From Vicinamibacteraceae bacterium (GTDB lineage Bacteria > Planctomycetota > Phycisphaerae > Phycisphaerales > UBA5793), in NCBI GenBank assembly GCA_011525805.1, contig WYBR01000030.1, forward strand, positions 1-64,000: a DNA stretch of 64,000 bases, in the 5' to 3' direction. Position 1 is the stretch's first letter, and every line of letters begins with the position of its first letter. The notes beneath the pieces are model-generated. The model was not told where the DNA came from and ran no database searches. It saw only the letters and a program-made list of their open reading frames with translations. A program made the position numbers and the translations under genes. This document shows, one piece after another, positions 1 to 64,000 of the stretch.

Positions 1-192
1 CGGCGCGCAGCGCTGTCGCTCTGCGCGCCGCCCGTTGCAGACGGTGATGGTGGTGACTCCTGGCCGCTCCTCCAACTGAGGGGTGCATGCCCCGGCGCGG
101 GCCGCGACACGCGGCCCTTCAACGGCGAGGCGTGTGAGAGGCAAAACGCCGCGCGACGCACAGCGGAAGATGGAGCGCCCGGACAACGTCAT
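1..192 (-). CDS. possible unknown protein, cut by left window edge
   Basis: The frame is open from an ATG at 192 to the window edge, giving at least 64 residues. The start overlaps the stop of the upstream - strand frame in an ATGA arrangement (189-192), which is the main reason to take it seriously. The visible protein is rich in Arg and Ala and shows no motif I recognise. It could be a chance frame in high-GC DNA, so confidence is low. Confidence 0.25.
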   Translation of the reverse strand, partial: MTLSGRSIFRCASRGVLPLTRLAVEGPRVAARAGACTPQLEERPGVTTITVCNGRRAERQRCAP

Positions 193-467
193 GCGGCGCT
201 CTCCCGTCGAACCGCCGTCGCGCGCTTCGCGCGGCGCGAAGAAGAACAAGCCCCCGCACGCCCTTCGTTCTGGATCGTGGGGGGGGAAGCAAGGGGACGG
301 AGGTGTTGAGCGATCGACTCCATTTCGATCTGCGCAATTCGCTCGGACGCCAGCGCTTCAAGGCACCGCGAAGCCGTGCGATACCGACGCAGACGCTGAA
401 CCGCCACGATCCTCTGGATCAGGTGGGGGTCATGCGTGGTGACGCGTTTGGGGAGATCGCTGCTCAT
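189..467 (-). CDS. possible small unknown protein, divergent from the gene at 563
   Basis: This frame encodes 92 residues. Residues 12-60 look like two or three amphipathic helices with alternating Arg/Leu. The tail from about residue 70 is low-complexity and Arg/Ala-rich. The ATG lies inside the left arm of the palindrome at 466-490 and has no Shine-Dalgarno site, so a leaderless transcript or a spurious frame are both possible. It would form a divergent pair with the gene at 563 and a translationally coupled pair with the frame that begins at 192. No function can be assigned. Confidence 0.3.
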   Translation of the reverse strand: MSSDLPKRVTTHDPHLIQRIVAVQRLRRYRTASRCLEALASERIAQIEMESIAQHLRPLASPPTIQNEGRAGACSSSRRAKRATAVRRESAA

Positions 468-490
468 GTACGTCAGACTATGACGTACAT
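466..490. promoter_or_regulatory. perfect 10-bp inverted repeat, probable operator
   Basis: The arms ATGTACGTCA (466-475) and TGACGTACAT (481-490) are perfect reverse complements separated by 5 nt. The same core, TACGTCA/TGACGTA, recurs 19 nt downstream. The site lies between two divergent reading frames and covers the start of the - strand one. This is the usual position of a repressor-binding site. Which protein binds it is unknown. Confidence 0.5.
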
Positions 491-508
491 CGGAGGAGTC
501 AACTGGAC

Positions 509-526
509 TACGTCAAAAATGACGTA
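509..526. promoter_or_regulatory. second operator copy, 7-bp inverted repeat
   Basis: The arms TACGTCA (509-515) and TGACGTA (520-526) flank an AAAA spacer and repeat the core of the palindrome at 466-490. Arm spacing is 4 nt here against 5 nt there. Two copies 37 nt upstream of the start at 563 suggest cooperative or autoregulatory control of that gene. Confidence 0.45.
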
Positions 527-562
527 CATTTTCAACCCGCCTGTACGGCGGTACTGTGCCAC

Positions 563-979
563 ATGGCCAGGTCACGCCAGCGATTCAATCCGACCATCCC
601 CGATTGGCTCTTAGACCGCCTCACGAGCGAGAAGCAGGCGCTGGGCCCAGGGGACCGAACGCATGGTGGGGCGCAGCGAGTGGCGATGGCCGCGTTGCTG
701 CTCTATTTCACCCTCCCGGAGCCGGATCGGCGGAACCTTGCTCGGCTGATGTCGAACAGGGAGGAAGAGAGCGTCAGGCGAGACCTCAACGCCCACTGGA
801 TCGGCCGGGCGATGAAGGCCCTCAATGAACTAGGCGAAACCTCGGTTCCGACGCTTGAGGGGGCGGTTCAGGCTGTGCGGGCACGCCGACAGGAAGCAGG
901 ACGTTCGCGCACGCAGGGCACTGCGGCGGCGAGCCGTGAAGCGGCTGACCACAGGAGCAGACGCCGCCGAGGTGCCTGA
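563..979 (+). CDS. small unknown protein, possible DNA-binding regulator
   Basis: The protein has 138 residues. The first half (about 5-75) is predicted helical, with a short hydrophobic segment AMAALLLYF near residue 42. The C-terminal 35 residues are strongly basic and low-complexity, as in nucleic-acid-binding tails. The ATG at 563 follows the double palindrome at 466-526 but has no clear Shine-Dalgarno site. The downstream zinc-ribbon gene starts 139 nt later. I do not recognise the family. A role as the regulator that binds the palindromes is inference from position only. Confidence 0.45.
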   Translation: MARSRQRFNPTIPDWLLDRLTSEKQALGPGDRTHGGAQRVAMAALLLYFTLPEPDRRNLARLMSNREEESVRRDLNAHWIGRAMKALNELGETSVPTLEGAVQAVRARRQEAGRSRTQGTAAASREAADHRSRRRRGA

Positions 980-1118
980 GCCAGGGACGGTGCATAGTGT
1001 GGAGCGGCGTGACCGCCGCGACATTCCGGAACCCCCCGTCGATTGGGCCATGATCGTCGGTTTGCATGATAGTGAACATATCCGTACAACACCCTAACGT
1101 CAAGGGCGAGCAATCAAC

Positions 1119-1754
1119 GTGATTCGATGGGCGTGTCCATACTGCAAAGAGCCGATGGAAGCGCCGGAATCGCTCGCGGAGACGGTGATGAAATGCCCGA
1201 TCTGCGCCACTCCGTGCTGGGCGCCGGCTGCGCCCAACGAACCCCCGACTGACGAACCCACCCGATTCAGCGCTGATCATCGAGCGGCGAGCACGCAACG
1301 CCGCACGCCGCTGATCACGGTTCACGGCAACCGTCTGTGGATGCAGGTTGCCTCGGGGGTCTGTGTCGGACTCATCGGGTTTGTTTTCTTCATCGCCTAC
1401 GTCTTGCCGCGACTGCCGAGTCGATCGCCATCGATCCGCGCGCCGTCGAGCGTCGCGCCGCCGAGATTGGCGGACTGGTTCGAACTCGTGGACAAGGGCT
1501 ATCGCGTAACGAATCGCAGCCAAAACTACTGGTACGTCGCATGGAGAATCGACGTTGAAAACGTCTCAACGAGCGCAAGAATCATGGGGCGCATTCGGAT
1601 TCAACTCCTCGACGCGGAAGGATTTGAGATCGAATCCGACTACCAGTACAACTACCGCTTCGAGCCGGGGATGAACAGCCTGACGGGAACGACGATGGTG
1701 CCAGCGGCGAACGGCCCTCGGATTGCTCGCATCGAGGTCTTTACATCTGAGTGA
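1119..1754 (+). CDS. zinc-ribbon, single-pass membrane protein
   Basis: This 211-residue protein begins with a zinc ribbon (CPYC at residues 6-9 and CPIC at 26-29). A low-complexity linker follows, then one transmembrane helix at about residues 75-95, and an outer domain from about 115 onward that looks like a small beta-sandwich. The outer part contains a pattern of conserved aromatic residues around NYWYVAWRIDVENVS, as in FxLYD-type or DUF3426-type domains of bacterial surface proteins. Similar zinc-ribbon plus membrane proteins are common in planctomycetes. The substrate and role are unknown. The stop at 1754 is followed by a UUCG-capped hairpin. Confidence 0.8.
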   Translation: MIRWACPYCKEPMEAPESLAETVMKCPICATPCWAPAAPNEPPTDEPTRFSADHRAASTQRRTPLITVHGNRLWMQVASGVCVGLIGFVFFIAYVLPRLPSRSPSIRAPSSVAPPRLADWFELVDKGYRVTNRSQNYWYVAWRIDVENVSTSARIMGRIRIQLLDAEGFEIESDYQYNYRFEPGMNSLTGTTMVPAANGPRIARIEVFTSE

Positions 1755-1812
1755 CTTGACGGCCCCCTTCCGCGCGCCTACTGGATTGGGCATACGTCGG
1801 GCAACCGACCTC

Positions 1813-1828
1813 CGGCCCTTCGGGGCCG
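1813..1828 (+). terminator. short UUCG-capped hairpin after the zinc-ribbon gene
   Basis: The arms CGGCCC (1813-1818) and GGGCCG (1823-1828) pair perfectly around a TTCG tetraloop. It lies 58 nt after the stop at 1754. There is no T-tract, so terminator function is only plausible. Confidence 0.35.
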
Positions 1829-2002
1829 CTGACAAATCATCGCCGCGATGAAGCAAGCGCGGCCACCAGATCGGGAACGACTCAGCCTGGGAAACTGAGC
1901 CCGGTCGCAGGAACACCAAGGATGGTGCTCCGTGGCCCATTGCGCACTGAGGCGGACCCGGCTCGGCAGACTTCAACTCCCCGCGTACACGCACTCGAAC
2001 AT

Positions 2003-2024
2003 CCCACGCATGGCGATGCGTGGG
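2003..2024. repeat. REP-like hairpin, 9-bp stem
   Basis: The arms CCCACGCAT (2003-2011) and ATGCGTGGG (2016-2024) are perfect reverse complements around GGCG. The shape and the flanking GGGCGTTTCGG match the hairpins at 10677-10698 and 40693-40713, although the arm sequences differ. It contains the likely start codon of the lipoprotein gene. Confidence 0.55.
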
Positions 2025-3296
2025 CGTTTCGGGTGTTGCGCGCAACTCCCGCACGCCCTTCGTTTCGTCCGCACGGCGCTGCTCTGCGCCGCGCGCACCG
2101 CTCTCGTCATCGCCTACATCGCGCTGGCCTTCCTCGTCCTCGCCGCCTTCGGCGGCTGCGCCACCGCCAACGAAGCGGCCGAGACGTACCACGCGGAGAC
2201 CACGGCGAACCACGCCCTTCTGCTCCCCGCCGCCGGGGCGTACTACCAGGCCGATGAGAACCTCTCGCCCGAGGCACGGTTGGCGCGGCTCGATCTCGTC
2301 GCGGGGCAGCGCCGCCTCGATGCGATGGCGCAACCATCGCACGACTACGCGCTCGCGACGATCCGCCGCCACGAAGTGATCCTGCCCGAACTCGACGCCT
2401 ACCTGCGCGGCGATGAGTCGCTCAGCGCAGGCGCGCGCCTCGCCCGCATCGGACTCGTCCAGGAGCAGGCGCTCCTCGACGCCCAGTACGTCGCCGACTT
2501 CGCGCCCGAGTATGAACCGCTCATCCCCCCACCCACACCGCCAAGCCCAGGAGTCCTGCGTCATGCCCAAGCAATCGCCCAAGCCCCCCACACCGATCGA
2601 GCCCGACAGCCCGAAGCAACTCGTCCAGGACTACGTCGATTCGCTCCTCCAGGAGGGGGCGAACGAACTTGGCATCAAGGCGCCCGGCGACATCGCGCGG
2701 GTGCTGAGCCATCTCGACGCGATCGTGACGGACTTCGCCATGCGCGGCGAGTCGATCGACGAGGAAACGATGCGCTGGATCAAGCGCAGCGCCAAGACGG
2801 CGCTGGGCTCGGCGAAAGTGCGCAACCTCGGACGACTGAGCCGCGCGCAGGCCGGAGCGGTGAACGTGGCCTCCGGCGCGGCGAAACTCGCCCTGGCGGC
2901 GCTGCTCGCGCAGATCAGCCCGGGCGTGACGCTCAACCGCTTCACGCCGGCCGAATGAACCCGTCGAAAACCTCGGCGCTTTTGCGCCACACACCGCCCG
3001 CTGACGGGGGGCTGGCTTCGGCCAGCCCCCCTGAGGGCATTCCCATCGATACCCACCTCCAGATTGGGACTGGAAGTACCAGGGTGTGCAGCGCGGCTAA
3101 TGCCTCGGGATGCCGCGCGTTTACCAGCCAGGGGCAAGTGCTCAAGCCGAGGTGCGAAACCAGTCCCGGCGAGGGACCACAGGGTCCGTCGTCACGAACA
3201 TGGCCCGCGGATGAACTGGCAGTCCGCGGGCACTCCTTGTCAACCTTCGCGAGAGGCGACGGCGGGAGGGAACGACCGCCGTCGCCATTGCTTTGA
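2010..3296 (+). CDS. lipoprotein-like protein; frame lacks a stop where expected
   Basis: From the ATG at 2010 (another in frame at 1932), a hydrophobic segment ends in LAAFGGC, a good lipobox with Cys near residue 50. A mature region with two similar helical blocks follows, each containing LS.EARLARL.LV. or LSAGARLARIGLV and a nearby DAY or DAMA pattern. This supported part ends near 2560. The frame then runs on to 3296 entirely out of phase with the well-supported gene at 2563-2958, giving low-complexity Arg-rich sequence. I infer that the true stop was lost by a frameshift or sequence error near 2540-2600. Position at the start of the phage module suggests a spanin-like or superinfection lipoprotein, but that is a guess. 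Confidence 0.4.
   Translation: MAMRGRFGCCAQLPHALRFVRTALLCAARTALVIAYIALAFLVLAAFGGCATANEAAETYHAETTANHALLLPAAGAYYQADENLSPEARLARLDLVAGQRRLDAMAQPSHDYALATIRRHEVILPELDAYLRGDESLSAGARLARIGLVQEQALLDAQYVADFAPEYEPLIPPPTPPSPGVLRHAQAIAQAPHTDRARQPEATRPGLRRFAPPGGGERTWHQGARRHRAGAEPSRRDRDGLRHARRVDRRGNDALDQAQRQDGAGLGESAQPRTTEPRAGRSGERGLRRGETRPGGAARADQPGRDAQPLHAGRMNPSKTSALLRHTPPADGGLASASPPEGIPIDTHLQIGTGSTRVCSAANASGCRAFTSQGQVLKPRCETSPGEGPQGPSSRTWPADELAVRGHSLSTFARGDGGRERPPSPLL
2563..2958 (+). CDS. small unknown phage-module protein
   Basis: The ATG at 2563 gives 131 residues and ends at 2958. The N-terminus is Pro/Lys-rich. Residues 20-95 are charged amphipathic helices, and residues 105-125 form an Ala/Leu-rich hydrophobic helix that could insert in a membrane. 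I chose the ATG at 2563 because sequence upstream in this frame has no coding character. It sits between the lipoprotein frame and two membrane proteins, so a lysis or envelope role is possible. No family is recognised. Confidence 0.6.
   Translation: MPKQSPKPPTPIEPDSPKQLVQDYVDSLLQEGANELGIKAPGDIARVLSHLDAIVTDFAMRGESIDEETMRWIKRSAKTALGSAKVRNLGRLSRAQAGAVNVASGAAKLALAALLAQISPGVTLNRFTPAE
3006..3031 (+). terminator. strong 11-bp hairpin with UUCG loop
   Basis: GGGGGGCTGGC (3006-3016) pairs perfectly with GCCAGCCCCCC (3021-3031) around TTCG. It lies 48 nt after the stop at 2958. No T-tract follows, but the stem is very stable. Confidence 0.5.
3064..3187 (+). ncRNA. candidate structured RNA with a pseudoknot
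   Basis: In the 405-nt gap 2959-3363, GGGACTGG (3066-3073) pairs with CCAGTCCC (3160-3167) as a closing stem. Inside it, GCGCGGC (3091-3097) pairs with GCCGCGC (3112-3118). The loop of that hairpin carries CCTCGG (3103-3108), which can pair with CCGAGG (3147-3152) to form a pseudoknot. A short hairpin GGACC/GGTCC (3174-3187) follows. No coding frame fits the region. Pairings were found by eye without covariation support, and I cannot match the fold to a named class. Chance pairing in high-GC DNA is the main alternative. Confidence 0.3.
3203..3231 (+). other. 9-bp hairpin in the phage intergenic region
   Basis: GCCCGCGGA (3203-3211) and TCCGCGGGC (3223-3231) are perfect reverse complements around an 11-nt loop. 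It is the third of four strong stems in the gap 2959-3363. Confidence 0.4.
3255..3286 (+). terminator. 11-bp hairpin ending the structured gap
   Basis: GGCGACGGCGG (3255-3265) and CCGCCGTCGCC (3276-3286) pair perfectly around a 10-nt loop. A weakly T-rich ATTGCTTTG follows. It could end a transcript from the upstream genes or from the candidate RNA. Confidence 0.4.
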
Positions 3297-3304
3297 ACCG
3301 AGCG

Positions 3305-3345
3305 CCTCTGTGCGCCCTCCGTGTCCTCCGTGCCTCTGTGGTGAA
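3305..3345 (+). repeat. CTCTGTG-type dispersed repeat
   Basis: This stretch is built of CTCTGTG, CCTCCGTG and CTCTGTGGTGAA units. The same kind of sequence occurs at 9069-9182 as an inverted pair, at 26389-26430 in reverse, and in a diverged form near 46235-46265. Its reverse strand, when translated, gives the HHRGTEDTE-like peptide often over-annotated in bacterial genomes. I treat it as noncoding. Confidence 0.55.
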
Positions 3346-3363
3346 TGACTTTCGGAGATTGCA

Positions 3364-3693
3364 ATGGACTTCGACCATCTCCCCATCAAACTCGACATCG
3401 AACCCGGCGATCAGACGAGCGAAGGCAGCGCTGCTTCGCTCATGCAGTGGGTCGGCGGCGGAGGCCTCGGCGGCGTGCTCACCCTCGCCGTCGTCAAGCC
3501 GGAGATCCCCGCATCGATCATCATCACCGCGCTGATCTGCACGGCGGCGATGGCGGTGATTCCCACACTTCATTACATCGCGTCGCGCCGCGCCATCAAG
3601 TGCGATCGGCTGCGCGCGGAGGCGGAGATTCACAAGCAACAGATCGCGAGACAGGCCGCCGTAGCGGGAAGGGACACCGCGCGCACGACCTGA
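3364..3693 (+). CDS. small phage membrane protein, holin-like
   Basis: The 109-residue protein has a Gly-rich hydrophobic stretch at about residues 30-45 and a clearer transmembrane helix at about 50-75. A charged, possibly coiled-coil C-terminus follows (about 80-105). The size and layout fit a holin or other small phage membrane protein. The next gene is also a small membrane protein, which supports a lysis cassette, although no endolysin was seen. The ATG follows a purine-rich GGAGATTGCA site. Confidence 0.6.
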   Translation: MDFDHLPIKLDIEPGDQTSEGSAASLMQWVGGGGLGGVLTLAVVKPEIPASIIITALICTAAMAVIPTLHYIASRRAIKCDRLRAEAEIHKQQIARQAAVAGRDTARTT

Positions 3694-3771
3694 CCTATGG
3701 GTGGTTGGGACAGGGCCACGGACGGCCGTCCCGACCTTGTCTCACACAGCGAACGCAGGGAACGCGGAGCC

Positions 3772-4158
3772 ATGCAACTGATCCTCGCGACCATCCAAAC
3801 GAACGCCACTTCGAGCGATCCGAACTGGATCTTGTGGGTCATCGGCGTGATGCAGTTCCTCTGTGCCCTGGGCGTTTCGGTCACTGGGTGGTACGTCCAC
3901 GCGATCCGAGACCGGCTCCAGCGCGGCGACATGCAGTTCGATCGACTGAACGCGGAGCATGCGACGCTGGCCGTCGAGGCCGCGATGAAGAACGGCGAGA
4001 TGCAGAAGACGATGTACAAGGACTTCGTCACTCGCCAGGAGTTTGAGCGGCACACCACGCGCATGGCGCAGTTCGAGACCGAGACGCTCCGGACCATGTC
4101 GCGCGTCGAGACAAAACTCGACCTGCTGCTCAAGCGCGAGGAGGCGCCCCGTGGTTGA
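3772..4158 (+). CDS. small membrane protein with coiled-coil tail
   Basis: Starting at the ATG at 3772, the protein has 128 residues, with one transmembrane helix at about 20-45. A long amphipathic helix ending in a likely coiled coil (about 50-125) follows. An upstream in-frame start would add a low-complexity leader, so 3772 is preferred. The architecture resembles Rz-like or holin-associated phage proteins. The stop overlaps the next start by 8 nt, so the two are probably co-translated. Confidence 0.6.
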   Translation: MQLILATIQTNATSSDPNWILWVIGVMQFLCALGVSVTGWYVHAIRDRLQRGDMQFDRLNAEHATLAVEAAMKNGEMQKTMYKDFVTRQEFERHTTRMAQFETETLRTMSRVETKLDLLLKREEAPRG

Positions 4159-4462
4159 AGACGCCCTCATGCGCGAACGCACCCGCATCCTCCGCGGCCG
4201 CATCCTCGAGGCGCTGAGCATGTTCCGCTCCCGCGCCGTCGAGGCCGTGCAGGTCACGCAACTGGAAAGCCTGATGCGCGACCACCGCCGCGACGAGATC
4301 GAGACGCAGGTCGGGTACCTGCGTGAGAAGGGCTACGTCGAGGACGCGACGACGCGGCTGGATCACCGCCACCGCATCGGCGTCGAGGCGGTGCGCATCA
4401 CCGCGGGCGGCATCGACCTGGTCGAGGGAGTGGTCGCCGACGAAGCGATCGTGTTCGGATGA
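4151..4462 (+). CDS. small winged-helix-like phage protein
   Basis: A GTG at 4151 overlapping the previous stop gives 103 residues. An ATG at 4169 is the alternative. Residues 10-65 form helices ending in a short turn and a two-strand wing-like segment (about 55-90) containing YLREKGYV, a pattern seen in winged-helix domains. Proteins of this size and shape sit upstream of the small terminase in many Mu-like and related phages. DNA binding is inferred, not shown. Confidence 0.55.
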   Translation: MVEDALMRERTRILRGRILEALSMFRSRAVEAVQVTQLESLMRDHRRDEIETQVGYLREKGYVEDATTRLDHRHRIGVEAVRITAGGIDLVEGVVADEAIVFG

Positions 4463-4467
4463 ATCAG

Positions 4468-4486
4468 CCCCCGGCTCAGCCGGGGG
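4468..4486. repeat. REP-like hairpin, 8-bp stem
   Basis: CCCCCGGC (4468-4475) and GCCGGGGG (4479-4486) pair around TCA. It lies between the stop at 4462 and the likely start at 4504 and belongs to the intergenic hairpin family of the phage module. Confidence 0.5.
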
Positions 4487-4503
4487 ACACCGAGGACGCA
4501 GTG

Positions 4504-4890
4504 ATGAAGAAATTCTTCAACATGGAATCGCCGGTTCTGGTCGGCATCTTGGTGACGATCGGCATGGCCGCGATCATGGTCAGCGGCCAAGCGCAGATCA
4601 ACCGCACCATGCGCGCCGCGCAGCCCGCGCCGCAGACGCCTCCCCCGCCGCCGACGGAGCAGCAGGCGGCGGAGGCGCTGATCAAGAGCGCCATCGCCTG
4701 GACGGAGCGGATCGGGCCGGTGGGCCGCGACTGGAATCAGTCCCAGCGCCGCGCGGACCTGGGCGCGATTCTGTGCATCGTCGCCGAGCGGCTCAACGGC
4801 GATGCAATGTTTCATCCGCAGCGCGACTTCGCCTGCGAGGCGCTGGAGAGGTACTTCCCGGAGATCGAATGCTGGGCGTGTGAGAACTGA
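4504..4890 (+). CDS. membrane-anchored unknown phage protein
   Basis: The ATG at 4504 gives 128 residues. One transmembrane helix lies at about residues 8-27, then a Pro-rich linker (about 38-52) and a helical domain ending in several Cys and aromatic residues. An ATG at 4459 is in frame and overlaps the previous stop, but it would translate through the hairpin at 4468-4486, so 4504 is preferred. Family and role are unknown. Confidence 0.6.
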   Translation: MKKFFNMESPVLVGILVTIGMAAIMVSGQAQINRTMRAAQPAPQTPPPPPTEQQAAEALIKSAIAWTERIGPVGRDWNQSQRRADLGAILCIVAERLNGDAMFHPQRDFACEALERYFPEIECWACEN

Positions 4891-4933
4891 AGAGGGCGAG
4901 GCATCGAGGCATCAAGGGATCAAGGGATTGAGC

Positions 4934-5305
4934 ATGAGCGAGCACGAACACGAGATCCGGGACATCACGCTGCACCACGTGGGCGATCCGCGCGTTGATC
5001 GATTGATCGTCTGCTGCTACGAAGCGCCCAACCGAGAGTACGCAGTGATCGACCGTGAGAAGGACGAGACGGTCGAACTTCTTGACTTCCAGGAGGGGCC
5101 GGTCTGCGAAGCCGGCGTCAACGGCGTGACGATGGAGGCGCTCCTGGCGATCGTGGCCGATCGACTCCAGGCCTTCCAGCGCGGGCCGATGGCGTGCCGC
5201 GAGAACGCGCTCGCCCTGACGAAGATCGAAGAAGCGCTCCACTGGCTGCAAACCCGCACCCGCCGCCGCCTCGCCGCCGGCGTCGAAGGTCGCGGCAAAC
5301 CCTGA
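4934..5305 (+). CDS. Acb2/Tad1 hook-domain cyclic-nucleotide sponge
   Basis: This 123-residue protein carries the hook-domain signature: FQEGP (52-56), GVNGVT (61-66), EALLAIVADRLQAFQ (68-82), ACRENALALTKIEEALHWL (87-105), and RT near 108 running into GVEG (116-119). In established work, Acb2 and Tad1 proteins of phages bind the cyclic nucleotides made by CBASS and the gcADPR-type signals of Thoeris, blocking those defences. The N-terminal 50 residues are a small beta region also seen in longer members. It sits just upstream of the terminase genes, among small accessory genes. The ligand of this one is not predictable from sequence. I recognise the family with good confidence; the anti-defence role is inferred from the family. 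Confidence 0.85.
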   Translation: MSEHEHEIRDITLHHVGDPRVDRLIVCCYEAPNREYAVIDREKDETVELLDFQEGPVCEAGVNGVTMEALLAIVADRLQAFQRGPMACRENALALTKIEEALHWLQTRTRRRLAAGVEGRGKP

Positions 5306-5316
5306 GGCGATCGATG

Positions 5317-5344
5317 CCCCCGGTCATTGACCGAGGGCTATGTG
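5317..5344. repeat. REP-like hairpin followed by CTATGTG
   Basis: CCCCCGGTCA (5317-5326) pairs with TGACCGAGGG (5328-5337) with one mismatch. The 3' flank is CTATGTG (5338-5344). The same flank follows the hairpins at 10245 and 11342. It lies in the gap between the sponge gene and the small terminase. Confidence 0.6.
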
Positions 5345-5354
5345 ATGTGAACCC

Positions 5355-6095
5355 ATGACCGAAAGCGCCAACAGCACGATGCCCATCCCCGGCGAGATTC
5401 ATCTCGACCGCGACTCGCTCGTGCGCCTGGCGCTGGAGCGCATGGCGACGCAGACGCGGCGCGGCACGAAGAGCGCCATCGACGATCTCCCCGAAGGCGT
5501 CAAGCAGTCCATCGGGATCATGAAAGCCCAGGGCTGGAAGCACGCCGACATCCACGCCGAGACGATCGCGCAGATGGGACTCAAGCCCGGGGATGACGAA
5601 GCGCCGAACTACCACGCGCTCAACCGCTGGTTGGAACGCTTCGCCTTCGAGTTGAACCTGGTCCGCGCCTCCGAGCGCACGCGCCTCGCGGCGCAGATCG
5701 ACATCGCCAAGGCGACGGGCGATCTGCGCGAGGGCGCTGTCCTGGCGAACAAGATGATCCTCGCCCGTCTCATGGAGACGATCGCCGAGTGCCCCGACCT
5801 GCGCGACCTGAGCAACGGGCAACTCGGCAATCTCATCACGGCCCTGAGCGTCGCCACCAAGGCCGGCCTCGATGACCGCAAACTCGACAAGGCCGTCGAA
5901 CTCGCCGACGCCCGGATCGCCAACCTCACCACGCGCACGCAGGAACTCCAGGACAAGATCGACCGGCAGCGCAGTGCGATCGAGAGCGCGAAGGCGCAGA
6001 TGGAAGCGAAGGCGCAGGCGTCTGCGGACGGCAAGACCATCGACCTCCAGAGCGTCGCCGCCATGCTCGACCAGATCATGCGGGAGGCCGCGTAA
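5355..6095 (+). CDS. small terminase subunit (DUF3486 / Mu gp27-like)
   Basis: This 246-residue, mostly helical protein has an N-terminal segment with a helix-turn-helix-like pattern near KHADIHAETIAQ (about 62-73) and ends in a long coiled coil (about 180-230). DUF3486 proteins recognise phage DNA and hand it to the large terminase. The stop at 6095 overlaps the start of the large subunit in an ATG/TAATG arrangement, which supports the pairing. The ATG at 5355 follows the REP-like hairpin. Confidence 0.75.
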   Translation: MTESANSTMPIPGEIHLDRDSLVRLALERMATQTRRGTKSAIDDLPEGVKQSIGIMKAQGWKHADIHAETIAQMGLKPGDDEAPNYHALNRWLERFAFELNLVRASERTRLAAQIDIAKATGDLREGAVLANKMILARLMETIAECPDLRDLSNGQLGNLITALSVATKAGLDDRKLDKAVELADARIANLTTRTQELQDKIDRQRSAIESAKAQMEAKAQASADGKTIDLQSVAAMLDQIMREAA

Positions 6096-7549
6096 TGACC
6101 CCCACGCCGGCCACGCTCGCCGCCCCGACCATCATCACCGACCCGAAGGTGCGCAACCCGCTCCTGCCCTACCAGGCCCGCTGGATGGCCGACGAGTCTC
6201 CCCTGAAGATCTGGGAGAAGAGCCGCCGCATCGGCGCTACCTACGTCGAAGCGGCCGACGTCGCGTTCAGCCGCCTGAGCGGCCGGCGCAACGAAGACTA
6301 CTGGTTCTCCTCCGCCGACGAGTCGGCGGCCTACGAGTTCATCGAGTACGTCAAGTTCTGGTGCAAGGTCGCGGGCAAGGTGCTCGAGTCCTTCACCGAG
6401 CAGGTGGATGACGGAACCGGCGCCAGCGGCACGGCCTACTGCGTGCGCTTCCCCAGCGGGAAGCGATGCACGGCGATGAGCAGCAACCCGAGGCGCTTCC
6501 GATCCAAGGGCGGCGATGTCTGCGCCGACGAGTTCGCCTTCCACGAGCATGCGTCGGAGATGTACAAGGCGATGTCGCCGTGCACGACGTGGGGCGGGCG
6601 CCTGCGCATTCTCTCGTCCCACAACGGCGAGCAGAGTCTCTTCAACACCTTCGTGCAGATGGCGCGGCGCCGCGCCGCCGGCGAGTCCAATCGCGGCGAC
6701 ATGCCCTTCTCCTGGCACCGCACGACGATCCAGGAGGCGGTCGAGGACGGCCTGGTCGAGAAGATCAATGAGGCGAAGGGCACGACCTACACGCGCGATT
6801 CATTCCTCGCCGAGTGCCGCGCCAAGTGCGCCACCGAGGATGACTGGCTCCAGGAGTACATGTGCGTTCCCTCGGCCGAGACCGAGGCGTACCTGCCCTA
6901 CGACCTGCTCAACACCTGCCTCGCCAGGAACGGATTGTGCGCAGCGCCGACGGATGACCTCGCGAAGTACGCTGATGATCTGCGGGTGTTCGCGGCGGGC
7001 ACAACGGCCGTCTACGCCGGGTGCGACATCGGCCGAACGAATGACCGCTTCGTCCTCTGGACGATCGCCCGCTTCGGAGGCACCTGGTCGACTGCGGCGC
7101 TGCTGCGCTGGCAGAACCACAGGTTCAGCGCGATGGAAGCGGCGATCGCCGCGACGATGAACTTCCGCGGCGAGGGCAATGAGCGCGTCCGCCGCATCTG
7201 CATCGATCGCACCGGCCTTGGAATGCAGCTCGCCGAGCAGGCGTGCGAGAAGTTCCGCGGCCGCGCCGAGGGCGTCCACTTCGGCAATGAGACCAAGGCC
7301 GTGATGGCGCCGCGCGTCCTCGTGCAGTTCCAGGAGGGGACGATCAGGATCCCGGATGATCGACTGCTCAAGGACGATCTGCACAGCCTGCGCAAGACGA
7401 TGACGAGCAGCGGCAACGTCCGCTACGCCGGCGAGCGCGGGGCGAACGGCCACGCCGACCACTTCTGGGCGCTGGCGCTGGCGCTCGAAGCGGCCGACAA
7501 GCCCGTCGCCCAGGGATCCCGCGTCACCATCGTCGGAGGGGACTTCTGA
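6095..7549 (+). CDS. terminase large subunit (Mu gp28-like)
   Basis: This 484-residue packaging motor contains a deviant Walker A segment EKSRRIGATY (41-50), a Walker B segment DVCADEFAFH (141-150) and a coupling motif RILSSHNG (171-178). The C-terminal nuclease has acidic residues in AGCDIGRTND (D311), CIDRTGLG (D371) and GHADHFWA (D455), as expected for the RNase H-like fold. It would translocate and cut phage DNA at the procapsid portal. The gene overlaps its neighbours at both ends (start 6095, stop 7549), so small terminase, large terminase and portal are translationally linked. Confidence 0.92.
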   Translation: MTPTPATLAAPTIITDPKVRNPLLPYQARWMADESPLKIWEKSRRIGATYVEAADVAFSRLSGRRNEDYWFSSADESAAYEFIEYVKFWCKVAGKVLESFTEQVDDGTGASGTAYCVRFPSGKRCTAMSSNPRRFRSKGGDVCADEFAFHEHASEMYKAMSPCTTWGGRLRILSSHNGEQSLFNTFVQMARRRAAGESNRGDMPFSWHRTTIQEAVEDGLVEKINEAKGTTYTRDSFLAECRAKCATEDDWLQEYMCVPSAETEAYLPYDLLNTCLARNGLCAAPTDDLAKYADDLRVFAAGTTAVYAGCDIGRTNDRFVLWTIARFGGTWSTAALLRWQNHRFSAMEAAIAATMNFRGEGNERVRRICIDRTGLGMQLAEQACEKFRGRAEGVHFGNETKAVMAPRVLVQFQEGTIRIPDDRLLKDDLHSLRKTMTSSGNVRYAGERGANGHADHFWALALALEAADKPVAQGSRVTIVGGDF

Positions 7550-9129
7550 TGAGCAGCACGCTCTCCACTCTCCCCAGCGCCTCGCCGACGCCCCCGAGCA
7601 TCGCGGCGGTTGCCGCCTGCCGTCCGATCGTCCCGAGCAGGCGCGACCGCGAACGCGACATCCGCCTGCGCGAGCAGATCGCCATCGGCCGCAGACTCTT
7701 CGAGGGAAACTGGCGCGACCTGCTGCTCGACCTGGACAAACTCGCCCAGCACAACTACCGCGAAGTGCGCACGCACTCGCGGAGCATCCAAGCGATGCTC
7801 ATCAAGGTGAACCTCATCCGCCTGGCCGTCGTCACGCACGCCGACATCCTGCTCAACGAGCCGCCGGCGGTGGCCATCCCCGCCGAGAACGAAGCGCAGG
7901 CGCTGGCGTGGGAGGCGATCGCCGACAACTGCCTCTTCGAATCCCTCGTCCACGACACGGCGCAAACGTGCAACATCGACTCCGTCGCCTGGGTCGCCAT
8001 CGGCCGCAAAGGCGGCAGGACGACGCTCACCGTGCTCGACTCGCTCGAAGTCTTCCAGGTCGGCGAACTCGGGCCGGACGGCCAGCCGGAAATCATCGAC
8101 CGCCGCTGGATCATCAAGGTGAGATCGCCTGGCGGCGCGGAGAAGTGCTACCTGCGCGTCGAGCGCCACAGCGCCCCCGACGGCGTCGGACAGGTGGAGA
8201 ACTTCGCCTACGAGGTCGACTCCATCCTCAACTGCCACATTCCCGAGGGAAAGAGCCCGGTCGAACTCAAGTCGATTCTCGGCGACGCCGCGCCGCAGCC
8301 GCTCGTGCGCACCGGCGTGGACCGGCCGCTCATCTTCCGCTTCGCCAACCGCACGCTGCGCCGCGAGCCTCTGCCGGACATCACCAAGTACGACATCGAC
8401 CTCATTGACCAGCTCGCCGCGACGACGAGCCAGATCGCCCGCATCGCCGCCAAGCACGCCGACCCGAAGATGCGCGTGCCTCCTGGCCTGAAGGACGACA
8501 AGGGCCGCATCGACGTCAGCCAGCTCGAAGCGTTCGAGGATCCCGACGGCAAGGCGGGGTACATCACCTGGGACAGCAAGCTTGGCGAGGTGATGACGCT
8601 GCTGGGCAACGTCATCAACTGGCTGCTCATCGTCCTGGAGATCTCGCCGGGTCTGGTCGGCATCAAGGCGGGCGCTGCGCCCGAGTCGTTCGAGAAGCTC
8701 TTCCTCGAAGCGACGAACACGATGAAGCGGGCGCACCGCCTCGCCAACTCGTGGCGGCCGCTCTGGGAGCGCGTCATCACCACGGCCCTGCGCTTCGACT
8801 CGGCGTCGATGGTGGGGACGTTCGGCGCTGGCTTCTACGACGTCAGTCCCGTGGCCGTGGTCATACGGCCGGGCCTGCCGCGCACCCGCGGCGATGTCGT
8901 GAACGAGTTCGGCGCCATGATGCAGTTCGGCCTCATCGACGAACTGACCGCGCTCGAGGAACTGCACGGCCGGGAGAAGGCCGAGGACATCTTCGAGCGG
9001 CTTGAGGAGCAGCGCAAGCGCCGCACCGAGTCCCTCATCGGCGCGACCTTCACGCCGGCAGCCGGACCAACCACAGAGGGCGCCGAGGACAATCCGAGAG
9101 ACACGGAGGATGCCATCGATGATGAATGA
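7549..9129 (+). CDS. phage portal protein (SPP1 gp6-like)
   Basis: This 526-residue protein has the size, gene position and helical wing/stem layout of an SPP1-type portal. It shows a central region with KYDIDLIDQLAATTS near residue 280 and a stem helix region around LLGNVINWLLIVLEISPG (about 350). It would form the dodecameric ring at the capsid vertex. Its last residues are encoded in one arm of an inverted CTCTGTG-type repeat (9069-9182), so the C-terminus is probably a recent extension. The stop lies in the loop of that inverted repeat. Confidence 0.8.
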   Translation: MSSTLSTLPSASPTPPSIAAVAACRPIVPSRRDRERDIRLREQIAIGRRLFEGNWRDLLLDLDKLAQHNYREVRTHSRSIQAMLIKVNLIRLAVVTHADILLNEPPAVAIPAENEAQALAWEAIADNCLFESLVHDTAQTCNIDSVAWVAIGRKGGRTTLTVLDSLEVFQVGELGPDGQPEIIDRRWIIKVRSPGGAEKCYLRVERHSAPDGVGQVENFAYEVDSILNCHIPEGKSPVELKSILGDAAPQPLVRTGVDRPLIFRFANRTLRREPLPDITKYDIDLIDQLAATTSQIARIAAKHADPKMRVPPGLKDDKGRIDVSQLEAFEDPDGKAGYITWDSKLGEVMTLLGNVINWLLIVLEISPGLVGIKAGAAPESFEKLFLEATNTMKRAHRLANSWRPLWERVITTALRFDSASMVGTFGAGFYDVSPVAVVIRPGLPRTRGDVVNEFGAMMQFGLIDELTALEELHGREKAEDIFERLEEQRKRRTESLIGATFTPAAGPTTEGAEDNPRDTEDAIDDE

Positions 9130-9182
9130 AAGCAGATCAACACCTCCGTGCGCCCGCCGTGTTCTCTGTGTCTCTGTGGTTT
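9069..9182. repeat. inverted pair of CTCTGTG-type repeats
   Basis: The left arm (9069-9109) contains AACCACAGAG and CACGGAGG. The right arm (9143-9182) contains their reverse complements CCTCCGTG and CTCTGTGGTT. The two arms would form a long imperfect hairpin with the portal stop codon (9127-9129) in the loop. The units are of the same type as those at 3305-3345 and 26389-26430. Confidence 0.6.
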
Positions 9183-9205
9183 ACCTGATGATCGGAGGCG
9201 GCGCC

Positions 9206-10234
9206 ATGGCCAAGCGTGTCAGCAACCTGCCGCAGAACCACGCGAGCGGCGTGCCCGAGTCCGTCGTGACCGAGATCGCCAACGTCTATCAGGCCGTCAC
9301 CGATCGCATCATCGGCGACGTCGTCAACTTCACCGAGAAGCACGGCACATCTTCCCAGGAGTTCAAGCGGGCGCGAGCGGCCCAACTCACTCGCCGCATG
9401 GATGAGCACCTCCGGCAGTTCTCACGGGCCGTTCGACGCCCCGTTGACGCCGCGTCGAAGAGCAGTTACACGCTCGGTCTCCGCCAGGGCGCGAGCCAAC
9501 TGAAGCAGATGGGCGTGCGCGTCGCGGGGGCCGCCCCGGTGCAGGGATCGTTCACGGCCCTGGACACCGGCGCCATCGAGACGCTCGCCCGCGACATCGT
9601 CATCGCCTCGACGAGGGCCGTCGATGACCTGGCCGAGACCGCCAAGCGGGTCACGCGGGCGATCGCCAGCAAGCACATCGCCGACGCCGACGTCAGCCGC
9701 GCCATCGCCCGCGGCATCGCCTCCGGAGATCCGAAGACCGCCATGCGCGAGGTGCGGGAACTCTTCCGCGCCCCCGGCGATGAGGCTTCCTTCCGCAAAC
9801 TCGGCAGCCGCATCATCCAGGTCGGCGGGGCGCACATGACGGTCCGCAACTACGCCGAGATGCTCGTGCGCACGCGCACACGCGAAGCGGTGGTCCATGC
9901 GCGACACCAGCAGTTCACCCGCAACGGCGTGGACCTGGTCATCATCGACGGCCGGATCAGCAAGTACTTCTGCACGCGCTACGTCGGCCTGATCTGCTCG
10001 ATCAGCGGCTCGCACGCAAAGTGGCCGGCCCTGTCGAGCCTGCCCGGCGGCGGACCGCCCTTCCATCCCAACTGCTCGAAGAGCACCCGCCCCTACATCG
10101 AGCACCTCGCGACGGAGCGCGAGACCAACAGCGGTCAGCGGGCGCTCGCCGAGTTCGAGAATGGCGACTTCGAGAACCGCGAGCCGCTCGATCCGAACGA
10201 GCGGCAACTGGCGCGGACTCGATTGAAGGCGTGA
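9206..10234 (+). CDS. MuF-like minor head protein
   Basis: The ATG at 9206 sits after a good GGAGG (9195-9199 area) and gives 342 residues. The C-terminal part carries the head-morphogenesis pattern: Cys residues around FCTRYVGLICS, then GGGPPFHPNCSK near residue 290, matching the PP.HPNC motif of phage Mu gpF-type proteins. The middle (about 80-240) is helical. These proteins sit inside the procapsid next to the portal and are often injected with DNA. An in-frame start at 9120 would translate through the inverted repeat, so 9206 is preferred. No extra toxin domain is visible. Confidence 0.82.
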   Translation: MAKRVSNLPQNHASGVPESVVTEIANVYQAVTDRIIGDVVNFTEKHGTSSQEFKRARAAQLTRRMDEHLRQFSRAVRRPVDAASKSSYTLGLRQGASQLKQMGVRVAGAAPVQGSFTALDTGAIETLARDIVIASTRAVDDLAETAKRVTRAIASKHIADADVSRAIARGIASGDPKTAMREVRELFRAPGDEASFRKLGSRIIQVGGAHMTVRNYAEMLVRTRTREAVVHARHQQFTRNGVDLVIIDGRISKYFCTRYVGLICSISGSHAKWPALSSLPGGGPPFHPNCSKSTRPYIEHLATERETNSGQRALAEFENGDFENREPLDPNERQLARTRLKA

Positions 10235-10244
10235 AACGCATTCA

Positions 10245-10273
10245 GCCCCGGGTGATTCACCCCGGGCTATGTG
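10245..10273. repeat. REP-like hairpin followed by CTATGTG
   Basis: Arms at 10245-10255 and 10257-10267 pair with one mismatch (GCCCCGGGTGA against TCACCCCGGGC). CTATGTG overlaps and follows the right arm (10267-10273) and runs straight into the GTGGAG that serves as ribosome-binding site for the gene at 10283. The hairpin could therefore mask or pace that start. Confidence 0.6.
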
Positions 10274-10282
10274 GAGAAAACA

Positions 10283-10663
10283 ATGGCGAGAACCGAACTC
10301 AACGCAACCACGCTGACCATCGCCGGCATCACGCCCTCACTGACGCCAGGGCAGGCGGATGGTCACTTCTTCGACAATCCCCCCTCGCTCACGCCTTATG
10401 GCGGCCGCTTCGCGATGGTCGAGAACACGGGCGCTTCGCCGCGGAACATCACCTTCCAGACCGGCGCCACCGTCGAAAGCCAGGCGGTCGAGGAGGTCAT
10501 CATCGCCGTCGCCGCGGGGGCCACGATCCTCGTCGGACCATTCACTCCCAAACTCTTCAACCGCCCCGAGGGCGGCGCCGATCCGGCGACGGTCTACGTC
10601 GACTACGACGGCGCGGCGCCGACGGAATTGTCCATCCAGATCTTCGAGTTCCCCGTGACTTGA
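10283..10663 (+). CDS. small phage structural protein, decoration-like
   Basis: The ATG at 10283 follows GGAG at 10273-10276 and gives 126 residues. A GTG at 10271 is in frame but is the ribosome-binding site itself. The protein is beta-rich with alternating short strands and no Cys, and its C-terminus ends in a likely strand (LSIQIFEFPV). Its position between the minor head protein and the scaffold suggests a capsid decoration or head protein. No exact family is recognised. Confidence 0.6.
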   Translation: MARTELNATTLTIAGITPSLTPGQADGHFFDNPPSLTPYGGRFAMVENTGASPRNITFQTGATVESQAVEEVIIAVAAGATILVGPFTPKLFNRPEGGADPATVYVDYDGAAPTELSIQIFEFPVT

Positions 10664-10676
10664 GTCACGGACAACG

Positions 10677-10698
10677 CCCAGGCATGGCCATGCCTGGG
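10677..10698. repeat. REP-like hairpin, 9-bp stem
   Basis: CCCAGGCAT (10677-10685) and ATGCCTGGG (10690-10698) pair perfectly around GGCC. The layout equals that of the hairpin at 2003-2024, with covarying arm positions. Confidence 0.6.
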
Positions 10699-10742
10699 AT
10701 TCGCGTACGCCATCACGAGCAACAACGAAAGGACGCTCACAC

Positions 10743-11330
10743 ATGACACCGGAAGAGATCAAAGCCGCCATCAACAAGGAAGTCGCCGAGGCGATCAAGC
10801 CCGTGGCGACGCAGGTCGGAACCATCGCCGAGTCCATCAAGGGACTGCCCGACCTCACCAAACAGGTCGCCACCCTCACAGAGGCTGACTCGGCGCGGAC
10901 CATCGCCGGCAAGGACAAGGGCGCCGACAAGGGCAAGACCGATCCCGCGGCGGCCGCGAGCGCCGCAACGGGCCTCACGAAGGAAGAGGCGAAGGCGCTC
11001 TTCGCCGAAATGCTCAAGGAGCGCGACACCACCGCGCAGAGCACCGCCCAGCAGCAGGCGGCGCACGAAGCGTGGATCAAGAAGCACGCGCCCAAGCTCG
11101 CCGACAACCCGCTCGGACGCCGCCTCTTCGCGGGCGCCAAGACCGACGAGGAGCGCAAGGCGATCCTCGACGAGTACATCGAGAGCCAGAAGGCGCTGGG
11201 CGTCAAGGGTCCGGACCTCGGCGCGACGGCCGCGGGGGAGGGAGGCGCGGCGGCGGGCGGTGGCACGACCGAGGCCAAGAAGGCTGCCGCGCTCGAAGCG
11301 GCCAAGAGCCTCAAGCCCGTCACGTTGTGA
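10743..11330 (+). CDS. scaffold-like capsid assembly protein
   Basis: This 195-residue protein is highly charged, helical and low in aromatic residues, with an Ala/Gly-rich linker (about 155-180). That composition and its place directly before the major capsid gene fit a phage scaffolding protein, which shapes the procapsid and then leaves. No protease motif is visible, so maturation by cleavage cannot be claimed. The ATG at 10743 follows AAAGGACGCTCAC, a fair ribosome-binding site. Confidence 0.7.
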   Translation: MTPEEIKAAINKEVAEAIKPVATQVGTIAESIKGLPDLTKQVATLTEADSARTIAGKDKGADKGKTDPAAAASAATGLTKEEAKALFAEMLKERDTTAQSTAQQQAAHEAWIKKHAPKLADNPLGRRLFAGAKTDEERKAILDEYIESQKALGVKGPDLGATAAGEGGAAAGGGTTEAKKAAALEAAKSLKPVTL

Positions 11331-11341
11331 TGCGCAGATGA

Positions 11342-11369
11342 CCCCCGGTCAATGACCGGGGGCTATGTG
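11342..11369. repeat. REP-like hairpin followed by CTATGTG
   Basis: CCCCCGGTCA (11342-11351) and TGACCGGGGG (11353-11362) pair perfectly, followed by CTATGTG (11363-11369). This is the best copy of the family and lies 12 nt after the scaffold stop. Confidence 0.65.
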
Positions 11370-11398
11370 CCCGATCGCCGACCCGTCCATCAACGAAC

Positions 11399-11430
11399 GA
11401 CCATCCACCCGACCATCCACCCGACCATCC
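11399..11430 (+). repeat. 12-bp tandem repeat, nearly three copies
   Basis: The unit GACCATCCACCC occurs twice in full and once in part between the hairpin at 11342 and the capsid start at 11459. It is too short and too few for a CRISPR array. It may reflect slippage in the untranslated leader of the capsid gene. Confidence 0.6.
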
Positions 11431-11458
11431 CACACTCCGAATCGAAAGCGAGAATGCA

Positions 11459-12601
11459 ATGAATCCGAACACGACACTGGCCTTCGGCGGCGTGATGTAC
11501 CCCGAAGTGGCGCAGCAGGTCTTCATCAACATCGCGGCCAAGGATGCCCCGCTCAGCGCCATCCTGCTGGCGACGCGCGAGGAGATCACGACCCGGCCGC
11601 AGATCGACTGGTACGGCCACGGCCTCGCCACCCGCAGCACGCAGATCAACAACGTCGGCGGGTACAACGACACCACCACGTTGATCGTCGTCGACAGCGG
11701 CGCCGTCTTCGCCGCCGGCGATCTCCTGCACGTCGAGCGCACCAACGAGCTCATGCTCGTCACCGCGGTGAGCACGAACACGCTCACCGTCGTCCGCTCC
11801 TTCGGCGCCGTCGCCGCCGCCGCGCTCCTCGACGACGACTACGTCCTCAACGTCGGACCCGCCAAGGCGGAGGCCGCCGGCACGAGTGACATGCGGACGA
11901 ATCAGACGACGAAGTACACGTCGTACACGCAGATCTTCGAGCGGTCGGTGCAGCTCAGCGGCACCCTCGCCGCCTCCGTTCCCAACACGGAGAACGAACG
12001 CGTGCGGCTGCGCCGCGAGCAGATGCACGAGATCGCGCGCGACATCGAGCTCGCCTGCCTCTTCGGCGATCCCGGCGAGAGCAACTCCGGGGGCACGATC
12101 CGTCGCTCGACCTCCGGCTTCATCCGCTTCGCCAACGCCAACGTGAGCGATGCCAACGGCACGATCACGAAGGCGGAGTTCCTCGACTTCCTCTCGCAGG
12201 TCTTCGCCAAGGGGGCCCAGACCAAGCTCGGCTTCGCCGGCTATGCGGCGGCGGCCATTCTGACGAGCCTCTGGTCCTCGACGGAGCGCTCCACGGTGGA
12301 GAGCAAGGTCGTGGGCCTGACCTTCCAGCGCATCGCCACGCCCTGGGGCAACCTCGACCTCATCGTCAACCCGCACCTCACGGGTACGACGCACGGCAGG
12401 CAACTGCTCGTCGTCGATCCGGAGCAGGCCGCGGTGCGGTCGCTGGTCGGCAACGGCGAGGATCGCCGCCTGCGCCTGCTGGAGGACCTCCAGACCAAGA
12501 CCGACGACGCGAAGATCGACAAGTGGTTCGCCGAACTCGGCTTCACCTGGGGCAACCCCGACGCGCACGGCATCCTGAGCAACATTCAGGCCGCCGGCTG
12601 A
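11459..12601 (+). CDS. major capsid protein (DUF5309 / HK97-fold type)
   Basis: This 380-residue protein follows the scaffold gene and has the DUF5309 pattern. The N-terminal part contains VFINIAAKDAPLSAIL, the middle has the paired KYTSYTQIFERSVQLSGT and MHEIARDIELACLFG segments (about 155-205), and the C-terminus contains TPWGNLDLIVNPHL and ends near FTWGNPDAHG. DUF5309 proteins form HK97-fold capsids in tailed phages. The leader between 11331 and 11458 holds a strong hairpin and a tandem repeat, so expression of this abundant protein may be tuned there. Confidence 0.87.
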   Translation: MNPNTTLAFGGVMYPEVAQQVFINIAAKDAPLSAILLATREEITTRPQIDWYGHGLATRSTQINNVGGYNDTTTLIVVDSGAVFAAGDLLHVERTNELMLVTAVSTNTLTVVRSFGAVAAAALLDDDYVLNVGPAKAEAAGTSDMRTNQTTKYTSYTQIFERSVQLSGTLAASVPNTENERVRLRREQMHEIARDIELACLFGDPGESNSGGTIRRSTSGFIRFANANVSDANGTITKAEFLDFLSQVFAKGAQTKLGFAGYAAAAILTSLWSSTERSTVESKVVGLTFQRIATPWGNLDLIVNPHLTGTTHGRQLLVVDPEQAAVRSLVGNGEDRRLRLLEDLQTKTDDAKIDKWFAELGFTWGNPDAHGILSNIQAAG

Positions 12602-12726
12602 TCCTGACGCGGCGGGCCGGTGACGTTCGCGCGGACGTCACCGGCCGACGCCGATGAAGCCGCGCCGACCATTCGACACCGGCGGGGAGAACCGCCTGCC
12701 ATCTCAACCCTGAAACGGAGATCATC

Positions 12727-13056
12727 ATGAGCCGAAACGATTCCAGGAACACGACGGACGCGCCGGAGAGCCCTTCCCAGGCGGCGCCGCCTGCGGCCGT
12801 CACCTTCGTGAGCCGCTCGCCCAACTTCACCCTCTACCTGCAGAGCCCCACGCCCGTCCCGGGTGTCGGAGGCGCGATCGAATACAAGGGGGGAAAGGCG
12901 ATCCGCTTCCAGAACCATCGCTACACGACGAGCGACGCCGAAGAGATCGCCGGGATGCGGCGCAGCGGCGCCTACCGCCGCCAGTTCCAGGAGGTCGATG
13001 CCCCGGCGCCTCTCCCGGGAACGACCAAGCCCCGGGGCGCCAAGCCTGCCGCCTGA
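12727..13056 (+). CDS. small phage head protein of unknown function
   Basis: This 109-residue protein has an unstructured N-terminus (about 1-22), a short beta region around residues 25-70, and a basic Pro-rich tail. Position after the major capsid gene suggests a head-completion or decoration role. The family is not recognised. A clear AACGGAGATCATC site precedes the ATG. Confidence 0.6.
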   Translation: MSRNDSRNTTDAPESPSQAAPPAAVTFVSRSPNFTLYLQSPTPVPGVGGAIEYKGGKAIRFQNHRYTTSDAEEIAGMRRSGAYRRQFQEVDAPAPLPGTTKPRGAKPAA

Positions 13057-13067
13057 CCTGCCTCCTT

Positions 13068-13102
13068 CACCGCCGCGCCGGGGCGAAAGCCCCGGAGCGG
13101 TG
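13068..13102. repeat. two-tier hairpin with GAAA tetraloop
   Basis: The outer arms CACCGC (13068-13073) and GCGGTG (13097-13102) enclose CCGGGGC (13078-13084) and GCCCCGG (13089-13095) around a GAAA loop. It ends 3 nt before the ATG at 13106, so it probably occludes the ribosome-binding region of that gene. Confidence 0.55.
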
Positions 13103-13105
13103 TTT

Positions 13106-13591
13106 ATGACCTCGCAGATCACGCCCGCCGAAGCCGACGCCTTGCTCGACACGCTCGTTCTTTCGACGCAGCGGGGAGGCTGGGATGCGCTCGTCACCGC
13201 CGACAAGCAGGTGCTCCTCAACCGCGCCCAGGCGATGATCGACGCCGGTCAGTGGAAGGGGCGCCGGTACGACGAGAGCCAGGACTACGCCTTCCCGCGT
13301 CTGGATGATGATGACAACCTCATCGGCGAAGACGCCGACCCGGACCCGCTCGCCCCCCTGGCGGTGCGCGAAGCGCTGGCCCTGCTCGCCTGGTCGCTCA
13401 TTGATCGCGCTGACATCTGGTCGCGGCGCGAGGCCATCGCCGGCGGCCTCGCCAGCCAGGGCACGGCCGGCCTCAGCGAGGCGTACGTGCCCGCGGGCGG
13501 GGCTTCGCAGGTGAAGGCCGACCTCTCAGTCGTCGGGCAGGTGTGGTCGCGCCTGGCGGGACTCTGGCGCGTTGGAGGCACGCTCATCTGA
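13106..13591 (+). CDS. DnaT-like head-tail connector protein
   Basis: This 161-residue protein matches the DnaT_2 family found in phage connector regions. The recognisable segment is QWKGRRYDESQDYAFPR (about 51-67), where the WKG, acidic and AFPR residues are typical. Despite the family name, these are thought to be adaptor-type connector proteins in phage. The stop overlaps the next start (TGATG at 13589-13593). The start is crowded by the hairpin at 13068-13102. Confidence 0.72.
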   Translation: MTSQITPAEADALLDTLVLSTQRGGWDALVTADKQVLLNRAQAMIDAGQWKGRRYDESQDYAFPRLDDDDNLIGEDADPDPLAPLAVREALALLAWSLIDRADIWSRREAIAGGLASQGTAGLSEAYVPAGGASQVKADLSVVGQVWSRLAGLWRVGGTLI

Positions 13592-13920
13592 TGCTCACCA
13601 ACGCGCACATCACCTCCTGGAAGGCCCGCACGGGCAGCGACGCCGAAGGTCAGCCGACCTACGGCGCCGAGCTGCTCGCCGCGCCGGTGCGCTGCGCGGC
13701 GACGGCGCCCAACTGGAGCCAGGCCCGAACCGCCGAGCGCGAGAACTTCACCGTCGACATCATGCTCACCGTCGAGATGGCGGCGCCGCCGGCGACGGGC
13801 GATCTGCTCCAGTGCGATCATCCCGACGTCGCCGGCCGCACTCTGGAAGTGCGCAAGCGAGCCGACGTGAGCAAGCCGGGCCTGCGCGGCGTGATGCTCT
13901 ATTGCGGGGAGGTGCGCTGA
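13591..13920 (+). CDS. head closure (stopper-like) protein
   Basis: This 109-residue beta-rich protein directly follows the connector gene and overlaps the next gene by one base. Size, beta content and gene order match SPP1 gp16-like or HK97-type stopper proteins, which close the portal after DNA packaging. No diagnostic motif is visible, so the call is mainly positional. Confidence 0.6.
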   Translation: MLTNAHITSWKARTGSDAEGQPTYGAELLAAPVRCAATAPNWSQARTAERENFTVDIMLTVEMAAPPATGDLLQCDHPDVAGRTLEVRKRADVSKPGLRGVMLYCGEVR

Positions 13921-14294
13921 TGGCTGGGGAGACCGGGCTCACCATCGACCTCACTGAATTCAACCGCAACCTGCGGGCACTGAACGAGCGCAGCGCCGTC
14001 GAGGCGGGGCGCATGGTGCGTGAGGTCGGGCACGCCCTCATCTCCGCCGCCGCCGGTTACGCCCCGATCGACACCGGCTTTTTGAAGGCAAGCGGACTGC
14101 TTGTCGAGGGCGCCCATCCGCTCGCCGTCGAGATCGGCTTCAACGCGTCCTATGCCGCCGCGGTGCATGAGCGCCTCGACCTCAATCACGCGCAGGGGCA
14201 GGCGAAGTACTTCGAGCGGGCGATCCGCGAGGACGGTCCGGAGATCTTCCGCAAGCAGGCTGCGCACTACGCCGCCAGGATGGGGCTGAACTGA
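13920..14294 (+). CDS. HK97 gp10-like tail-component protein
   Basis: This 124-residue protein shows the gp10-type pattern. It has an N-terminal helix (LTEFNRNLRALN), then ALISAAAGYAPIDTGFLKAS (about 40-59), where the AP.DTG.L residues are typical, and a small beta part with YAAAVHERLDLNHAQGQAKYF. Family members form a neck or tail-completion ring. Starts and stops overlap on both sides. Confidence 0.8.
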   Translation: MAGETGLTIDLTEFNRNLRALNERSAVEAGRMVREVGHALISAAAGYAPIDTGFLKASGLLVEGAHPLAVEIGFNASYAAAVHERLDLNHAQGQAKYFERAIREDGPEIFRKQAAHYAARMGLN

Positions 14295-14743
14295 TGGCCG
14301 ACCGCGACCTCTACGGCCTGGTTATCGCGCTGACCGCCTGGATCGCCGATCCAACGCGGGGCAATCTCATTCTCAATCCCGGCATCGGCCAGAAGCGTGA
14401 GATCATCGCGCATCACCTGCCCGACGGCCCTGATATGGCCGACGTCGCCACGGTGGTGAGCCTCGGGGCCGCGTCGCCTCCGCAGTTCGATCCCTTCGAT
14501 CGCATCAGCGCGCAGATCCTCACGCGCGGCAAGCCGCCGGTGGCCGCGTGGGCCCGCGCCCAGGCGATCCACAACGTGCTGCGCGACCAACAGCGAAGGC
14601 CGCTGCGCCACGTCACGCTCAACGCGCACTGGATGCTCCACCTCATCGACGCCAGCCCGCCGCAGTCCATCGGCGACGACGAGGGCAAGCGGGCGCAGAT
14701 CGTCATCAACCTCAACCTCAGCGCAGGACTTCTGCCGGAGTAA
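14294..14743 (+). CDS. tail terminator-like protein
   Basis: This 149-residue alpha/beta protein lies between the gp10-like gene and the tail tube gene, the usual place of the tail terminator. It has an N-terminal helix (about 4-18) and a C-terminal beta sheet (about 105-145). No strong motif is seen. The role is assigned by order and size. The stop is 5 nt before the tail tube start. Confidence 0.6.
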   Translation: MADRDLYGLVIALTAWIADPTRGNLILNPGIGQKREIIAHHLPDGPDMADVATVVSLGAASPPQFDPFDRISAQILTRGKPPVAAWARAQAIHNVLRDQQRRPLRHVTLNAHWMLHLIDASPPQSIGDDEGKRAQIVINLNLSAGLLPE

Positions 14744-14748
14744 ACGCA

Positions 14749-15267
14749 ATGGCACAGTACGACATCAGCAAGATCTGGGACGGCGTGAGCGCGCAACTCT
14801 TCGAAGGCGCCGGCGCCGGCACCGACCTCGGATTCACCGGGCCGGTGACCATCAGCATCGAGCGCACCTATCTCGATGTGAAAGCCAGCCAGACCGGCGG
14901 TCAGCCGCTGGACCGCCGCCTCGACTCGCAGATCTGGCGCGTGGCGATCGACTTCAAAGAGGTCGGCCAGGCGACGTACTTCAAGGACTGGTGGCTCACG
15001 GGCAACACTGATACCGCCGGCGTGATCGAACTGCATCCCGGCGCGCTGGGCGCATCGGTGCCGACGAAGCGGATCAGAGTGCATCCGCGCATCATGGCCG
15101 CCGACACGAGCAAAGACCTCATCTTCGAGGCGCTCGTCTTCGATCGCGGCCCGACGCAGGTCATCGACGGCGCGGGAAATCACGTGCACCGCATCGAGTT
15201 CATCACCCTGCCGCTCGCGGCCGACCTGCCGACGATCGACCTGGGCAAGTTCAACTACGTGCCGTGA
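14749..15267 (+). CDS. major tail tube protein
   Basis: The ATG at 14749 gives 172 residues of mostly beta sequence with one central helix. Its size and position before the tail assembly and tape-measure genes fit a siphovirus tail tube subunit. The region RTYLDVKASQTGG (about 41-53) looks like the long loop that is usual between tube-fold strands. The absence of a sheath gene argues for a non-contractile tail. Confidence 0.72.
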   Translation: MAQYDISKIWDGVSAQLFEGAGAGTDLGFTGPVTISIERTYLDVKASQTGGQPLDRRLDSQIWRVAIDFKEVGQATYFKDWWLTGNTDTAGVIELHPGALGASVPTKRIRVHPRIMAADTSKDLIFEALVFDRGPTQVIDGAGNHVHRIEFITLPLAADLPTIDLGKFNYVP

Positions 15268-15281
15268 TGCAACACACACAA

Positions 15282-15304
15282 CCCGGGGTGAGTCACCCGG
15301 GGCT
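15282..15304. repeat. REP-like hairpin after the tail tube gene
   Basis: CCCGGGGTGA (15282-15291) and TCACCCGGGG (15293-15302) pair with one mismatch. The flank is CTGATTG in place of CTATGTG. It lies 15 nt after the tail tube stop and just before the GGAGGG ribosome-binding site of the next gene. Confidence 0.55.
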
Positions 15305-15319
15305 GATTGGAGGGCACCA

Positions 15320-15805
15320 GTGCAGCCCATTCTCATCGATCTCGACGGAACCGCGGACTTCCTCCTCGCCGTGCGCATTCGCGGCGTGATCTGCGAGGCC
15401 GCTCACCCGAGCCGCGTCGATATGGCGACGCTCGATCGACGCGTGAAGCGGGCGGAGCATCCCGGCGAGGCTGAACTGCGCCGCGCCGTCGGCCTGCTGG
15501 CCCAGCGCATGGTCGATGCGATTTTCGCGTCCTGCCCCGAGTGGCAGTCGCTCAAGGAAGGCGCGCTGAGGGATGAGCCCCTGAGCCGCCAGGAAGCGAT
15601 CGTCCTCGTCTACCAGTACCTGGCTGTGGTGACGAAGTTCACCGGCGGCGACGTCAGCCCCTTCGCGGCCGGATCGTTCTCACTCATCGCCGAGGACGAC
15701 GGCGTCACGAAGGCCCGCGCGGCGGCGGCGGCGAATCTCCCGGCCGGACGCGTTGTCGGCGCGGCGGCGGCAGCGCCGCAGAAAGGTGAGCAGGCGAGCA
15801 GTTGA
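15320..15805 (+). CDS. tail assembly chaperone-like protein
   Basis: A GTG at 15320 after GGAGGG (15309-15314) gives 161 residues, mainly helical, with an Ala-rich tail. It lies between the tail tube and tape measure genes, where assembly chaperones are found. No second frameshifted product could be identified by eye, although many tail chaperones use a -1 shift. The call is positional. Confidence 0.6.
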   Translation: MQPILIDLDGTADFLLAVRIRGVICEAAHPSRVDMATLDRRVKRAEHPGEAELRRAVGLLAQRMVDAIFASCPEWQSLKEGALRDEPLSRQEAIVLVYQYLAVVTKFTGGDVSPFAAGSFSLIAEDDGVTKARAAAAANLPAGRVVGAAAAAPQKGEQASS

Positions 15806-15866
15806 GCGGGTGGGTCGATCCATCCCGAATGCCTGGTGCCCAGTGCCAAGTGCCTGGAGGTGCTCC

Positions 15867-17033
15867 ATGAGCGCCTTCGGACTGGGGTCAATCCGCGGCT
15901 TCCTCGGGCTCGACAGCAGCGACTACACCAAGGGCATCCTCGACGCCCAGGTGGCGAACGAGGTCTTCGGTCACAGCGTCACGAACTTCGTGAACAATCC
16001 GCTCCTGGGCGCGATCAATCTGCTCAAGGGACTGGCCGCGGGCACCGCCGCCGCGGTTCGAGAGACGGCGTTCCTCAACCAGGAGTACTTCCGAACGTCT
16101 GAGCGCCTCGGCGTCAGCACGCGCACCATCTCCGGCCTGAACATGGCCTACCGCGACATGGGCGTGCAGGTCCAGGAGTTCGAGAAGCAACTGTCCAAGC
16201 TCGCCATCAAGGCTGATGAGGCGAGTCAGGGGAACGAGACATCGCTCAAGCTCTTTGAACGCCTCGGCGTGTCGGTGAAGGACGCGGCGGGCAATATGCG
16301 CCCGCTCGATGACATCCTCCGCGATGTAAGCGACGGTCTCGCGGGCCTCGGGAGCCAGCAGGAGAAGGTGGCGATCGGCAACCTCCTCTTCGGCGAATCG
16401 TTCGTGAAGGTGCTCAACATTCTCGGCGAGGGCGGCAAGGCGATCGAGGAGACGATCGAACGGGCCTCGCGCTATGGACAGGTCGTCGAGGATGAAGCGG
16501 CGCGGGCGAGCAATGAACTGGCCAGCGCGCTGGGAGATCTCGGCTTCGCCGTCGACGGCGCCCGCAAGCGACTGGCGACGCGCTTCATCGAGTCCTTCAT
16601 CGACGAGTTCGCCGCCGGACCCGCCGCGGTCGATGCGCTGGCCGAGAGCCTCGGGAAACTCGAGCCCGCGGCGACGCGCGCCGGAAATGCGTTCGGGCGG
16701 TGGCTCGCCGACACCATCGAGGGACTTGGCATCGTTGGCGAGCTGCTTGAGGAGCGCGGCAGGCAACTCGACGAGATCGCGCAGAAGCAGTTGGAGGCGC
16801 TGGATGCGAGCGGCCGCGCCAACGCCCTGCTCAATGAACGCACCTTCGGCTCGCATCCGATCTCGTTTCGCGTCTATCAGGCGCAGCTTGATGCGGACCT
16901 GTTCGACATGGGCGCGTCGCGTGAGGCGGTGCGCCGCGCCGCCCGCGGGCACTACCCCGACGAGCTGGAAGAGGAACTCGCCATCCTGCACCGCAACCAG
17001 GAGCGCATGCGGAGTCTGCGAGCGCGCCGATGA
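15867..17033 (+). CDS. short tail tape measure protein
   Basis: The ATG at 15867 follows TGGAGGTGC and gives 388 residues. The N-terminal region has SERLGVSTRTISGLNMAYRDMGV (seen around residues 78-100), and the rest is long amphipathic helix with Ala-rich stretches. These features are typical of tape measures. Tape measures are usually 600-2000 residues, so this implies a short tail. The C-terminal 60 residues are highly charged coiled coil. It overlaps the next gene by 4 nt. Confidence 0.75.
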   Translation: MSAFGLGSIRGFLGLDSSDYTKGILDAQVANEVFGHSVTNFVNNPLLGAINLLKGLAAGTAAAVRETAFLNQEYFRTSERLGVSTRTISGLNMAYRDMGVQVQEFEKQLSKLAIKADEASQGNETSLKLFERLGVSVKDAAGNMRPLDDILRDVSDGLAGLGSQQEKVAIGNLLFGESFVKVLNILGEGGKAIEETIERASRYGQVVEDEAARASNELASALGDLGFAVDGARKRLATRFIESFIDEFAAGPAAVDALAESLGKLEPAATRAGNAFGRWLADTIEGLGIVGELLEERGRQLDEIAQKQLEALDASGRANALLNERTFGSHPISFRVYQAQLDADLFDMGASREAVRRAARGHYPDELEEELAILHRNQERMRSLRARR

Positions 17034-18484
17034 CCGTCACGCAGGCCCAACTTCAGGGGGTGTGCAAGTTCACCTTCGGCGCCGCGACGCACCGGGTCGA
17101 GAAGTACACCTGCGCCGCCACGCTTGAACGCACGGGCGTCGGCCACAACGCCTTCCGCCGCTTCATCTACACCATCGAGACCGAGATCGAGGGCGCCACC
17201 CTCGCCAATCTCAAGTCGCAGCTCGACGCCGCCAAGAGCGGACTCATCAACTCCGGCAGCGACTTCGCTATCTTCCGCGCCGGGACCAAGGTCCACGAGC
17301 ACCTCGCGGCGGACTGCCACTTCGGGCCTGTCGCCACGCTGAGCGTCAACGGCAACCAGCAGTCGAGCACCTTCGAAACCATCACCATCACCGTCGAATG
17401 CCTCGTGCCCGTCTCGACGGCCGGCGGCCTCATCGACCACCTCTTCAATCTCCGCACCGTCGTCGATGACGAGGGCAACGTCGCCTCGATCGTGCAGACG
17501 GGCACGGTGACGACGACGGCCGCTCAGTCGGCGACGGACTGGATCAATGCCAACGTGCCCGCCCAGCCGGCGGGCTACGACCGCACATTGGACATCCAGG
17601 CCGATGACACCGACTCCAGCGCCACCTACACCCTCACCGACGCCAAGACCGATCGGCGCAACTTCGACGCCAACGTGCGCGACCACAAGTTCAGCCGCAC
17701 CCGCACCTGGCAGGACGGCCTGCTCCAGACGATCGCCTACAGCGGCACGGTCCGCATGGCCGAGGGGCAGAGCGCCGCCGCGTTCATCGAGGCCAACCTG
17801 CCCGCGGCCACGCAGGGATACGCGAGATCGTACTCGATCGCCAACAGCGACGATGACCGCGACGGCACGTACAGCGTGACCGACACCCGCGCGACGTGGA
17901 GCGCCATCCCCGGCATCGACAAGGCGCAACTGGAGGCCAGCCGGAGCGTCGACACGCAGGGCCGCGTGACGCTGGAGCGGCGCGGCTACTTCATCGGCAA
18001 CAATGCCCAGGCTCAGGTGGACGCGGTGCGCTCGACGCTCGCCGCCCTCGGCGCGATCGTCTTCGAGGAAGTCCGCCAGGACATCTACAACGACCAGCGC
18101 TGGTCTTTCCGCTTCACAGCGCTCACGACCAACCACGGCGATCCGCCCAGCGGCATCGTCCAGTGGCGCGAGGTCGTGAGGCGCAGCGGAGGCGGACGCC
18201 CCCGGCTCGTCTCCGTCTACCCCGACCGCTACCCCTTCATCTACCTCGGCGCCCCCGGACCCGTGGTCATCACCGTCAGCGGCCAGGCCGTCACCGTGGA
18301 CGGGGCGTATGCGGATGTGCCCGGGGCGCCTTCCTCGATCGCGATCTACCAGAGCGGCGGCACTGAGTTCAGCGTCAACCGGCTCAGCGAGATCGAGCGC
18401 GAAACCACCTGGTCGATGACCTTCATCTGCCCGCCGGGAACGGTCGCCCCTGAGCCGCGCGGACGTCCGGAGCCGGGGCCATGA
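17030..18484 (+). CDS. distal tail-type protein with an internal repeat
   Basis: This 484-residue protein is largely beta, without a signal peptide. Residues 156-205 and 236-287 are similar to each other: a QSA segment, an IxANxPA segment, a GY.R segment and a TYxxTD segment recur about 80 residues apart. Position after the tape measure suggests a distal tail or baseplate protein. The overlap of its start with the tape-measure stop and of its stop with the next start shows tight coupling. Exact family not recognised. Confidence 0.65.
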   Translation: MTVTQAQLQGVCKFTFGAATHRVEKYTCAATLERTGVGHNAFRRFIYTIETEIEGATLANLKSQLDAAKSGLINSGSDFAIFRAGTKVHEHLAADCHFGPVATLSVNGNQQSSTFETITITVECLVPVSTAGGLIDHLFNLRTVVDDEGNVASIVQTGTVTTTAAQSATDWINANVPAQPAGYDRTLDIQADDTDSSATYTLTDAKTDRRNFDANVRDHKFSRTRTWQDGLLQTIAYSGTVRMAEGQSAAAFIEANLPAATQGYARSYSIANSDDDRDGTYSVTDTRATWSAIPGIDKAQLEASRSVDTQGRVTLERRGYFIGNNAQAQVDAVRSTLAALGAIVFEEVRQDIYNDQRWSFRFTALTTNHGDPPSGIVQWREVVRRSGGGRPRLVSVYPDRYPFIYLGAPGPVVITVSGQAVTVDGAYADVPGAPSSIAIYQSGGTEFSVNRLSEIERETTWSMTFICPPGTVAPEPRGRPEPGP

Positions 18485-20904
18485 CCGACGAGAAGATCAT
18501 CTCGCTTCTCAAGCACGTGGGCGCCGAGGGCACCTACACCGCCGCGGTGCGCATCATGGGATTCGTCTCGCGCGGCATCGGCATCTGGCCCGAGCAAGTC
18601 ACCGTGCGCATCAACGAGATCGAGCGATTCCTCCTGCCGAGCGACCTGCACGGCATCTCCCTCTCGCTGGTCATCGGAACGGATGCGAAGAATGTGGAGA
18701 TCTTCGACTGGCGTCTCATCGACGTCACCCCGGTGACGCATGGCGCCACCGATGATAATCCGACGAACCGGCCCCTCGAATGGGATCTGACTCTTGAAGA
18801 CGGCCGCTGGCGCCTCCAGGGCGATCGCGGCGGACTGCTCATGCAGGGCGTGCTGAACCCCACGCTTCCGGACGGGTCGATCGTCCCCGGCCTCAAGAAG
18901 ACCAACAGTGAGCTCGTCGCGCTGTGCATCGCGGCGATCCCGATGACCTTCCGCGAAGGCGTGCTCAGCGCTCCCGTCATCGCGAAGATGAACGCGATCG
19001 AGCCGCCGGCTGAACTCGTGTGGCGCGGCGCCCATGCTCCGACTCAACTCCAGCGCCTCCTGGAGTGGACGCGCTGCTGCTTCGCCTACAACCAGGGCGG
19101 CACCTACTCCATCCACACGCTTGTCGATCCTCCCAACGTCCCGAGCAACCCCTACATCCCCGATGTCGCCAAGCTCCCGAGCAGCCGCCACACGATCACG
19201 CCGCCGGATCACGAGGGCAAGTGCATCATCGCCTCCTGCCCGACGCGGCACCTCATCCAGCGCGTGCGCACGCTCTACCAGTCCTCGCCCTACGAGCCGC
19301 CGCGCCCCCTCCAGTGGGTCGGAGTGGAGACGGATGGCAGCGTGCATCCGCTCACTGATCTCTCCTGGTGGCCGATGGGCAAGACGCCGCTCCAGGTGTT
19401 CCGCAACAAGTTCAAGGACGTCGACGACGATCACCGCCGCCTCGCGCAGTCGTGCGTCTTCCGCATGGTGCGGCTGCATGACGATGACCTCACCGAGGAC
19501 TGGACGCTCCTCCAGCGCCTCGTGGATGAGAATGCCGCGCCGCCGTCGGCGCGCGGCGAGCCGCTGGGCGTCCTGGTGAAGAGCAACGCCTCGCATCAGG
19601 ATCATCTCGGCGCGTGGATCAATCCGACGGGTCCGGTTCCCGTGGAAGATGTGCGCTTCGATTTGGAGCGCGGCGTCTTTATCTTCTCGCGGCCGCAGGT
19701 GCGCCTCAACCTCTCGCGCTCCTACGCCCCCGAGCAGGAGGCCGAGGAACTCGTCGGCGCCCAACTCTCGATCACCTTCGGCCATCATCCCAACGCGGGT
19801 GATCACACCGACTACTTCATGGGCGTCTACAAGTGGGATGCTGGATCGAGCCAGGTGGTGAAGGTTGCGGACCCTGATCCTCCAGACCCGCCCGCGATCG
19901 TCACCGCCCTCGCCGAGGGCGTTCCCGTCTACCGCTTCCCCGACCTGCAACTCAACTACATCGAGCAGGCCCACCCGAGCACGGACATCGACGTGCAGAA
20001 CAGCGCGGCCATTGAAGCGCTCGCGCTCGGTTACGCCAAGGCGATGATCACGGCGCAGGAGGCCGTCTTCGAAGTCCAGGAGTACCCGGGGCTGCACAAC
20101 CTCGACCCTGACCACAGCTCGACGCTCATCGTCTGGGATCCCAACAACCTCATGACGACGGTGCACCTCGGCCGCCATCAGCCGATCTCGAGCGACTACG
20201 TCGCCCGGCTCATCGACAGCCGTTCGACGCACGGCGGCCGGGCCGGCGCCCCGGCGGGTGCTGTGGCCTCGGGGGTCGGTCGCTCCACCGCCGTCGCCGC
20301 CGCGCTCGGCGCCCTGGGCGCGAGCAGCGGCGCACGCGATGCGAGCCGCGTCGCCGTCAACGCCCTGCCGGGCGCCACGATGCAGGTACGGCGGCGCTTC
20401 TGGGCGAAGATCCTCAGCGAAACGACGCCCGACGTCTGGTCATTCACGGAGGTTTATAAGAGCAACACGGGCGCTGGCTCGGTGTGGACCGCGCCCTCAG
20501 GCGCCGTGACGGGAAGCGCCCGCGAGTTCAATGCCGCGAGGGTCGCGGCGAATGCCATCGTCGAGATGTTCGTGATCGACATCTTCAAAGCCGACGGCAC
20601 CGTGACCTTCGAGTACTGGTTTGACTCGGGCAGCGGCGGCCTGTGCCTGGGCAGCGGCGGATGCCTGGAGTTTGACGCGAATGGTTGCCTGGTGTTCGAC
20701 CTTGACGTGAACAGCACGGTGCAGGCGACGGTCGTGACCGGCGGCTCGCTGAGCATCGTCGCGGGCACTCCCAACAAGCTGCGGCTGACGCTCACGCGAT
20801 CCATTGTGACGTTCAGCCGCAACGCCTGCGGCGTGCTCGTCGGCGTCAGCGCGGCAGGCACGAGCAGCGTCACCTCCGACCTCAACTTGGATGAATGCAC
20901 CTGA
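18481..20904 (+). CDS. large tail protein, probable tail hub or fibre base
   Basis: This 807-residue protein is the largest in the phage module. The N-terminal 350 residues are mixed alpha/beta and resemble siphovirus tail hub or tail-associated proteins in layout. From about residue 580 the sequence becomes Ala/Gly-rich, then a beta-rich C-terminal region with several Cys (GLCLGSGGCLEFDANGC near 720-736). The C-terminus may form a receptor-facing part. The assignment comes from position after the distal tail gene and size. It overlaps the next gene by 10 nt. Confidence 0.6.
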   Translation: MTDEKIISLLKHVGAEGTYTAAVRIMGFVSRGIGIWPEQVTVRINEIERFLLPSDLHGISLSLVIGTDAKNVEIFDWRLIDVTPVTHGATDDNPTNRPLEWDLTLEDGRWRLQGDRGGLLMQGVLNPTLPDGSIVPGLKKTNSELVALCIAAIPMTFREGVLSAPVIAKMNAIEPPAELVWRGAHAPTQLQRLLEWTRCCFAYNQGGTYSIHTLVDPPNVPSNPYIPDVAKLPSSRHTITPPDHEGKCIIASCPTRHLIQRVRTLYQSSPYEPPRPLQWVGVETDGSVHPLTDLSWWPMGKTPLQVFRNKFKDVDDDHRRLAQSCVFRMVRLHDDDLTEDWTLLQRLVDENAAPPSARGEPLGVLVKSNASHQDHLGAWINPTGPVPVEDVRFDLERGVFIFSRPQVRLNLSRSYAPEQEAEELVGAQLSITFGHHPNAGDHTDYFMGVYKWDAGSSQVVKVADPDPPDPPAIVTALAEGVPVYRFPDLQLNYIEQAHPSTDIDVQNSAAIEALALGYAKAMITAQEAVFEVQEYPGLHNLDPDHSSTLIVWDPNNLMTTVHLGRHQPISSDYVARLIDSRSTHGGRAGAPAGAVASGVGRSTAVAAALGALGASSGARDASRVAVNALPGATMQVRRRFWAKILSETTPDVWSFTEVYKSNTGAGSVWTAPSGAVTGSAREFNAARVAANAIVEMFVIDIFKADGTVTFEYWFDSGSGGLCLGSGGCLEFDANGCLVFDLDVNSTVQATVVTGGSLSIVAGTPNKLRLTLTRSIVTFSRNACGVLVGVSAAGTSSVTSDLNLDECT

Positions 20905-21815
20905 TGACACTCGTGCGCGGACCATCGGGGAATCTGCTGTTGGCGCCGGCCGGGCTCGCCAACTCCAAGAAGTGCTGCTGTTGCGATGAGGAGTGCGGGC
21001 AGTGCCCATGCTGCTATTGCATCGAGTGCGCCGACGGACTGAAGTACGCATTGCCGCGTCCCGACGCCGCCGCCTGCAACCTCACTCCCACCAAGGCCAC
21101 GCTGCTCATCACGCTCAGCAGCCTGACGTTGAGCACCGCCTGCCGCACCTACCGCGACGCCAACTGCAACGCCGCGCCCGGCACGTTCGCATCGTACAAG
21201 GTCAACTCATCGAGCATGGCGGATCTCCAGCTGCCGTTCTGCTGGGACACGGAGACCCCTCACGCCGCCGTGCCCGACCCCGATTCGATCTGCGATGACC
21301 TGACGCCGGTGTGCGAGCATTGGAAGATGTGCGTCAGCCTGCCGGACACAGGCATCACCTTCACGCAGTACACCAACTCAAACTGCACCGGGTCGAGCAA
21401 CACGGCGGCGCTGCGCATCGCCGGCGCGTGGCTCAAGTACCAGGTCTCCGCCAGCGGAGCAACCCGGCGGTTCGTCTTGTACGTGACCGCCTCAGTCGGC
21501 TCGGCGATCCAGATTCCCATCTTCCTGGGGGCCGTCAGCTTCGACGCCCGGCAGTGCAGCAACTACTCAGCGTGGCCATTGACGGTGAGCAATGGCATCG
21601 GCGCCATCGCCTGCGTGTGCGGCGCCAGCGGAGAAGGCAAGCACACCCTGGCGACGGGTGGCAATGCCACGCTCGCCCTGGCGTGTGACCTGCCGGCCTG
21701 CGATGGCGGCGCCAGCCCGATGGGAAGCGGCGGTGAACCGTTGCTGGTGGAGTCATTCCGCGGCGACGAGCGGGGAGCCGTCGCCGCGCGCAAGAAGAAG
21801 GGGTGTTGCCTGTGA
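20895..21815 (+). CDS. cysteine-rich phage protein
   Basis: This 306-residue protein contains about 25 Cys. A cluster of ten falls within residues 27-45 (CCCC, then C..C, CC, C and C), followed by spaced Cys pairs in a beta-rich middle region and a CC pair at the C-terminus. The ATG at 20895 is within the previous gene; an ATG at 20904 is an alternative. It has no signal peptide. It could be a metal-binding or disulfide-stabilised tail tip or host-attachment protein. I recognise no named family. Confidence 0.6.
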   Translation: MHLMTLVRGPSGNLLLAPAGLANSKKCCCCDEECGQCPCCYCIECADGLKYALPRPDAAACNLTPTKATLLITLSSLTLSTACRTYRDANCNAAPGTFASYKVNSSSMADLQLPFCWDTETPHAAVPDPDSICDDLTPVCEHWKMCVSLPDTGITFTQYTNSNCTGSSNTAALRIAGAWLKYQVSASGATRRFVLYVTASVGSAIQIPIFLGAVSFDARQCSNYSAWPLTVSNGIGAIACVCGASGEGKHTLATGGNATLALACDLPACDGGASPMGSGGEPLLVESFRGDERGAVAARKKKGCCL

Positions 21816-22156
21816 GCCGCTTCGACCTGCTCATCACTGTGATCTTCGCCGCCGCGGGCAACGCGGCGGTCGTCGTCGTGTTGTGCCGGGCGCATGCCTT
21901 CGCGTGGCTGAGGCGATGGGTTGAAGGGACTGTGTTTGGTTCGATGCTCGCGTGCCCGCTGTGCACGTCGTGCTGGACCGGATTGGCCGCGTCGGTGATC
22001 GCCGGCGTTTGGCCCTGGTGGCTGACCATCGTCTGCCTCACGGCGGCGTGGTACTGGATCATCGTCCATGCGTACTCAAGTGAGCGCATAGGGCGGTTTG
22101 ACGCCTCGTCGAACGCCGGTCACCGGCCGTTCAACGAGGCGTCGACAACCCGATGA
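21812..22156 (+). CDS. DUF1360-like small membrane protein
   Basis: A GTG at 21812 overlaps the previous stop and gives 114 residues; a GTG at 21803 is an alternative. It has three hydrophobic segments (about 7-28, 43-65 and 70-90) and the pattern SMLACPLCTSCWTG (about 47-60). This C..C..CW pattern is typical of DUF1360 membrane proteins, found in phages and bacteria. The last codons lie in a long inverted repeat. Function unknown, possibly superinfection exclusion or lysis-related. Confidence 0.65.
   Translation: MSRFDLLITVIFAAAGNAAVVVVLCRAHAFAWLRRWVEGTVFGSMLACPLCTSCWTGLAASVIAGVWPWWLTIVCLTAAWYWIIVHAYSSERIGRFDASSNAGHRPFNEASTTR
22100..22143 (+). terminator. long inverted repeat at the right end of the phage module
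   Basis: GACGCCTCGT (22100-22109) pairs with ACGAGGCGTC (22134-22143). Inside, GAACG (22111-22115) pairs with CGTTC (22128-22132), and CCGG (22116-22119) with CCGG (22123-22126) around TCA. It overlaps the 3' end of the DUF1360-like gene and probably marks the end of the late transcript. It could also be near an attachment site. Confidence 0.5.
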
Positions 22157-22181
22157 GGGCCGGCCCCGCCCGGCCCGAAAA

Positions 22182-22203
22182 GCCCCGGAAACACCCCCGG
22201 GGC
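22182..22203 (+). terminator. 7-bp GC-rich hairpin
   Basis: GCCCCGG (22182-22188) pairs with CCGGGGC (22197-22203) around an 8-nt loop. It is a second stem 40 nt after the inverted repeat at 22100-22143. The rest of the gap to gcvH (22204-22442) shows only a T7/G5 tract near 22279-22290. Confidence 0.35.
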
Positions 22204-22442
22204 GATCTGCTGCGCAGGGGGCGTTGGCCATTCCCCTGCCGATTTGGCCACTTTGCCCTGCCCGCTACGGAAAACCTGTTTTTTTGGGGGTGCAGGCACG
22301 TCGGGGGCAGCCCTCCTACCATGTTCCCCGCCGTTTCCGACGCAATTCGGGACGCCGCAGGAGCGGGTCGATCGGCGTCTGACCGGCCCGGCGGGCGGAT
22401 CGCCCGCGCCACCCCCACCCCTCCCAGAGGAGAGGAACCCCG

Positions 22443-22823
22443 ATGCCCAGCCCCGCCGATCGCCGCTACAGCGACTCCCACGAATGGCACAAACTCGAGG
22501 GCGAGGTGGTCACCCTCGGCATCTCGAAGTTCGCGGTCGATGAGCTGACGGACGTAACCTACGTCGAGATCAAGCCCGCGGGGACGAAGATCAAGCCCGG
22601 GGACGCGGTCGGCGAGGTGGAGTCGGTCAAGGCGACGAGCGAGATCTACTCGGCCGTCGGCGGCGAGATCATCGAGGTGAACCGGGCGCTGGCGGATGAT
22701 CCGGCGATTCTCAACCGCGATCCCTACGAAGCGGGCTGGCTGTGCCGCATCCGGGTCGGCGATGCCTCGGCGCTCGAAGCCCTGATGGGCCAGGGTGAGT
22801 ACGACGAGAAGCACCCGACGTGA
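22443..22823 (+). CDS. gcvH: glycine cleavage system H protein
   Basis: This 126-residue protein is the lipoylated carrier of the glycine cleavage system. It moves the aminomethyl group between the P, T and L proteins. The lipoylation site is Lys63 in VESVKATSE. The N-terminal YSDSHEWHKLEG and the C-terminal GWLCRIRV segments are typical. GAGGAGAGGAACCCCG precedes the ATG. No other gcv genes are nearby. It overlaps the ABC transporter gene by 4 nt, so it may have been recruited into that transcript. Confidence 0.95.
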   Translation: MPSPADRRYSDSHEWHKLEGEVVTLGISKFAVDELTDVTYVEIKPAGTKIKPGDAVGEVESVKATSEIYSAVGGEIIEVNRALADDPAILNRDPYEAGWLCRIRVGDASALEALMGQGEYDEKHPT

Positions 22824-23620
22824 ATCGCGCGGCCTCCCACGGCGCGGCGGACGGGGGCGCGGCGGACGGGGGCGCGGCGGGCGAGCCGCTGCTGCGCGTA
22901 GCGGGCCTGCGCAAGGTTTACAACTCCGGAGCGGAGCGCGTCGAGGCGCTGGCGGATGTGAGTTTCACGGTCGAGGCGCCGGGCTTCATCGGCATCATGG
23001 GGCCGAGCGGCTCGGGCAAGAGCACGCTGCTGCATCTGCTCGCGGGGCTGGATCGGCCGACGGGGGGCGAGATCTTCGTCGCCGGCCAGGGCGTTCACGC
23101 GATGAACGAGGTCGAACTGACGCGCTTCCGGCGGCTGCGCATCGGCATCGTCTTTCAACAGTTCAACCTGCTGGGCACGATGACGGCGCTGGACAACGTC
23201 ATGCTCCCCGGCGTGCTCGACGGCCGCGCCGAGTCGTGGCTGCGGCCGCGGGCCCAATCGCTGCTCGAAACGCTCGGGCTGCGCGAACGGATGCACCACC
23301 GGCCTGATGCGCTCTCAGGCGGCGAGCAGCAGCGCGTCGCCATCGCTCGCGCGCTGCTCTTTGAGCCGAAAGTGCTGTTCGCCGACGAGCCGACCGGCAA
23401 CCTCGACTCGACCACAAGCAAGCGCATCTGGACGATGCTCGCCGACCTGTCGCGGCGGCACCAGATTACGATCCTGATGGTGACGCACGAGCCGGCCGCG
23501 GCGGCGCACTGTGGCCGGGTGCTGATCCTCGGCGATGGGCGCGTGACGGACGATCTCGATGTGGGGCAACACGATTCGGCGTGGCTGGCGAGCCGCTACC
23601 AGCAGTCGGCCGGCACGTGA
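22820..23620 (+). CDS. ABC transporter ATP-binding protein (LolD/MacB type)
   Basis: This 266-residue ATPase has Walker A GPSGSGKS (61-68), signature LSGGEQQR (165-172), and Walker B VLFADE (185-190). A Q-loop (FQQFNLL) lies near 112-118. It belongs to the LolD/MacB-like group that works with FtsX-fold permeases. The GTG at 22820 overlaps the gcvH stop. The N-terminal 20 residues are a short Ala/Gly/Asp tandem repeat (15-nt period at 22845-22885) and are probably dispensable. The permease at 23707 is the partner. Confidence 0.92.
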   Translation: MNRAASHGAADGGAADGGAAGEPLLRVAGLRKVYNSGAERVEALADVSFTVEAPGFIGIMGPSGSGKSTLLHLLAGLDRPTGGEIFVAGQGVHAMNEVELTRFRRLRIGIVFQQFNLLGTMTALDNVMLPGVLDGRAESWLRPRAQSLLETLGLRERMHHRPDALSGGEQQRVAIARALLFEPKVLFADEPTGNLDSTTSKRIWTMLADLSRRHQITILMVTHEPAAAAHCGRVLILGDGRVTDDLDVGQHDSAWLASRYQQSAGT

Positions 23621-23706
23621 GGGCACGGCGCGCGCGATGAGGTGCAGGGTCGAGCCGCGGAGCGCCGCAGCCGAGCGGCGCCGGGGCAGTCTGATCTGGA
23701 GCCGCG

Positions 23707-26274
23707 ATGATCCGGGCGTCGTGCAAAGTCGGAATGAACAGCCTTCGAGCGCGGCCGGGCCGGACGGCGCTGCTCCTGCTGGCCGTCGCGCTCTCGACGA
23801 GCCTGGTCGTCGTCGTTTCGTGCGCTCTCGATTCGCTGCGCGCTTCGCTGCGGGACGCAATGGAGGACATGCTCGGCAGCGCGGACCTCTACGTGCGCCA
23901 CCAGGCGGGCGGGCGCCTCGACGAATCGCTCATCGACGAAGTCGCCGCCTGGCCGGAGGTCGAGTTCGCCGCCGCGCAACTCGTCTCGACGATTCGCATT
24001 GAGAACCCGCGCACCGGGCAGTCGGGGCTCTTCGAGTGCATCGGCGTACGGCTCGACGTCGAGCCGCGCATCCGCCCGCTGACTTTCCTCGACGGCCGCA
24101 TGGCGGAAAGCGAAGGCGAGATCGTCATCGACCCGCGAGTCGCCGACGTGCTCGACGCCGAGGTCGGCGACTCCCTGCGCCTCGGCGACTGGGGGCGCGA
24201 GCGCGACCTCACCCTCGCGGGCGTACACGACCGCGTCAACCTCGCAGTCCTTCAGAACCCGCAGGCGCGGCTGGACCTGAAGGCGATGCAGGAGGTCGCG
24301 GGATATCCGGGCAAGGTCACCTCGATCGACGTCGTGCTGCGGCAGGGCGAAGTGATCGGCGACGCGATCCGGCTGCGCGGCAGCGCGATCCGGCCACCGG
24401 CCGAACTCACTCCCTCCGACATGGCGCGGACGGGCCTGGACCGCAACCTGCGCGGCATGGGCATTCTGCGCTACATCGCTTTCCTCTTCGCGTTCATCTC
24501 CTCGGCGTTCATCGTGCTGACGGGGCTGACGACGGCGGTGACGCAGCGCATCGCCGAACTCGCGACGCTGCGCTGCATCGGGGCGACGCGCTCGATCATC
24601 TTCGCGTCGCAACTTCTGGTCGGCGCGGCGATCGGGGGGTTGGGAGGCGCGCTCGGCCTGCCGCTGGGCATTCTGTGGGGCTGGCTGTTTTCGCTCTATT
24701 TTCATCGCTACCTCCGCGCCGGACTGGTCATCGAGATCGGTCCGCTGCTGATCGCGCTGGCCGGCGCGGTCGCGGCGGGAGTGGCGGGGGCGCTGCTTCC
24801 GGCATGGTCGTGCGCGCGCATCGCGCCGCTGGCGGCGCTGCGGGTGCGGGCGCGGCCGCCGCACCTGGCGCGCGTGTTCTACGCGATCGCCGCCGCCGTC
24901 ATCGCTCTGCTGCTCCAGCAACTCTCGCTGCGCCTGCCGGCGAGCGAGCAGGTGGCGTTCTGGTCGCACCTGTTCTTCGGCGCGCCGTTGATGGTGACGG
25001 CGTGGTTCCTGCTGAGCGTTCCGTCGCTCCTGGTCGTGACGCGCCTGGCCGCCGGGCCGCTTTCACGGCTGCTCGGCCTGCCGCGGCGCCTGCTCGCCGA
25101 GTCGGTCCTCGCGACGCCCTACCGCAACGGGTTCACGGCCGGGGCGCTGATGCTCGGCCTGGCGATCATGATCGCGGTGCGCTCCGCGGGCGGGGGGCTG
25201 CTGAGCAACTGGGTCGAGCCGATCCGCTTTCCCGACGCCTTCATCACCCTCACCGGCGGCGTGCCGCAGGAGCACCAGGACTGGATCGCGCGGCAGGACT
25301 GGGTCGGACACGTCTCGCCCATCGGCCTGTTCAAACTCGACGTGGAGGACCGGCACCTCTTCGGCGTCAAGGGCATCGCGCCGCAGCGCGTCTACTTCAT
25401 CTCCTTCGAGCCCGACCCCTTCTTCGCGCTCACCAACATCGAGTGGGTGCAGGGTGACGAGCAGGAAGCGCGGCGGCGCCTCAAGGAAGGCGATGCGATC
25501 CTCGTGGCGCGCGAGTTCCTCTCGGCGCGGGGCATCGGCGTGGGCGACACGCTCCGCCTCAGCGCGGGCGCGACGAGCCACGAGTTCGAGATCGTCGGCG
25601 TCGTCGCCTCGCCGGGGCTGGACATCGCGACCGAGATCTTCGGCATCGAGGGACAATTCCACCAGCAGGCGATCTCGAGCGTCTTCGGCACGCGCGCCGA
25701 CGCCAAGCGCCTCTTCGACCACACGGCGGTGCGGCTCTTCCAGTTCGAGGTGCTCGACGAAACGCTCGGAGACCGGGAGATCGCGGACCGGCTCAAGGAG
25801 GCGCTGGGGCCGGTGTTCTTCGGCTCGGGTCGGCTCATCAAGCAGGCGCTGCGGCAGATGGCCGAGAACCTCATGCTGATGATCAGCGTCATCGCCTTCG
25901 CCTCGCTCATCGTCGCGGCTCTCGGGATGGCCAACGTCGTGGCGGCCAACGTCGCGGCCCGGAAGTTCGAGTTCGGCGTTCTCCGCGCCATCGGCGGCTC
26001 GCGCGGCGTCGTCGGACGCCTCATCCTCGGCGAGGCGCTGCTCGTCGGCATGGCGTCGTGGTTCACGGGGACCGGACTGGGCCTCTGGGACGCAAGCAAC
26101 GGCGTGTTCCTCCTGCGGCGAATGGTCGGCGTCGAGTTCGCGCTGGCGATTCCCTGGCCGGCCTTGTGGGGCTATGCGCTCGTCCTGCTCTTCGCCCTCG
26201 TTGCGGCTCTGCCCACGGCGATGCGACTGCTCCGCCACACACCCTGCGAACTCCTCGCGCGGCGCGCGGAGTAG
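23707..26274 (+). CDS. FtsX-fold ABC transporter permease, two permease domains
   Basis: This 855-residue membrane protein has an N-terminal transmembrane helix (about 20-42), a periplasmic domain (about 50-235), three membrane helices around 255-375, a mid-region of about four hydrophobic segments (about 395-510), a second periplasmic domain (about 515-715) and three C-terminal helices (about 720-840). This is the FtsX arrangement duplicated, as in large MacB/LolC-like permeases. With the ATPase at 22820 it should form a mechanotransmission-type exporter or lipoprotein transporter. The substrate is unknown. Confidence 0.88.
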   Translation: MIRASCKVGMNSLRARPGRTALLLLAVALSTSLVVVVSCALDSLRASLRDAMEDMLGSADLYVRHQAGGRLDESLIDEVAAWPEVEFAAAQLVSTIRIENPRTGQSGLFECIGVRLDVEPRIRPLTFLDGRMAESEGEIVIDPRVADVLDAEVGDSLRLGDWGRERDLTLAGVHDRVNLAVLQNPQARLDLKAMQEVAGYPGKVTSIDVVLRQGEVIGDAIRLRGSAIRPPAELTPSDMARTGLDRNLRGMGILRYIAFLFAFISSAFIVLTGLTTAVTQRIAELATLRCIGATRSIIFASQLLVGAAIGGLGGALGLPLGILWGWLFSLYFHRYLRAGLVIEIGPLLIALAGAVAAGVAGALLPAWSCARIAPLAALRVRARPPHLARVFYAIAAAVIALLLQQLSLRLPASEQVAFWSHLFFGAPLMVTAWFLLSVPSLLVVTRLAAGPLSRLLGLPRRLLAESVLATPYRNGFTAGALMLGLAIMIAVRSAGGGLLSNWVEPIRFPDAFITLTGGVPQEHQDWIARQDWVGHVSPIGLFKLDVEDRHLFGVKGIAPQRVYFISFEPDPFFALTNIEWVQGDEQEARRRLKEGDAILVAREFLSARGIGVGDTLRLSAGATSHEFEIVGVVASPGLDIATEIFGIEGQFHQQAISSVFGTRADAKRLFDHTAVRLFQFEVLDETLGDREIADRLKEALGPVFFGSGRLIKQALRQMAENLMLMISVIAFASLIVAALGMANVVAANVAARKFEFGVLRAIGGSRGVVGRLILGEALLVGMASWFTGTGLGLWDASNGVFLLRRMVGVEFALAIPWPALWGYALVLLFALVAALPTAMRLLRHTPCELLARRAE

Positions 26275-26388
26275 CGCGGCGCCGGACCAACGCGCCGGTG
26301 AAGACCAGGCATCGCCGCGACAAGGCCCAGAGGGTGCTGCAAGAGAGGCACTGGGCACTGGGCGCCGGGCAAGAGGGTGAAAGCATTC

Positions 26389-26430
26389 ACCCCAGAGAGC
26401 ACAGAGGGAACAGAGGGGGCAGGAGGGAAA
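26389..26430 (-). repeat. CTCTGTG-type repeat, reverse orientation
   Basis: The + strand here reads as CCAGAGAGCACAGAGG units. Its reverse complement matches the CTCTGTG repeats at 3305-3345. It begins a composite noncoding repeat zone in the 440-nt gap 26275-26714. Confidence 0.5.
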
Positions 26431-26433
26431 CTC

Positions 26434-26640
26434 ACCGGGCCGACGCACCAGCGAGGACGAGAGGCATTCCCGACCGGCGCCATGATTCGCGGCTCTGAGC
26501 CAAGCATGGCGAACGTGCAGGTGCGCGAGTGTTGGAAGGGGTGCCACACCGCATTGCGCCAGCGTGCGGTGTGCGAGCGTGCACGCTCGCTCGTTCACCA
26601 CTGCCGTTCACACCGCACTCTCGCCCAGAGCGGCGAGCGT
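26434..26640. repeat. composite dispersed repeat zone
   Basis: This stretch shares a CGGGCCGACGC.CCAGCG block (26436-26453) with 38497-38515 and 46203-46219. It also shares a 38-nt block (26556-26593) with 38507-38544, about 33 of 38 identical by eye. Short hairpins such as GAGCGT/ACGCTC (26575-26587) occur inside. No coding frame is supported here. The element lies between the permease and the HpnN-like gene. Confidence 0.5.
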
Positions 26641-26714
26641 GCCGCGGCGCCCGTCGGGCCTGAAGTGAAACTGCGCTGACGATCCGGGCCGGAGGGCGTT
26701 ATCCTGATGGTCTT

Positions 26715-29396
26715 ATGCACGAGCGCCTGCGGGACGAGTTTCTGGGCTGGCTGGGACGGGCGGTCATCGCCCGGAGATCGGTGGTGCTCATTGCCGCCGC
26801 GGTGCTGCTCGCGCTGAGCGTGGCGCTGGCGGCGACGCGGCTGGAGATGCAGACGGACCGCAGTTTCCTCGTCGACCCCGATCTTCGGTGGAACGCGGCG
26901 TACCTCGCCTACAAGGACGAGTTCCCGCGCTGGGGCGACGTCCTCGTCGCCATCGACCGGGGCGAGCGGTGGAGCGGGCTGACGCCGCCCGAGTTTGAGC
27001 GGGCGGCGATGTTCGCGCAGTCCCTGGCGCGGCTGCTCGAACAGGAGCCGGCAATCGAAAGCGTGCTGAGCGGCTACGAGTTCCAGCCGCAGCACGCGCG
27101 GCTCATGCTCTCGCTTCCCGACGGGGCGTATGAGCGTGCGCTGGCAGAATTCGGATCTTCGCGCGTGGTGCTCGAATCGGCGTCGATGGTCGATCTCCTC
27201 GGGCGCACGCTGCGCGGCCTGTCATCCTCAATCGCGGCTCCGGAGTCGGCGACGGGCTCGCTCGACGACCTGGCCCGCCTGCTGCGCGCGATTGACGAAT
27301 CGATGAGCGACCCGTCGCGGCGGATTCTCGACGGGGCGGGCGGCTGGCGGCCGCTTGAGAGCGAATCGGGCCGCTATCTCTTCCTCTCGGTGGCACTGCA
27401 GCGGAGCGAGAAATCAGTCTCGGGGCTGGCGGACGGCGTGGCGGCGATCCGCCGCATCATCGCCGAGATGCAGAGCAAGCGGCTCTTTCACGGCATCGAG
27501 GCCGGCGTCACGGGCATCGGCGCCATCGAGAACGACGAGACGACGCAGTCGATCGCCGACTCCACCTTCACCTCCATCCTCGCGTTCGGACTGATCTCGC
27601 TGCTGATGGTGGTCGTGTATCGAGGGGTGGTGGTGCCTTTGTGCGCCGCCATCACGCTGCTGATCTCGATCGGATGGAGTTTCGGCTGGGCGGCGCTGGC
27701 GGTCGGGCACCTGCAGGTGCTCAGCGTGGTGTTCACGGTAATTCTGCTCGGGCTGGGAATCGACTTTGCGATTCACGTTACGGCTCGCCTGGAACTGGCG
27801 CGCGACGAGCACGAGGGGCTCGGCGACGTCCTGCGCCGAGTGTACCGCGCCATCGGGCCGGGGCTGATCACCGGCGCGGTAACGACGGCGGCTTCGTTCG
27901 CGGTGATGATGCTCACCGACTTTCGCGGCGTGGCGGAGATGGGCCTGATCGCCGCGGGCGGCATCCTCCTCTGCCTGATCGCCATGCTCTGCGTCTATCC
28001 GGCCCTCCTTTCGCTGCGCGGCGAGTGGCGAAAGAGCGTGCGCCATCGGCGCGGAGGCGAGGATGCCCACTTCGCCCACGGGCGGCTGGACGTCGTCGAT
28101 CGCCGGCCGCGGACGATCATCGCGCTGTCCGGCTTGCTGTTGGCGGCGGGGGTTCCCGCGGCGCTGCGGACGCGCTACGACCCGAACCTGCTCAACCTCC
28201 ATCCGCCCGGCGTCGAAAGCGTCGTATGGGAGAAGCGCCTGATGGACGACAGCCGGCGCTCGGCGTGGATCGGGCTGAGCATCGTCGATTCGCTCGACGA
28301 GGCCGAGCGCTTCACTGCGGCCTTTCTCGAACGGCCGGAGCAGATCGCGGGCGTGGAGGGGATCGGCGCGCTCTTTCATCCGCAGCGCGAGGCGCGGCGC
28401 GCGGCGCTGGCCGAAAGCCTGCCGCGCGAGATTCCGCCGTCGGAGGACGGCCAGGCGGCGGAGGCGCTGGACCTGCTGCGGCAGTTGCGGGCGGGGATTG
28501 AGGCCGCGGCGGGCGGCGATCTCGGATCTTCCCCAGACGCCCCCGACGAGCCGCTACGCGAAGCGCTCGTGCAGGTGGCGGCGGCGTGCGAGCATCTCGC
28601 ACAGCGCCTCGACTCCTCCGAGAGCGCGTCGCTGTGGAGCAGCGCCTCGGCGGCGTGGCGGCGCGACCGCGCGGCGATCATCGAAGCGTGGACGGCGCTC
28701 GCCGATCCGCGCCCGACGGCGATCGAAGACCTCCCCGAGCCGCTCCGGACGCTCAACGTCAGCCCCGACGGGCGACTGCTGCTGCGCATCCAGCCCGCGG
28801 GAGAGGGCGGCTCGGTGCTCGATCGCGATCGGCTGCGCGCGTTTGTCGCGGCGATGCGCGCGGTGGATGCGGATGTGCTCGGCCCCGCGATTCAGATCTA
28901 CGAGTCAACAAGCCTCATCGCGCGGGCGTACACGATCGCGACGAGCCTGGCGGTCGCGGCGATTCTGCTCATCCTGCTCTTCGACTTCCGCTCGCTGTCG
29001 GACTCGCTTCTGGCGCTGCTGCCGGTGACGGCGGGATTCATCGGCCTGTTCGCGGTGATGGGGTTGACGGGCCTGCCGCTGAACTTCGCCAACATCATCG
29101 TCATGCCCTTCATCTTCGGCATCGGCGTCGATGCGGGCGTGCACATCGTCCACCGCTGGCGCGAGGATCCGACCGGCGTGCCGCGCGGCCTTTCCGGCGG
29201 CACGGGACGCGGCATCCTGCTCACGACTCTCACGACCGTCATCGGCTTCGGCAGCATGGCGCTGGCGCAGCACCGCGGCATCCGCGGCCTGGGCATCACG
29301 ATGGCGATCGGCCTGACGATCACGCTGATCGTCTGTTACACGATGCTGCCGGCGATCCTGCGCCTGCGCACCGCCCCCGACGATATGCACAGATAG
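26715..29396 (+). CDS. RND/MMPL-family transporter, HpnN-like
   Basis: This 893-residue protein has two RND halves. Each half has one N-terminal helix, a large outer loop (about 40-270 and 490-730) and five hydrophobic helices (about 280-430 and 740-885). The GLGIDFAIHVTARL segment (about 345-358) and its mirror GIGVDAGVHIVHRW (about 805-818) are the usual RND helix-4 motifs. It resembles HpnN, which moves hopanoids to the outer membrane, in length and loop layout. No hopanoid genes are in the window, so the lipid cargo is uncertain. Confidence 0.8.
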   Translation: MHERLRDEFLGWLGRAVIARRSVVLIAAAVLLALSVALAATRLEMQTDRSFLVDPDLRWNAAYLAYKDEFPRWGDVLVAIDRGERWSGLTPPEFERAAMFAQSLARLLEQEPAIESVLSGYEFQPQHARLMLSLPDGAYERALAEFGSSRVVLESASMVDLLGRTLRGLSSSIAAPESATGSLDDLARLLRAIDESMSDPSRRILDGAGGWRPLESESGRYLFLSVALQRSEKSVSGLADGVAAIRRIIAEMQSKRLFHGIEAGVTGIGAIENDETTQSIADSTFTSILAFGLISLLMVVVYRGVVVPLCAAITLLISIGWSFGWAALAVGHLQVLSVVFTVILLGLGIDFAIHVTARLELARDEHEGLGDVLRRVYRAIGPGLITGAVTTAASFAVMMLTDFRGVAEMGLIAAGGILLCLIAMLCVYPALLSLRGEWRKSVRHRRGGEDAHFAHGRLDVVDRRPRTIIALSGLLLAAGVPAALRTRYDPNLLNLHPPGVESVVWEKRLMDDSRRSAWIGLSIVDSLDEAERFTAAFLERPEQIAGVEGIGALFHPQREARRAALAESLPREIPPSEDGQAAEALDLLRQLRAGIEAAAGGDLGSSPDAPDEPLREALVQVAAACEHLAQRLDSSESASLWSSASAAWRRDRAAIIEAWTALADPRPTAIEDLPEPLRTLNVSPDGRLLLRIQPAGEGGSVLDRDRLRAFVAAMRAVDADVLGPAIQIYESTSLIARAYTIATSLAVAAILLILLFDFRSLSDSLLALLPVTAGFIGLFAVMGLTGLPLNFANIIVMPFIFGIGVDAGVHIVHRWREDPTGVPRGLSGGTGRGILLTTLTTVIGFGSMALAQHRGIRGLGITMAIGLTITLIVCYTMLPAILRLRTAPDDMHR

Positions 29397-29626
29397 CTTG
29401 GCGCGCGCATGGCGTTACTCACAAGATGTGCCGCAAGGGGCGGTTGCGCCGGTGCTCATCGTCATCTCCACCCCGGCCGGCGTGCTGCGGGCGTGACGCA
29501 TTGTGGTCTTGACTTGCCATCAGAGCCGTGCCGGCCCGGTGCCGGGCTGAAAACCGGGGACCGGCGCGATGGTCCGCCGATCTCAAGCGTGTCGGACCAA
29601 AGTCCATCCCGCAGAGAGGTTGAATC

Positions 29627-30676
29627 ATGCGCTTGACTTGCCTTGCCCACGTCCCATATCCTCACATCGACCATCACGGCTTCGCCGCGGGGAGGCGCCT
29701 GATGATGCTCAGCGGCACATCGCTTCTCGCCTTCATTTCCGTCTCGCTGCTGGCGCACGCCTCGGCTGTGGCGCCGCCGACTCTCACGGCCAGGGAGATC
29801 GACGACGGCTACGTCTGGCTGACCGTCGGCGATGTCGACAACATCAAGTTTGAGGGCTACTTCGGCTGGTTCGCGGGGCGGGGCAGTGTGCCCTACGAAT
29901 ATCGCATCGCGCAGTCAGAAGTCCTCACGTCTCAGCACCTCGAGTTCGTGCAGGCGTACTGGCCCTTTTACGACGGCGATCCCCTCTCCGAGCATTTCAC
30001 CGGCATGTTCATCACCGGCCGGCGTGAGGGCAACGGCTACGTCTACGAAGTCATGCCCGGCTGGGAGGATGCGCCCAACACCATGTCCCTGCGCATGGCG
30101 GCGCGGTTCTGCAACTGGCTCCATAACGGCAAAGTCAACGAGCAGTGGGCCTTCGACAAGGGCGTCTACGACACCGGCACCTTCACGCGCAATCCCGACG
30201 GCTCCTACAACGATGACTACACGCGATCGCCTGATGCCCGCTACTGGATCCCAACGGCGGATGAGTGGCTTAAGGCGGTGTACTACGATCCGAATCGGTA
30301 CGGCCCCGGCAAGGGAGGCTGGTGGATTCACCCCGGAAGTTCGGATGAGCGCCTTCGGATCGAGTATCCCGAGAACGATGGACAGACGAACGGTGGGTTG
30401 TGGGAGTGGTACAACAGCCGACTGCCGGCGGGAATGTACCCCCATGTGCGAACGCCGTGGGGGTTGCTGGACGCGTCCGGCGGCGCGTCGGAGCACACGA
30501 CGGACGGATATTCGTTCGGGTCGAGTTTTCTCGATGACATCATCATGGTCCACCAGTACGACCGGGCGGGGCAGCCGCACTTTCCCACAGGGAGAAGGCC
30601 AGAGACCGGAAACTCTGACGGGCTGCGTCTCGCCAAGCCGGCGCGGATCGTTGGAGTCTCTCATCACGATCGTTAA
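29627..30676 (+). CDS. secreted FGE-sulfatase-domain protein
   Basis: This 349-residue protein starts with an N-terminal extension and a signal-like helix (about 27-47). The remainder has the formylglycine-generating-enzyme fold signatures: an N-terminal YEYRIAQSEVLTSQHLEFVQ block, a middle AARFCNWLHNG block and a WIPTADEWLKAVYYDP block. It keeps GGLWEWYN and DASGGASEH, which stand in for the usual N.WEW region, and ends with SDGLRLAK. The catalytic Cys pair of true FGE is not obvious, so it is probably a non-catalytic or carbohydrate-binding relative. GAGAGGTTGA precedes the ATG; an ATG at 29702 is an alternative. Confidence 0.8.
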   Translation: MRLTCLAHVPYPHIDHHGFAAGRRLMMLSGTSLLAFISVSLLAHASAVAPPTLTAREIDDGYVWLTVGDVDNIKFEGYFGWFAGRGSVPYEYRIAQSEVLTSQHLEFVQAYWPFYDGDPLSEHFTGMFITGRREGNGYVYEVMPGWEDAPNTMSLRMAARFCNWLHNGKVNEQWAFDKGVYDTGTFTRNPDGSYNDDYTRSPDARYWIPTADEWLKAVYYDPNRYGPGKGGWWIHPGSSDERLRIEYPENDGQTNGGLWEWYNSRLPAGMYPHVRTPWGLLDASGGASEHTTDGYSFGSSFLDDIIMVHQYDRAGQPHFPTGRRPETGNSDGLRLAKPARIVGVSHHDR

Positions 30677-30711
30677 ACCTGAATCGCGGCAAAGCAGAAG
30701 GAGAAGAGATC

Positions 30712-32112
30712 ATGCGGAACGGATTGTGGATGGTGCTGGTGTTGTGCGCGTTGCATTCCACGTCGGCGTTTGCCGACATCATCGTCCTCGCAGAAGTGAA
30801 TCAGGGGCAGTACCCCGAGTTCAGCGTTGAGTACGTCGACGGTGAGTGGAACGTCGTGCTCTCGTCCACTGGCGAGGACAATCTCGGTGGCGTCTTCCGA
30901 ATCCGCAGCACCAGCAACGCAACGGACATCATTCGGTACGTCGTGTGCGACCTGGATGACCTGACGGGAGTCGGGCTCTACGTGGAGGCGAATCCGAACG
31001 CCAACGGGGCCCTGGTCAAGACTGTGAAAAGCATCACTTCCATCGGAGAGGCTGACATCGTGATGTACCTTTGCGAGACCTCACACGATGTTGGAAGCAT
31101 TGCCGTCCATGCCATTGGAACTGTGGTGGCGGACGGTAACCTGACCGGTTCGATCACAAGTGGGTCGAACGTGACGAAACTCGAAATCGGAGGCGCCGTG
31201 ACGGGCAACGTCAGCGCCGCCAACGGATTGATCAAGAACATCGAAGCGGGCGGCGCCATCGGCTCGGGCGGAACGCCGATCTCAATCACCGCCCACGACT
31301 ACGTGCGGCGCGTCATGGGCGCCTCCGTTCACGCCGCAATCAGCGCCACAGGCACAGGCGTGCCCTATGGCGCCCTGGCCCGGATCGTCTCGACTTCCGG
31401 CGACTTCACCGGCAGCCTCACCTGCGAGCGCATTGTTCCCATCGACCAAGGGCAGTACAACATCGACTGGAACATCGCGGGCGATCTCGTCGCCGACGTG
31501 ACCTGCGAGTGGTACCTGCACAGCGACTTCACGATCTACGTGAACGGCAGCCTCGAAGGAGACATCACCTTCGACCTCGACGACGGCCTGCAGGGCCAGA
31601 TCATCCTCAACGCGGGCAACGACGGCGGGGAATGGAACGGAACGATCACTGTCGATGACATGACTCTCTCAGGCCCGAATTACACGCAGACCTCAGCGCA
31701 GATCGGCGGCGGGGCCGTCGGACTCGCCCCATTCAACTTTCACGCCACCAACTGCGTTCCGGCCGACAACGCGACCGTCACCGCCGAACCCGGGACCGTT
31801 ACGCTCAGCCACTACGGGCCGGTCGAGAAGTACGGCCAGACGACGGTCGCCGAACTGAAGATCGTCCGGCATCCCCTCGTTCACTTCTGCGCTGAATGTG
31901 ATGAAACCGTGACGGGGCAATTCTCCTGGCAGTACGCCGCTAACGGGCGAGACATCGTAATCACTCCGGGCCAGGGCTACGCCTTCGAGGACGGCTACGA
32001 GTACCACATCACACCCGTCATCACGGGCGAGACGGTCCTTCGCTGCCAGGGTGTCGCGGGCAATCCCGTCGTGCAGTCCTACGACTACAACTTCAAGGTG
32101 GATGTGCCGTAG
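30712..32112 (+). CDS. secreted beta-rich protein of unknown function
   Basis: This 466-residue protein has a clear signal peptide (about 1-21, ending TSAFA) and AGAAGGAGAAGAGATC as ribosome-binding site. The middle region (about 110-310) consists of short, evenly spaced beta strands with repeated GSI, GNV, GAI-type turns, typical of a right-handed beta-solenoid. The C-terminal part (about 345-466) looks like an Ig-like beta domain. It follows the FGE-domain gene by 35 nt and may be co-expressed. Confidence 0.7.
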   Translation: MRNGLWMVLVLCALHSTSAFADIIVLAEVNQGQYPEFSVEYVDGEWNVVLSSTGEDNLGGVFRIRSTSNATDIIRYVVCDLDDLTGVGLYVEANPNANGALVKTVKSITSIGEADIVMYLCETSHDVGSIAVHAIGTVVADGNLTGSITSGSNVTKLEIGGAVTGNVSAANGLIKNIEAGGAIGSGGTPISITAHDYVRRVMGASVHAAISATGTGVPYGALARIVSTSGDFTGSLTCERIVPIDQGQYNIDWNIAGDLVADVTCEWYLHSDFTIYVNGSLEGDITFDLDDGLQGQIILNAGNDGGEWNGTITVDDMTLSGPNYTQTSAQIGGGAVGLAPFNFHATNCVPADNATVTAEPGTVTLSHYGPVEKYGQTTVAELKIVRHPLVHFCAECDETVTGQFSWQYAANGRDIVITPGQGYAFEDGYEYHITPVITGETVLRCQGVAGNPVVQSYDYNFKVDVP

Positions 32113-32271
32113 GATCTGCTGACGGCATGAGTCGCAGGGGTGGCGGTAGAGGTTGACGGCCGCAGTGAGTGAGCGCGGCTTCAGGCTGCACCCGCATGTC
32201 GTGGGCACCGCGTGGGCGCGCCGATTCGCATTTTTGACATGCGCCCGCTCATACTGCCGACATTCTGACTT

Positions 32272-33783
32272 ATGAACGTCTCCAGTTTCCTCAAGCACTG
32301 GTCGATCCGCGAGAATCCGTTCATGGCGGAGGAGGCGCGTCAGGACGAGGTGCTGGCGCGGCTGCACGGGCAGTCGCCGCACCCTGATTTCTTCAAGGTG
32401 CTCGGCGATCCCGGCCGGCCGGCGTCTTCGGTCGTCTTCGGCGAGAAGGGCAGCGGCAAGACGGCGATCCGCCTCTTGCTCGAAGAGCGGCTCAAGGAGC
32501 ATGACGCGGGCCGCAGCGCGGGGCGGACGCTGGTGATCGCCTATGACGAGTGGAACCCCGTCCTCGACCGCTTTGCGCGCCGGGTGAGGGGCAAGACGCC
32601 GCTCGAATCGCTCCAGCGGCTGCGGCTCGTCGATCACATCGACGGCCTGCTGAGCGTCGCCGTGGCGGACCTCGTCGACGCGGTCGTGGGGCGCAAGGGC
32701 GAGGGGCACGTCGAACTCGGACCGGAGGCGGGCGCGACGGTCCGGCGCCTCGACCGCGACACGCAGAAGGACTGGATCATCCTCCAGACGCTCTACGACC
32801 GGCCTGACCAGGCGACGCCGCGCGGGCGGCTGCTGCGGCGGGCGCTGCGCTTTCGCGAGTCGTCGTGGATCGGGCCGACGCGCTGGCTGCGCAATATTCT
32901 CTGGGGACTGCTGCTCATCGCCGGCGGCGCCTACGCCTGGTTCCACTATCAGGGACAGACGGACTGGATCGCGCACCTGGGCCTGGGCGCGCTGGCGGCA
33001 TGCACGCTGCTCATCAGCGGCAAGGTGCTCTTCGACCGCCTGCGCCTCGCGCGCCTCGCGCGGCTGCTGTCAAACCAGTTGCGCGTGCTCGACCGGCCGA
33101 CAGAGTCTTTCCGCGAAGCGCTCGAAGCGCTGCCGGCCGACCTCCGCGAGAGCAGCGCCTGGCCGATTGACGATCTCGACGACCCGCGGTATGCGATGCT
33201 CGAGCGCTTACGCCGGGCGGTGCGGCCGTTCGGATTCGAGCGGCTGGTGGTGCTCATCGACCGCGTGGATGAGCCGACGCTGGTGAGCGGCGACGTGCAG
33301 CGCATGAAGGCCGTCGTCTGGCCGCTGTTCAACAACAAGTTCCTCCAGCAGAGCGGCATCGCGTTCAAGATGATGCTGCCCATCGAACTGCGCCACGAAC
33401 TGCACCGCCAGAGCAGCGACTTTTTCCAGGAAGCGCGCCTCGACAAGCAGAACCTCATCGACCGTCTCTCCTGGTCGGGGGCAATGCTCTACGACCTGTG
33501 CACGGCCCGGCTGCGGGCGTGCATGGACGAGGGGGCCGAGCCGATCGCGCTGACGGCGCTCTTCGACGAGACGGTAACGCGGCAGGACGTGGTCGATGCG
33601 CTCGACCAGATGCGCCAGCCGCGCGACGCCTTCAAGATGATGTACCGGGTGATCCAGGAGCACTGCTCCAACACGCCCGAGGAGGAGTCGAACTGGCGGA
33701 TTCCGAAACTGGTGCTCGACCAGGTGCGCCGCCAGCAGGTGGAGCGCCTCGAGGGGCTGCAGCGCGGGCTGAGGCCGGCGTGA
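32272..33783 (+). CDS. KAP-like P-loop ATPase with inserted membrane helices
   Basis: This 503-residue protein has Walker A GEKGSGKT (57-64) and Walker B RLVVLID (324-330), with RVDE following. Two transmembrane helices (about 207-225 and 235-254) lie between the two motifs. This insertion of membrane helices between the Walker motifs is typical of KAP-family NTPases. KAP proteins are found in both phage-defence and membrane-organising roles, so the role here is open. It is convergent with the SDH_sah protease. No effector domain is seen. Confidence 0.75.
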   Translation: MNVSSFLKHWSIRENPFMAEEARQDEVLARLHGQSPHPDFFKVLGDPGRPASSVVFGEKGSGKTAIRLLLEERLKEHDAGRSAGRTLVIAYDEWNPVLDRFARRVRGKTPLESLQRLRLVDHIDGLLSVAVADLVDAVVGRKGEGHVELGPEAGATVRRLDRDTQKDWIILQTLYDRPDQATPRGRLLRRALRFRESSWIGPTRWLRNILWGLLLIAGGAYAWFHYQGQTDWIAHLGLGALAACTLLISGKVLFDRLRLARLARLLSNQLRVLDRPTESFREALEALPADLRESSAWPIDDLDDPRYAMLERLRRAVRPFGFERLVVLIDRVDEPTLVSGDVQRMKAVVWPLFNNKFLQQSGIAFKMMLPIELRHELHRQSSDFFQEARLDKQNLIDRLSWSGAMLYDLCTARLRACMDEGAEPIALTALFDETVTRQDVVDALDQMRQPRDAFKMMYRVIQEHCSNTPEEESNWRIPKLVLDQVRRQQVERLEGLQRGLRPA

Positions 33784-33863
33784 GAGGATGAGGCTGGCAC
33801 GCGCGGCACCCACTCGGTTTTGCCTCAGTCAGGCAGCAGTCCGAGAGCAGCCGCTGACGTCGC

Positions 33864-34775
33864 TCACTGAGTCACCGGCTGGGCAAGGAGAATGTGCGCT
33901 GTGCCCGCGTGGTTTTCGATGATCTTGAACGCGCTCGTTGATTGCAGGGTGAGGACGCAGGCGTGATGAACCGTGAGCACCGCGTCCTGAAGTTCTTGCG
34001 GTGTTTCGATATCTTCGACGACGAGCCCCAGGATTCGAGCCTGCTCGCGCGAGATGTGTCTGGAGTGCGACTTCGTCAGGGCATGGCTGCCGAGATCATC
34101 TACAATCCGCTTCGCTTTTGCCTTGGCTCCGTCCTTCCCATCGAGCATGCCGGACAGCAACCACTCGCGGACCATCTGGCTGGACCAATCGATCGCCTTC
34201 TCACACTCGCCGATGAGAGTGGGGTGATACCTTGCGATGATCGGCTGCCACACAGGAATCGTCCTCGGATCGGCAGCGATCTCTCGCTTTGCCTGCTCGA
34301 ACTCCTCGACGATTCCATGCGCGGGCAGTCCATTGAACTGAGGATCAATCGGACCGAGATTGGAGTGCTTGCCCATGAGGATCGTCTTGCACGCACAGGC
34401 GATCATCGTGCCGGCGGACATGGCGATCTGCGGGATGATCGCTCGAATGTCGGTCCCGAACATCTGGCGGAGATAATCAACGAGCGATTCGGTCGCAGCG
34501 ACTTCGCCTCCGGGCGTGTGCAGCAGCAGATCAAGACCCTTGGAGCGGTCCATTCCATTGATCGTCGCCATGAAGCCGTTCTTGTCGCCGTCGTTGAGAT
34601 CAAAACCGACAATCCCGCGGCGTGCAAGTTCCGGCTTCTGAAGCCAGCCTGAGTAGTAGACGATGACGTTGCGGCCGGTTTGGTTCGCCAGTTCCTTGAT
34701 GGCTTCGCGGCGGACAACGTCGTAAGCGGAGCCCGTGGCTTGGACCTTTCCGAGAACGTCCTTCCAGTTGGGCAT
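33864..34775 (-). CDS. SDH_sah-family serine protease (ClpP/SppA fold)
   Basis: This 303-residue protein has the ClpP-crotonase fold signatures: LHTPGG (85-90) and MSAGTMIAC (119-127), whose Ser120 is the expected nucleophile. The MGKHSNLGPIDPQF segment (about 134-147) is typical of SppA and SDH_sah members. No signal peptide or strong membrane helix is seen, so it is probably cytoplasmic. The small basic gene 34791-35003 lies immediately upstream and is probably co-transcribed. Known SDH_sah proteins are mostly uncharacterised. The substrate is unknown. Confidence 0.82.
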   Translation of the reverse strand: MPNWKDVLGKVQATGSAYDVVRREAIKELANQTGRNVIVYYSGWLQKPELARRGIVGFDLNDGDKNGFMATINGMDRSKGLDLLLHTPGGEVAATESLVDYLRQMFGTDIRAIIPQIAMSAGTMIACACKTILMGKHSNLGPIDPQFNGLPAHGIVEEFEQAKREIAADPRTIPVWQPIIARYHPTLIGECEKAIDWSSQMVREWLLSGMLDGKDGAKAKAKRIVDDLGSHALTKSHSRHISREQARILGLVVEDIETPQELQDAVLTVHHACVLTLQSTSAFKIIENHAGTAHILLAQPVTQ

Positions 34776-34790
34776 CTACTCCTCGCCCGC

Positions 34791-35003
34791 TCAAACAGCC
34801 GTCGATCCAGTCAAAACGACCCGGTACTCAGGCAACTTGCGGGACTCGCCGAGTTGCTGCAGGCGTAGAAATCGCTCACGAGATTCGTCATCCCCGATGC
34901 CAAGCTGATCGAAGACCCCCTGTATCTGAACAGATCGCTTTGACTTGCGGGACTGCGATTTGGAGGTCTTTGCAGCACCGCGATTCGATCTTTTGCTCAC
35001 CAT
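34791..35003 (-). CDS. small basic protein, partner of the SDH_sah gene
   Basis: This 70-residue protein has a Lys/Arg/Ser-rich N-terminus (about 2-25) and a short helical C-terminal part with FDQLGIGDDESRERFLRLQQL. It ends 15 nt before the protease start. A targeting or regulatory peptide of the protease is possible. No family is recognised. Confidence 0.5.
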   Translation of the reverse strand: MVSKRSNRGAAKTSKSQSRKSKRSVQIQGVFDQLGIGDDESRERFLRLQQLGESRKLPEYRVVLTGSTAV

Positions 35004-35207
35004 GCCAAACTCCCTCTCTGTCTCGAGCCTATGTGACTACCCGCGCAAAGGCAACACCGATCAGTGCCATCGGGCGTCACACGGCAACGGCTTGAAGGCC
35101 ATCATCGATCCACCCCTTGTGCTCCCGAGACGGAGAAAAGTACACCTCGATGACTCCACCGACGGGCAGGATCTGCGTTCCTGCAATTCACCTCGGTCCC
35201 ATAAGCG

Positions 35208-35843
35208 CTATAGATTCGGCTGCGGCGTGTAGCGGAGGTAGGGCTTGACGATGCGGTGGCCCTTGGGGAACTTCCTGGGAATCTCCGCCGTCGGCACTGC
35301 GGGCACGACAATGCACTCTTCCCCGTGCTTCCAGTTCACCGGCGTCGCCACCTGGTACTTCGCCGTCAGTTGCAGCGAGTCGATGACCCGCAGCAACTCA
35401 TCAAAGTTGCGCCCCGTCGAGGCGGGGTAGGTCAGCGTGAGTTTGACCTTCTTGTCCGGCCCGATGACGAAGACGCTGCGCACCGTGGCGGTCTCCGACG
35501 CGTTCGGGTGGATCATGTCGTACAGGTTCGACACGGTTCGGTCGGCGTCGGCGATGATGGGGAAGTTGACGTCGGCGTGCTGGGTTTCGTTGATGTCGCT
35601 GATCCAGCCGAGGTGGGAATCGAGCGGATCGACGCTCAGGGCCGCGACCTTGACGTTGCGCTTCTCGAACTCGCGCATGAGGTTGGCGCAGGCGCCGAGT
35701 TCGGTGGTGCAGACGGGGGTGTAGTCGGCAGGGTGCGAGAAGAGCACCCCCCAGGAGTCGCCGAGCCAGTGGTGAAAGTGGATCGTTCCCTGAGTCGTCT
35801 GCGCCGTGAAATCGGGGGCGATGTCGCCAAGTCGAAGGGCCAT
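35208..35843 (-). CDS. 1-Cys peroxiredoxin
   Basis: This 211-residue peroxiredoxin reduces peroxides with a single catalytic Cys. The active site is Cys45 in HPADYTPVCTTELG, with the conserved Thr two residues before it (TPVC) and Arg in the ATVRSVFVIGPD region. The C-terminal extension (about 160-211) with WKHGEECIVVP and KPYLRYTPQP is typical of the Prx6 group. A RBS (GGAGAGAAGATC) precedes the ATG. The neighbour is an HPF/RaiA-like protein, which suggests a stress-response locus. Confidence 0.93.
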   Translation of the reverse strand: MALRLGDIAPDFTAQTTQGTIHFHHWLGDSWGVLFSHPADYTPVCTTELGACANLMREFEKRNVKVAALSVDPLDSHLGWISDINETQHADVNFPIIADADRTVSNLYDMIHPNASETATVRSVFVIGPDKKVKLTLTYPASTGRNFDELLRVIDSLQLTAKYQVATPVNWKHGEECIVVPAVPTAEIPRKFPKGHRIVKPYLRYTPQPNL

Positions 35844-35915
35844 GATCTTCTCTCCTTGAATGGCGGCGGCGGGCGCGCCGCCACGAGCGCGGTCGTCGTC
35901 GCCCGCGGGCGACCA

Positions 35916-36233
35916 TCAATGGGAATCGTATTCGCGCTCGCGCTCAACCAGTTTGCGAATGGCACGCTCGAGCTTCCCGGCGGCGCCTACGACGGCCTGG
36001 TACATGTCGATCGAGGTGTCCTCGACGGCGATGGGCTGGTGCGAGGCCGGGCGGGCCTCCATCACGCAGCGCTTGTCCGGCCCGGCTTTCGGGCCGTTGT
36101 TGTCGTGCAGATGCACCTCGACGCGGGTGATCCGGTCCCGGAACACCTTGAGGGACTTCTCGACTTCCTTCTCAACGTGCGCGATGAGGGCCGGCGTGCT
36201 CTGAAACTCCCCTGCATTCACCTGGATGAGCAT
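35916..36233 (-). CDS. HPF/RaiA-like ribosome-associated protein
   Basis: This 105-residue protein has the beta-alpha-beta-beta-beta-alpha outline of the HPF/RaiA (S30AE) family. The N-terminal strand is MLIQVNAG, then a helix (about 15-30) and ITRVEVHLHDNNG. The C-terminal helix is Arg/Glu-rich. Family members sit on the ribosome and hibernate it under stress. It lacks the long C-terminal extension of dimerising HPF, so it is the short type. CGAAAGGAGCGTC precedes the start. Confidence 0.75.
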   Translation of the reverse strand: MLIQVNAGEFQSTPALIAHVEKEVEKSLKVFRDRITRVEVHLHDNNGPKAGPDKRCVMEARPASHQPIAVEDTSIDMYQAVVGAAGKLERAIRKLVEREREYDSH

Positions 36234-36442
36234 GACGCTCCTTTCGGTTGCGTTGAACCAAGCGGATCTGGGCCAAGTCGCTCTGGCGCGGCCCGGCCCG
36301 CCGAGATTGTAGAAGCGGCCCCCTCACACCCGCAAATGCGGCGGAATGCCCGAACTGCCAACCACGCCGCCCGACCAGGCGAAAGCAACGCCGACCGTCG
36401 CTAAGGACGGCCGGCGTCGGCGGAGGGAGGGATGATGGAGGT

Positions 36443-36844
36443 TCAGAATCGATGGCCGATGAGGGGCAGTTCGCGGCGATGGATCAGCAGGGTGGCGCCG
36501 CAGCACACGGTGACGGCCAGGGCCAGCCCGAAGAGAAACCCGCCGTCGTCCTTCACGACGATGCCCAGCCGGGTCAGGTGGCTGCCGATGGCGCCGAGCA
36601 TGACCCCCACACCCAGGGCCGCGCCGAGCCACGCCGTCCGCGGAACCAGCAGCAGTACGGCGGTGATGAGTTCAGCAAATCCCGCGGCCCACCGGCCCCA
36701 CGGCTCGACTCCAAGCGTCTCAAAGATGTACACGCTTTCCTCGGACCCGGTGAATTTGAAGAACAGCGTCTGAGCGAGAATGACCGCGGCGACGATGCGG
36801 ATGACCCAACCGAGAATGAGGACCGGGCCTCGCGGAGACTTCAT
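36443..36844 (-). CDS. DoxX-family membrane protein
   Basis: This 133-residue protein has four transmembrane helices (about 8-28, 50-66, 72-88 and 100-120) and the DoxX-like pattern FKFTGSEE near residues 29-36. The GFAELITAVLLL segment (about 55-66) is typical. DoxX proteins are uncharacterised or oxidoreductase-associated membrane proteins. The neighbours on the - strand are small stress and metabolic genes. Confidence 0.78.
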   Translation of the reverse strand: MKSPRGPVLILGWVIRIVAAVILAQTLFFKFTGSEESVYIFETLGVEPWGRWAAGFAELITAVLLLVPRTAWLGAALGVGVMLGAIGSHLTRLGIVVKDDGGFLFGLALAVTVCCGATLLIHRRELPLIGHRF

Positions 36845-36899
36845 GGAAGATTGGATGCTCCTGGCCGCTCGGCGTTACAGGTTCATTCGTCCGGCCCGA

Positions 36900-37286
36900 T
36901 CAGGAAGTCGCGCGGCCGGTGAAGCACGTGCCCTCCTGCACAAAGCAGATGCGGTTGCCCCAGGGGTCGGTCGCATAGAAACTGCGCTCGCCCCACGGCT
37001 GAACGCGAATAGCCTCATCAAGTTCGCGGCAGTTGAGCGAGCGGGCGCGTTGGTGGATTGCTTCGAGGTCATCAACGGCGAAGTAGATGTGGTCGGGGTT
37101 GGGCGTCGCGTCCCAGTCGTCGCCGTCGCCGCGCGGGTCGAAGCAGGCGAGGATGGTCCCGCCACAGTCGAAGTAGTGGCGACCGCCGGAGACGCGCGTG
37201 CCGGGCATGTCGAGCAGCGAGGCATAGAAGGCAGCGGCCCGGTCGATGCCGGTCACGGGGAGGATGACGCGAAAAAGCCGGACCAT
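36900..37286 (-). CDS. VOC-family (glyoxalase fold) protein
   Basis: The ATG at 37286 follows GGGAGGGCAC and gives 128 residues. It shows the VOC pattern: RVILPVTGIDRAAAFYASLLD near residues 5-25, a HIYFAVDDLEAIHQRAR segment (about 70-86), and a C-terminal SFYATDPWGNRICFVQ (about 106-121). The DP.GN...F region supplies the metal-binding Glu/Gln of this fold. The reaction is not predictable. A TTG at 37301 would add five residues. Confidence 0.85.
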   Translation of the reverse strand: MVRLFRVILPVTGIDRAAAFYASLLDMPGTRVSGGRHYFDCGGTILACFDPRGDGDDWDATPNPDHIYFAVDDLEAIHQRARSLNCRELDEAIRVQPWGERSFYATDPWGNRICFVQEGTCFTGRATS

Positions 37287-37305
37287 GTGCCCTCCCGCCA
37301 AGCGA

Positions 37306-37965
37306 CTACTTCTCGAGCACGGCCTTGAGCGAGTCGAGCCGCTCGCCCCACATCTTCTTGATCTTCTCGACGTCCCGGGCGGAAGCGAGTTTGCGATGCT
37401 GGACGGCGACCTGCGATTTGCCCGGCCCCTTGGCGTAGAAGTTCACATCCACGTGCGTCCGGCCGTCGGACCAGGTGAGGCGCATGGACTTGTCGGCCGC
37501 GGCGGTGCGGATGGTGAGGCGCTCGTCGCTGAGCCAGCGCCGGCGCGAGCGCGGGTCGCTCCAGGCTTTGTAGAGCGAGGCGAGATCGGCGGCGATCGTC
37601 CGGCTCGCGCTGGCGGCGAAGCCGTCGGACTTCTGATGCCGCGCCCGCAGGCCGGCGAGTCGCTCGTAGCCGACGGTGACCATCTGCGCCCACCAGTCGC
37701 CGACGGCGTACCTGTCGTGAACGTGCCGGGCGATGGATTTGTGGTCCATCGCGCGGCAGCCGTCGGCGTCGAGGGCGGCGAGCCACTGGGTCCACGTGCG
37801 GCCCGTCTTCGCTGCCAGCGCCTCGTCGCCGATCTCGCGATTCACCGAAGCAGCGGTAGATGACTTCGACGGCAGCTTCGGCCGAGCGGTGCGGGCGGAC
37901 GTCGCCTTCGCCCTTGTCTTCGATGTCGATGCGGATTTCGATCTGGGCTTCGATTTCGTCGGCAC
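37306..37965 (-). CDS. DUF4287 plus SRPBCC-like protein
   Basis: A GTG at 37965, preceded by TGGAGGGTTCACCC, gives 219 residues; a longer in-frame ATG at 38076 gives only low-complexity leader. After a Lys/Ala/Ser-rich N-terminus (about 1-42), a DUF4287 domain follows with TGRTWTQWLAALDADG and WWAQMVTVGYERLAGLR (about 52-105). The C-terminal half (about 120-219) is a START/SRPBCC-like domain with LYKAWSDPRSRRRW. Ligand and role are unknown. Confidence 0.8.
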   Translation of the reverse strand: MPTKSKPRSKSASTSKTRAKATSARTARPKLPSKSSTAASVNREIGDEALAAKTGRTWTQWLAALDADGCRAMDHKSIARHVHDRYAVGDWWAQMVTVGYERLAGLRARHQKSDGFAASASRTIAADLASLYKAWSDPRSRRRWLSDERLTIRTAAADKSMRLTWSDGRTHVDVNFYAKGPGKSQVAVQHRKLASARDVEKIKKMWGERLDSLKAVLEK

Positions 37966-37994
37966 GGGTGAACCCTCCACAGTGAACTCGCCGC

Positions 37995-38378
37995 TCAACC
38001 GGCGGGGACGGCGGGGACGGCGGGCACCGCCGGCGCGTGGCCGCGAAACATGAAGTACACCGCGCCGCAGATGCACAGGCCCGCCCAGAGATAATCAAGT
38101 TTGATCGGCTGCTTCATGTACAGGAGGGCGAAGGGAATGAAGACGATCAGCGTGATCGCCTCCTGCATGATCTTCAGTTGCGCCAGGCTCATCTGCGTGT
38201 GGCCGATGCGGTTCGCCGGCACCTGAACCATGTACTCGAAAAACGCGATGCCCCAACTGACGATCGCGGCGATGAACCACGGTTTGTGATTCAGGTCCTT
38301 GAGGTGCGCGTACCACGCAAAGGTCATGAAGACGTTGGAGATGACCAGCAGGACGGCAGTCTGCACAATAACGGGCAT
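37995..38378 (-). CDS. DUF486 (DMT superfamily) membrane protein
   Basis: This 127-residue protein has four membrane helices (about 5-22, 34-52, 68-88 and 92-110) and the DUF486 pattern FMTFAWYAHLKD (about 17-28) and FFEYMVQVPANRIG (about 46-59). The family belongs to the DMT superfamily; its cargo is unknown. The C-terminus ends in a PAVPAVPAVPAG run encoded by a short tandem repeat. It is 29 nt upstream of the DUF4287 gene and probably in the same transcript. Confidence 0.82.
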   Translation of the reverse strand: MPVIVQTAVLLVISNVFMTFAWYAHLKDLNHKPWFIAAIVSWGIAFFEYMVQVPANRIGHTQMSLAQLKIMQEAITLIVFIPFALLYMKQPIKLDYLWAGLCICGAVYFMFRGHAPAVPAVPAVPAG

Positions 38379-38414
38379 GAGAGTCGCCTCACGGGGATGG
38401 CGATTCTAGAGCAC

Positions 38415-38544
38415 TTCCAGTTCCAGGCGCATCGATGCGGGGCGGCGCCGAACGCCGCCACTCCGGGCGGAGTTCGATGGGCAGCGCGTCGCGGCGCCAG
38501 GCCGACGCGCCAGCGTGCTGTGTGCGAACCTGCAGGCTCGCTCG
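38415..38544. repeat. composite dispersed repeat with palindromic module
   Basis: This zone contains CGAAC-g-CCGCC and GGCGG-a-GTTCG arms (38449-38476), a block CCAGGCCGACGCGCCAGCG (38497-38515), and a 38-nt block at 38507-38544. The first recurs at 46157-46190, the second at 46203-46219 and near 26436-26453, and the third at 26556-26593. It lies between the DUF486 and sigma factor genes. No coding is supported here. Confidence 0.5.
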
Positions 38545-38591
38545 ATCGCACTTGCCGCCGTCCGTCGTCAGATGTGTCCGAAGGCGCGACG

Positions 38592-39617
38592 TCAGCCGGC
38601 GGCGGCGCGGTAGTTGCCGCGCGCCGCGCTGGGGCGTCCGCCGCGCGCGGGGCGCGGGCGGGCGCCGTTGCCGTTGCCGTTGCCGTTGGCGTGGCCGTTG
38701 CCCCCCTTGCCGTTGAGCAGGTGGCAGCCGAAGCGGGCGTGCGCTTCCTTGAAGAGCCGGCCGCGCGAATCGTCGTTGATCTGGTCGTTGAGTTTGGCGA
38801 GGGCCTCGCATTCGATCTGCCGGACGCGCTCGCGCGTCAGGCCGATCTCGCGGCCGACCTCCTTGAGGGTTCGCGGCTCGCGGCCGTCGAGGCCGAATCG
38901 CAGGCGCAGCACCATTGCCTCGCGGTCGTCAATGACCTCGAGCAGGCGGCGGATGGTGCGGATGTCGTCGTCGTAAATAACGGACTCCTCGGGAAGGTCG
39001 GAGCGGTTGTCGGCGAAGATCTCGGAGTAGTTGACGGTCTCGCCGTCCTTGCCCGCCGGAGCCTGGGTCGAACACTGGAGCGCCCGGACGGCCCTTCGGA
39101 TGGCCAGAACCTTCTTGGCGGGGATCTCGAGGACCTCGGCGAGTTCCTGGAGGCTCGGCGCGCGGCCGAGTTGGAACTCGAGGTCGTGCGTCGCCTGTTT
39201 CCAGCGGGCGATGTGCTCGACCATGTAGGCGGGGATGCTGATGGGCTGGCCGGCGTTGATGAGCGCCCGCTTGATCGCCTGCTTGATCCACCACGAGGCG
39301 TAGGTGGAGAAGCGGGCGCCCTGGGCGGGGTCAAAGCCCTCGACGGCGCGGATGAGGCCGACGTTGCCCTCCTCGATGAGGTCGGCGAGGTGCAGGCCGC
39401 GGTTCATGTACTTCTTGGCGACGGAGACGACCAGGCGGAGGTTGGCGCGGACGAGGAGGTCGCGTGCCTCGGGATCGGCCTCGTTGACGACGCGCCAGCC
39501 GAGGTACTTTTCTTCGATGGCTTCGAGAAGCGGGGTGTCGTTGATGTGCTTGAGGTACAACTGCAGTTCCGTCTGCAGCCCCGCGTCGTCCGTGCCCTTG
39601 GCGCGTTGTGTGCTCAA
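38592..39617 (-). CDS. sigma-70 family RNA polymerase sigma factor, primary type
   Basis: Starting at TTG 39617 (GGAAGGTCACGC before it), the protein has 341 residues. Region 1.2/2 includes YLKHINDTPLL and LVRANLRLVVSVAKKYMNRGL, followed by LIEEGNVGLIRAVEGFDPAQGARFSTYASWWIKQAI, the highly conserved region 2.3-2.4. Region 4 ends with VLRLRFGLDG and LTRERVRQIE. The C-terminus is a Gly/Asn-rich tail. It lacks region 1.1 and is shorter than E. coli RpoD, as in planctomycete RpoD-like factors. A longer frame from 39752 is possible but low-complexity. Confidence 0.92.
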   Translation of the reverse strand: MSTQRAKGTDDAGLQTELQLYLKHINDTPLLEAIEEKYLGWRVVNEADPEARDLLVRANLRLVVSVAKKYMNRGLHLADLIEEGNVGLIRAVEGFDPAQGARFSTYASWWIKQAIKRALINAGQPISIPAYMVEHIARWKQATHDLEFQLGRAPSLQELAEVLEIPAKKVLAIRRAVRALQCSTQAPAGKDGETVNYSEIFADNRSDLPEESVIYDDDIRTIRRLLEVIDDREAMVLRLRFGLDGREPRTLKEVGREIGLTRERVRQIECEALAKLNDQINDDSRGRLFKEAHARFGCHLLNGKGGNGHANGNGNGNGARPRPARGGRPSAARGNYRAAAG

Positions 39618-39901
39618 GCGTGACCTTCCCCACCGAGTCGTATCGCCGGAATGTCGTGCGGCGCCGACGGGCTGTGCTGGCGCCGCCGGATCTGATTCGT
39701 CCCCCGGACTGGACGCGCCCACCGGGTCAACCGCGACGGGGCGCGGCGGCAACGGGGCGTCGAGCCAGAGGCCATCGTACTATTCGTCGAGACTCCATAA
39801 TGGTTCGACAATTGACGAGAAACACTTGAGAGACACCCCCGCCACGGCGGGTGATCGCGCCGCCCGTGCGGGGCCGATAAGGCTACGGACAGGAACCCGA
39901 C

Positions 39902-40666
39902 ATGACCGACGAGGACCTGACCCCGATTCTCCGCCAATGGCCGTACGTTACCGGCGAGGTGAACGTCCGTCTGGTCCAGGCGGGGGACGGCCGTCCCATC
40001 GTGCAGATGCGCGTGGACCTGGGCATTCTGCAGATGGAGTTGTCGGGCCGGCCGGACGGAACGCGACCGGAAGGGCACGACTCGCTGCTCGAGGCGGTGG
40101 GCGCCAGCCTGCGGCAACAGGTGGAGAACCAGGGAGATGCGGAGTCGTTTGTCCTTAGTTCTGATCTCTGCCGCCGCCTGCGCGAGGAGGCGATCCAGTT
40201 TTACCACCGCTACGTCAGCCTCTTCGCCCTCGAGGAGTACGAAGGGGTGATGCGCGACACCGAGCACAACCTGCACATCATGGAGTTGTGCCGCGAGTTC
40301 GGCGAGACGGAATTCGACCAGACCGTCATGGAGCAGTTGCGCTGCAACACGCTCATGATGTACGCCCGGGCCGAGGCGTGCAAGGCCCTGGCCGACAACG
40401 ACACCCGCGCCGCGCTGGCCTCGATCGACCGCGGCCTCGAGGCCATCCGCCAGGCGATGGAGAACGAGGAGCGGGAGGAGGAGGACGCCTTCGAGAACTC
40501 GGCGGAGGTGCAGTTGCTGCGGTCGATGCGCGATGCGATCATCCCCAAACTGCCGGTCAGCCAGCGGAGCGAATTGCACGACCGCCTGAAGGCGGCGCTC
40601 GCTGCGGAGAACTACGAACTCGCCGCGATCCTGCGCGATGAACTGAAGATGCTGCGCGACGGTTGA
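39902..40666 (+). CDS. UVR-motif protein
   Basis: This 254-residue protein ends with the UVR motif LHDRLKAALAAENYELAAILRDEL (about 226-249), which in UvrB, UvrC and McsA mediates protein-protein contact. The remainder is helical with clusters of acidic residues (EREEEDAFE near 192-200). No nuclease or helicase motif is present. Similar planctomycete proteins are often labelled UvrBC-like. Role unknown, possibly regulatory. Confidence 0.75.
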   Translation: MTDEDLTPILRQWPYVTGEVNVRLVQAGDGRPIVQMRVDLGILQMELSGRPDGTRPEGHDSLLEAVGASLRQQVENQGDAESFVLSSDLCRRLREEAIQFYHRYVSLFALEEYEGVMRDTEHNLHIMELCREFGETEFDQTVMEQLRCNTLMMYARAEACKALADNDTRAALASIDRGLEAIRQAMENEEREEEDAFENSAEVQLLRSMRDAIIPKLPVSQRSELHDRLKAALAAENYELAAILRDELKMLRDG

Positions 40667-40692
40667 TGGCGCTGCTCCGGCGCGAGTCGAAA

Positions 40693-40713
40693 CCCACGTT
40701 CGATGAACGTGGG
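40693..40713. repeat. REP-like hairpin between convergent genes
   Basis: CCCACGTTC (40693-40701) and GAACGTGGG (40705-40713) pair perfectly around GAT, with GGGCTTCGCA on the right flank. It lies between the stops of the UVR-motif gene (+) and the PilZ gene (-), so it could act as a bidirectional terminator. It shows that this hairpin type is not confined to the prophage. Confidence 0.6.
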
Positions 40714-40736
40714 CTTCGCACCTGCTTGTTCTTTGT

Positions 40737-41156
40737 TTACGCGGCGCGGATCGACTGCGCGTGCTGCACGCCGATGCGGTACTGACGCGGCGTGATGACC
40801 TCGCCCGTCGCTTCGTCGCGCACCTCCGGCGACTCCTCGCACCGCGCCACCCGCGCGATGCGCCCGCGAACGCGGAAGGGTGCGAGGCGCACCTCGACGT
40901 ACTCCCCGACCGGAATGGCGCGCGGCGAGCGGAAACCGAACCCGCCGCGACTGACATCCGCCAGTTCGACCGTGCCGCCGAGGAAGGACTTGTAGGGATC
41001 GAGGCAGATCAGCCGCGCCCAGCCCGCGGCGGCGGCCCGCGGCTCGCGCCGGCGGTCGAAACGCAGCGACCCCGCGTCCCCTGCGGGCCAGGCGCTCCGC
41101 GCCCGGTGAGTCGGCGCCGGCGCCGCGGCCGCGTTTTCTTCGAGTCTCAGGCCCAT
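40737..41156 (-). CDS. PilZ-domain protein
   Basis: This 139-residue protein has a PilZ-like domain in its C-terminal two thirds. The RFDRRREPRA segment (about 32-41) fits the RxxxR c-di-GMP-binding motif, followed by ELADVSRGGFGFRSP (about 64-78), which carries the D.S.GG motif. PilZ domains bind cyclic di-GMP. The first 25 residues are low-complexity. It is convergent with the UVR-motif gene. Confidence 0.82.
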   Translation of the reverse strand: MGLRLEENAAAAPAPTHRARSAWPAGDAGSLRFDRRREPRAAAAGWARLICLDPYKSFLGGTVELADVSRGGFGFRSPRAIPVGEYVEVRLAPFRVRGRIARVARCEESPEVRDEATGEVITPRQYRIGVQHAQSIRAA

Positions 41157-41296
41157 GCTCGGTCCATCCCGCGAAGGGTCAGGCGATCATCTTCCCCCCT
41201 CGTGCGGTTTCATCGGACGATGGAGCGGGCGGGTTGAGGCGGCGCGGCGGATCACGGCGTCTCCCGTCGCGCCGCGGCCCACTGCGGCGCGGCCGG

Positions 41297-41818
41297 TCAG
41301 CGAAACGGCCGCAGCCCGCGCGCGGAGCGCCGGGCGTTGAGGTCGGCCAGAGCCGGCGGGAATTCCTTGAGCAGGCGGATCAACTGCGACCGCGTCAGGC
41401 CGAGAAGGATCGCCGCCCGGGCCGCGTCGTCGCGACACGCCGCCAGCACGTCGAGCGCTTCGGCGAGAATGCCCGGGGCGTCGTCGTGTTCGGGATTGAG
41501 CGCCAGCCGACCGCCGCGCACCCGGACGCGGAGGCGCTCGCTGGGCTCATAGCCCGTCAGGGCCACGCCGACGCGGTGCTGCAGCGCCAGTCGCAGACGG
41601 AGCCGGAAGACGGCGTTACGCCGGTTGCGCTCCGGCTGGCGCGACTCGGTGGCCTGGGCCTCGACGCCCGTGGGCTCGTGGCGGATGAAGACGGCCGTCT
41701 CAACCTTGTTGCGATGCTGCCCCCCCGGCCCCGACGCTCGCCCCCGCTTCACCCGGCAGGACTTGAGCAACTCCCTCTCATCGAGCGCGGCGGGATGGGT
41801 GTACTTGGACTCGCCCAC
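41297..41818 (-). CDS. release-factor-like protein (ArfB/RF-1 domain)
   Basis: This 173-residue protein contains SGPGGQHRNKVETAV (about 29-43), whose GGQ motif is the catalytic signature of peptidyl-tRNA hydrolysis in class I release factors and ArfB/ICT1. It lacks the codon-recognition domain of true RF1/RF2 and has a C-terminal helical extension with a basic end. It most likely rescues stalled ribosomes. It is followed by tsaD upstream on the same strand (24-nt spacer). Confidence 0.88.
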   Translation of the reverse strand: MGESKYTHPAALDERELLKSCRVKRGRASGPGGQHRNKVETAVFIRHEPTGVEAQATESRQPERNRRNAVFRLRLRLALQHRVGVALTGYEPSERLRVRVRGGRLALNPEHDDAPGILAEALDVLAACRDDAARAAILLGLTRSQLIRLLKEFPPALADLNARRSARGLRPFR

Positions 41819-41842
41819 ATCGCATCATAGAGGCAACGCCAC

Positions 41843-42934
41843 TCAGTACATCCCCGCCGGGCTGGCGGAGAGGGTGAGGTCGTCGACCTGTCCGGCCTGG
41901 AGGCGGAGGCAGGCGAAGCCGGCGATCATGGCGGCGTTGTCGAGGCAGTAGGTGAGCGCGGGCAGGTGAAGGGTCAGGCCGCGGCGGTCGGCCAGGGCCT
42001 GCGCCTCGAACCGCAGGCGGGTGTTGGCGCTCACGCCGCCGCCGATGATGATGGCGCGGACGTTCTCACCCTGGTCCTCCCGCCGCTGCTCAATGGCGCG
42101 CTCGAGTTTGAGGATGAGCGCGGCGACGGCGGCTCGCTGGAACGAAGCGCAAAGGTCGTCGATCTGCGCCTCGCCCAGGTCGGAGGCGTCGCGCTCGAAA
42201 GCGGCACCGCGGCCGCGCCCCGTCGGCGTGCCGCGGACGGCGTAGAGCAGCGCCGTCTTGAGGCCCGAGAAGGAGAAGTCGAGGCTGTGCGGATCGAGGC
42301 GCGAGACGGGCAGGTCGATCGCGCGCTCGTCGCCGCGCTGCGCCCGGGCGTCGACGCGCGGACCGCCGGGATAGCCCAGGCCGAGGATCATCGCCGCCTT
42401 GTCGTACGCTTCGCCGACCGCGTCGTCGATCGTGCGCCCGATGCACTCGACCTCGAGGGGTGAGCGCATGGCGAAAAGGCTGGTGTGCCCGCCGGAGACG
42501 ACCAGGCCGATCGCGGGGAACTCAGGCGGGTGAAGCGAATCGAGCGAAGCGGCGTGAAGATGCGCGATGATGTGATCGACACCGATGATCGGCTTGCTCC
42601 ACGCCCAGGCGAGCGCCTTGGCGGCGGCAACGCCGACGAGCAGCGACCCGATCAGACCGGGGCGGTGCCCGACGGCCACGGCGTCGATCTCGTCGGGGCC
42701 GGCGCCGGCGACTTCGAGCGCGCGGCGGACGACGGGGTGGATGCGTTCGAGGTGCGCGCGGCTGGCGATCTCGGGCACGACGCCGCCGTATTCCTCATGG
42801 AGTTGCTCCTGCGTGGCGACGACATTGCTCAGGACGGTCCCGCCGCCGCGCACCACGGCCGCGGCCGTCTCATCGCAACTCGTCTCGATGCCGAGGACGG
42901 CGACATCGCCGCGATTTGGTTTCGTCGCGCGCAT
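41843..42934 (-). CDS. tsaD: tRNA N6-adenosine threonylcarbamoyltransferase TsaD
   Basis: This 363-residue ASKHA-fold enzyme transfers the threonylcarbamoyl group to A37 of tRNAs that read ANN codons. Signatures are LGIETSCDETAAAVV near the N-terminus, SRAHLERIHP, VGHRPGLIGSLLVG, and VDHIIAHLHA for the metal and ATP sites. The C-terminal region keeps GGGVSANTRLR. Partner genes tsaB/E/C are not in the window. It lies upstream of the release-factor-like gene and may share its transcript. Confidence 0.95.
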   Translation of the reverse strand: MRATKPNRGDVAVLGIETSCDETAAAVVRGGGTVLSNVVATQEQLHEEYGGVVPEIASRAHLERIHPVVRRALEVAGAGPDEIDAVAVGHRPGLIGSLLVGVAAAKALAWAWSKPIIGVDHIIAHLHAASLDSLHPPEFPAIGLVVSGGHTSLFAMRSPLEVECIGRTIDDAVGEAYDKAAMILGLGYPGGPRVDARAQRGDERAIDLPVSRLDPHSLDFSFSGLKTALLYAVRGTPTGRGRGAAFERDASDLGEAQIDDLCASFQRAAVAALILKLERAIEQRREDQGENVRAIIIGGGVSANTRLRFEAQALADRRGLTLHLPALTYCLDNAAMIAGFACLRLQAGQVDDLTLSASPAGMY

Positions 42935-43029
42935 CGCTGTGGCCCCTCACGCCCACGATGAGGCTCTGCGAATCGTGGGGTGCGTCCACGATGAGCGAGT
43001 GTTCAAGCGAATCGTGGGATGCGTCAAAC

Positions 43030-44679
43030 TCAGTTCTCCGGCGCCTCCTGCGGCACGGGGGTCAACCCCGCCTGCCGAAGCGCGGGCTCGAGGGCGGCGG
43101 CTTCGGCGATGGTGAGGACGGCGACGACCTTGCCGCTCGCGTCGCGCACCTCGACGGTCCCGCCGACGATCTCGGCATCGTCGGGGATGAGGTCGACCGG
43201 CTCCTGATCCTCAGCGGGAATGAAGGACGCGAGGCTGATGAGCCGCTCCTCGATCTGCTCGAGTTGCTCGATGAGGAAATCGCGCTGGCGTTCGACGAGT
43301 TGCATCTCCCTGATAAGTTCATCGTCGGGGTTCATCTCCCCGCCGGTGGGCTGCCACTGGCCGCTGTCGAGTCGAAGGCGCAGGGCCTTGACGGCCGCGC
43401 TGAGTTGGGGGTCGCTGAGGCGCTCTTCGATCCACTGCGGATCGTTCCACTGCCCGTCGCCATTGCCCTTGCGGATGACGGCGAGGTCGTTGCGGACCTC
43501 GAGCATTCGGCGCATCTCGTCGTTGGTCATGGGGACGAAGAATCCGGGGTCGGGATCGACGCCCCAGGTCTTCGAGTCGGGCCACTTGTGGATATTGCGG
43601 CCGGAGGGGAGGTAGTAGGCGGCGGTGGTGATCTTCAACTGGCCCTCACCGCTGCGCAACGCGCGGACGTCCTGCACGAGGCCCTTGCCGAAGGTGCGCG
43701 TGCCGACGACGACGGCGCGGTCGTCTTCCTGCAGGGCGCCGGCGACGATTTCGCTCGCCGATGCGGACTGGCTGTTGACGAGGACGACCATGGGAAAGTC
43801 GGCGAGCGTTCCCGGCGCCTGTGCGGCGTATTCCTGCTCGCGACCGCGCCCCTTGACGGAAACGATGACGCCCTCGGGGACGAACATGTCGCTGATCTCG
43901 ATCGCGGCCTGGAGCGAGCCTCCGGGATTGAACCGCAGGTCGAGCACGAGGCCGCGCAGGCCGGCGTCGACGAGTTGCTTCGTCGCGCGAAAGAGGTCGG
44001 CGGACGTCGTCTCAGTGAACTGGCGCACGCGGACGTAGGCGAGTTTGCCCTGGGGGTCGAGCCAGTAGTCCCAGCCCTCTCCGACGCGGTGGACGCCCTC
44101 GACGGTGAAGACCTGAATGTGCCCGCGCGTGACGACGAGGTCCATCGTCTCGTCCTCGGGCGCGCCTTCGCGGTGGATGGTGATGGTGACCTTGGTGTTC
44201 GGCTCGCCCATGAGGCGGTTGATGGAGTCGTTGATGTCCTTGCCCTCGGTGGAGACGCCGTCGATGGCGCGGATCTGGTCGCCGGCCTGGACGCCGGCCT
44301 CGAGCGCCGGCGAGCCGGCCATGGGGCTCACGATGGTGATCCACCCGTTGCGGATGTCGACGGAGGCGCCGATGCCGACGTAGCGGCCTCGGACGTTCTT
44401 GTCGAAGTCGCCCTGGTCCTGGAGGGGGATGTAGTTGGTGTAGGGGTCGCCGAGTTCCTTGAGCATGCCGTCGATCGCGGCCTTCTGGAGGTTCTTGAGT
44501 TTGGCGTCGTCGAGTTCCTCGACGTAACTGCGGCGAACCTCGATGAGAACATCCTGGATCGGATCGAACCAGGCGAGCGAGTCGAAGCGATCCCCGGCGC
44601 TGGCCGCGAGTTGGGCGAGGACCACCAGCAGCAGGGCGATCATGCAGCCCGGGGCCACGATCCGCTTCATCGAACGCAT
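43030..44679 (-). CDS. CtpA-type C-terminal processing serine protease
   Basis: This 549-residue protein has an N-terminal signal or membrane helix (about 5-28), a PDZ domain (about 100-185) and an S41 peptidase domain. The catalytic region is NSQSASASEIVAG (about 302-314) with a Ser nucleophile, and GTRTFGKGLVQ (326-336) carries the Lys332 partner. The PDZ has GIGASVDIRNGWITI and PALEAGVQAGDQI. Such proteases trim the C-termini of periplasmic proteins. The C-terminal part (about 460-549) is acidic and variable. AGAGGAGTTTTTC precedes the ATG. Confidence 0.94.
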   Translation of the reverse strand: MRSMKRIVAPGCMIALLLVVLAQLAASAGDRFDSLAWFDPIQDVLIEVRRSYVEELDDAKLKNLQKAAIDGMLKELGDPYTNYIPLQDQGDFDKNVRGRYVGIGASVDIRNGWITIVSPMAGSPALEAGVQAGDQIRAIDGVSTEGKDINDSINRLMGEPNTKVTITIHREGAPEDETMDLVVTRGHIQVFTVEGVHRVGEGWDYWLDPQGKLAYVRVRQFTETTSADLFRATKQLVDAGLRGLVLDLRFNPGGSLQAAIEISDMFVPEGVIVSVKGRGREQEYAAQAPGTLADFPMVVLVNSQSASASEIVAGALQEDDRAVVVGTRTFGKGLVQDVRALRSGEGQLKITTAAYYLPSGRNIHKWPDSKTWGVDPDPGFFVPMTNDEMRRMLEVRNDLAVIRKGNGDGQWNDPQWIEERLSDPQLSAAVKALRLRLDSGQWQPTGGEMNPDDELIREMQLVERQRDFLIEQLEQIEERLISLASFIPAEDQEPVDLIPDDAEIVGGTVEVRDASGKVVAVLTIAEAAALEPALRQAGLTPVPQEAPEN

Positions 44680-44849
44680 GAAAAACTCCTCTCAAGTCTG
44701 TTCGGGGCAAGGCGTCCCCGAGGCCGCGTCCGGGCCAACCCGGCCCGGTCCGCATCCGGATGATAGCAGAAACGCACGCGGCGCCTCGCGGGTTCGACGT
44801 GCTTGGGGCGCGTGAGGCGTGGGGCGGGGTGTGGCCACTACCATTGGGC

Positions 44850-46121
44850 ATGTCGAATCGGACCGGACGGCCTGCCCTGCTGACGGCCCTGGCGCTTTCG
44901 CTCGTGCTGCATGTGAGCGCCTTCGGGCTCGCGCGCGCGATCGGCGAGGCTCGCGTGGACGCGGTCACGGAGGCGCGGGCCGAACCGTCCGCGCCCGATG
45001 TCCCTTCCGAACCCCCGCCGCCCGAAGAGGAGATCACCCCGGGCCTCGAGAAAGGCGCTCCGGCGGTCGTCACCTGGATCGGCTACGAGGAATACCAGGA
45101 GCACCTGGCGGAACTGGCGCCGACGGATCAGGCGGCGTTCACGAGCGCGCCGGCCCGGGGCACGCCCGAAGCGATCGCCGAAGCGGCCGAACCGGATGAG
45201 CGCCTGGCCGAGGCGCCGGACGAGCCGACGGAGTCGCCCACCGAACTGGCGAGCGGAGAGCACGCGGCGGAGCCGGTGGCTGCGTTCGAGGCGACGTCTT
45301 CGCCCGAGGAGCGGCCGGCGACACCGCCGCGCGAGGACGCCTCCGTGCCCGTGGCCGACGCGCGCAAGACGGCCGCGCCCCTGCCGGCGCCCGAGATTGA
45401 CCCGCCTTCGCGGGACGCGGCGGAGGTGGTTGCAGCGCCGACGAAATCGTTCAGCGAGTCGCCGGCCGCGCCGGTTGACCAGGCCGAAGCGGCCAAGCAC
45501 GAGGAGGACGCGCGGCAGGAGGTCGCGGAGGAGCACAGTGCTTCGACGGAACACGCCGTCGAGGCGCGCATCGAAGTCCGCGAAACCGAAGCGCCGGCCG
45601 ATCCGCTGCGCGTGCCGCTGCCGCTGGCGCTTCCGGTGGTTTCGCCGCCCCCGGCCGCGGCGCACGGAGAGCCGATCCCCGAAGACTCGACGCCCAGCGA
45701 GAAGGACTCGGCCGCGACGAGCACGCGCGATGTGCCCGAGGTGCAGTGGGACAACGGCAAGCCGCTGGCGCGCGAAGGGCTGGAGATCCAACCCTACTCG
45801 CTGCGAAGGCACATCGAATGGGATCTCAAGGACATTCTCTTCAGCCAACTGCTCAATCGCGGCCGGTGGGAGGGGCGCGTCCTGCGCAACCCGGTGGTGT
45901 CGCTGCGATTCGATCGCTCCGGCCGGGCGGGCGATGTGCGGATCATCCGGCCGAGCGGGTTCAAACCGCTCGACGAGAAGTACCTGGCGACGTGGATGTC
46001 GCGCTGGACGGCGACGGGCAGCCGCCTGGGCGAACTGGCGCCGGATGAACTGACCGGCGCTCTCAAGATCAAGATCGTGTTCATCGCCGAGCCGGATGCG
46101 TCGCAGAGCGCCGGCCGCTGA
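44850..46121 (+). CDS. TonB-like protein with proline/alanine/glutamate linker
   Basis: The ATG at 44850 gives 423 residues. A membrane helix (about 12-31) is followed by a very long acidic Pro/Ala/Glu-rich linker (about 45-300). The C-terminal domain (about 325-415) has NPVVSLRFDRSGRAGDVRIIRPSG, which fits the TonB C-terminal fold that links an inner-membrane motor to outer-membrane receptors. No ExbB/ExbD genes are in the window. An upstream in-frame start at 44760 adds only non-coding-like leader. Confidence 0.78.
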   Translation: MSNRTGRPALLTALALSLVLHVSAFGLARAIGEARVDAVTEARAEPSAPDVPSEPPPPEEEITPGLEKGAPAVVTWIGYEEYQEHLAELAPTDQAAFTSAPARGTPEAIAEAAEPDERLAEAPDEPTESPTELASGEHAAEPVAAFEATSSPEERPATPPREDASVPVADARKTAAPLPAPEIDPPSRDAAEVVAAPTKSFSESPAAPVDQAEAAKHEEDARQEVAEEHSASTEHAVEARIEVRETEAPADPLRVPLPLALPVVSPPPAAAHGEPIPEDSTPSEKDSAATSTRDVPEVQWDNGKPLAREGLEIQPYSLRRHIEWDLKDILFSQLLNRGRWEGRVLRNPVVSLRFDRSGRAGDVRIIRPSGFKPLDEKYLATWMSRWTATGSRLGELAPDELTGALKIKIVFIAEPDASQSAGR

Positions 46122-46125
46122 CGCA

Positions 46126-46265
46126 TTCCCAGTTCGAGTACATCGCCGCGGAGTGGCATCGAACGCCGCCGCTCCGGGCGGAGTTCGATGACTTCCACCT
46201 ACCAGGCCGACGCGCCAGCGAGGACGAAAGGCATGGCCGCAAAGGGGCACAGAAGTCGCAGAAGG
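46126..46265. repeat. composite dispersed repeat, fullest copy
   Basis: In this zone CATCGAAC (46157-46164) and GTTCGATG (46183-46190) enclose CCGCC/GGCGG arms. A CCAGGCCGACGCGCCAGCG block (46203-46219) follows, then AGGACGAAAGGCAT, then a CTCTGTG-like diverged stretch in reverse. The modules match those at 38415-38544 and 26389-26640. The following 46266-46571 holds no recognised gene. Confidence 0.5.
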
Positions 46266-46571
46266 GAATTGATTCGACCGAAACGCAATCGATGATGCGG
46301 CGACATTCGGACCCGCGTAGTGCGCGGAAGGGCGCCGCACCGCATCGCGCCAGCGAATGGCGTCGAATCGGACCTGCCAAAGTGGCAACTTTCCGGTTCG
46401 GCGGCGGCGCGTCTGACAGCGAAAAACCTCCTGAAACCCGCGAAACGGGGCTGTTTTCGAGGCCATCGTCCGGCACGCGCGTTGCAATGCGCCTCGCGGC
46501 AGGTCCGCCGGGCGCCCTGCCCCGCCGGACCGCCCGTTTCATGCGGCAGTCACTAACTCAGGAGGTGCAAC

Positions 46572-47030
46572 ATGCTGACTCGATCGATCTTTGATTCTCC
46601 CCTGGCCACCCTCGCGGAGATGGACCGCCTGTTCGACACGATGGTCGGCGGCGCGCCGCTTCCGATGCCCGCCGCCGGCGCGCGGTCGCGCGTGCTCTTC
46701 CCGGCGCTGAACATCTACGAAGACGAGGCGAACGTCTACGCCGAGGCGGAACTGCCCGGCTTCTCGCTGGGCGACCTGGACGTCTCGATCGCGGGCGATG
46801 AGCTCACCATCCGCGGCAAGCGGCAGTTGAACCTCCCCGAAGGGGCGACGTCGCTGCGGCGCGAGCGCCTCGCCGGCGAGTTCGAGCGCACCGTCGCGCT
46901 GCCCGTTGAGATCGACGTGGAGCGCGTCGAGGCGATGCTGGCCAACGGCGTGCTGCTCATCACGCTGCCCAAGTCGCGCTCCGCCCAGGCCCGGAAGATC
47001 GAGGTGCGATCCGCGCACGAAGCGTCGTGA
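46572..47030 (+). CDS. Hsp20 small heat-shock protein
   Basis: This 152-residue chaperone has an alpha-crystallin domain (about 45-140). Typical segments are PALNIYEDEANVYAEAELPGF (about 44-64), ELTIRGKR, and a C-terminal NGVLLITLPKS (about 125-135). The C-terminal I.V.-like anchor of the family is KIEVRS. It prevents aggregation of denatured proteins. CAGGAGGTGCAAC precedes the ATG. The second Hsp20 gene lies 62 nt downstream. No CIRCE or ROSE element was recognised upstream. Confidence 0.94.
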   Translation: MLTRSIFDSPLATLAEMDRLFDTMVGGAPLPMPAAGARSRVLFPALNIYEDEANVYAEAELPGFSLGDLDVSIAGDELTIRGKRQLNLPEGATSLRRERLAGEFERTVALPVEIDVERVEAMLANGVLLITLPKSRSAQARKIEVRSAHEAS

Positions 47031-47092
47031 TCCGGCGCCGGTCTCGGCGGACGAATCCTCCCAACGAGAACTTTCCTGGAAAGGAGACAGCC

Positions 47093-47503
47093 ATGACCAA
47101 CACGAGCAATCTTGACCGGTGCCAGACCGGGCAGGTCGCGGTCCGACGACCCGGCACCATGCAGGCGCGAAGCGATTGGACCTATCGGCCGCACGTTGAC
47201 ATCATCGACGCAGACGCCGCGATCGAGGTCTACGCCGATCTGCCGGGCGCGACGGGCGAATCGATCGACGTGAGTTTCGAGCAGGGCATCCTGACGATCG
47301 AGGCCCGCGTCCAGCCCCGCACCCGGGAATCGTGGCATCGAGTGGTCAATGAGTTCGGCGTGGGGAACTTCCATCGGCGGTTCCAGATCGACGCGCCGGT
47401 GGACGCGGACCACGTCGTCGCCGACTACAACGAAGGAGTGCTGAAGGTCACGCTGCCCAAGGCCCGCGAGGCGCAGCGGCGACGGATCCCCGTCAAGGCG
47501 TGA
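47093..47503 (+). CDS. second Hsp20 small heat-shock protein
   Basis: This 136-residue paralog has the alpha-crystallin pattern: PHVDIIDADAAIEVYADLPGA (about 33-53), ILTIEARV, and EGVLKVTLPKA (about 115-125). The N-terminus is shorter and polar. AAGGAGACAGCC precedes the ATG at 47093; an earlier in-frame start overlapping the first gene is less likely. A strong terminator follows 65 nt later. Confidence 0.93.
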   Translation: MTNTSNLDRCQTGQVAVRRPGTMQARSDWTYRPHVDIIDADAAIEVYADLPGATGESIDVSFEQGILTIEARVQPRTRESWHRVVNEFGVGNFHRRFQIDAPVDADHVVADYNEGVLKVTLPKAREAQRRRIPVKA

Positions 47504-47567
47504 TCGAGCCGCACCGCGGCACACCTGACTCGCCGCCGCACAGCGGCCAGACACCTGTGTCCAAAGT

Positions 47568-47599
47568 CACCCTCGCGCACCAGGATGTGCGCGAGGGTG
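47568..47599 (+). terminator. strong terminator after the hsp20 pair
   Basis: CACCCTCGCGCA (47568-47579) pairs perfectly with TGCGCGAGGGTG (47588-47599) around an 8-nt loop, followed by TTTC. It ends the two-gene hsp20 unit. The remainder of the gap to the malic enzyme start (47600-47809) contains no gene. Confidence 0.75.
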
Positions 47600-47809
47600 T
47601 TTCATTGACGGGGCTTGCGTGAACCGGCCCCGCCGTCGGGCGTCGCCGCCCGCAACAGGGGGCGCACGTGCAGCCCAACACGCGGCCGGACGAATCGGGG
47701 TGGTATTCTCTCTGGTCCCGGACGGCGGCGTGCGGAAAGTACTCCGATCGCCGTGCCGTACGCGGCGCCCCTTCCGGGCCGCCCTCCACGGCTGCGAAAG
47801 GACACTCCC

Positions 47810-49504
47810 ATGACGCTGACCAGGACTCGGCCGCCCCGCGATGTTCGTCCTTCCCACTCCGTCGGGCAGGACCTGCTCCGCAACCCGCGCTTCAACAAGG
47901 ACTGCGCTTTCACGCGGCAGGAGCGCGAGGCGTTCCGCCTCGACGGCCTTCTGCCGCCGGCGGTGCAGACGATGGAGGAGCAACTGGCGCTCGAACTCGA
48001 ACACCTCCGCGCGAAGCGCGATGATCTCGAGAAGTTCATCGGCCTCGACGCGCTGCGCGAGCGCAACGAGACGCTTTTCTACCGACTGCTCATTGAGCAC
48101 CTGCCGGAACTCATGCCGATCGTCTACACGCCGGTGGTGGGTCTGGCGTGCCAGCGTTACAGCCACATCATGCGCCAGCCGCGCGGTCTGTGGATCACGC
48201 CTGAGCAGATCGACCGCATCCCGGACGTTCTGCGCAACGCGCCCGACGAGCAGATTCGCCTGATCGTGGCGACGGACAACGAGCGGATACTCGGCCTGGG
48301 CGACCAGGGAGCGGGCGGCATGGGCATTCCCGTGGGCAAACTCTCGCTCTACACCGCGGCCGCCGGCATTCACCCGTCGCAGTGCCTGCCCATCAGCCTC
48401 GACGTGGGCACCGACAACGCCGAGTTGCTCAACGACCCCTTCTATCGCGGCTGGCGGCATCGGCGGCTGCGCGGCGCGCCCTACGAAGAGTTCATCGAAG
48501 CGTTCGTCGAGGCCGTGGCCGAAGTCTTCCCCCGCGCACTGCTCCAGTGGGAGGACTTCCACAAGAACATCGCCTTCCAGGTGCTCGACCGGTACCGCCT
48601 GCGCATCACGAGTTTCAATGATGACATTCAGGGCACGGCCGCGGTCGCGCTGGGCGGCATCCTCGCGGCCCTGCGCACGACGGGCGAGCGCCTCAGCGAT
48701 CAGCGCCTGGTCTATCTCGGCTCAGGCGCGGCGGGCATCGGCATCGGGCGCCTGGTGCGCGACGCGATGCGCGAAGAAGGGGCCGCCGAGCAGACGATCC
48801 GCCGCGCCCAGGCATTCCTCGACAGCCGCGGCCTGATCTTCGCCGACCGGATGATCCGCGACGCCCACAAGAAGGCCTTCGCCTGGACGCGCGAGGATAT
48901 GGAGGCGTTCGGCCTGCACGGCGAGGGGCCGTTCGATCTCGAAACCGTCGTCGCGCACCTCAAGCCGACGATCCTGATCGGCACCACCGCCGAGCCGGGC
49001 GTCTTCACCGAGCCGGTCATCCGCGAGATGGCGCGGCACGCGAAGCGGCCGATCATCATGCCCTTCTCCAACCCCACCTCCAAGGCGGAATGCACGCCCG
49101 AGGAAGCGATCCGGTGGACCGACGGCCGGGCGCTCATCGCCACGGGCAGCCCCTTCGCCCCGGTTGAGTACGGCGGTCGGCGTCATGTGATTGGCCAGGG
49201 CAACAACGTCTTCGTCTTCCCCGGCATCGGGCTGGGCTGCATCGTCTCCGAGGCGAGGCAGGTGACGGACTCGATGTTCCTCGTCGCGGCGCGGGCGCTG
49301 GCGGAGTGCATTTCGGCCGAGCGCCTCGAGGCGGGGTCGCTCTATCCGGACCAGAGCGATCTGCGCAGCGTCTCGCGCCGCATCGCCGTCGCCATCGTGC
49401 GCGAGGCCAAGCGTCTCGACCTCGGCCGCCTGCTGCGCGACGACGCGATCGAAGAGGCGGTCGAGTCGGCGATGTGGTACCCCGAGTATGAGTGCATCCG
49501 TTGA
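47810..49504 (+). CDS. NAD-dependent malic enzyme
   Basis: This 564-residue enzyme converts malate to pyruvate and CO2. It has the N-terminal malic domain with [19 protein letters not shown] (about 100-118) and [23 protein letters not shown] (about 157-180). The metal-binding [15 protein letters not shown] region (about 272-286) is followed by the NAD fold [10 protein letters not shown] (about 303-312). The length and motifs match the large NAD-type (SfcA/MaeA-like) group. The ATG at 47810 follows GCGAAAGGACACTCCC. The upstream in-frame region lacks coding character. A perfect 11-bp terminator follows. Confidence 0.94.
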
Positions 49505-49546
49505 CGGACCGATTCTCAACGCGAGGCGATGGCGGCGGCGCAACCA

Positions 49547-49576
49547 AAGACCCCGCGACACGAGCCGCGGGGTCTT
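49547..49576. terminator. bidirectional terminator between convergent genes
   Basis: AAGACCCCGCG (49547-49557) and CGCGGGGTCTT (49566-49576) pair perfectly around an 8-nt loop. It is 42 nt after the malic enzyme stop and 61 nt past the 3' end of the convergent - strand gene. Confidence 0.75.
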
Positions 49577-49637
49577 CGCTGGAAGGGAGTGAATCAACCT
49601 GTGGAAGGAGGCGCCGCGAGGCCGCGGCGCGGTTCGG

Positions 49638-49955
49638 TCATTCGTCGAGTTCGCCTTCGTCTCCGCCGTCGCACTCCTCGCCCTCGTCGCCCGAGTCTTC
49701 GCTCAGCGCTTCGAGCATCTCGCGGAGGTACTTGTTCTCCCGCCGCGTGGCTTCGAGGTCGAAGACGAGGTACTTCACGCTCAGGCGGAGGTAGTCGAGG
49801 CTCTCGGTGAGTTCGGAGATGGTCTGGCGCATCTTCTCCTGCCGGGCCTTGGTTTCGCCGGCGAGGTCGCGCAGCCGCGCCTGCTCGTCAAGGGGCAGGT
49901 CCTTGATCTCGTCCATGAGTTGGGCGAGCTTCTCGTCGAGTTTCCTGGAGTCCAT
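49638..49955 (-). CDS. small coiled-coil protein
   Basis: The ATG at 49955 gives 105 residues; a start at 50000 would add 15. It is nearly all helix with heptad patterns (about 3-90), including DSLDYLRLSVKYLVFDLEATRREN-like spacing, and ends in a highly acidic Glu/Asp/Gly tail. It has no membrane helix and no enzyme motif. Similar small coiled-coil proteins occur in planctomycetes without known function. Confidence 0.7.
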   Translation of the reverse strand: MDSRKLDEKLAQLMDEIKDLPLDEQARLRDLAGETKARQEKMRQTISELTESLDYLRLSVKYLVFDLEATRRENKYLREMLEALSEDSGDEGEECDGGDEGELDE

Positions 49956-50161
49956 GGCGGCCGTTCCTGTCTTCGATTGCGAGGTGATGAACCGGTGCAA
50001 TCATGCCTCGCAATCGCGCGAGGGGAAGGCGGGCGGGCCGTTTGTCAGGTCGGCGGGGTCGCTCTGTAACGCCGGGGGCGATAATCAGGCCATCCGTCCT
50101 CTTCGGTTCGCATTGCGTTCGGGCTAATCTGCGGGATTCTTCGAGATTCTCTCAAATGTCC

Positions 50162-50172
50162 GGGGGGGGGGG
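50162..50172 (+). repeat. run of 11 G
   Basis: A homopolymer of 11 G lies 91 bases before the ATG at 50263. Such tracts can slip during replication and alter promoter spacing, or they may be a sequencing artefact. No other feature was seen in the gap 49956-50262. Confidence 0.5.
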
Positions 50173-50262
50173 CAGTCGAACTGTGGTACACTTGCACAGG
50201 CGGCCCGCGCCCGTCTACGAATGGGCGAGCGGGCCGTCGAGGGTGCGAGTGGAGGAGGAGAC

Positions 50263-50593
50263 ATGGCGTTCATCCAGTCCGACCACCACAGCGTTGATGA
50301 CGCCGGGTACAAGGCGGTTACGCCTGCCGCGCGGTGCGCTCTCGCCACGGGCGCGACCTCCATCCCCGGCTCGACCACGATTCCCCTGCGCAACCCGATC
50401 GCTGCTCATCCGCCACCACACCGGCCCGGGGAACACGCTCTACATCGGCGGCGACGGCGCTTCCACGGCGCAGGGCTATCCCCTCGCCCTTGGGCAGGTT
50501 CTCGATCTGCCGCTGACGACCGGCGTGATGGTCACCGCCGTGACCGGCGCGCAGATTTCCAACACCGGAGTTCGCACGCTCGAAGCGGGCTGA
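50263..50593 (+). pseudogene. frameshifted small decoration-like protein
   Basis: The start is ATG 50263, preceded by GGAGGAGGAGAC. The first frame reads 45 residues with a plausible fold. From about 50395 the other frame continues a clear family pattern (RSLLIRHHTG, NTLYIGG, GYPLALGQVLDLPL, GVRTLEAG) to the stop at 50593. A one-base insertion or two-base deletion within CGCAACCCGA (about 50389-50399) would join them. It is the first of four adjacent genes with the same C-terminal pattern. Confidence 0.6.
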
Positions 50594-50650
50594 GGCGAAG
50601 GGAATCGGCCCGGCCGCATTACATTCCTATTAACCTGAACGGAGTCAACC

Positions 50651-51016
50651 ATGCCCACGCCCAGCAATCTTCAGAACCTCGATGAACGCGGCTACGTCTT
50701 TGTAACGGACGCCGCCGACTGCCAGATTCTGGCGAGCCAGAAGACAATCAACGTCTCTTCCGCGCCGACTCCCATCCCGCAGGACTCGACGGGCAGCCCG
50801 CGCAACTTGCCTGGCCGAAGGCGCATCTATATGAAGAACTTCAATGCCGCACAAGGCAATACGGTCTACATCGGCGATGCTTCCGTGACGACGGCGTCGG
50901 GCTACCCGATCGTCGCGCAAGACGAACTTGTCCTGGACATCACCGATGATATCCAGTTGTACGCGATCGTGGCCTCCTCCGAGAGCGCCGACTTGCGCAT
51001 GTTGGAACTGGCGTAA
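50651..51016 (+). CDS. small decoration-like protein, copy 2
   Basis: This 121-residue protein has a variable N-terminal half and a C-terminal beta region: IYMKNFNAAQGNTVYIGDASVT followed by GYPI, LVLDITDD, QLYAIVASS and DLRMLELA. The pattern of hydrophobic strand, GNTVYIGD, GYP, and DLR.LEL matches small phage head or fibre proteins. CGGAGTCAACC precedes the ATG. Unlike typical phage genes it lies outside a recognised prophage. Confidence 0.6.
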   Translation: MPTPSNLQNLDERGYVFVTDAADCQILASQKTINVSSAPTPIPQDSTGSPRNLPGRRRIYMKNFNAAQGNTVYIGDASVTTASGYPIVAQDELVLDITDDIQLYAIVASSESADLRMLELA

Positions 51017-51030
51017 CCGGAGATGTTGCG

Positions 51031-51375
51031 ATGCCCGCCAAGGGGATTCGAGTTGATAGATCGTTTGACTGTGCGATCCGAACTGCTTCAACAGAGGTTG
51101 CCAGTACAGCACCTGGTCGCGTGCCCATCGATGCCATGCGCGGACGGCGATGGATTCGCATCCTCAACAACGGACGCCTTGAGAACGGGGTGCGCGTCAA
51201 TGTGAAGGTAATGATTGGTGTTGCGGACGCCCTGCTTGCCTCCGCATCGCAGCAACAGGGTTTTGGCCTCGACATCGACGAGTTTGTGGATCTCCCATTT
51301 GACGATTCAATCATCGTCTACGGCATTGCCGAGGCGGGAGAGACGTCGGATTTGAGAACAATCGAGTTGAGGTGA
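51031..51375 (+). CDS. small decoration-like protein, copy 3
   Basis: This 114-residue protein has the same strand order as its neighbours, ending FDDSIIVYGIAEAGETSDLRTIELR, although the GNTVYIGD segment is diverged to a KVMIGVADALLA form. CCGGAGATGTTGCG precedes the start. Base composition is lower in GC than in the surrounding genes, by eye, which suggests transfer. Confidence 0.55.
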   Translation: MPAKGIRVDRSFDCAIRTASTEVASTAPGRVPIDAMRGRRWIRILNNGRLENGVRVNVKVMIGVADALLASASQQQGFGLDIDEFVDLPFDDSIIVYGIAEAGETSDLRTIELR

Positions 51376-51377
51376 TC

Positions 51378-51791
51378 ATGATGGCATACTTGAAGGGCAC
51401 ACAGACTCCGCGCGGCGTCGGAATTACCCGAACAGTATCTTGCCAGATGCGTGCCGCACACAACCCAGCGCTCGGCGGCGGTCCGGTATTGGAGATTCCC
51501 AATCCGTTCCCGCTGTCGCGCCCCGGAGTACGCTTGCTCAAGCGCCAGGCCATGTACGTGAAGTATTTCGATATCAGTCACGCATCGGCAGGGACGTTCT
51601 ACCTTGTTGAACAGCCTGTATCACCGGTTGCAGTTGCCGTCGCGCGCGGATATCCGCTCACCAAGGTAATTGGCCAAGAGACGCGCAGGCAGAAGCGTCT
51701 GAAGCAGGTGGTCCTCCCGATGACTGGCTCAATCCGTCTCTATTCCGGCGTCGCATCCGTTGAGTTCGGTTCTTCATTGGAGTTTGGCTGA
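51378..51791 (+). CDS. small decoration-like protein, copy 4
   Basis: This 137-residue protein starts at the ATG at 51378 (51381 and GTG 51372 are alternatives). The C-terminal half repeats the family layout with MYVKYFDISHASAGTFYLVEQPV, ARGYPLTKVI, and SIRLYSGVASVEFGSSLEFG. The N-terminal 40 residues are different from its neighbours. It is followed by the secreted protein at 51812. Confidence 0.55.
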   Translation: MMAYLKGTQTPRGVGITRTVSCQMRAAHNPALGGGPVLEIPNPFPLSRPGVRLLKRQAMYVKYFDISHASAGTFYLVEQPVSPVAVAVARGYPLTKVIGQETRRQKRLKQVVLPMTGSIRLYSGVASVEFGSSLEFG

Positions 51792-51811
51792 TCGACTGGG
51801 GAGGTCTGGAA

Positions 51812-52846
51812 GTGGGCGGCATGCATACGGCGAATCTGTTGGGCACCCTTATCGGTGTATCTACGCTGACCATTGGAGAGCCGAGCGCGGATGCGCGCAT
51901 AGATCCTCCTGGGACAATGGACGCATCGAGTGTGGTCGCAGCGCATGACGCAACTGAATGGTCGGTACCACTGCGGCAGCAGTGCTTCTACAGCGGCGAC
52001 CTCGACGGTCGGGCTGGATTGAATTCCCAGCGAGACACGTTCGTCGAGGAAGCATGGACCTTTGACGATATCGACTGGCCGGGTGGCACCGTGACGGTGG
52101 CCTGGGCGCACTACGGCAACCGCAATCTAGCGCCCGTTGCAGCAGACATCGCGGTCTACGAGGGGCTCGGGGAGGGACTGTGGGGAACCCGAATCGTCGA
52201 GATTGTCGACATCACCGACTTCTCGTGGACGGCAACCGGACGTAATGCCCCCGGGGGTCCTGAGTACGAGTTGCGCGTGAACGTGTTGTTCCGATTGGAA
52301 TCAGGCCATTATCATGTGGGCGTTAGGCCGGTTGGCACCGGCGCGAGATTCGACGGCGCATGGATCACCACAACGAGTGGAGAGAATTCGCAGGGCGGAC
52401 CGATTGCCAATGGGAATGTGTTTCTGCAATCCTCTTCCTTGGGGTACCCACTCCCGACTTCTTGGGAGAACATTCTCGGACCGGGCCCGTGGGACGTCTC
52501 ATTCGGACTGTGCGGCGACAGCGAGCCGGGTGTCACGCTGGCGCTTGAAGGCGACTGCCCCGGCACGATGACGGCGCGGGTCGGCGGGGCGATGCCGGGC
52601 GGGCGCGTTGCGCTCATCCGCTCCGCGCCGGGCGGCTGCGGGGGGCAGACGACTATTCCGCCGCTGAATCCGTGCTCGGGAACCGTGCTCCCGCTTGGCG
52701 GCGCTTCGCTCGTGGGCATCATCACAGCCGACGGGCAAGGCAATGCCGCCGTCACGGGCAACGTCCCCGGCATCACCTGCGGCCGCGTCTGCCTCGTCGC
52801 CCTCGACCTGACCGCCTGCGAAGTGAGCAACGTCGCGGAGTTCTGA
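51812..52846 (+). CDS. secreted beta-rich protein
   Basis: A GTG at 51812 follows GGGGAGGTCTGGAA and gives 344 residues with a signal-like N-terminus (about 5-27). The main region (about 55-230) is beta-rich and resembles a lectin-like or beta-sandwich fold. The last 100 residues, with CPGTMTARVGGAMPGGRVALI and several Cys, match a C-terminal domain found in many secreted planctomycete proteins. It ends the operon-like run begun by the small proteins. Confidence 0.65.
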   Translation: MGGMHTANLLGTLIGVSTLTIGEPSADARIDPPGTMDASSVVAAHDATEWSVPLRQQCFYSGDLDGRAGLNSQRDTFVEEAWTFDDIDWPGGTVTVAWAHYGNRNLAPVAADIAVYEGLGEGLWGTRIVEIVDITDFSWTATGRNAPGGPEYELRVNVLFRLESGHYHVGVRPVGTGARFDGAWITTTSGENSQGGPIANGNVFLQSSSLGYPLPTSWENILGPGPWDVSFGLCGDSEPGVTLALEGDCPGTMTARVGGAMPGGRVALIRSAPGGCGGQTTIPPLNPCSGTVLPLGGASLVGIITADGQGNAAVTGNVPGITCGRVCLVALDLTACEVSNVAEF

Positions 52847-52943
52847 GTCCGGGCGTGCACACGAAAGCCTGTTTGCCGTATTCCTCACCGATCGGCCACT
52901 CATTGGGGGCCGGTTTGCCAATGACGTTCGGCCCTCACAGCGG

Positions 52944-52963
52944 CCCTCTCCCCGGGGAGAGGG
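52944..52963. terminator. perfect 20-bp palindrome between convergent genes
   Basis: CCCTCTCCCC (52944-52953) is followed directly by its reverse complement GGGGAGAGGG (52954-52963). It lies between the stops at 52846 (+) and 52976 (-). There is no loop, so it would fold with four unpaired bases. It may serve as a terminator or a REP-like element. Confidence 0.45.
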
Positions 52964-52975
52964 AGTCTTCGTCCG

Positions 52976-53581
52976 TCAGCGTCGCGCGTGGGGGCGGCGG
53001 AGGATCTGGCGGACTTCGGGCTGCGCCTGCGCCAGCATCTGCTCGACCTGGCGCGGGTCGGTGCGGCTGGCCTCGCGCACCAGTTCGATGAGGTGGGCGT
53101 CGCGGTGCCGCGCCCAGCGGTCGAAGAAGGTCTCGAGTTCGTGGCGCGAAAAACGCGTGAGCGGATCGGGCAGGCCCGACTGCGCCACCGCCCACTCCGT
53201 CAGCGCCCGCGCCTCGCGCGAGAAGCGATAGAGATTGAGCGTGTACTGGAGGCGCTGCCAGAGGGTCTTGAAGGGATCGGACGCCTCGGCGGGCAGGCGG
53301 ACCATCACGTCCGCGGGCTTGTTGCCTTCGAGTTCGGCGATCCAGCCGCTGCGCTCCGCGACGCTGTCGGCGGCTTGCGCCTCGTCGGCGGGGATGAGGT
53401 CGACGACGCCGGTGTGGAGGGTCTTGATCCCGACGGCGGCGAAGCGCACGTTAAGGCGCTGGGCGGTGTGGCCGTTGTGCGCGACGTTCTCAGCGCGCGT
53501 CACGGTTCCGGGGCCCCACTCGGGACGAGCGGTGTTGAGGACACGATCCCCGAACTTGTACGTTCTGCGTTGCGTGAGCAT
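52976..53581 (-). CDS. DUF3553-domain protein
   Basis: The ATG at 53581 gives 201 residues; an in-frame start at 53611 is weaker. The N-terminal domain has GDRVLNTARPEWGPGTVTRAENV and RLNVRFAAVGIKTLHTGVVDL (about 9-60), the DUF3553 pattern, which is related to CarD/TRCF-type RNA-polymerase-interacting or DNA-helicase accessory domains. The C-terminal part (about 90-201) is helical. Role not known. Confidence 0.78.
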   Translation of the reverse strand: MLTQRRTYKFGDRVLNTARPEWGPGTVTRAENVAHNGHTAQRLNVRFAAVGIKTLHTGVVDLIPADEAQAADSVAERSGWIAELEGNKPADVMVRLPAEASDPFKTLWQRLQYTLNLYRFSREARALTEWAVAQSGLPDPLTRFSRHELETFFDRWARHRDAHLIELVREASRTDPRQVEQMLAQAQPEVRQILRRPHARR

Positions 53582-53748
53582 GGTTGTGATGTCACCTGCG
53601 GAACCACACACTCGCGGCGCACACGGCGCCGGTCGACTCGAGCCTGCAAGAGGAGGCGAATGTGGGTCGGTTTCGGAGCCCGCGCCGCGCCTGACAGGAG
53701 CAGGGCCGCGACCGGGTCGTCCAATGATATCGTCCAGATCGCCTCAAG

Positions 53749-54279
53749 TCATTTGTCTTTCTCTCCCGGGGTCGCGTTTTGTTCGAACGCCACCGTCGAG
53801 GGCGTCGGCCGCACGTCGATCGGGTACGGCTCCTCGAAGGGGCGGCGGTTGTGCCACTGCCCGCACTCCGGACACTGGAACACCCGCCGGGGCGACTGCA
53901 ACTGGCTCTTCAGACAGAAGCCGCACTCCGGACACGCCGTCCGGCACCGCGGGTTCACTCGGCGCAGGTGCGGGCGGATGATGTCCCCGCCCCACGTCAG
54001 CGACAGGACCATGGCGGCGCCGACTGTTACCGCGATGCTGAACAGGTTGGCAATCACACCCAGCGGCACTGAATCAGACCCGAGCAGATCCGACACGTCG
54101 ATGAAGAGGTTCAACGCACCGCCGAGGCACGCCAGCGAAAACGCGACCAGCAGAAAGCCCCACATCCTCTGATCGCTGAGCGAAGAGAGAAACGCCCGCC
54201 ACCAGGTGCGGTGCCGCTCCCAGAAGGACTCGATGCAGCGCATCTCGGGGTAGGAGTCGTTGCTCAGGTACCAGCGCAT
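53749..54279 (-). CDS. membrane protein with C-terminal zinc ribbon
   Basis: The ATG at 54279 gives 176 residues. Two membrane helices (about 38-60 and 78-100) are followed by a C-terminal zinc ribbon made of CPECGFC and CPECGQW (about 120-155). The longer frame from 54420 has a low-complexity leader. This inverts the layout of the zinc-ribbon membrane protein at 1119-1754. Function unknown. Confidence 0.72.
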   Translation of the reverse strand: MRWYLSNDSYPEMRCIESFWERHRTWWRAFLSSLSDQRMWGFLLVAFSLACLGGALNLFIDVSDLLGSDSVPLGVIANLFSIAVTVGAAMVLSLTWGGDIIRPHLRRVNPRCRTACPECGFCLKSQLQSPRRVFQCPECGQWHNRRPFEEPYPIDVRPTPSTVAFEQNATPGEKDK

Positions 54280-54340
54280 TGGCTTGGGCCGTGGGCCTTG
54301 GGACTTCGGATTTGGGGCCTCGCGCCTCTGGTCGCGGGTC

Positions 54341-55453
54341 TCAAGCCTCTCCAGCGAGCGGCTCGAACCGCAGCCCGTGCGCCTCCGCGACCGGCTTGTT
54401 GGTGAGGCGTCCCCGATCAACGTTTACGGCGTCGGCGAAGCCCTTGTTCGCCCGGGACAGGGCCAGTGGCCCTTCGTTGGCGAGGCGCAGGGTCCAGGGC
54501 ATCGTCGCGTTGTTGAGGCCGATCGTGCTCGTTCGGGCCACCGCCCCGGGCATGTTGGCGACGCAGTAGTGCACCACCCCGTCCACCTCGAAGACCGGAT
54601 CATCATGCGTCGTCGGACGGGTCGTCTCGACGCATCCGCCCTGATCGACCGCGACATCGACGATCACGCTGCCGGGGCGCATGAGTTTGAGGTCTTCGCG
54701 GCGGATGAGTTTCGGCGCCGCGGCGCCGGGAATGAGCACGGCGCCGACGACGAGGTCCGCCCAGGCGAGGTACTCGCGCACCGTGTGGGCGTCGGAGTAG
54801 CGCAGGGTGACGTTGGGCGGCATCCACTCGTCGAGTTCGCGCAGGCGGTCGAGGCTGACGTCAAGAAGCGTGACCTTGGCGCCCAGGCCCGCGGCCATTC
54901 GCGCGGCGCAGGTGCCGACGACGCCCCCGCCGATGACGAGCACGTGGCCCGGCTCGACGCCGGGAATGCCGCCGAGCAGCACGCCGCGTCCGCCGAAGGG
55001 GCGCTCCAGGTACTTCGCCCCTTCCTGGATGGACATCTTGCCCGCGACCTCGCTCATGGGCGTGAGCAGCGGCAGACGGCCGCGTGCGTCCGTCAGCGTC
55101 TCGTACGCCACGCCGATGCACCGGCTCCGCAGGCACCCTTCGGTGAGGGGCTTGCTCGCCGCGAGATGGAGGTAGGTGAAGAGAATCTGCCCTTCGCGGA
55201 GCATGGCGATCTCGGCCGGCTGCGGCTCCTTGACCTTGACGATCAGGTCGGCCCGCCTGAAGACCTCGGCCGCGGAAGCGCAGATCGTTGCGCCGGCGGC
55301 AGCGTACTGCTCGTCGGGAAAGCCGCTGCCCAGCCCAGCCTCTCGTTCGACGAGCACCGTGTGGCCGGCCTTCACCAGCATCTCCGCCACCACGGGCAGC
55401 ATCCCGACGCGGTACTCCTGGGTCTTGATCTCTTTCGGACAGCCGACGATCAT
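54341..55453 (-). CDS. ald: alanine dehydrogenase
   Basis: The ATG at 55453 gives 370 residues; 55468 adds five. It oxidises alanine to pyruvate with NAD. Signatures are [20 protein letters not shown] at the N-terminus, [18 protein letters not shown], the Rossmann motif [19 protein letters not shown] (about 165-183), and [18 protein letters not shown] (about 287-304), a hallmark of alanine dehydrogenase. The length matches the family. Confidence 0.95.
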
Positions 55454-55677
55454 CGCAACTCTCCCCACGGCCCGGCGCGCGCGCCGCGGCCGATCAAAGC
55501 GACCGGGGGCGGAACACTCTCCGCCGCCGGCGAGTTTAGTCGAGTGGAAGGCGGCGGGAGAGAATCCGACCCGCGCCGCCTCTTCGGAATGACTATGCTA
55601 GCATGAGAATCCACGAAATAGGGAATCCGACCGGAACGCCTCCGGCCGGGCCGATTCTCGACCGGGAGCGATCCACC

Positions 55678-57267
55678 ATGACCGACTGCGTTGCCGCCCG
55701 CGAACCGAGGCACCTTCGAGCACCGGCACGGGGCCGGATGCGCACCTGCGTGGCCGCGCTGGCGCTCGCCGCCGCCGCATGCGGCGCGGAGCGGGTGTCG
55801 GCCCAGACCAGCAACGCGCGCAAGTTTCTCGACCGCCTCAACGCGCCGATCCTCGCCGTCTCGGAGGATGAGCGGGCGTACAAGATCTACTTCGAGGCGC
55901 ACGACTGCATCGACATATCCGATCCGCGCGTCGCGGCCGCGTCGACGCGCCTCGACCCCTGGGCGCCGACCTTCCAGGACGCCATCGGCTGGGCCGGCGA
56001 GCCTTCCCAGCAGGAGGCGGTGGACCTCATGCTCGCGAAGAACCAGCGCGGCCTCAACGCCACGCAGCGCAAGCTCTTCGGCCTGCCCTACGGCACCTAC
56101 GACGTCGACGACGACCTCATCATCAACGACTTCGTCGTTTACGTCCACGGCGACATGCTCTTCGACCGCGAGGACGCCTACCTTGCCCGGTATCAGGAAC
56201 TCATGCACCTCCTCCGCGCCGAGGCGTTCCGCCGCGCGGAAAGCGGCAACGGCGACGGCGCCGTCGAGGCCATCCTCGGCATGAGCCGCATGGCCCGGCA
56301 ACTCTGCGACCAGCGCTTCTACAACGAGAAACTCGTCGGCATGACGGCCCTGCTCGAGTCCTTCGTCCAGGTCCGCGACTTCATGTGGGCCTACCGCGAC
56401 AAACTCTCCATCGAGAACTTCCGCACCATCGGCATCGAACTCGAGCGCCTCGGACTCGATCGCATCGAGATGCCCCCGGGCGAGGAGCTCATCGGCGAGC
56501 AGTTGATCGAGCAGATTTTCGGCCCGGATAACCGCGTCGACAAGGAGAAGTTCCCGGAGGTCATGGCCACCTTCGACTCCTACGGCGCGCCGCTGCGGCG
56601 CTTCCAGGCCGTCGCCTTCTGGCAGCAGGTCGTCGAGCGCCACCGCTCGAAGCGCGAGGTCGAGGTCGCCCTCAAGAACGCCGTCGCCAACTGGAAACTC
56701 CGCTGGCGCCTCCCCCTGCACAGTTCCCTCGCGCCCGATTCGGAGTTCGCCAAACTTGACGATCTCGAATACGCCGCGGTGAAGCGCCCGATCCGCGACC
56801 TGCAGAACCTCTTCGACCTGCGCATCCCGCTGGCGGCCCAACTCAACGGCACCGCCACCGCCGCGGGCGTTCACGCCTACCTCGTCCGCGAAGGCGCGAA
56901 ACTCGTGCCCGGGCAGGGCGCCGTCGAGGCCGCCGTGCCCGTGCGCCTCGCCCAGATTCAGCCCGCCTTCGTCAACTACGAATCCACCCTTATGGACATC
57001 TACGCCTCGCTCACGGACAAACTCCACTTCACCGTCATCCGCAACACCGACCCGCGATTCGACTACGACGGGTACACCGTGCGGACCGCCGAGGGAACCG
57101 TCAATCTCTTTGAGTTCTGGCCCCTGCTCTACTCCGTCGGACCCGACCGCGCCGAGAACCTCGGCAACGAACTCCTCCACAACTCGATGCCGGACACCGG
57201 CGACAAGTGCGACATCGTGTACTTCCCCAACATCGACATGCTCCTGCGCGAGTCGAAGGGGCGCTGA
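55678..57267 (+). CDS. exported protein of unknown function
   Basis: The ATG at 55678 follows GGGAGCGATCCACC and gives 529 residues; an ATG at 55738 would leave a shorter signal peptide. Hydrophobic MRTCVAALALAAAACG then AQT suggests a signal peptide. The mature part is mostly helical with a C-terminal region ending in PNIDMLLRESKGR. It shows no catalytic motif I recognise. It lies 48 nt upstream of trxB and may be co-transcribed. Confidence 0.72.
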   Translation: MTDCVAAREPRHLRAPARGRMRTCVAALALAAAACGAERVSAQTSNARKFLDRLNAPILAVSEDERAYKIYFEAHDCIDISDPRVAAASTRLDPWAPTFQDAIGWAGEPSQQEAVDLMLAKNQRGLNATQRKLFGLPYGTYDVDDDLIINDFVVYVHGDMLFDREDAYLARYQELMHLLRAEAFRRAESGNGDGAVEAILGMSRMARQLCDQRFYNEKLVGMTALLESFVQVRDFMWAYRDKLSIENFRTIGIELERLGLDRIEMPPGEELIGEQLIEQIFGPDNRVDKEKFPEVMATFDSYGAPLRRFQAVAFWQQVVERHRSKREVEVALKNAVANWKLRWRLPLHSSLAPDSEFAKLDDLEYAAVKRPIRDLQNLFDLRIPLAAQLNGTATAAGVHAYLVREGAKLVPGQGAVEAAVPVRLAQIQPAFVNYESTLMDIYASLTDKLHFTVIRNTDPRFDYDGYTVRTAEGTVNLFEFWPLLYSVGPDRAENLGNELLHNSMPDTGDKCDIVYFPNIDMLLRESKGR

Positions 57268-57315
57268 GCGGCCGCGGCGAACTCCCGCACCGCCTCGCCC
57301 GTACACTGGGAACCC

Positions 57316-58311
57316 ATGAGCGACACCGCCTCCGCCTCCAACGTCAAGAAGGTCCTCATCATCGGCTCCGGCCCCGCGGGATGGACCGCCGCGATCTACG
57401 CCGCCCGCGCCAATCTCAACCCCGTCTGCTACATCGGCGTGCCTAAGCAGGACCCCAGCCCCATCCTCCCCGGCGGGCAACTCATGCTCACCACCGAGGT
57501 CGAGAACTACCCCGGGTTTCCCGAGGGCGTGACCGGCCCCGAGATGATGGAGAAGTTCCAGAAGCAGGCGGAGCGCTTCGGCACGCGCATCGTCGGCGAG
57601 GACATCGTCAAGTGCGACTTCTCCAAGCGCCCCTTCACGCTGACGACCTCCTCGGGCGCGGCGGTCAACGCGCACAGCGTCATCCTCGCCACCGGAGCCG
57701 TGGCGAACTGGATCGGCCTCGAGAACGAGATGCGCCTGGCGCGATCCGGCGGGGGCGTTTCGGCCTGCGCGGTCTGCGACGGCGCACTGCCCGTCTTCCG
57801 CGACCAGGTGCTCGCCGTCGTCGGCGGAGGCGACACCGCGATGGAAGAGACGTCGTATCTCACCAAGTTCGCCCGCAAGGTCTACGTCATCCACCGCCGC
57901 GACGAGTTCCGCGCCAGCAAGACGATGCAGCAGCGCGTCCTGGGCAACCCGAAAGTCGAAGTCCTGTGGAACAAGGTCGTCGTGGATGTGCTTGGCGAAG
58001 ACATGATCAGCGGCATCGCGCTCCAGGACACCAAGACCGGCGAGCGGTCGCAGCGCGACGTCAAGGGTCTGTTCATCGCCATCGGCCACACGCCCGCGAC
58101 GAGGTTTCTGCAAGGCTCGGGCCTCGCACTCGACGACAAGGGCTACGTGAAGATGCCCGTGCCCCACCGCTCGAACACGAATATCGAAGGCGTGTTCGTG
58201 GCCGGCGACGTGGCCGACTCGGTGTACCGCCAGGCGGTGACGGCCGCAGGCATGGGCTGCCGCGCCGCCATCGACGCCGAGCGCTGGCTCGCGGAACAGG
58301 GCGTGCATTGA
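57316..58311 (+). CDS. trxB: thioredoxin reductase
   Basis: This 331-residue flavoprotein reduces thioredoxin with NADPH. It has the FAD motif GSGPAGWTAA (17-26), the redox CAVC pair (Cys151 and Cys154) in ACAVCDGA, and the NADPH motif VVGGGDTAMEE (about 167-178). A C-terminal GVFVAGDVADSVYRQAVTAAGMGC motif completes the FAD site. It is near the methyltransferase unit but no operon link is evident. Redox maintenance fits the neighbouring stress genes. Confidence 0.95.
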   Translation: MSDTASASNVKKVLIIGSGPAGWTAAIYAARANLNPVCYIGVPKQDPSPILPGGQLMLTTEVENYPGFPEGVTGPEMMEKFQKQAERFGTRIVGEDIVKCDFSKRPFTLTTSSGAAVNAHSVILATGAVANWIGLENEMRLARSGGGVSACAVCDGALPVFRDQVLAVVGGGDTAMEETSYLTKFARKVYVIHRRDEFRASKTMQQRVLGNPKVEVLWNKVVVDVLGEDMISGIALQDTKTGERSQRDVKGLFIAIGHTPATRFLQGSGLALDDKGYVKMPVPHRSNTNIEGVFVAGDVADSVYRQAVTAAGMGCRAAIDAERWLAEQGVH

Positions 58312-58376
58312 GGGCGACGGCGGGTTAGAATCGCAAGGTTGATCGTGGGCCGTCGTCCCCCAGCCGAGGAGCGGGA

Positions 58377-59330
58377 ATGAAGCCAGCGCATCGGTTCTTT
58401 TGCCATTCCAGCGAGTGCATGGAGGATCTCGGGGACGCTGAGGTCGCCCTGACGATCACCTCTCCGCCCTACTGGAACGCGATCGACTACGACCGGCACA
58501 CCGCAGATCGTGGCCAGAATTACAGGACGCGTTCCTACGCAAATGGATTCAGCGGTTACGACGAGTACCTTGATCTGATGGATCGGGTCTTTCGGGAGGT
58601 GCTCCGGGTGACGAAGCCCGGGGGATTCTGCGCCGTCGTAATCGGCACCGTGCTCTTCAAGGCCAAGCCCGTTCCCGTTCCATTTGATTTCACATATCAG
58701 ATGGGGAGTGCGGGCTGGGAGTTTCACCAAGACATCATCTGGCACAAATGTACGGCAGGGGTGAAGCGAGCCGGAGTGACCATTCAGAAGCCGTTTCCTG
58801 GCTATTACTACCCAAACATCATGACGGAGTACATTCTGGTGTTTCGCCGGCCGGGGCCGCGAATCAGCGATGATCGAACGAAACGGGAGGTTCAGAGCGG
58901 CGCTTTTCCAATCAACGCACTCTTCACGAAGGATCTGGCCAACAACATCTGGCACATTGCGCCTGTCCCTCCGGGGCATCTCGATCATCCCTGTCCGTTT
59001 CCTGAAGAGATTCCTTACCGTCTGGCCACACTCTATTCCTACCCCGATGACCTCGTTCTCGATCCATTCCTGGGTTCAGGACAGACGACAAAGGTGGCCG
59101 CTCAGATCGGGAGGCGCGTGGTCGGCTACGACGTCGAGAAACAGTACGTCGACTACGCGAAACGCCGGTTGCGAGAGCCGCTGGCGATTCGACCCCAGCA
59201 GTTAATCGCCGCGTTCGAAAAGATCGCGATCGACGCGCCGCTGAGCGGTCCGGGTCGTCGAAACGGCGCGTCGCACGGCAGGCGACGCCACCGGTCAAGC
59301 ACGAAGCAGGAGACGCTCTTTGCCGAGTGA
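58377..59330 (+). CDS. beta-class DNA methyltransferase, SPPY type
   Basis: This 317-residue enzyme has TSPPYWN (28-34) as catalytic motif IV near the N-terminus and LDPFLGSGQT (228-237) as SAM-binding motif I near the C-terminus, the beta-class order. SPPY is typical of N4-cytosine methyltransferases, but N6-adenine cannot be excluded. The GAGGAGCGGGA region precedes the ATG. It overlaps the next gene by 11 nt. GC content is lower than in adjacent genes by eye, and the C-terminal 40 residues are basic and variable. The recognition sequence is not predictable. Confidence 0.9.
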   Translation: MKPAHRFFCHSSECMEDLGDAEVALTITSPPYWNAIDYDRHTADRGQNYRTRSYANGFSGYDEYLDLMDRVFREVLRVTKPGGFCAVVIGTVLFKAKPVPVPFDFTYQMGSAGWEFHQDIIWHKCTAGVKRAGVTIQKPFPGYYYPNIMTEYILVFRRPGPRISDDRTKREVQSGAFPINALFTKDLANNIWHIAPVPPGHLDHPCPFPEEIPYRLATLYSYPDDLVLDPFLGSGQTTKVAAQIGRRVVGYDVEKQYVDYAKRRLREPLAIRPQQLIAAFEKIAIDAPLSGPGRRNGASHGRRRHRSSTKQETLFAE

Positions 59331-60552
59331 TCGCGCTGACCCCGTCGCTCGAAGCACTGCGCTGCTGGCCGCCGTTGCAAGCGTGGGGCGCAAGTTTCCG
59401 GCGAGTCCTCAAGCCTCACTCGTTGACCCCTTTCGGCCCTACTTCGATTCCCGTACGAAGAATCTGTTTGTTTCCGAGCTGGACCGGCGCGACGGCGGCG
59501 TTACGCGCCGTGAAGCGATCCTCAGGTTTCTTCTGCTCTCCGCCGTCGTCGATCAGGGGCCGGACATCGAGGGCGTGCGCGATCTGGTCGTGCGAGTGGT
59601 CAACGACCTCTACTCGCGCGAAGTTCGTCTCTTTCACCGGCCCGGCGACTTCTTTCAGCACTTCGGCATAGCAGTCGATTCGATCGAGTCGATGCACGAG
59701 ATCGTGAAGGCGCTGCACGCTGCTCGCTGGGCCGAATCCAATAGGAGCCTCGCCAGCAAGTACCTCCTTTACATGGAGAATGCTAAACAAACACTCGGCT
59801 ACGCCGTGTATCGCTGGGGCGCCCCGCTCGCACTCGCTCACCTGTTGCATCAGCAGGCCGAGTCGGAAGGGCGCGATCCCTCGGACGCCCTCCTGCAATA
59901 CCTGCGAGAGCAGCATGGCGGATTCCCGCCGTCAACCGAAGGCGTGACGAAGCGAATCAAAGACCACCCGAAACTCGGACTCGGCAAGGCGATCGGCGAC
60001 AAGGCAGCACATCTCTTCGGGAAATGGGCCATCCACGCCTACCCGCTGCTCACCCGTGCGGACGATCCAGCGTGGGATGCCTGGTCATACGAGGTGCCCT
60101 TCGACAGCAATGCGGGGCGCGTGCTGTACCGCACCGGGTTCCTCACAACCTGGCTCGATGACAAGGTGATGCGACGAGCACAGGTGCTTCAGGCGGGGAA
60201 GGGCAAGGAAGCGGGGACGGACTATATGCGGGTCACGAACCTGCGCGGCCTTGCCAGCGCGGCGGCCGCGGTGAATCCGTTTCTCGTGGACACGAACACC
60301 AAACTGTGCGTCAACCACCTTCGCACCCACAGGAAGCGACCCACTAAGGTGGAGATTCAACGACTCCCTTCGATCCTGTCTCTTCGCAGCAGGAGGACTT
60401 TCACCCCTGGCCAGATCGACGACGGCCTGATCAAGATCGGTACGACCTGGTGCTTCAATACAGCCGCTCCCGACTGCGCACACTGCCCCGTGCGAACACA
60501 CTGTGCCGGAGCGACCCGACAGCCCGCGCTCATCACAAAGGTGCGCACCTGA
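59320..60552 (+). CDS. HhH-GPD-superfamily iron-sulfur protein, putative DNA glycosylase
   Basis: A TTG at 59320, after GCAGGAGA, gives 410 residues. The C-terminus has Cys378, Cys386, Cys389 and Cys395 (C-X7-C-X2-C-X5-C), close to the C-X6-C-X2-C-X5-C cluster loop of endonuclease III and MutY. A GLGKAIGDKAAHLFGKW segment (220-236) resembles the helix-hairpin-helix, and FDSNAGRVLYRTGF (261-274) resembles the catalytic-Asp strand (VDTHV.RV..R), giving Asp262 as candidate nucleophile partner. An extra N-terminal helical domain (about 1-190) precedes it. It overlaps the methyltransferase gene by 11 nt, so the pair is one translational unit. Base excision or restriction of unmodified DNA is inference. 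Low-homology alternatives include a plain repair enzyme. Confidence 0.72.
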   Translation: MPSDRADPVARSTALLAAVASVGRKFPASPQASLVDPFRPYFDSRTKNLFVSELDRRDGGVTRREAILRFLLLSAVVDQGPDIEGVRDLVVRVVNDLYSREVRLFHRPGDFFQHFGIAVDSIESMHEIVKALHAARWAESNRSLASKYLLYMENAKQTLGYAVYRWGAPLALAHLLHQQAESEGRDPSDALLQYLREQHGGFPPSTEGVTKRIKDHPKLGLGKAIGDKAAHLFGKWAIHAYPLLTRADDPAWDAWSYEVPFDSNAGRVLYRTGFLTTWLDDKVMRRAQVLQAGKGKEAGTDYMRVTNLRGLASAAAAVNPFLVDTNTKLCVNHLRTHRKRPTKVEIQRLPSILSLRSRRTFTPGQIDDGLIKIGTTWCFNTAAPDCAHCPVRTHCAGATRQPALITKVRT

Positions 60553-60635
60553 CCGCCGGCACCGCCGCTGCTGCTTCGGCCCCCGGCGCCACCTCTCCGA
60601 ACCCCGCGTGCCTCGGACACCCGCGCCTGCCGCTC

Positions 60636-62216
60636 CTACGGCCTGACAACTTTGAGTTCCATCACGTTGCTCGTGATCGGACCGCGCTGCGGATGGTTCA
60701 CGTCCAGCGTCTGGATCCACGCCGTGGACTCCGGCGCCCGGAGCGGCACGGCGACGACGAAGCGCGCAAAGCCGTCCGGCTCCGTCACCGCTTCGCCCAC
60801 GCGCAGGATCGGCGTCGCCAGGTCGATGCAGATGCCCAGTCGCGGCACAAAGGTGCAGCCGATCCCCGCGCGCGTGGCAAGGAGATGGATCGTGCGCCCG
60901 ACCTCACCGCCGAAGACTTCGAAGCGGGCTGGCTGGCCGGCGACAACCAGATAGCGAGGGGACTCTGATGGTCGGTCAAGATGCATCAGCAGGCGCCCGC
61001 CGCTCTCGATCGCGACGTTTCCCCCTCCGGGGAACTGTTCAATCTGACCGAAGACGAAGTCACCCAGACCGTCTCCGTTCACATCGCCCATCGCGATTTC
61101 TGATCCGGAAAACTGGTCCCTTATCTCCACGATGAAGCGGTGGTTGATGATCCGTGCCGAGAGGGGATCGTAGACCAAGACAATGCGCGCACCGCCGATG
61201 ATCGCTTCGGCGTTCCCGTCGCCGGTTACGTCGGCAAGCGCCAAGTGAATGCCGAACAGATTGGCCGGCTGCTGCGAATCCTGGTAGAGGTAGGTGGTTA
61301 CCACTTCACCCGTGGCGCCGGAGAGCAGGTAGGCGCGATGAGGCGGCAGGCTCGACACGTTTCCGCTCACGATGAAGTCCGGCGAGTCGTCCCCGGTCAC
61401 GTCTACGCCCGCAGTGATTTGGGACCCGAAGTCACGGTCCCCCGGATCAGGCGCCTGTAGTTCGTGGATGATGGAGCCATCGAGTCCCGAAAGGAGCAGA
61501 AACCCGCCGCTGCCGCCGCGATCATCCCGAGTTCCGATTGCGATGTCATCGTGGCCGTCACGATCGACGTCGCCTGCGGGGCGCAGGCGATGCGCCCAAT
61601 CGACGTGGAGCCGACGGATCTCGTCGCCATCGCGCCCCGATCGAATCGAGACGTACCCGTTCGCACCCCAGGCCGCGATGAACGCAAAGTCGGGATGCTC
61701 ATCACCGTTCTGGTCGCCGACGCCCGACACGCCGCGTCCAAGTCGATCCGACGGAGTTTCGCCTCGATAGGAGAAAAGTCGATCGCCCGTTCGACCGCTG
61801 AAGACATCAACTCCGCCCCGATAGTCGGAGAGGGTGGGCCGTCCCAGCATCACTTCATCGCACCCGTCGCCGTCAAGGTCGCCAACGAAGGCGCCCGAGA
61901 AGGACCAGCGCGCCGGACCGGGTTCCGTCCCCACTCCACTCCACATGAGCGTGCGATCGCGGCCGGAGTACATGTGCCAGCGGCCGAGGATGACGCCATT
62001 CTCTTCCGCGCCGTCGTCGATGACGAAGATGTCGTCGGCCCCGTCGTTGTCGGCATCGCCCCCGCTCACCACCCGCGAGCCGAAGTAGCGACTCTCCGGC
62101 GGCGCCTCGATCTGGGCCGGCAGGCCGTTCTGGGCCAGCGACGAGGCCGCGAAGGCGGCAGTGAGAATCGCGATGATCGACTCTGCGAAGCAGACGCTGC
62201 AGCGCGATCGGCACAT
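60636..62216 (-). CDS. secreted FG-GAP repeat (integrin-like propeller) protein
   Basis: The ATG at 62216 follows AAGGAGCACCGTC and gives 526 residues with a signal peptide ending near SSLAQ. The body has about seven FG-GAP-type repeats (D.D.DG.DD and GDV.GDG patterns, e.g. VGDLDGDGCDEVMLG and AGDVDRDGHDDIAIG), each with acidic loops that bind calcium in this family. The C-terminal domain (about 410-526) has two spaced Cys (GIGCTFVPRLGICIDL) and ends GPITSNVMELKVV. It resembles the next gene and faces the same way. Surface role unknown. Confidence 0.88.
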   Translation of the reverse strand: MCRSRCSVCFAESIIAILTAAFAASSLAQNGLPAQIEAPPESRYFGSRVVSGGDADNDGADDIFVIDDGAEENGVILGRWHMYSGRDRTLMWSGVGTEPGPARWSFSGAFVGDLDGDGCDEVMLGRPTLSDYRGGVDVFSGRTGDRLFSYRGETPSDRLGRGVSGVGDQNGDEHPDFAFIAAWGANGYVSIRSGRDGDEIRRLHVDWAHRLRPAGDVDRDGHDDIAIGTRDDRGGSGGFLLLSGLDGSIIHELQAPDPGDRDFGSQITAGVDVTGDDSPDFIVSGNVSSLPPHRAYLLSGATGEVVTTYLYQDSQQPANLFGIHLALADVTGDGNAEAIIGGARIVLVYDPLSARIINHRFIVEIRDQFSGSEIAMGDVNGDGLGDFVFGQIEQFPGGGNVAIESGGRLLMHLDRPSESPRYLVVAGQPARFEVFGGEVGRTIHLLATRAGIGCTFVPRLGICIDLATPILRVGEAVTEPDGFARFVVAVPLRAPESTAWIQTLDVNHPQRGPITSNVMELKVVRP

Positions 62217-62495
62217 GACGGTGCTCCTTCCATGTGGTGGACCGATTCCGGTCCCGGCACCACCGGCGCGGCGGGCAATCCGGGATGCGCTCATCAATCC
62301 GGATGGGTTGGCCTGTGCGAGGCCAACCCCCAACGCGGCCCTGCGGCGGGGCGTGATCGCCCGCAGCCTCGGCCTGCCGGCCATTCTACAGGTTGTGGCG
62401 CGGGCCGCAAGAGACAATTTGCCCGTTTTGCGAAAAAAGCCGCATCACCGCCCCGCCCGGAAGCCCGCGGACCGCCGCCGGGGCCTGAATCCTCC

Positions 62496-64000
62496 TCAAT
62501 CAACGATCTCCACCAGCATGACGTTGCTCGTGATCGGGCCGCGTGCGGGGTCGGCGGGGTCGATGGCCTGGAGCCACAGCGGGCCGGCGGGCACGCGCGG
62601 GCCGACTTCGAGGGAGAGTTCGGCGAAGCCTTGGCTGTTGGTGAGTGACTCGCCGAGGCGGTAGATGCGCGGGTCGAGGTCGATGCAGACTCCGAGGCGC
62701 TGGATGAACGTACAGCCGTGGCCCGTCAGCGAGGCAAGGAAGTGGACGCGCCGACCGGGCTGCGCGCCGTGGACGAAGAAGGCGTACTTGGAGCCGCGGA
62801 CCAGGTAGTGGCTGTGATGAACATTCGAGAGGCTCAGCAGGAGCGGCGCTCCGCCATAGAGGGCGACTTCTCCGGAGCGAAGCGGGGCGAAGAGGTCGGT
62901 GAAGTGATCGCCGTTGAAGGAGCCGGTGCTGAACTCGTTGCCATAGTAGACGCCGGTGCTGAATCCTGCCGCGTGCCACTGGATAAGCCGCCCCGTGGAA
63001 GACTCGTAGACACCGACGCCGCCCGCCTCGGCAATCAACGCTTCAAACGCGCCGTCGCCGTTCATGTCGCCGAACTCGACGCGGACGCCGAAGATTCCAA
63101 AGGGCTGGTTTCCGCGCGGATCGTACATGGTGTTGACGATCTCCAGAGTCGCGCCTGAAATGACGTAGACCACCCGCTGCGTCCAGTTTACATGACTTCC
63201 GACCAGCAGGTCCGACACGTGATCGCCCGTCACGTCAGCTCCACCGGCCAGGGCGTAGCCGAATCCGTCCTCTCGCCATCCCCCGGGCGAGCGGATGATC
63301 CTCACCTCGCCCGTGCGGCCGGAGACGATGCTGATGTGAGGGTCATTGCTGTAGCGAAAGGCGCTGATCACGACGTCGTCGTGCCCGTCGCCGTCGATGT
63401 CGCCCAGCCCCCTGATACGTCGGGGAATGATCTGCTCGATCAGGTGCAGTTCGCTGCCATCGCGGCCGGAGCGGATTGAAACCAAGCCCTCTTCCCAGTG
63501 CCGCGCTACGAAGGCGAAATCGGGCATCCCATCGGCGTTCACGTCGCCGACGCCCGCGACATCGATCCCCACGCGGTAGTACTGATCGCCGTCGAATCGG
63601 TGCAGCACGGCGCCCGTGCGGCCGGAGTACACGATGGCCGCGCCGTACGACTCGGAAGCGGTCGGCGTGCCGACGATGAGATCATCCCCGCTATCGCCGT
63701 CGATGTCGCCGATGAACGCGGCGGGAATGCTGAAGGCGAATAGCCCCTCGGGGTAACCGAGAGAGGCCTCGCCCACGGCGCGCCACATCTCCTCGCGCGT
63801 CGCCCCGTCGTAGACGAACCAGCGGCCGACGCGCACGCCGTCCACCTCGAAGCCGGGGTCGCTGATGAAGAGGTCATCGACGCCGTCGCCGTTCGCGTCG
63901 CCCCCGCTCGCCACGCTGCGGCCGAACTGCACCGACCCGGGCGGCGGGTCGATGAGGTGCGGCAGGCCGCGCTGCGCCAGCGCTCGCGCCGGCAGCACGG
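62496..64000 (-). CDS. secreted FG-GAP repeat protein, 5' end beyond the window
   Basis: About 500 residues are visible. The open frame runs off the right edge, so the signal peptide and start lie outside; an in-frame GTG at 63998 is probably not the true start. It has FG-GAP repeats (e.g. IGDIDGDSGDDLIVG, LGDIDGDGHDDVVIS) and the same C-terminal domain as its neighbour, with GHGCTFIQRLGVCIDL and GPITSNVM. The two are probable paralogs from tandem duplication; the gap between them is 279 nt. Confidence 0.88.
   Translation of the reverse strand, partial: VLPARALAQRGLPHLIDPPPGSVQFGRSVASGGDANGDGVDDLFISDPGFEVDGVRVGRWFVYDGATREEMWRAVGEASLGYPEGLFAFSIPAAFIGDIDGDSGDDLIVGTPTASESYGAAIVYSGRTGAVLHRFDGDQYYRVGIDVAGVGDVNADGMPDFAFVARHWEEGLVSIRSGRDGSELHLIEQIIPRRIRGLGDIDGDGHDDVVISAFRYSNDPHISIVSGRTGEVRIIRSPGGWREDGFGYALAGGADVTGDHVSDLLVGSHVNWTQRVVYVISGATLEIVNTMYDPRGNQPFGIFGVRVEFGDMNGDGAFEALIAEAGGVGVYESSTGRLIQWHAAGFSTGVYYGNEFSTGSFNGDHFTDLFAPLRSGEVALYGGAPLLLSLSNVHHSHYLVRGSKYAFFVHGAQPGRRVHFLASLTGHGCTFIQRLGVCIDLDPRIYRLGESLTNSQGFAELSLEVGPRVPAGPLWLQAIDPADPARGPITSNVMLVEIVD

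Follow-up and report, generated by a model that had tools for sequence, protein, structure and literature searches.

What does a DNA methyltransferase do with a partner that resembles a DNA-repair glycosylase and whose gene overlaps its own? The question is raised by a gene pair on the + strand of the window (the whole stretch of 64,000 nucleotides that was analyzed). The pair consists of an amino-methyltransferase gene (58377-59330) followed by the gene for a 410-aa protein (59320-60552), which we propose, from its modeled structure, to be a restriction glycosylase/AP lyase of the HhH-GPD iron-sulfur type. An initial annotation had described both open reading frames and their 11-nt overlap, and these were borne out in the sequence. 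The second gene begins with TTG, and the sequence suggests a Shine-Dalgarno-like AGGAG (59308-59312, + strand) inside the 3' end of the methyltransferase gene, 7 nt 5' of this start.

The pair is flanked by a thioredoxin-reductase-like gene on one side and by FG-GAP-type proteins on the other; the latter are tandem FG-GAP-like repeat proteins (593 and 500 aa; 60636-63998, - strand) directly behind the operon. No nuclease gene adjoins the pair in the window, in keeping with the annotation's remark that no ordinary restriction nuclease lies nearby. The lower GC content that had been judged by eye is real: the operon has 60.8% GC, compared with 66.6% for the window, and GC3 is 0.70 and 0.74 for the two genes as against 0.90-0.92 in two adjoining genes. 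The pair was not found in four same-genus genomes. Together, the base composition and this absence are consistent with horizontal acquisition.

Two predicted activities in one operon

The product of the first gene (317 aa) matches PF01555 (N6_N4_Mtase, E 6.3e-38) and carries the motif TSPPYW, with motif IV before motif I (beta order). The catalytic motif IV, S-P-P-Y, occupies residues 29-32 (58461-58472, + strand), so the protein is the SPPY DNA methyltransferase that it had been called, and it would be the modification arm of the pair. PADLOC models of Type II methyltransferases also match it (best score 199 bits), and it is 52-67% identical to the partner methyltransferases at 13 other loci. 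Enzymes that make m4C usually carry S-PP-Y and those that make m6A usually carry D/N-PP-Y/F; by this signature the methyltransferase of the window is of m4C type. Among the annotated plasmid relatives searched for its specificity, none exceeded 60% identity.

The 410-aa protein has no Pfam match at E up to 1 and no PADLOC match. Its only family-level similarity to repair enzymes in sequence lies at the C-terminal end: TIGR01084 (mutY) matches residues 315-400, the Fe-S part only (E 2.9e-5), and hhalign of the family profile against EndoIII, run without secondary structure, reached significance only by way of the Fe-S loop. AlphaFold2, given an alignment of 37 family members, returned an essentially all-helical model with a pLDDT of 93.9 and a pTM of 0.92 (with a 4-sequence alignment the pLDDT was 41). 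In VIA-align comparisons, the model matched EndoIII (1orn, Z 13.6, rmsd 3.3, 210 of 214 residues aligned), an EndoIII-type structure (2abk, Z 12.8, 208 of 211 residues), the T:G glycosylase MIG (1kea, Z 12.3, 213 of 217 residues), MutY (Z about 12) and ROS1 (7yho, Z 11.7). Sequence identity in the alignments with EndoIII/MutY-type enzymes was 12-18%. Foldseek also ranked EndoIII and MutY at the top, but weakly (best E 0.02).

These matches cover residues 8-410 of the model, with insertions, and we predict with high confidence that the protein has an EndoIII/MutY-type HhH-GPD fold over its whole length. The fold proposed in the initial annotation is thus supported by structure prediction. The extra N-terminal domain of 190 residues that it had added is not: matches to EndoIII run from model residue 8 to 403, and because the fold spans the whole chain, the supposed domain is the first half of the fold plus insertions. 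Kinship with the DUF2419 queuosine glycosidase was also considered (VIA-align Z 14.2) and set aside, as no sequence similarity appeared in the tests run; judging from the model, the two probably share an ancestral fold. We know of no methyltransferase link for DUF2419.

Residue conservation was read from an alignment of 37 homologs. The four-cysteine cluster loop noticed at the outset (C378, C386, C389 and C395; 60451-60504, + strand) is well kept, each cysteine being present in 33-35 of the 37 rows, and several of the rows that lack them are truncated or broken genes. Its spacing, C-x7-C-x2-C-x5-C, is one residue longer than in EndoIII/MutY, and one homolog (L010) matches EndIII_4Fe-2S (E 0.0035). 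The helix-hairpin-helix-like segment is likewise present, as GLGKAIGDKAAHL; its hairpin is degenerate, with GKAIG in place of LPGVG. Together with the helix that follows it, this motif (GLGKAIGDKAAHLFGKW) spans 59974-60039 (+ strand). It carries K228 (codon 60001-60003), which is invariant in all 37 rows, stands within GKAIGDKAAHL and starts the helix modeled at residues 226-240; by motif and predicted helix start, its position resembles that of K120 in EndoIII.

The catalytic aspartate had been placed on a VDTHV-like strand. That strand reads VDTN (60286-60297, + strand), and only 9 of the 37 rows have D at residue 324. The invariant aspartate is D262 (codon 60103-60105), within VPFDSNAGRV (60094-60123, + strand), at the N-cap position just before a predicted helix (263-271). 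D262, N264 and R267, each invariant in 37 of 37 rows, match the D-x-N-x-x-R-V of MutY; the MutY encoded in L003, for instance, reads VDGNVERV. The EndoIII sequences compared read RKTANVVL...VDTHVKR. On the strength of these two comparisons we take K228 and D262 as the proposed catalytic pair, and the motifs and predicted helices make it likely that they are that of a bifunctional glycosylase. A further motif is specific to the family: RVTNLR (residues 304-309; 60229-60246, + strand) lies in an insertion, is invariant across the family alignment as RVTNxR (R304, T306, N307 and R309), and is a candidate for sequence recognition.

A constant effector with changing methyltransferases

We used the conserved 54-residue core of the glycosylase to scan 84,980 genomes and found 42 homologous loci. 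Bearers occur in Chloroflexota, Planctomycetota, Pseudomonadota, Nitrospinota, Omnitrophota, Elusimicrobiota, Bacteroidota/Ignavibacteria, Acidobacteriota, Bacillota and several candidate phyla, and, among archaea, in Helarchaeota, Altiarchaeales, Nitrososphaerota, Thermoplasmata, Halorubrum and Methanocaldococcaceae (some of these taxon names are those of metagenome bins). The family is rare. It was present in 1 of 392 genomes of a phylum sample, where two other matches, outside the order, were ordinary MutY. Within the order it was present in 4 of 301 genomes, with one further match (G395) that is short and MutY-like. It also occurred in 2 of 41 genomes of the family of G664 (Thermanaerothrix) and in 1 of 60 genomes of the class of G662. 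Searches of phages, plasmids and IMG/VR found no homologs.

The initial annotation had suggested surveying whether homologs neighbor methyltransferases. An amino-methyltransferase gene adjoins the glycosylase gene in 42 of 42 loci (for a few broken genes it is merely near), and this linkage was not selected for, since the search used the glycosylase alone. The methyltransferase lies upstream in 39 loci, in 37 of these on the same strand, and the two genes mostly overlap or are separated by less than 70 bp. The partners at all loci other than the window carry the amino-methyltransferase motifs PP[YFW]. By inspection of the 42 loci no third gene recurs, and the other neighbors vary from locus to locus.

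Some loci have features of their own. Two cassettes (L009:5042-13697 and L008:54-6153) stand beside phage head genes, including one for a fused head-protease protein (phrog_4523, E 1.6e-77), and L009 also has a reverse transcriptase (phrog_1423); these are probable prophages that carry the methyltransferase-glycosylase system, one of them with a retroelement. Directly behind their glycosylase genes lies a 249-aa open reading frame (FDLKGSVNWDMKAKA; L009:7596-8345, - strand, and L008:5407-6156, + strand), 97% identical between the two and absent at other loci. It has no Pfam or PHROG match and a weak match to PADLOC REase_II (E 0.064). We rejected it as a core nuclease because of this weak match and its restriction to two near-identical prophage-like loci; its sequence would allow a nuclease or an accessory protein. 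In Halorubrum yunnanense (L023:4919-7114, - strand), two different amino-methyltransferases, one with permuted motif order, stand beside a glycosylase gene that is split across two contigs (a contig end or an insertion).

The partner methyltransferases fall into six groups by identity, representing at least five classes, with S-PP-Y and D-PP-F/Y enzymes both present. TSPPYWNAIDY enzymes number 14, including that of the window; TDPPF/Y enzymes form two distinct groups, of 19 and 4 members; FSPPYDGIRDY has 4 members and TSPPYFDAKMY one. A permuted SPPY type is found at L049 and as the second methyltransferase of the Halorubrum locus. At L012-L015, the glycosylases are 60% identical to that of the window while the methyltransferases are only 25% identical, whereas at L017 the glycosylase is 57% and the methyltransferase 67% identical, and the methyltransferase faces the opposite way. 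Mapped onto the glycosylase tree, the partners switch class at least 8 times, and between S-PP and D-PP at least 5 times. If the effector stays constant while the methyltransferase chemistry changes, the recognized site should hold both an A and a C. AGCT holds both, so either chemistry could protect it.

AGCT depletion and its possible causes

We compared observed and expected tetramer counts under a maximal-order Markov model. Median O/E for AGCT was 0.35 in the 42 system loci; the 76 control units, taken from genomes without the system, had a median of 0.98 (p 1.5e-12, the loci not being fully independent). Pooled over the 42 loci it was 0.42. Avoidance of a site by its host supports an R-M role, although not every R-M system need show it. 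AGCT was the top outlier of 136 tetramers, at 0.18 in 12 bearers compared with 0.80 in 20 control sets, followed by CTAG (0.33 and 0.58). Within clades the pattern was similar, with the proviso that each clade offers few bearers and that other R-M systems are present in most hosts. G000, the genome of the window, had 0.23 and same-genus genomes without the system 0.55 and 0.47; planctomycete control loci were at 1.00. G662, in the Dehalococcoidia, had 0.05, as against 1.05 in Dehalococcoidia control loci. Values for G664 and G668 were 0.14 and 0.09, and in the Anaerolineaceae two bearers had 0.14 and 0.10, compared with a median of 0.80 (range 0.45-1.23) in 16 non-bearers.

Depletion extends over partner classes (0.29, 0.22, 0.09, 0.40 and 0.37), with three small classes at 0.70-0.89. 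There was little of it at three D-PP-F-G loci (0.79-0.94), at L029 (1.1) and at L049 (0.84). With some of the rarer methyltransferase classes, then, AGCT is perhaps not the target, or the genes are recent there. Other sites are also depleted in some hosts. In G662 (L133-L152), which has 26 PF01555 matches, many palindromes are scarce, for instance ACGCGT (0.06), TGCGCA (0.10) and CATG (0.35). TCGA is strongly depleted (0-0.07) in the Chloroflexota bearers L016, L018 and L022, which points to an additional R-M specificity there.

Taking linkage, predicted fold and site avoidance together, we consider it probable that the pair is a two-gene R-M system in which the methyltransferase marks AGCT and the HhH-GPD glycosylase restricts AGCT that is unmarked. 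The idea of a glycosylase as restriction arm, raised in the initial annotation, has thus gained support. The outward pattern of the pair is like that of the PabI family, and from this we infer AGCT as the methylated site, base excision with a lyase step, and a block by methylation. The methyltransferase would mark AGCT sites of the host, as m4C in the window if its S-PP-Y signature is a guide. The glycosylase would recognize AGCT without the mark, flip out a base and excise it. Probably bifunctional, given the kept Lys and Asp, it would then cut the abasic site or leave it to host AP endonucleases, and such damage on the two strands of the palindrome would leave incoming DNA broken. Where other hosts pair the glycosylase with S-PP-Y or D-PP-F/Y enzymes, methylation of either A or C could block it. 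As to the excised base, there is a hint of adenine in the MutY-like D-x-N-x-x-R-V and a hint of cytosine in the excess of C>T around AGCT. The spectrum also shows a slight excess of A>T, both excesses being relative to a simulation of unbiased loss, and is compatible with either base.

The depletion could partly stem from the mutability of methylated sites or from other systems. That it is altogether unrelated to the pair, and due to other R-M systems, lineage bias or the mutability of methylated AGCT, is unlikely in our view; in that case AGCT would no longer point to the target, but linkage and fold would still stand. Such an explanation would account for the sister genomes without the system at 0.47-0.55 and for the several bearers that are also depleted in GGCC, GATC or CATG. 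It fits poorly with the lead of AGCT over every other tetramer across independent clades and methyltransferase classes. Nor does it suit G664, which has 3 PF01555 genes (G668 has 6) and, like G668, no PF00145 gene, leaving few other methyltransferases that could explain its depletion. Slightly less probable still is that the glycosylase repairs side effects of the methyltransferase, as Mig.MthI and Vsr do, by removing deamination mispairs at methylated sites. In its favor are the shared fold, the precedent of MIG and the placing of the gene in an operon with a methyltransferase. However, precedents of the Mig/Vsr type serve m5C enzymes, whereas all partners here are amino-methyltransferases, and for the deamination products at amino-methylated sites (uracil and hypoxanthine) general repair enzymes exist. 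Under repair, AGCT should persist and AGTT should disappear. The counts run the other way: AGCT is depleted and AGTT/AACT is enriched 1.18-1.31-fold, where simulated unbiased loss of AGCT gives 1.02-1.07. Moreover, the lesions to be expected with m4C-type and m6A-type partners differ, yet a single glycosylase family serves both. On these grounds repair is disfavored, as the initial annotation had anticipated for deamination.

A restriction effector of another chemistry, which binds or nicks AGCT and uses the Fe-S fold only for DNA recognition, would agree with the large family-specific insertions and RVTNxR, which are unlike repair glycosylases, and with the degenerate hairpin. Against it speak the Lys and Asp that all 37 sequences keep where a bifunctional glycosylase would be expected to have them, and we rate it as improbable, marginally below repair. 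A writer paired with an eraser, in which the glycosylase removes a methylated base as a regulator or acts on foreign methylated DNA, is very improbable. Plant ROS1/DME do remove m5C, and ROS1 is among the structural matches, but such an enzyme would attack the product of its own partner in the host genome, and each swap between S-PP-Y and D-PP-F on one glycosylase clade would call for a new base specificity.

Relation to known systems

Restriction by base excision is known from the PabI family (R.PabI, R.CcoLI and HpyAXII), whose members excise a base from unmethylated GTAC and have AP lyase activity; their long-term hosts avoid GTAC, and reviews of restriction glycosylases list the PabI/HALFPIPE family only (PMC10273834). 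Our search of the open-access literature turned up no description of a restriction enzyme with the HhH-GPD fold. The pair described here resembles the PabI/HALFPIPE systems in its proposed excision at unmethylated palindromic tetramers with AP lyase activity, its methyltransferase partner and the avoidance of the proposed site. It differs in the fold of the 410-aa protein, modeled as all-helical HhH-GPD with an Fe-S loop and EndoIII/MutY-like over its whole length, in its proposed site (AGCT, not GTAC), in its at least five classes of partner methyltransferase and in its far broader distribution, which takes in Chloroflexota, Planctomycetota and archaea. On balance we favor a second, independent origin of base-excision restriction, in which an EndoIII/MutY-type enzyme became an AGCT restriction glycosylase and its methyltransferase was swapped freely between m4C and m6A types. 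If so, base-excision restriction has had at least two origins and is more than a curiosity of Helicobacter and Pyrococcus, and a widespread family built on the commonest DNA-repair fold would tie repair enzymes directly to immunity. With its effector conserved and its methyltransferase chemistry exchanged, the family would be a clean natural experiment in R-M evolution, and the enzyme could serve as a tool that places abasic sites at AGCT.

With repair enzymes of the EndoIII/MutY/OGG type the protein shares the predicted fold, the Fe-S loop, the bifunctional-type Lys and Asp and the D-x-N-x-x-R-V of MutY. Its length of about 400 aa with insertions, its degenerate hairpin, its C-x7-C spacing and its obligate methyltransferase neighbor set it apart, and the genome of the window also has an ordinary EndoIII. 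Mig.MthI (1kea) is likewise an HhH-GPD Fe-S protein beside an R-M methyltransferase (its position as given in the initial annotation). Unlike the present family, it accompanies an m5C enzyme and acts in mismatch repair; here the partners are amino-methyltransferases and the site is depleted, not preserved.

Methylation of AGCT as m4C is known from M.Mma5219II and from EMGBD3_00670 of the Thaumarchaeota BD3, recorded as "RM system: No" (PMC6329791). Such methylation thus exists in uncultured prokaryotes, without a recognized restriction partner. Base excision as phage defense would be shared with Brig1, Brig2 and Brig3, anti-phage glycosylases whose targets are hypermodified phage bases; no methyltransferase partner is mentioned in their description (PMC13160076). 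They differ from the family described here in these hypermodified targets and, for Brig3, in belonging to the uracil-DNA-glycosylase superfamily (PMC13160076).
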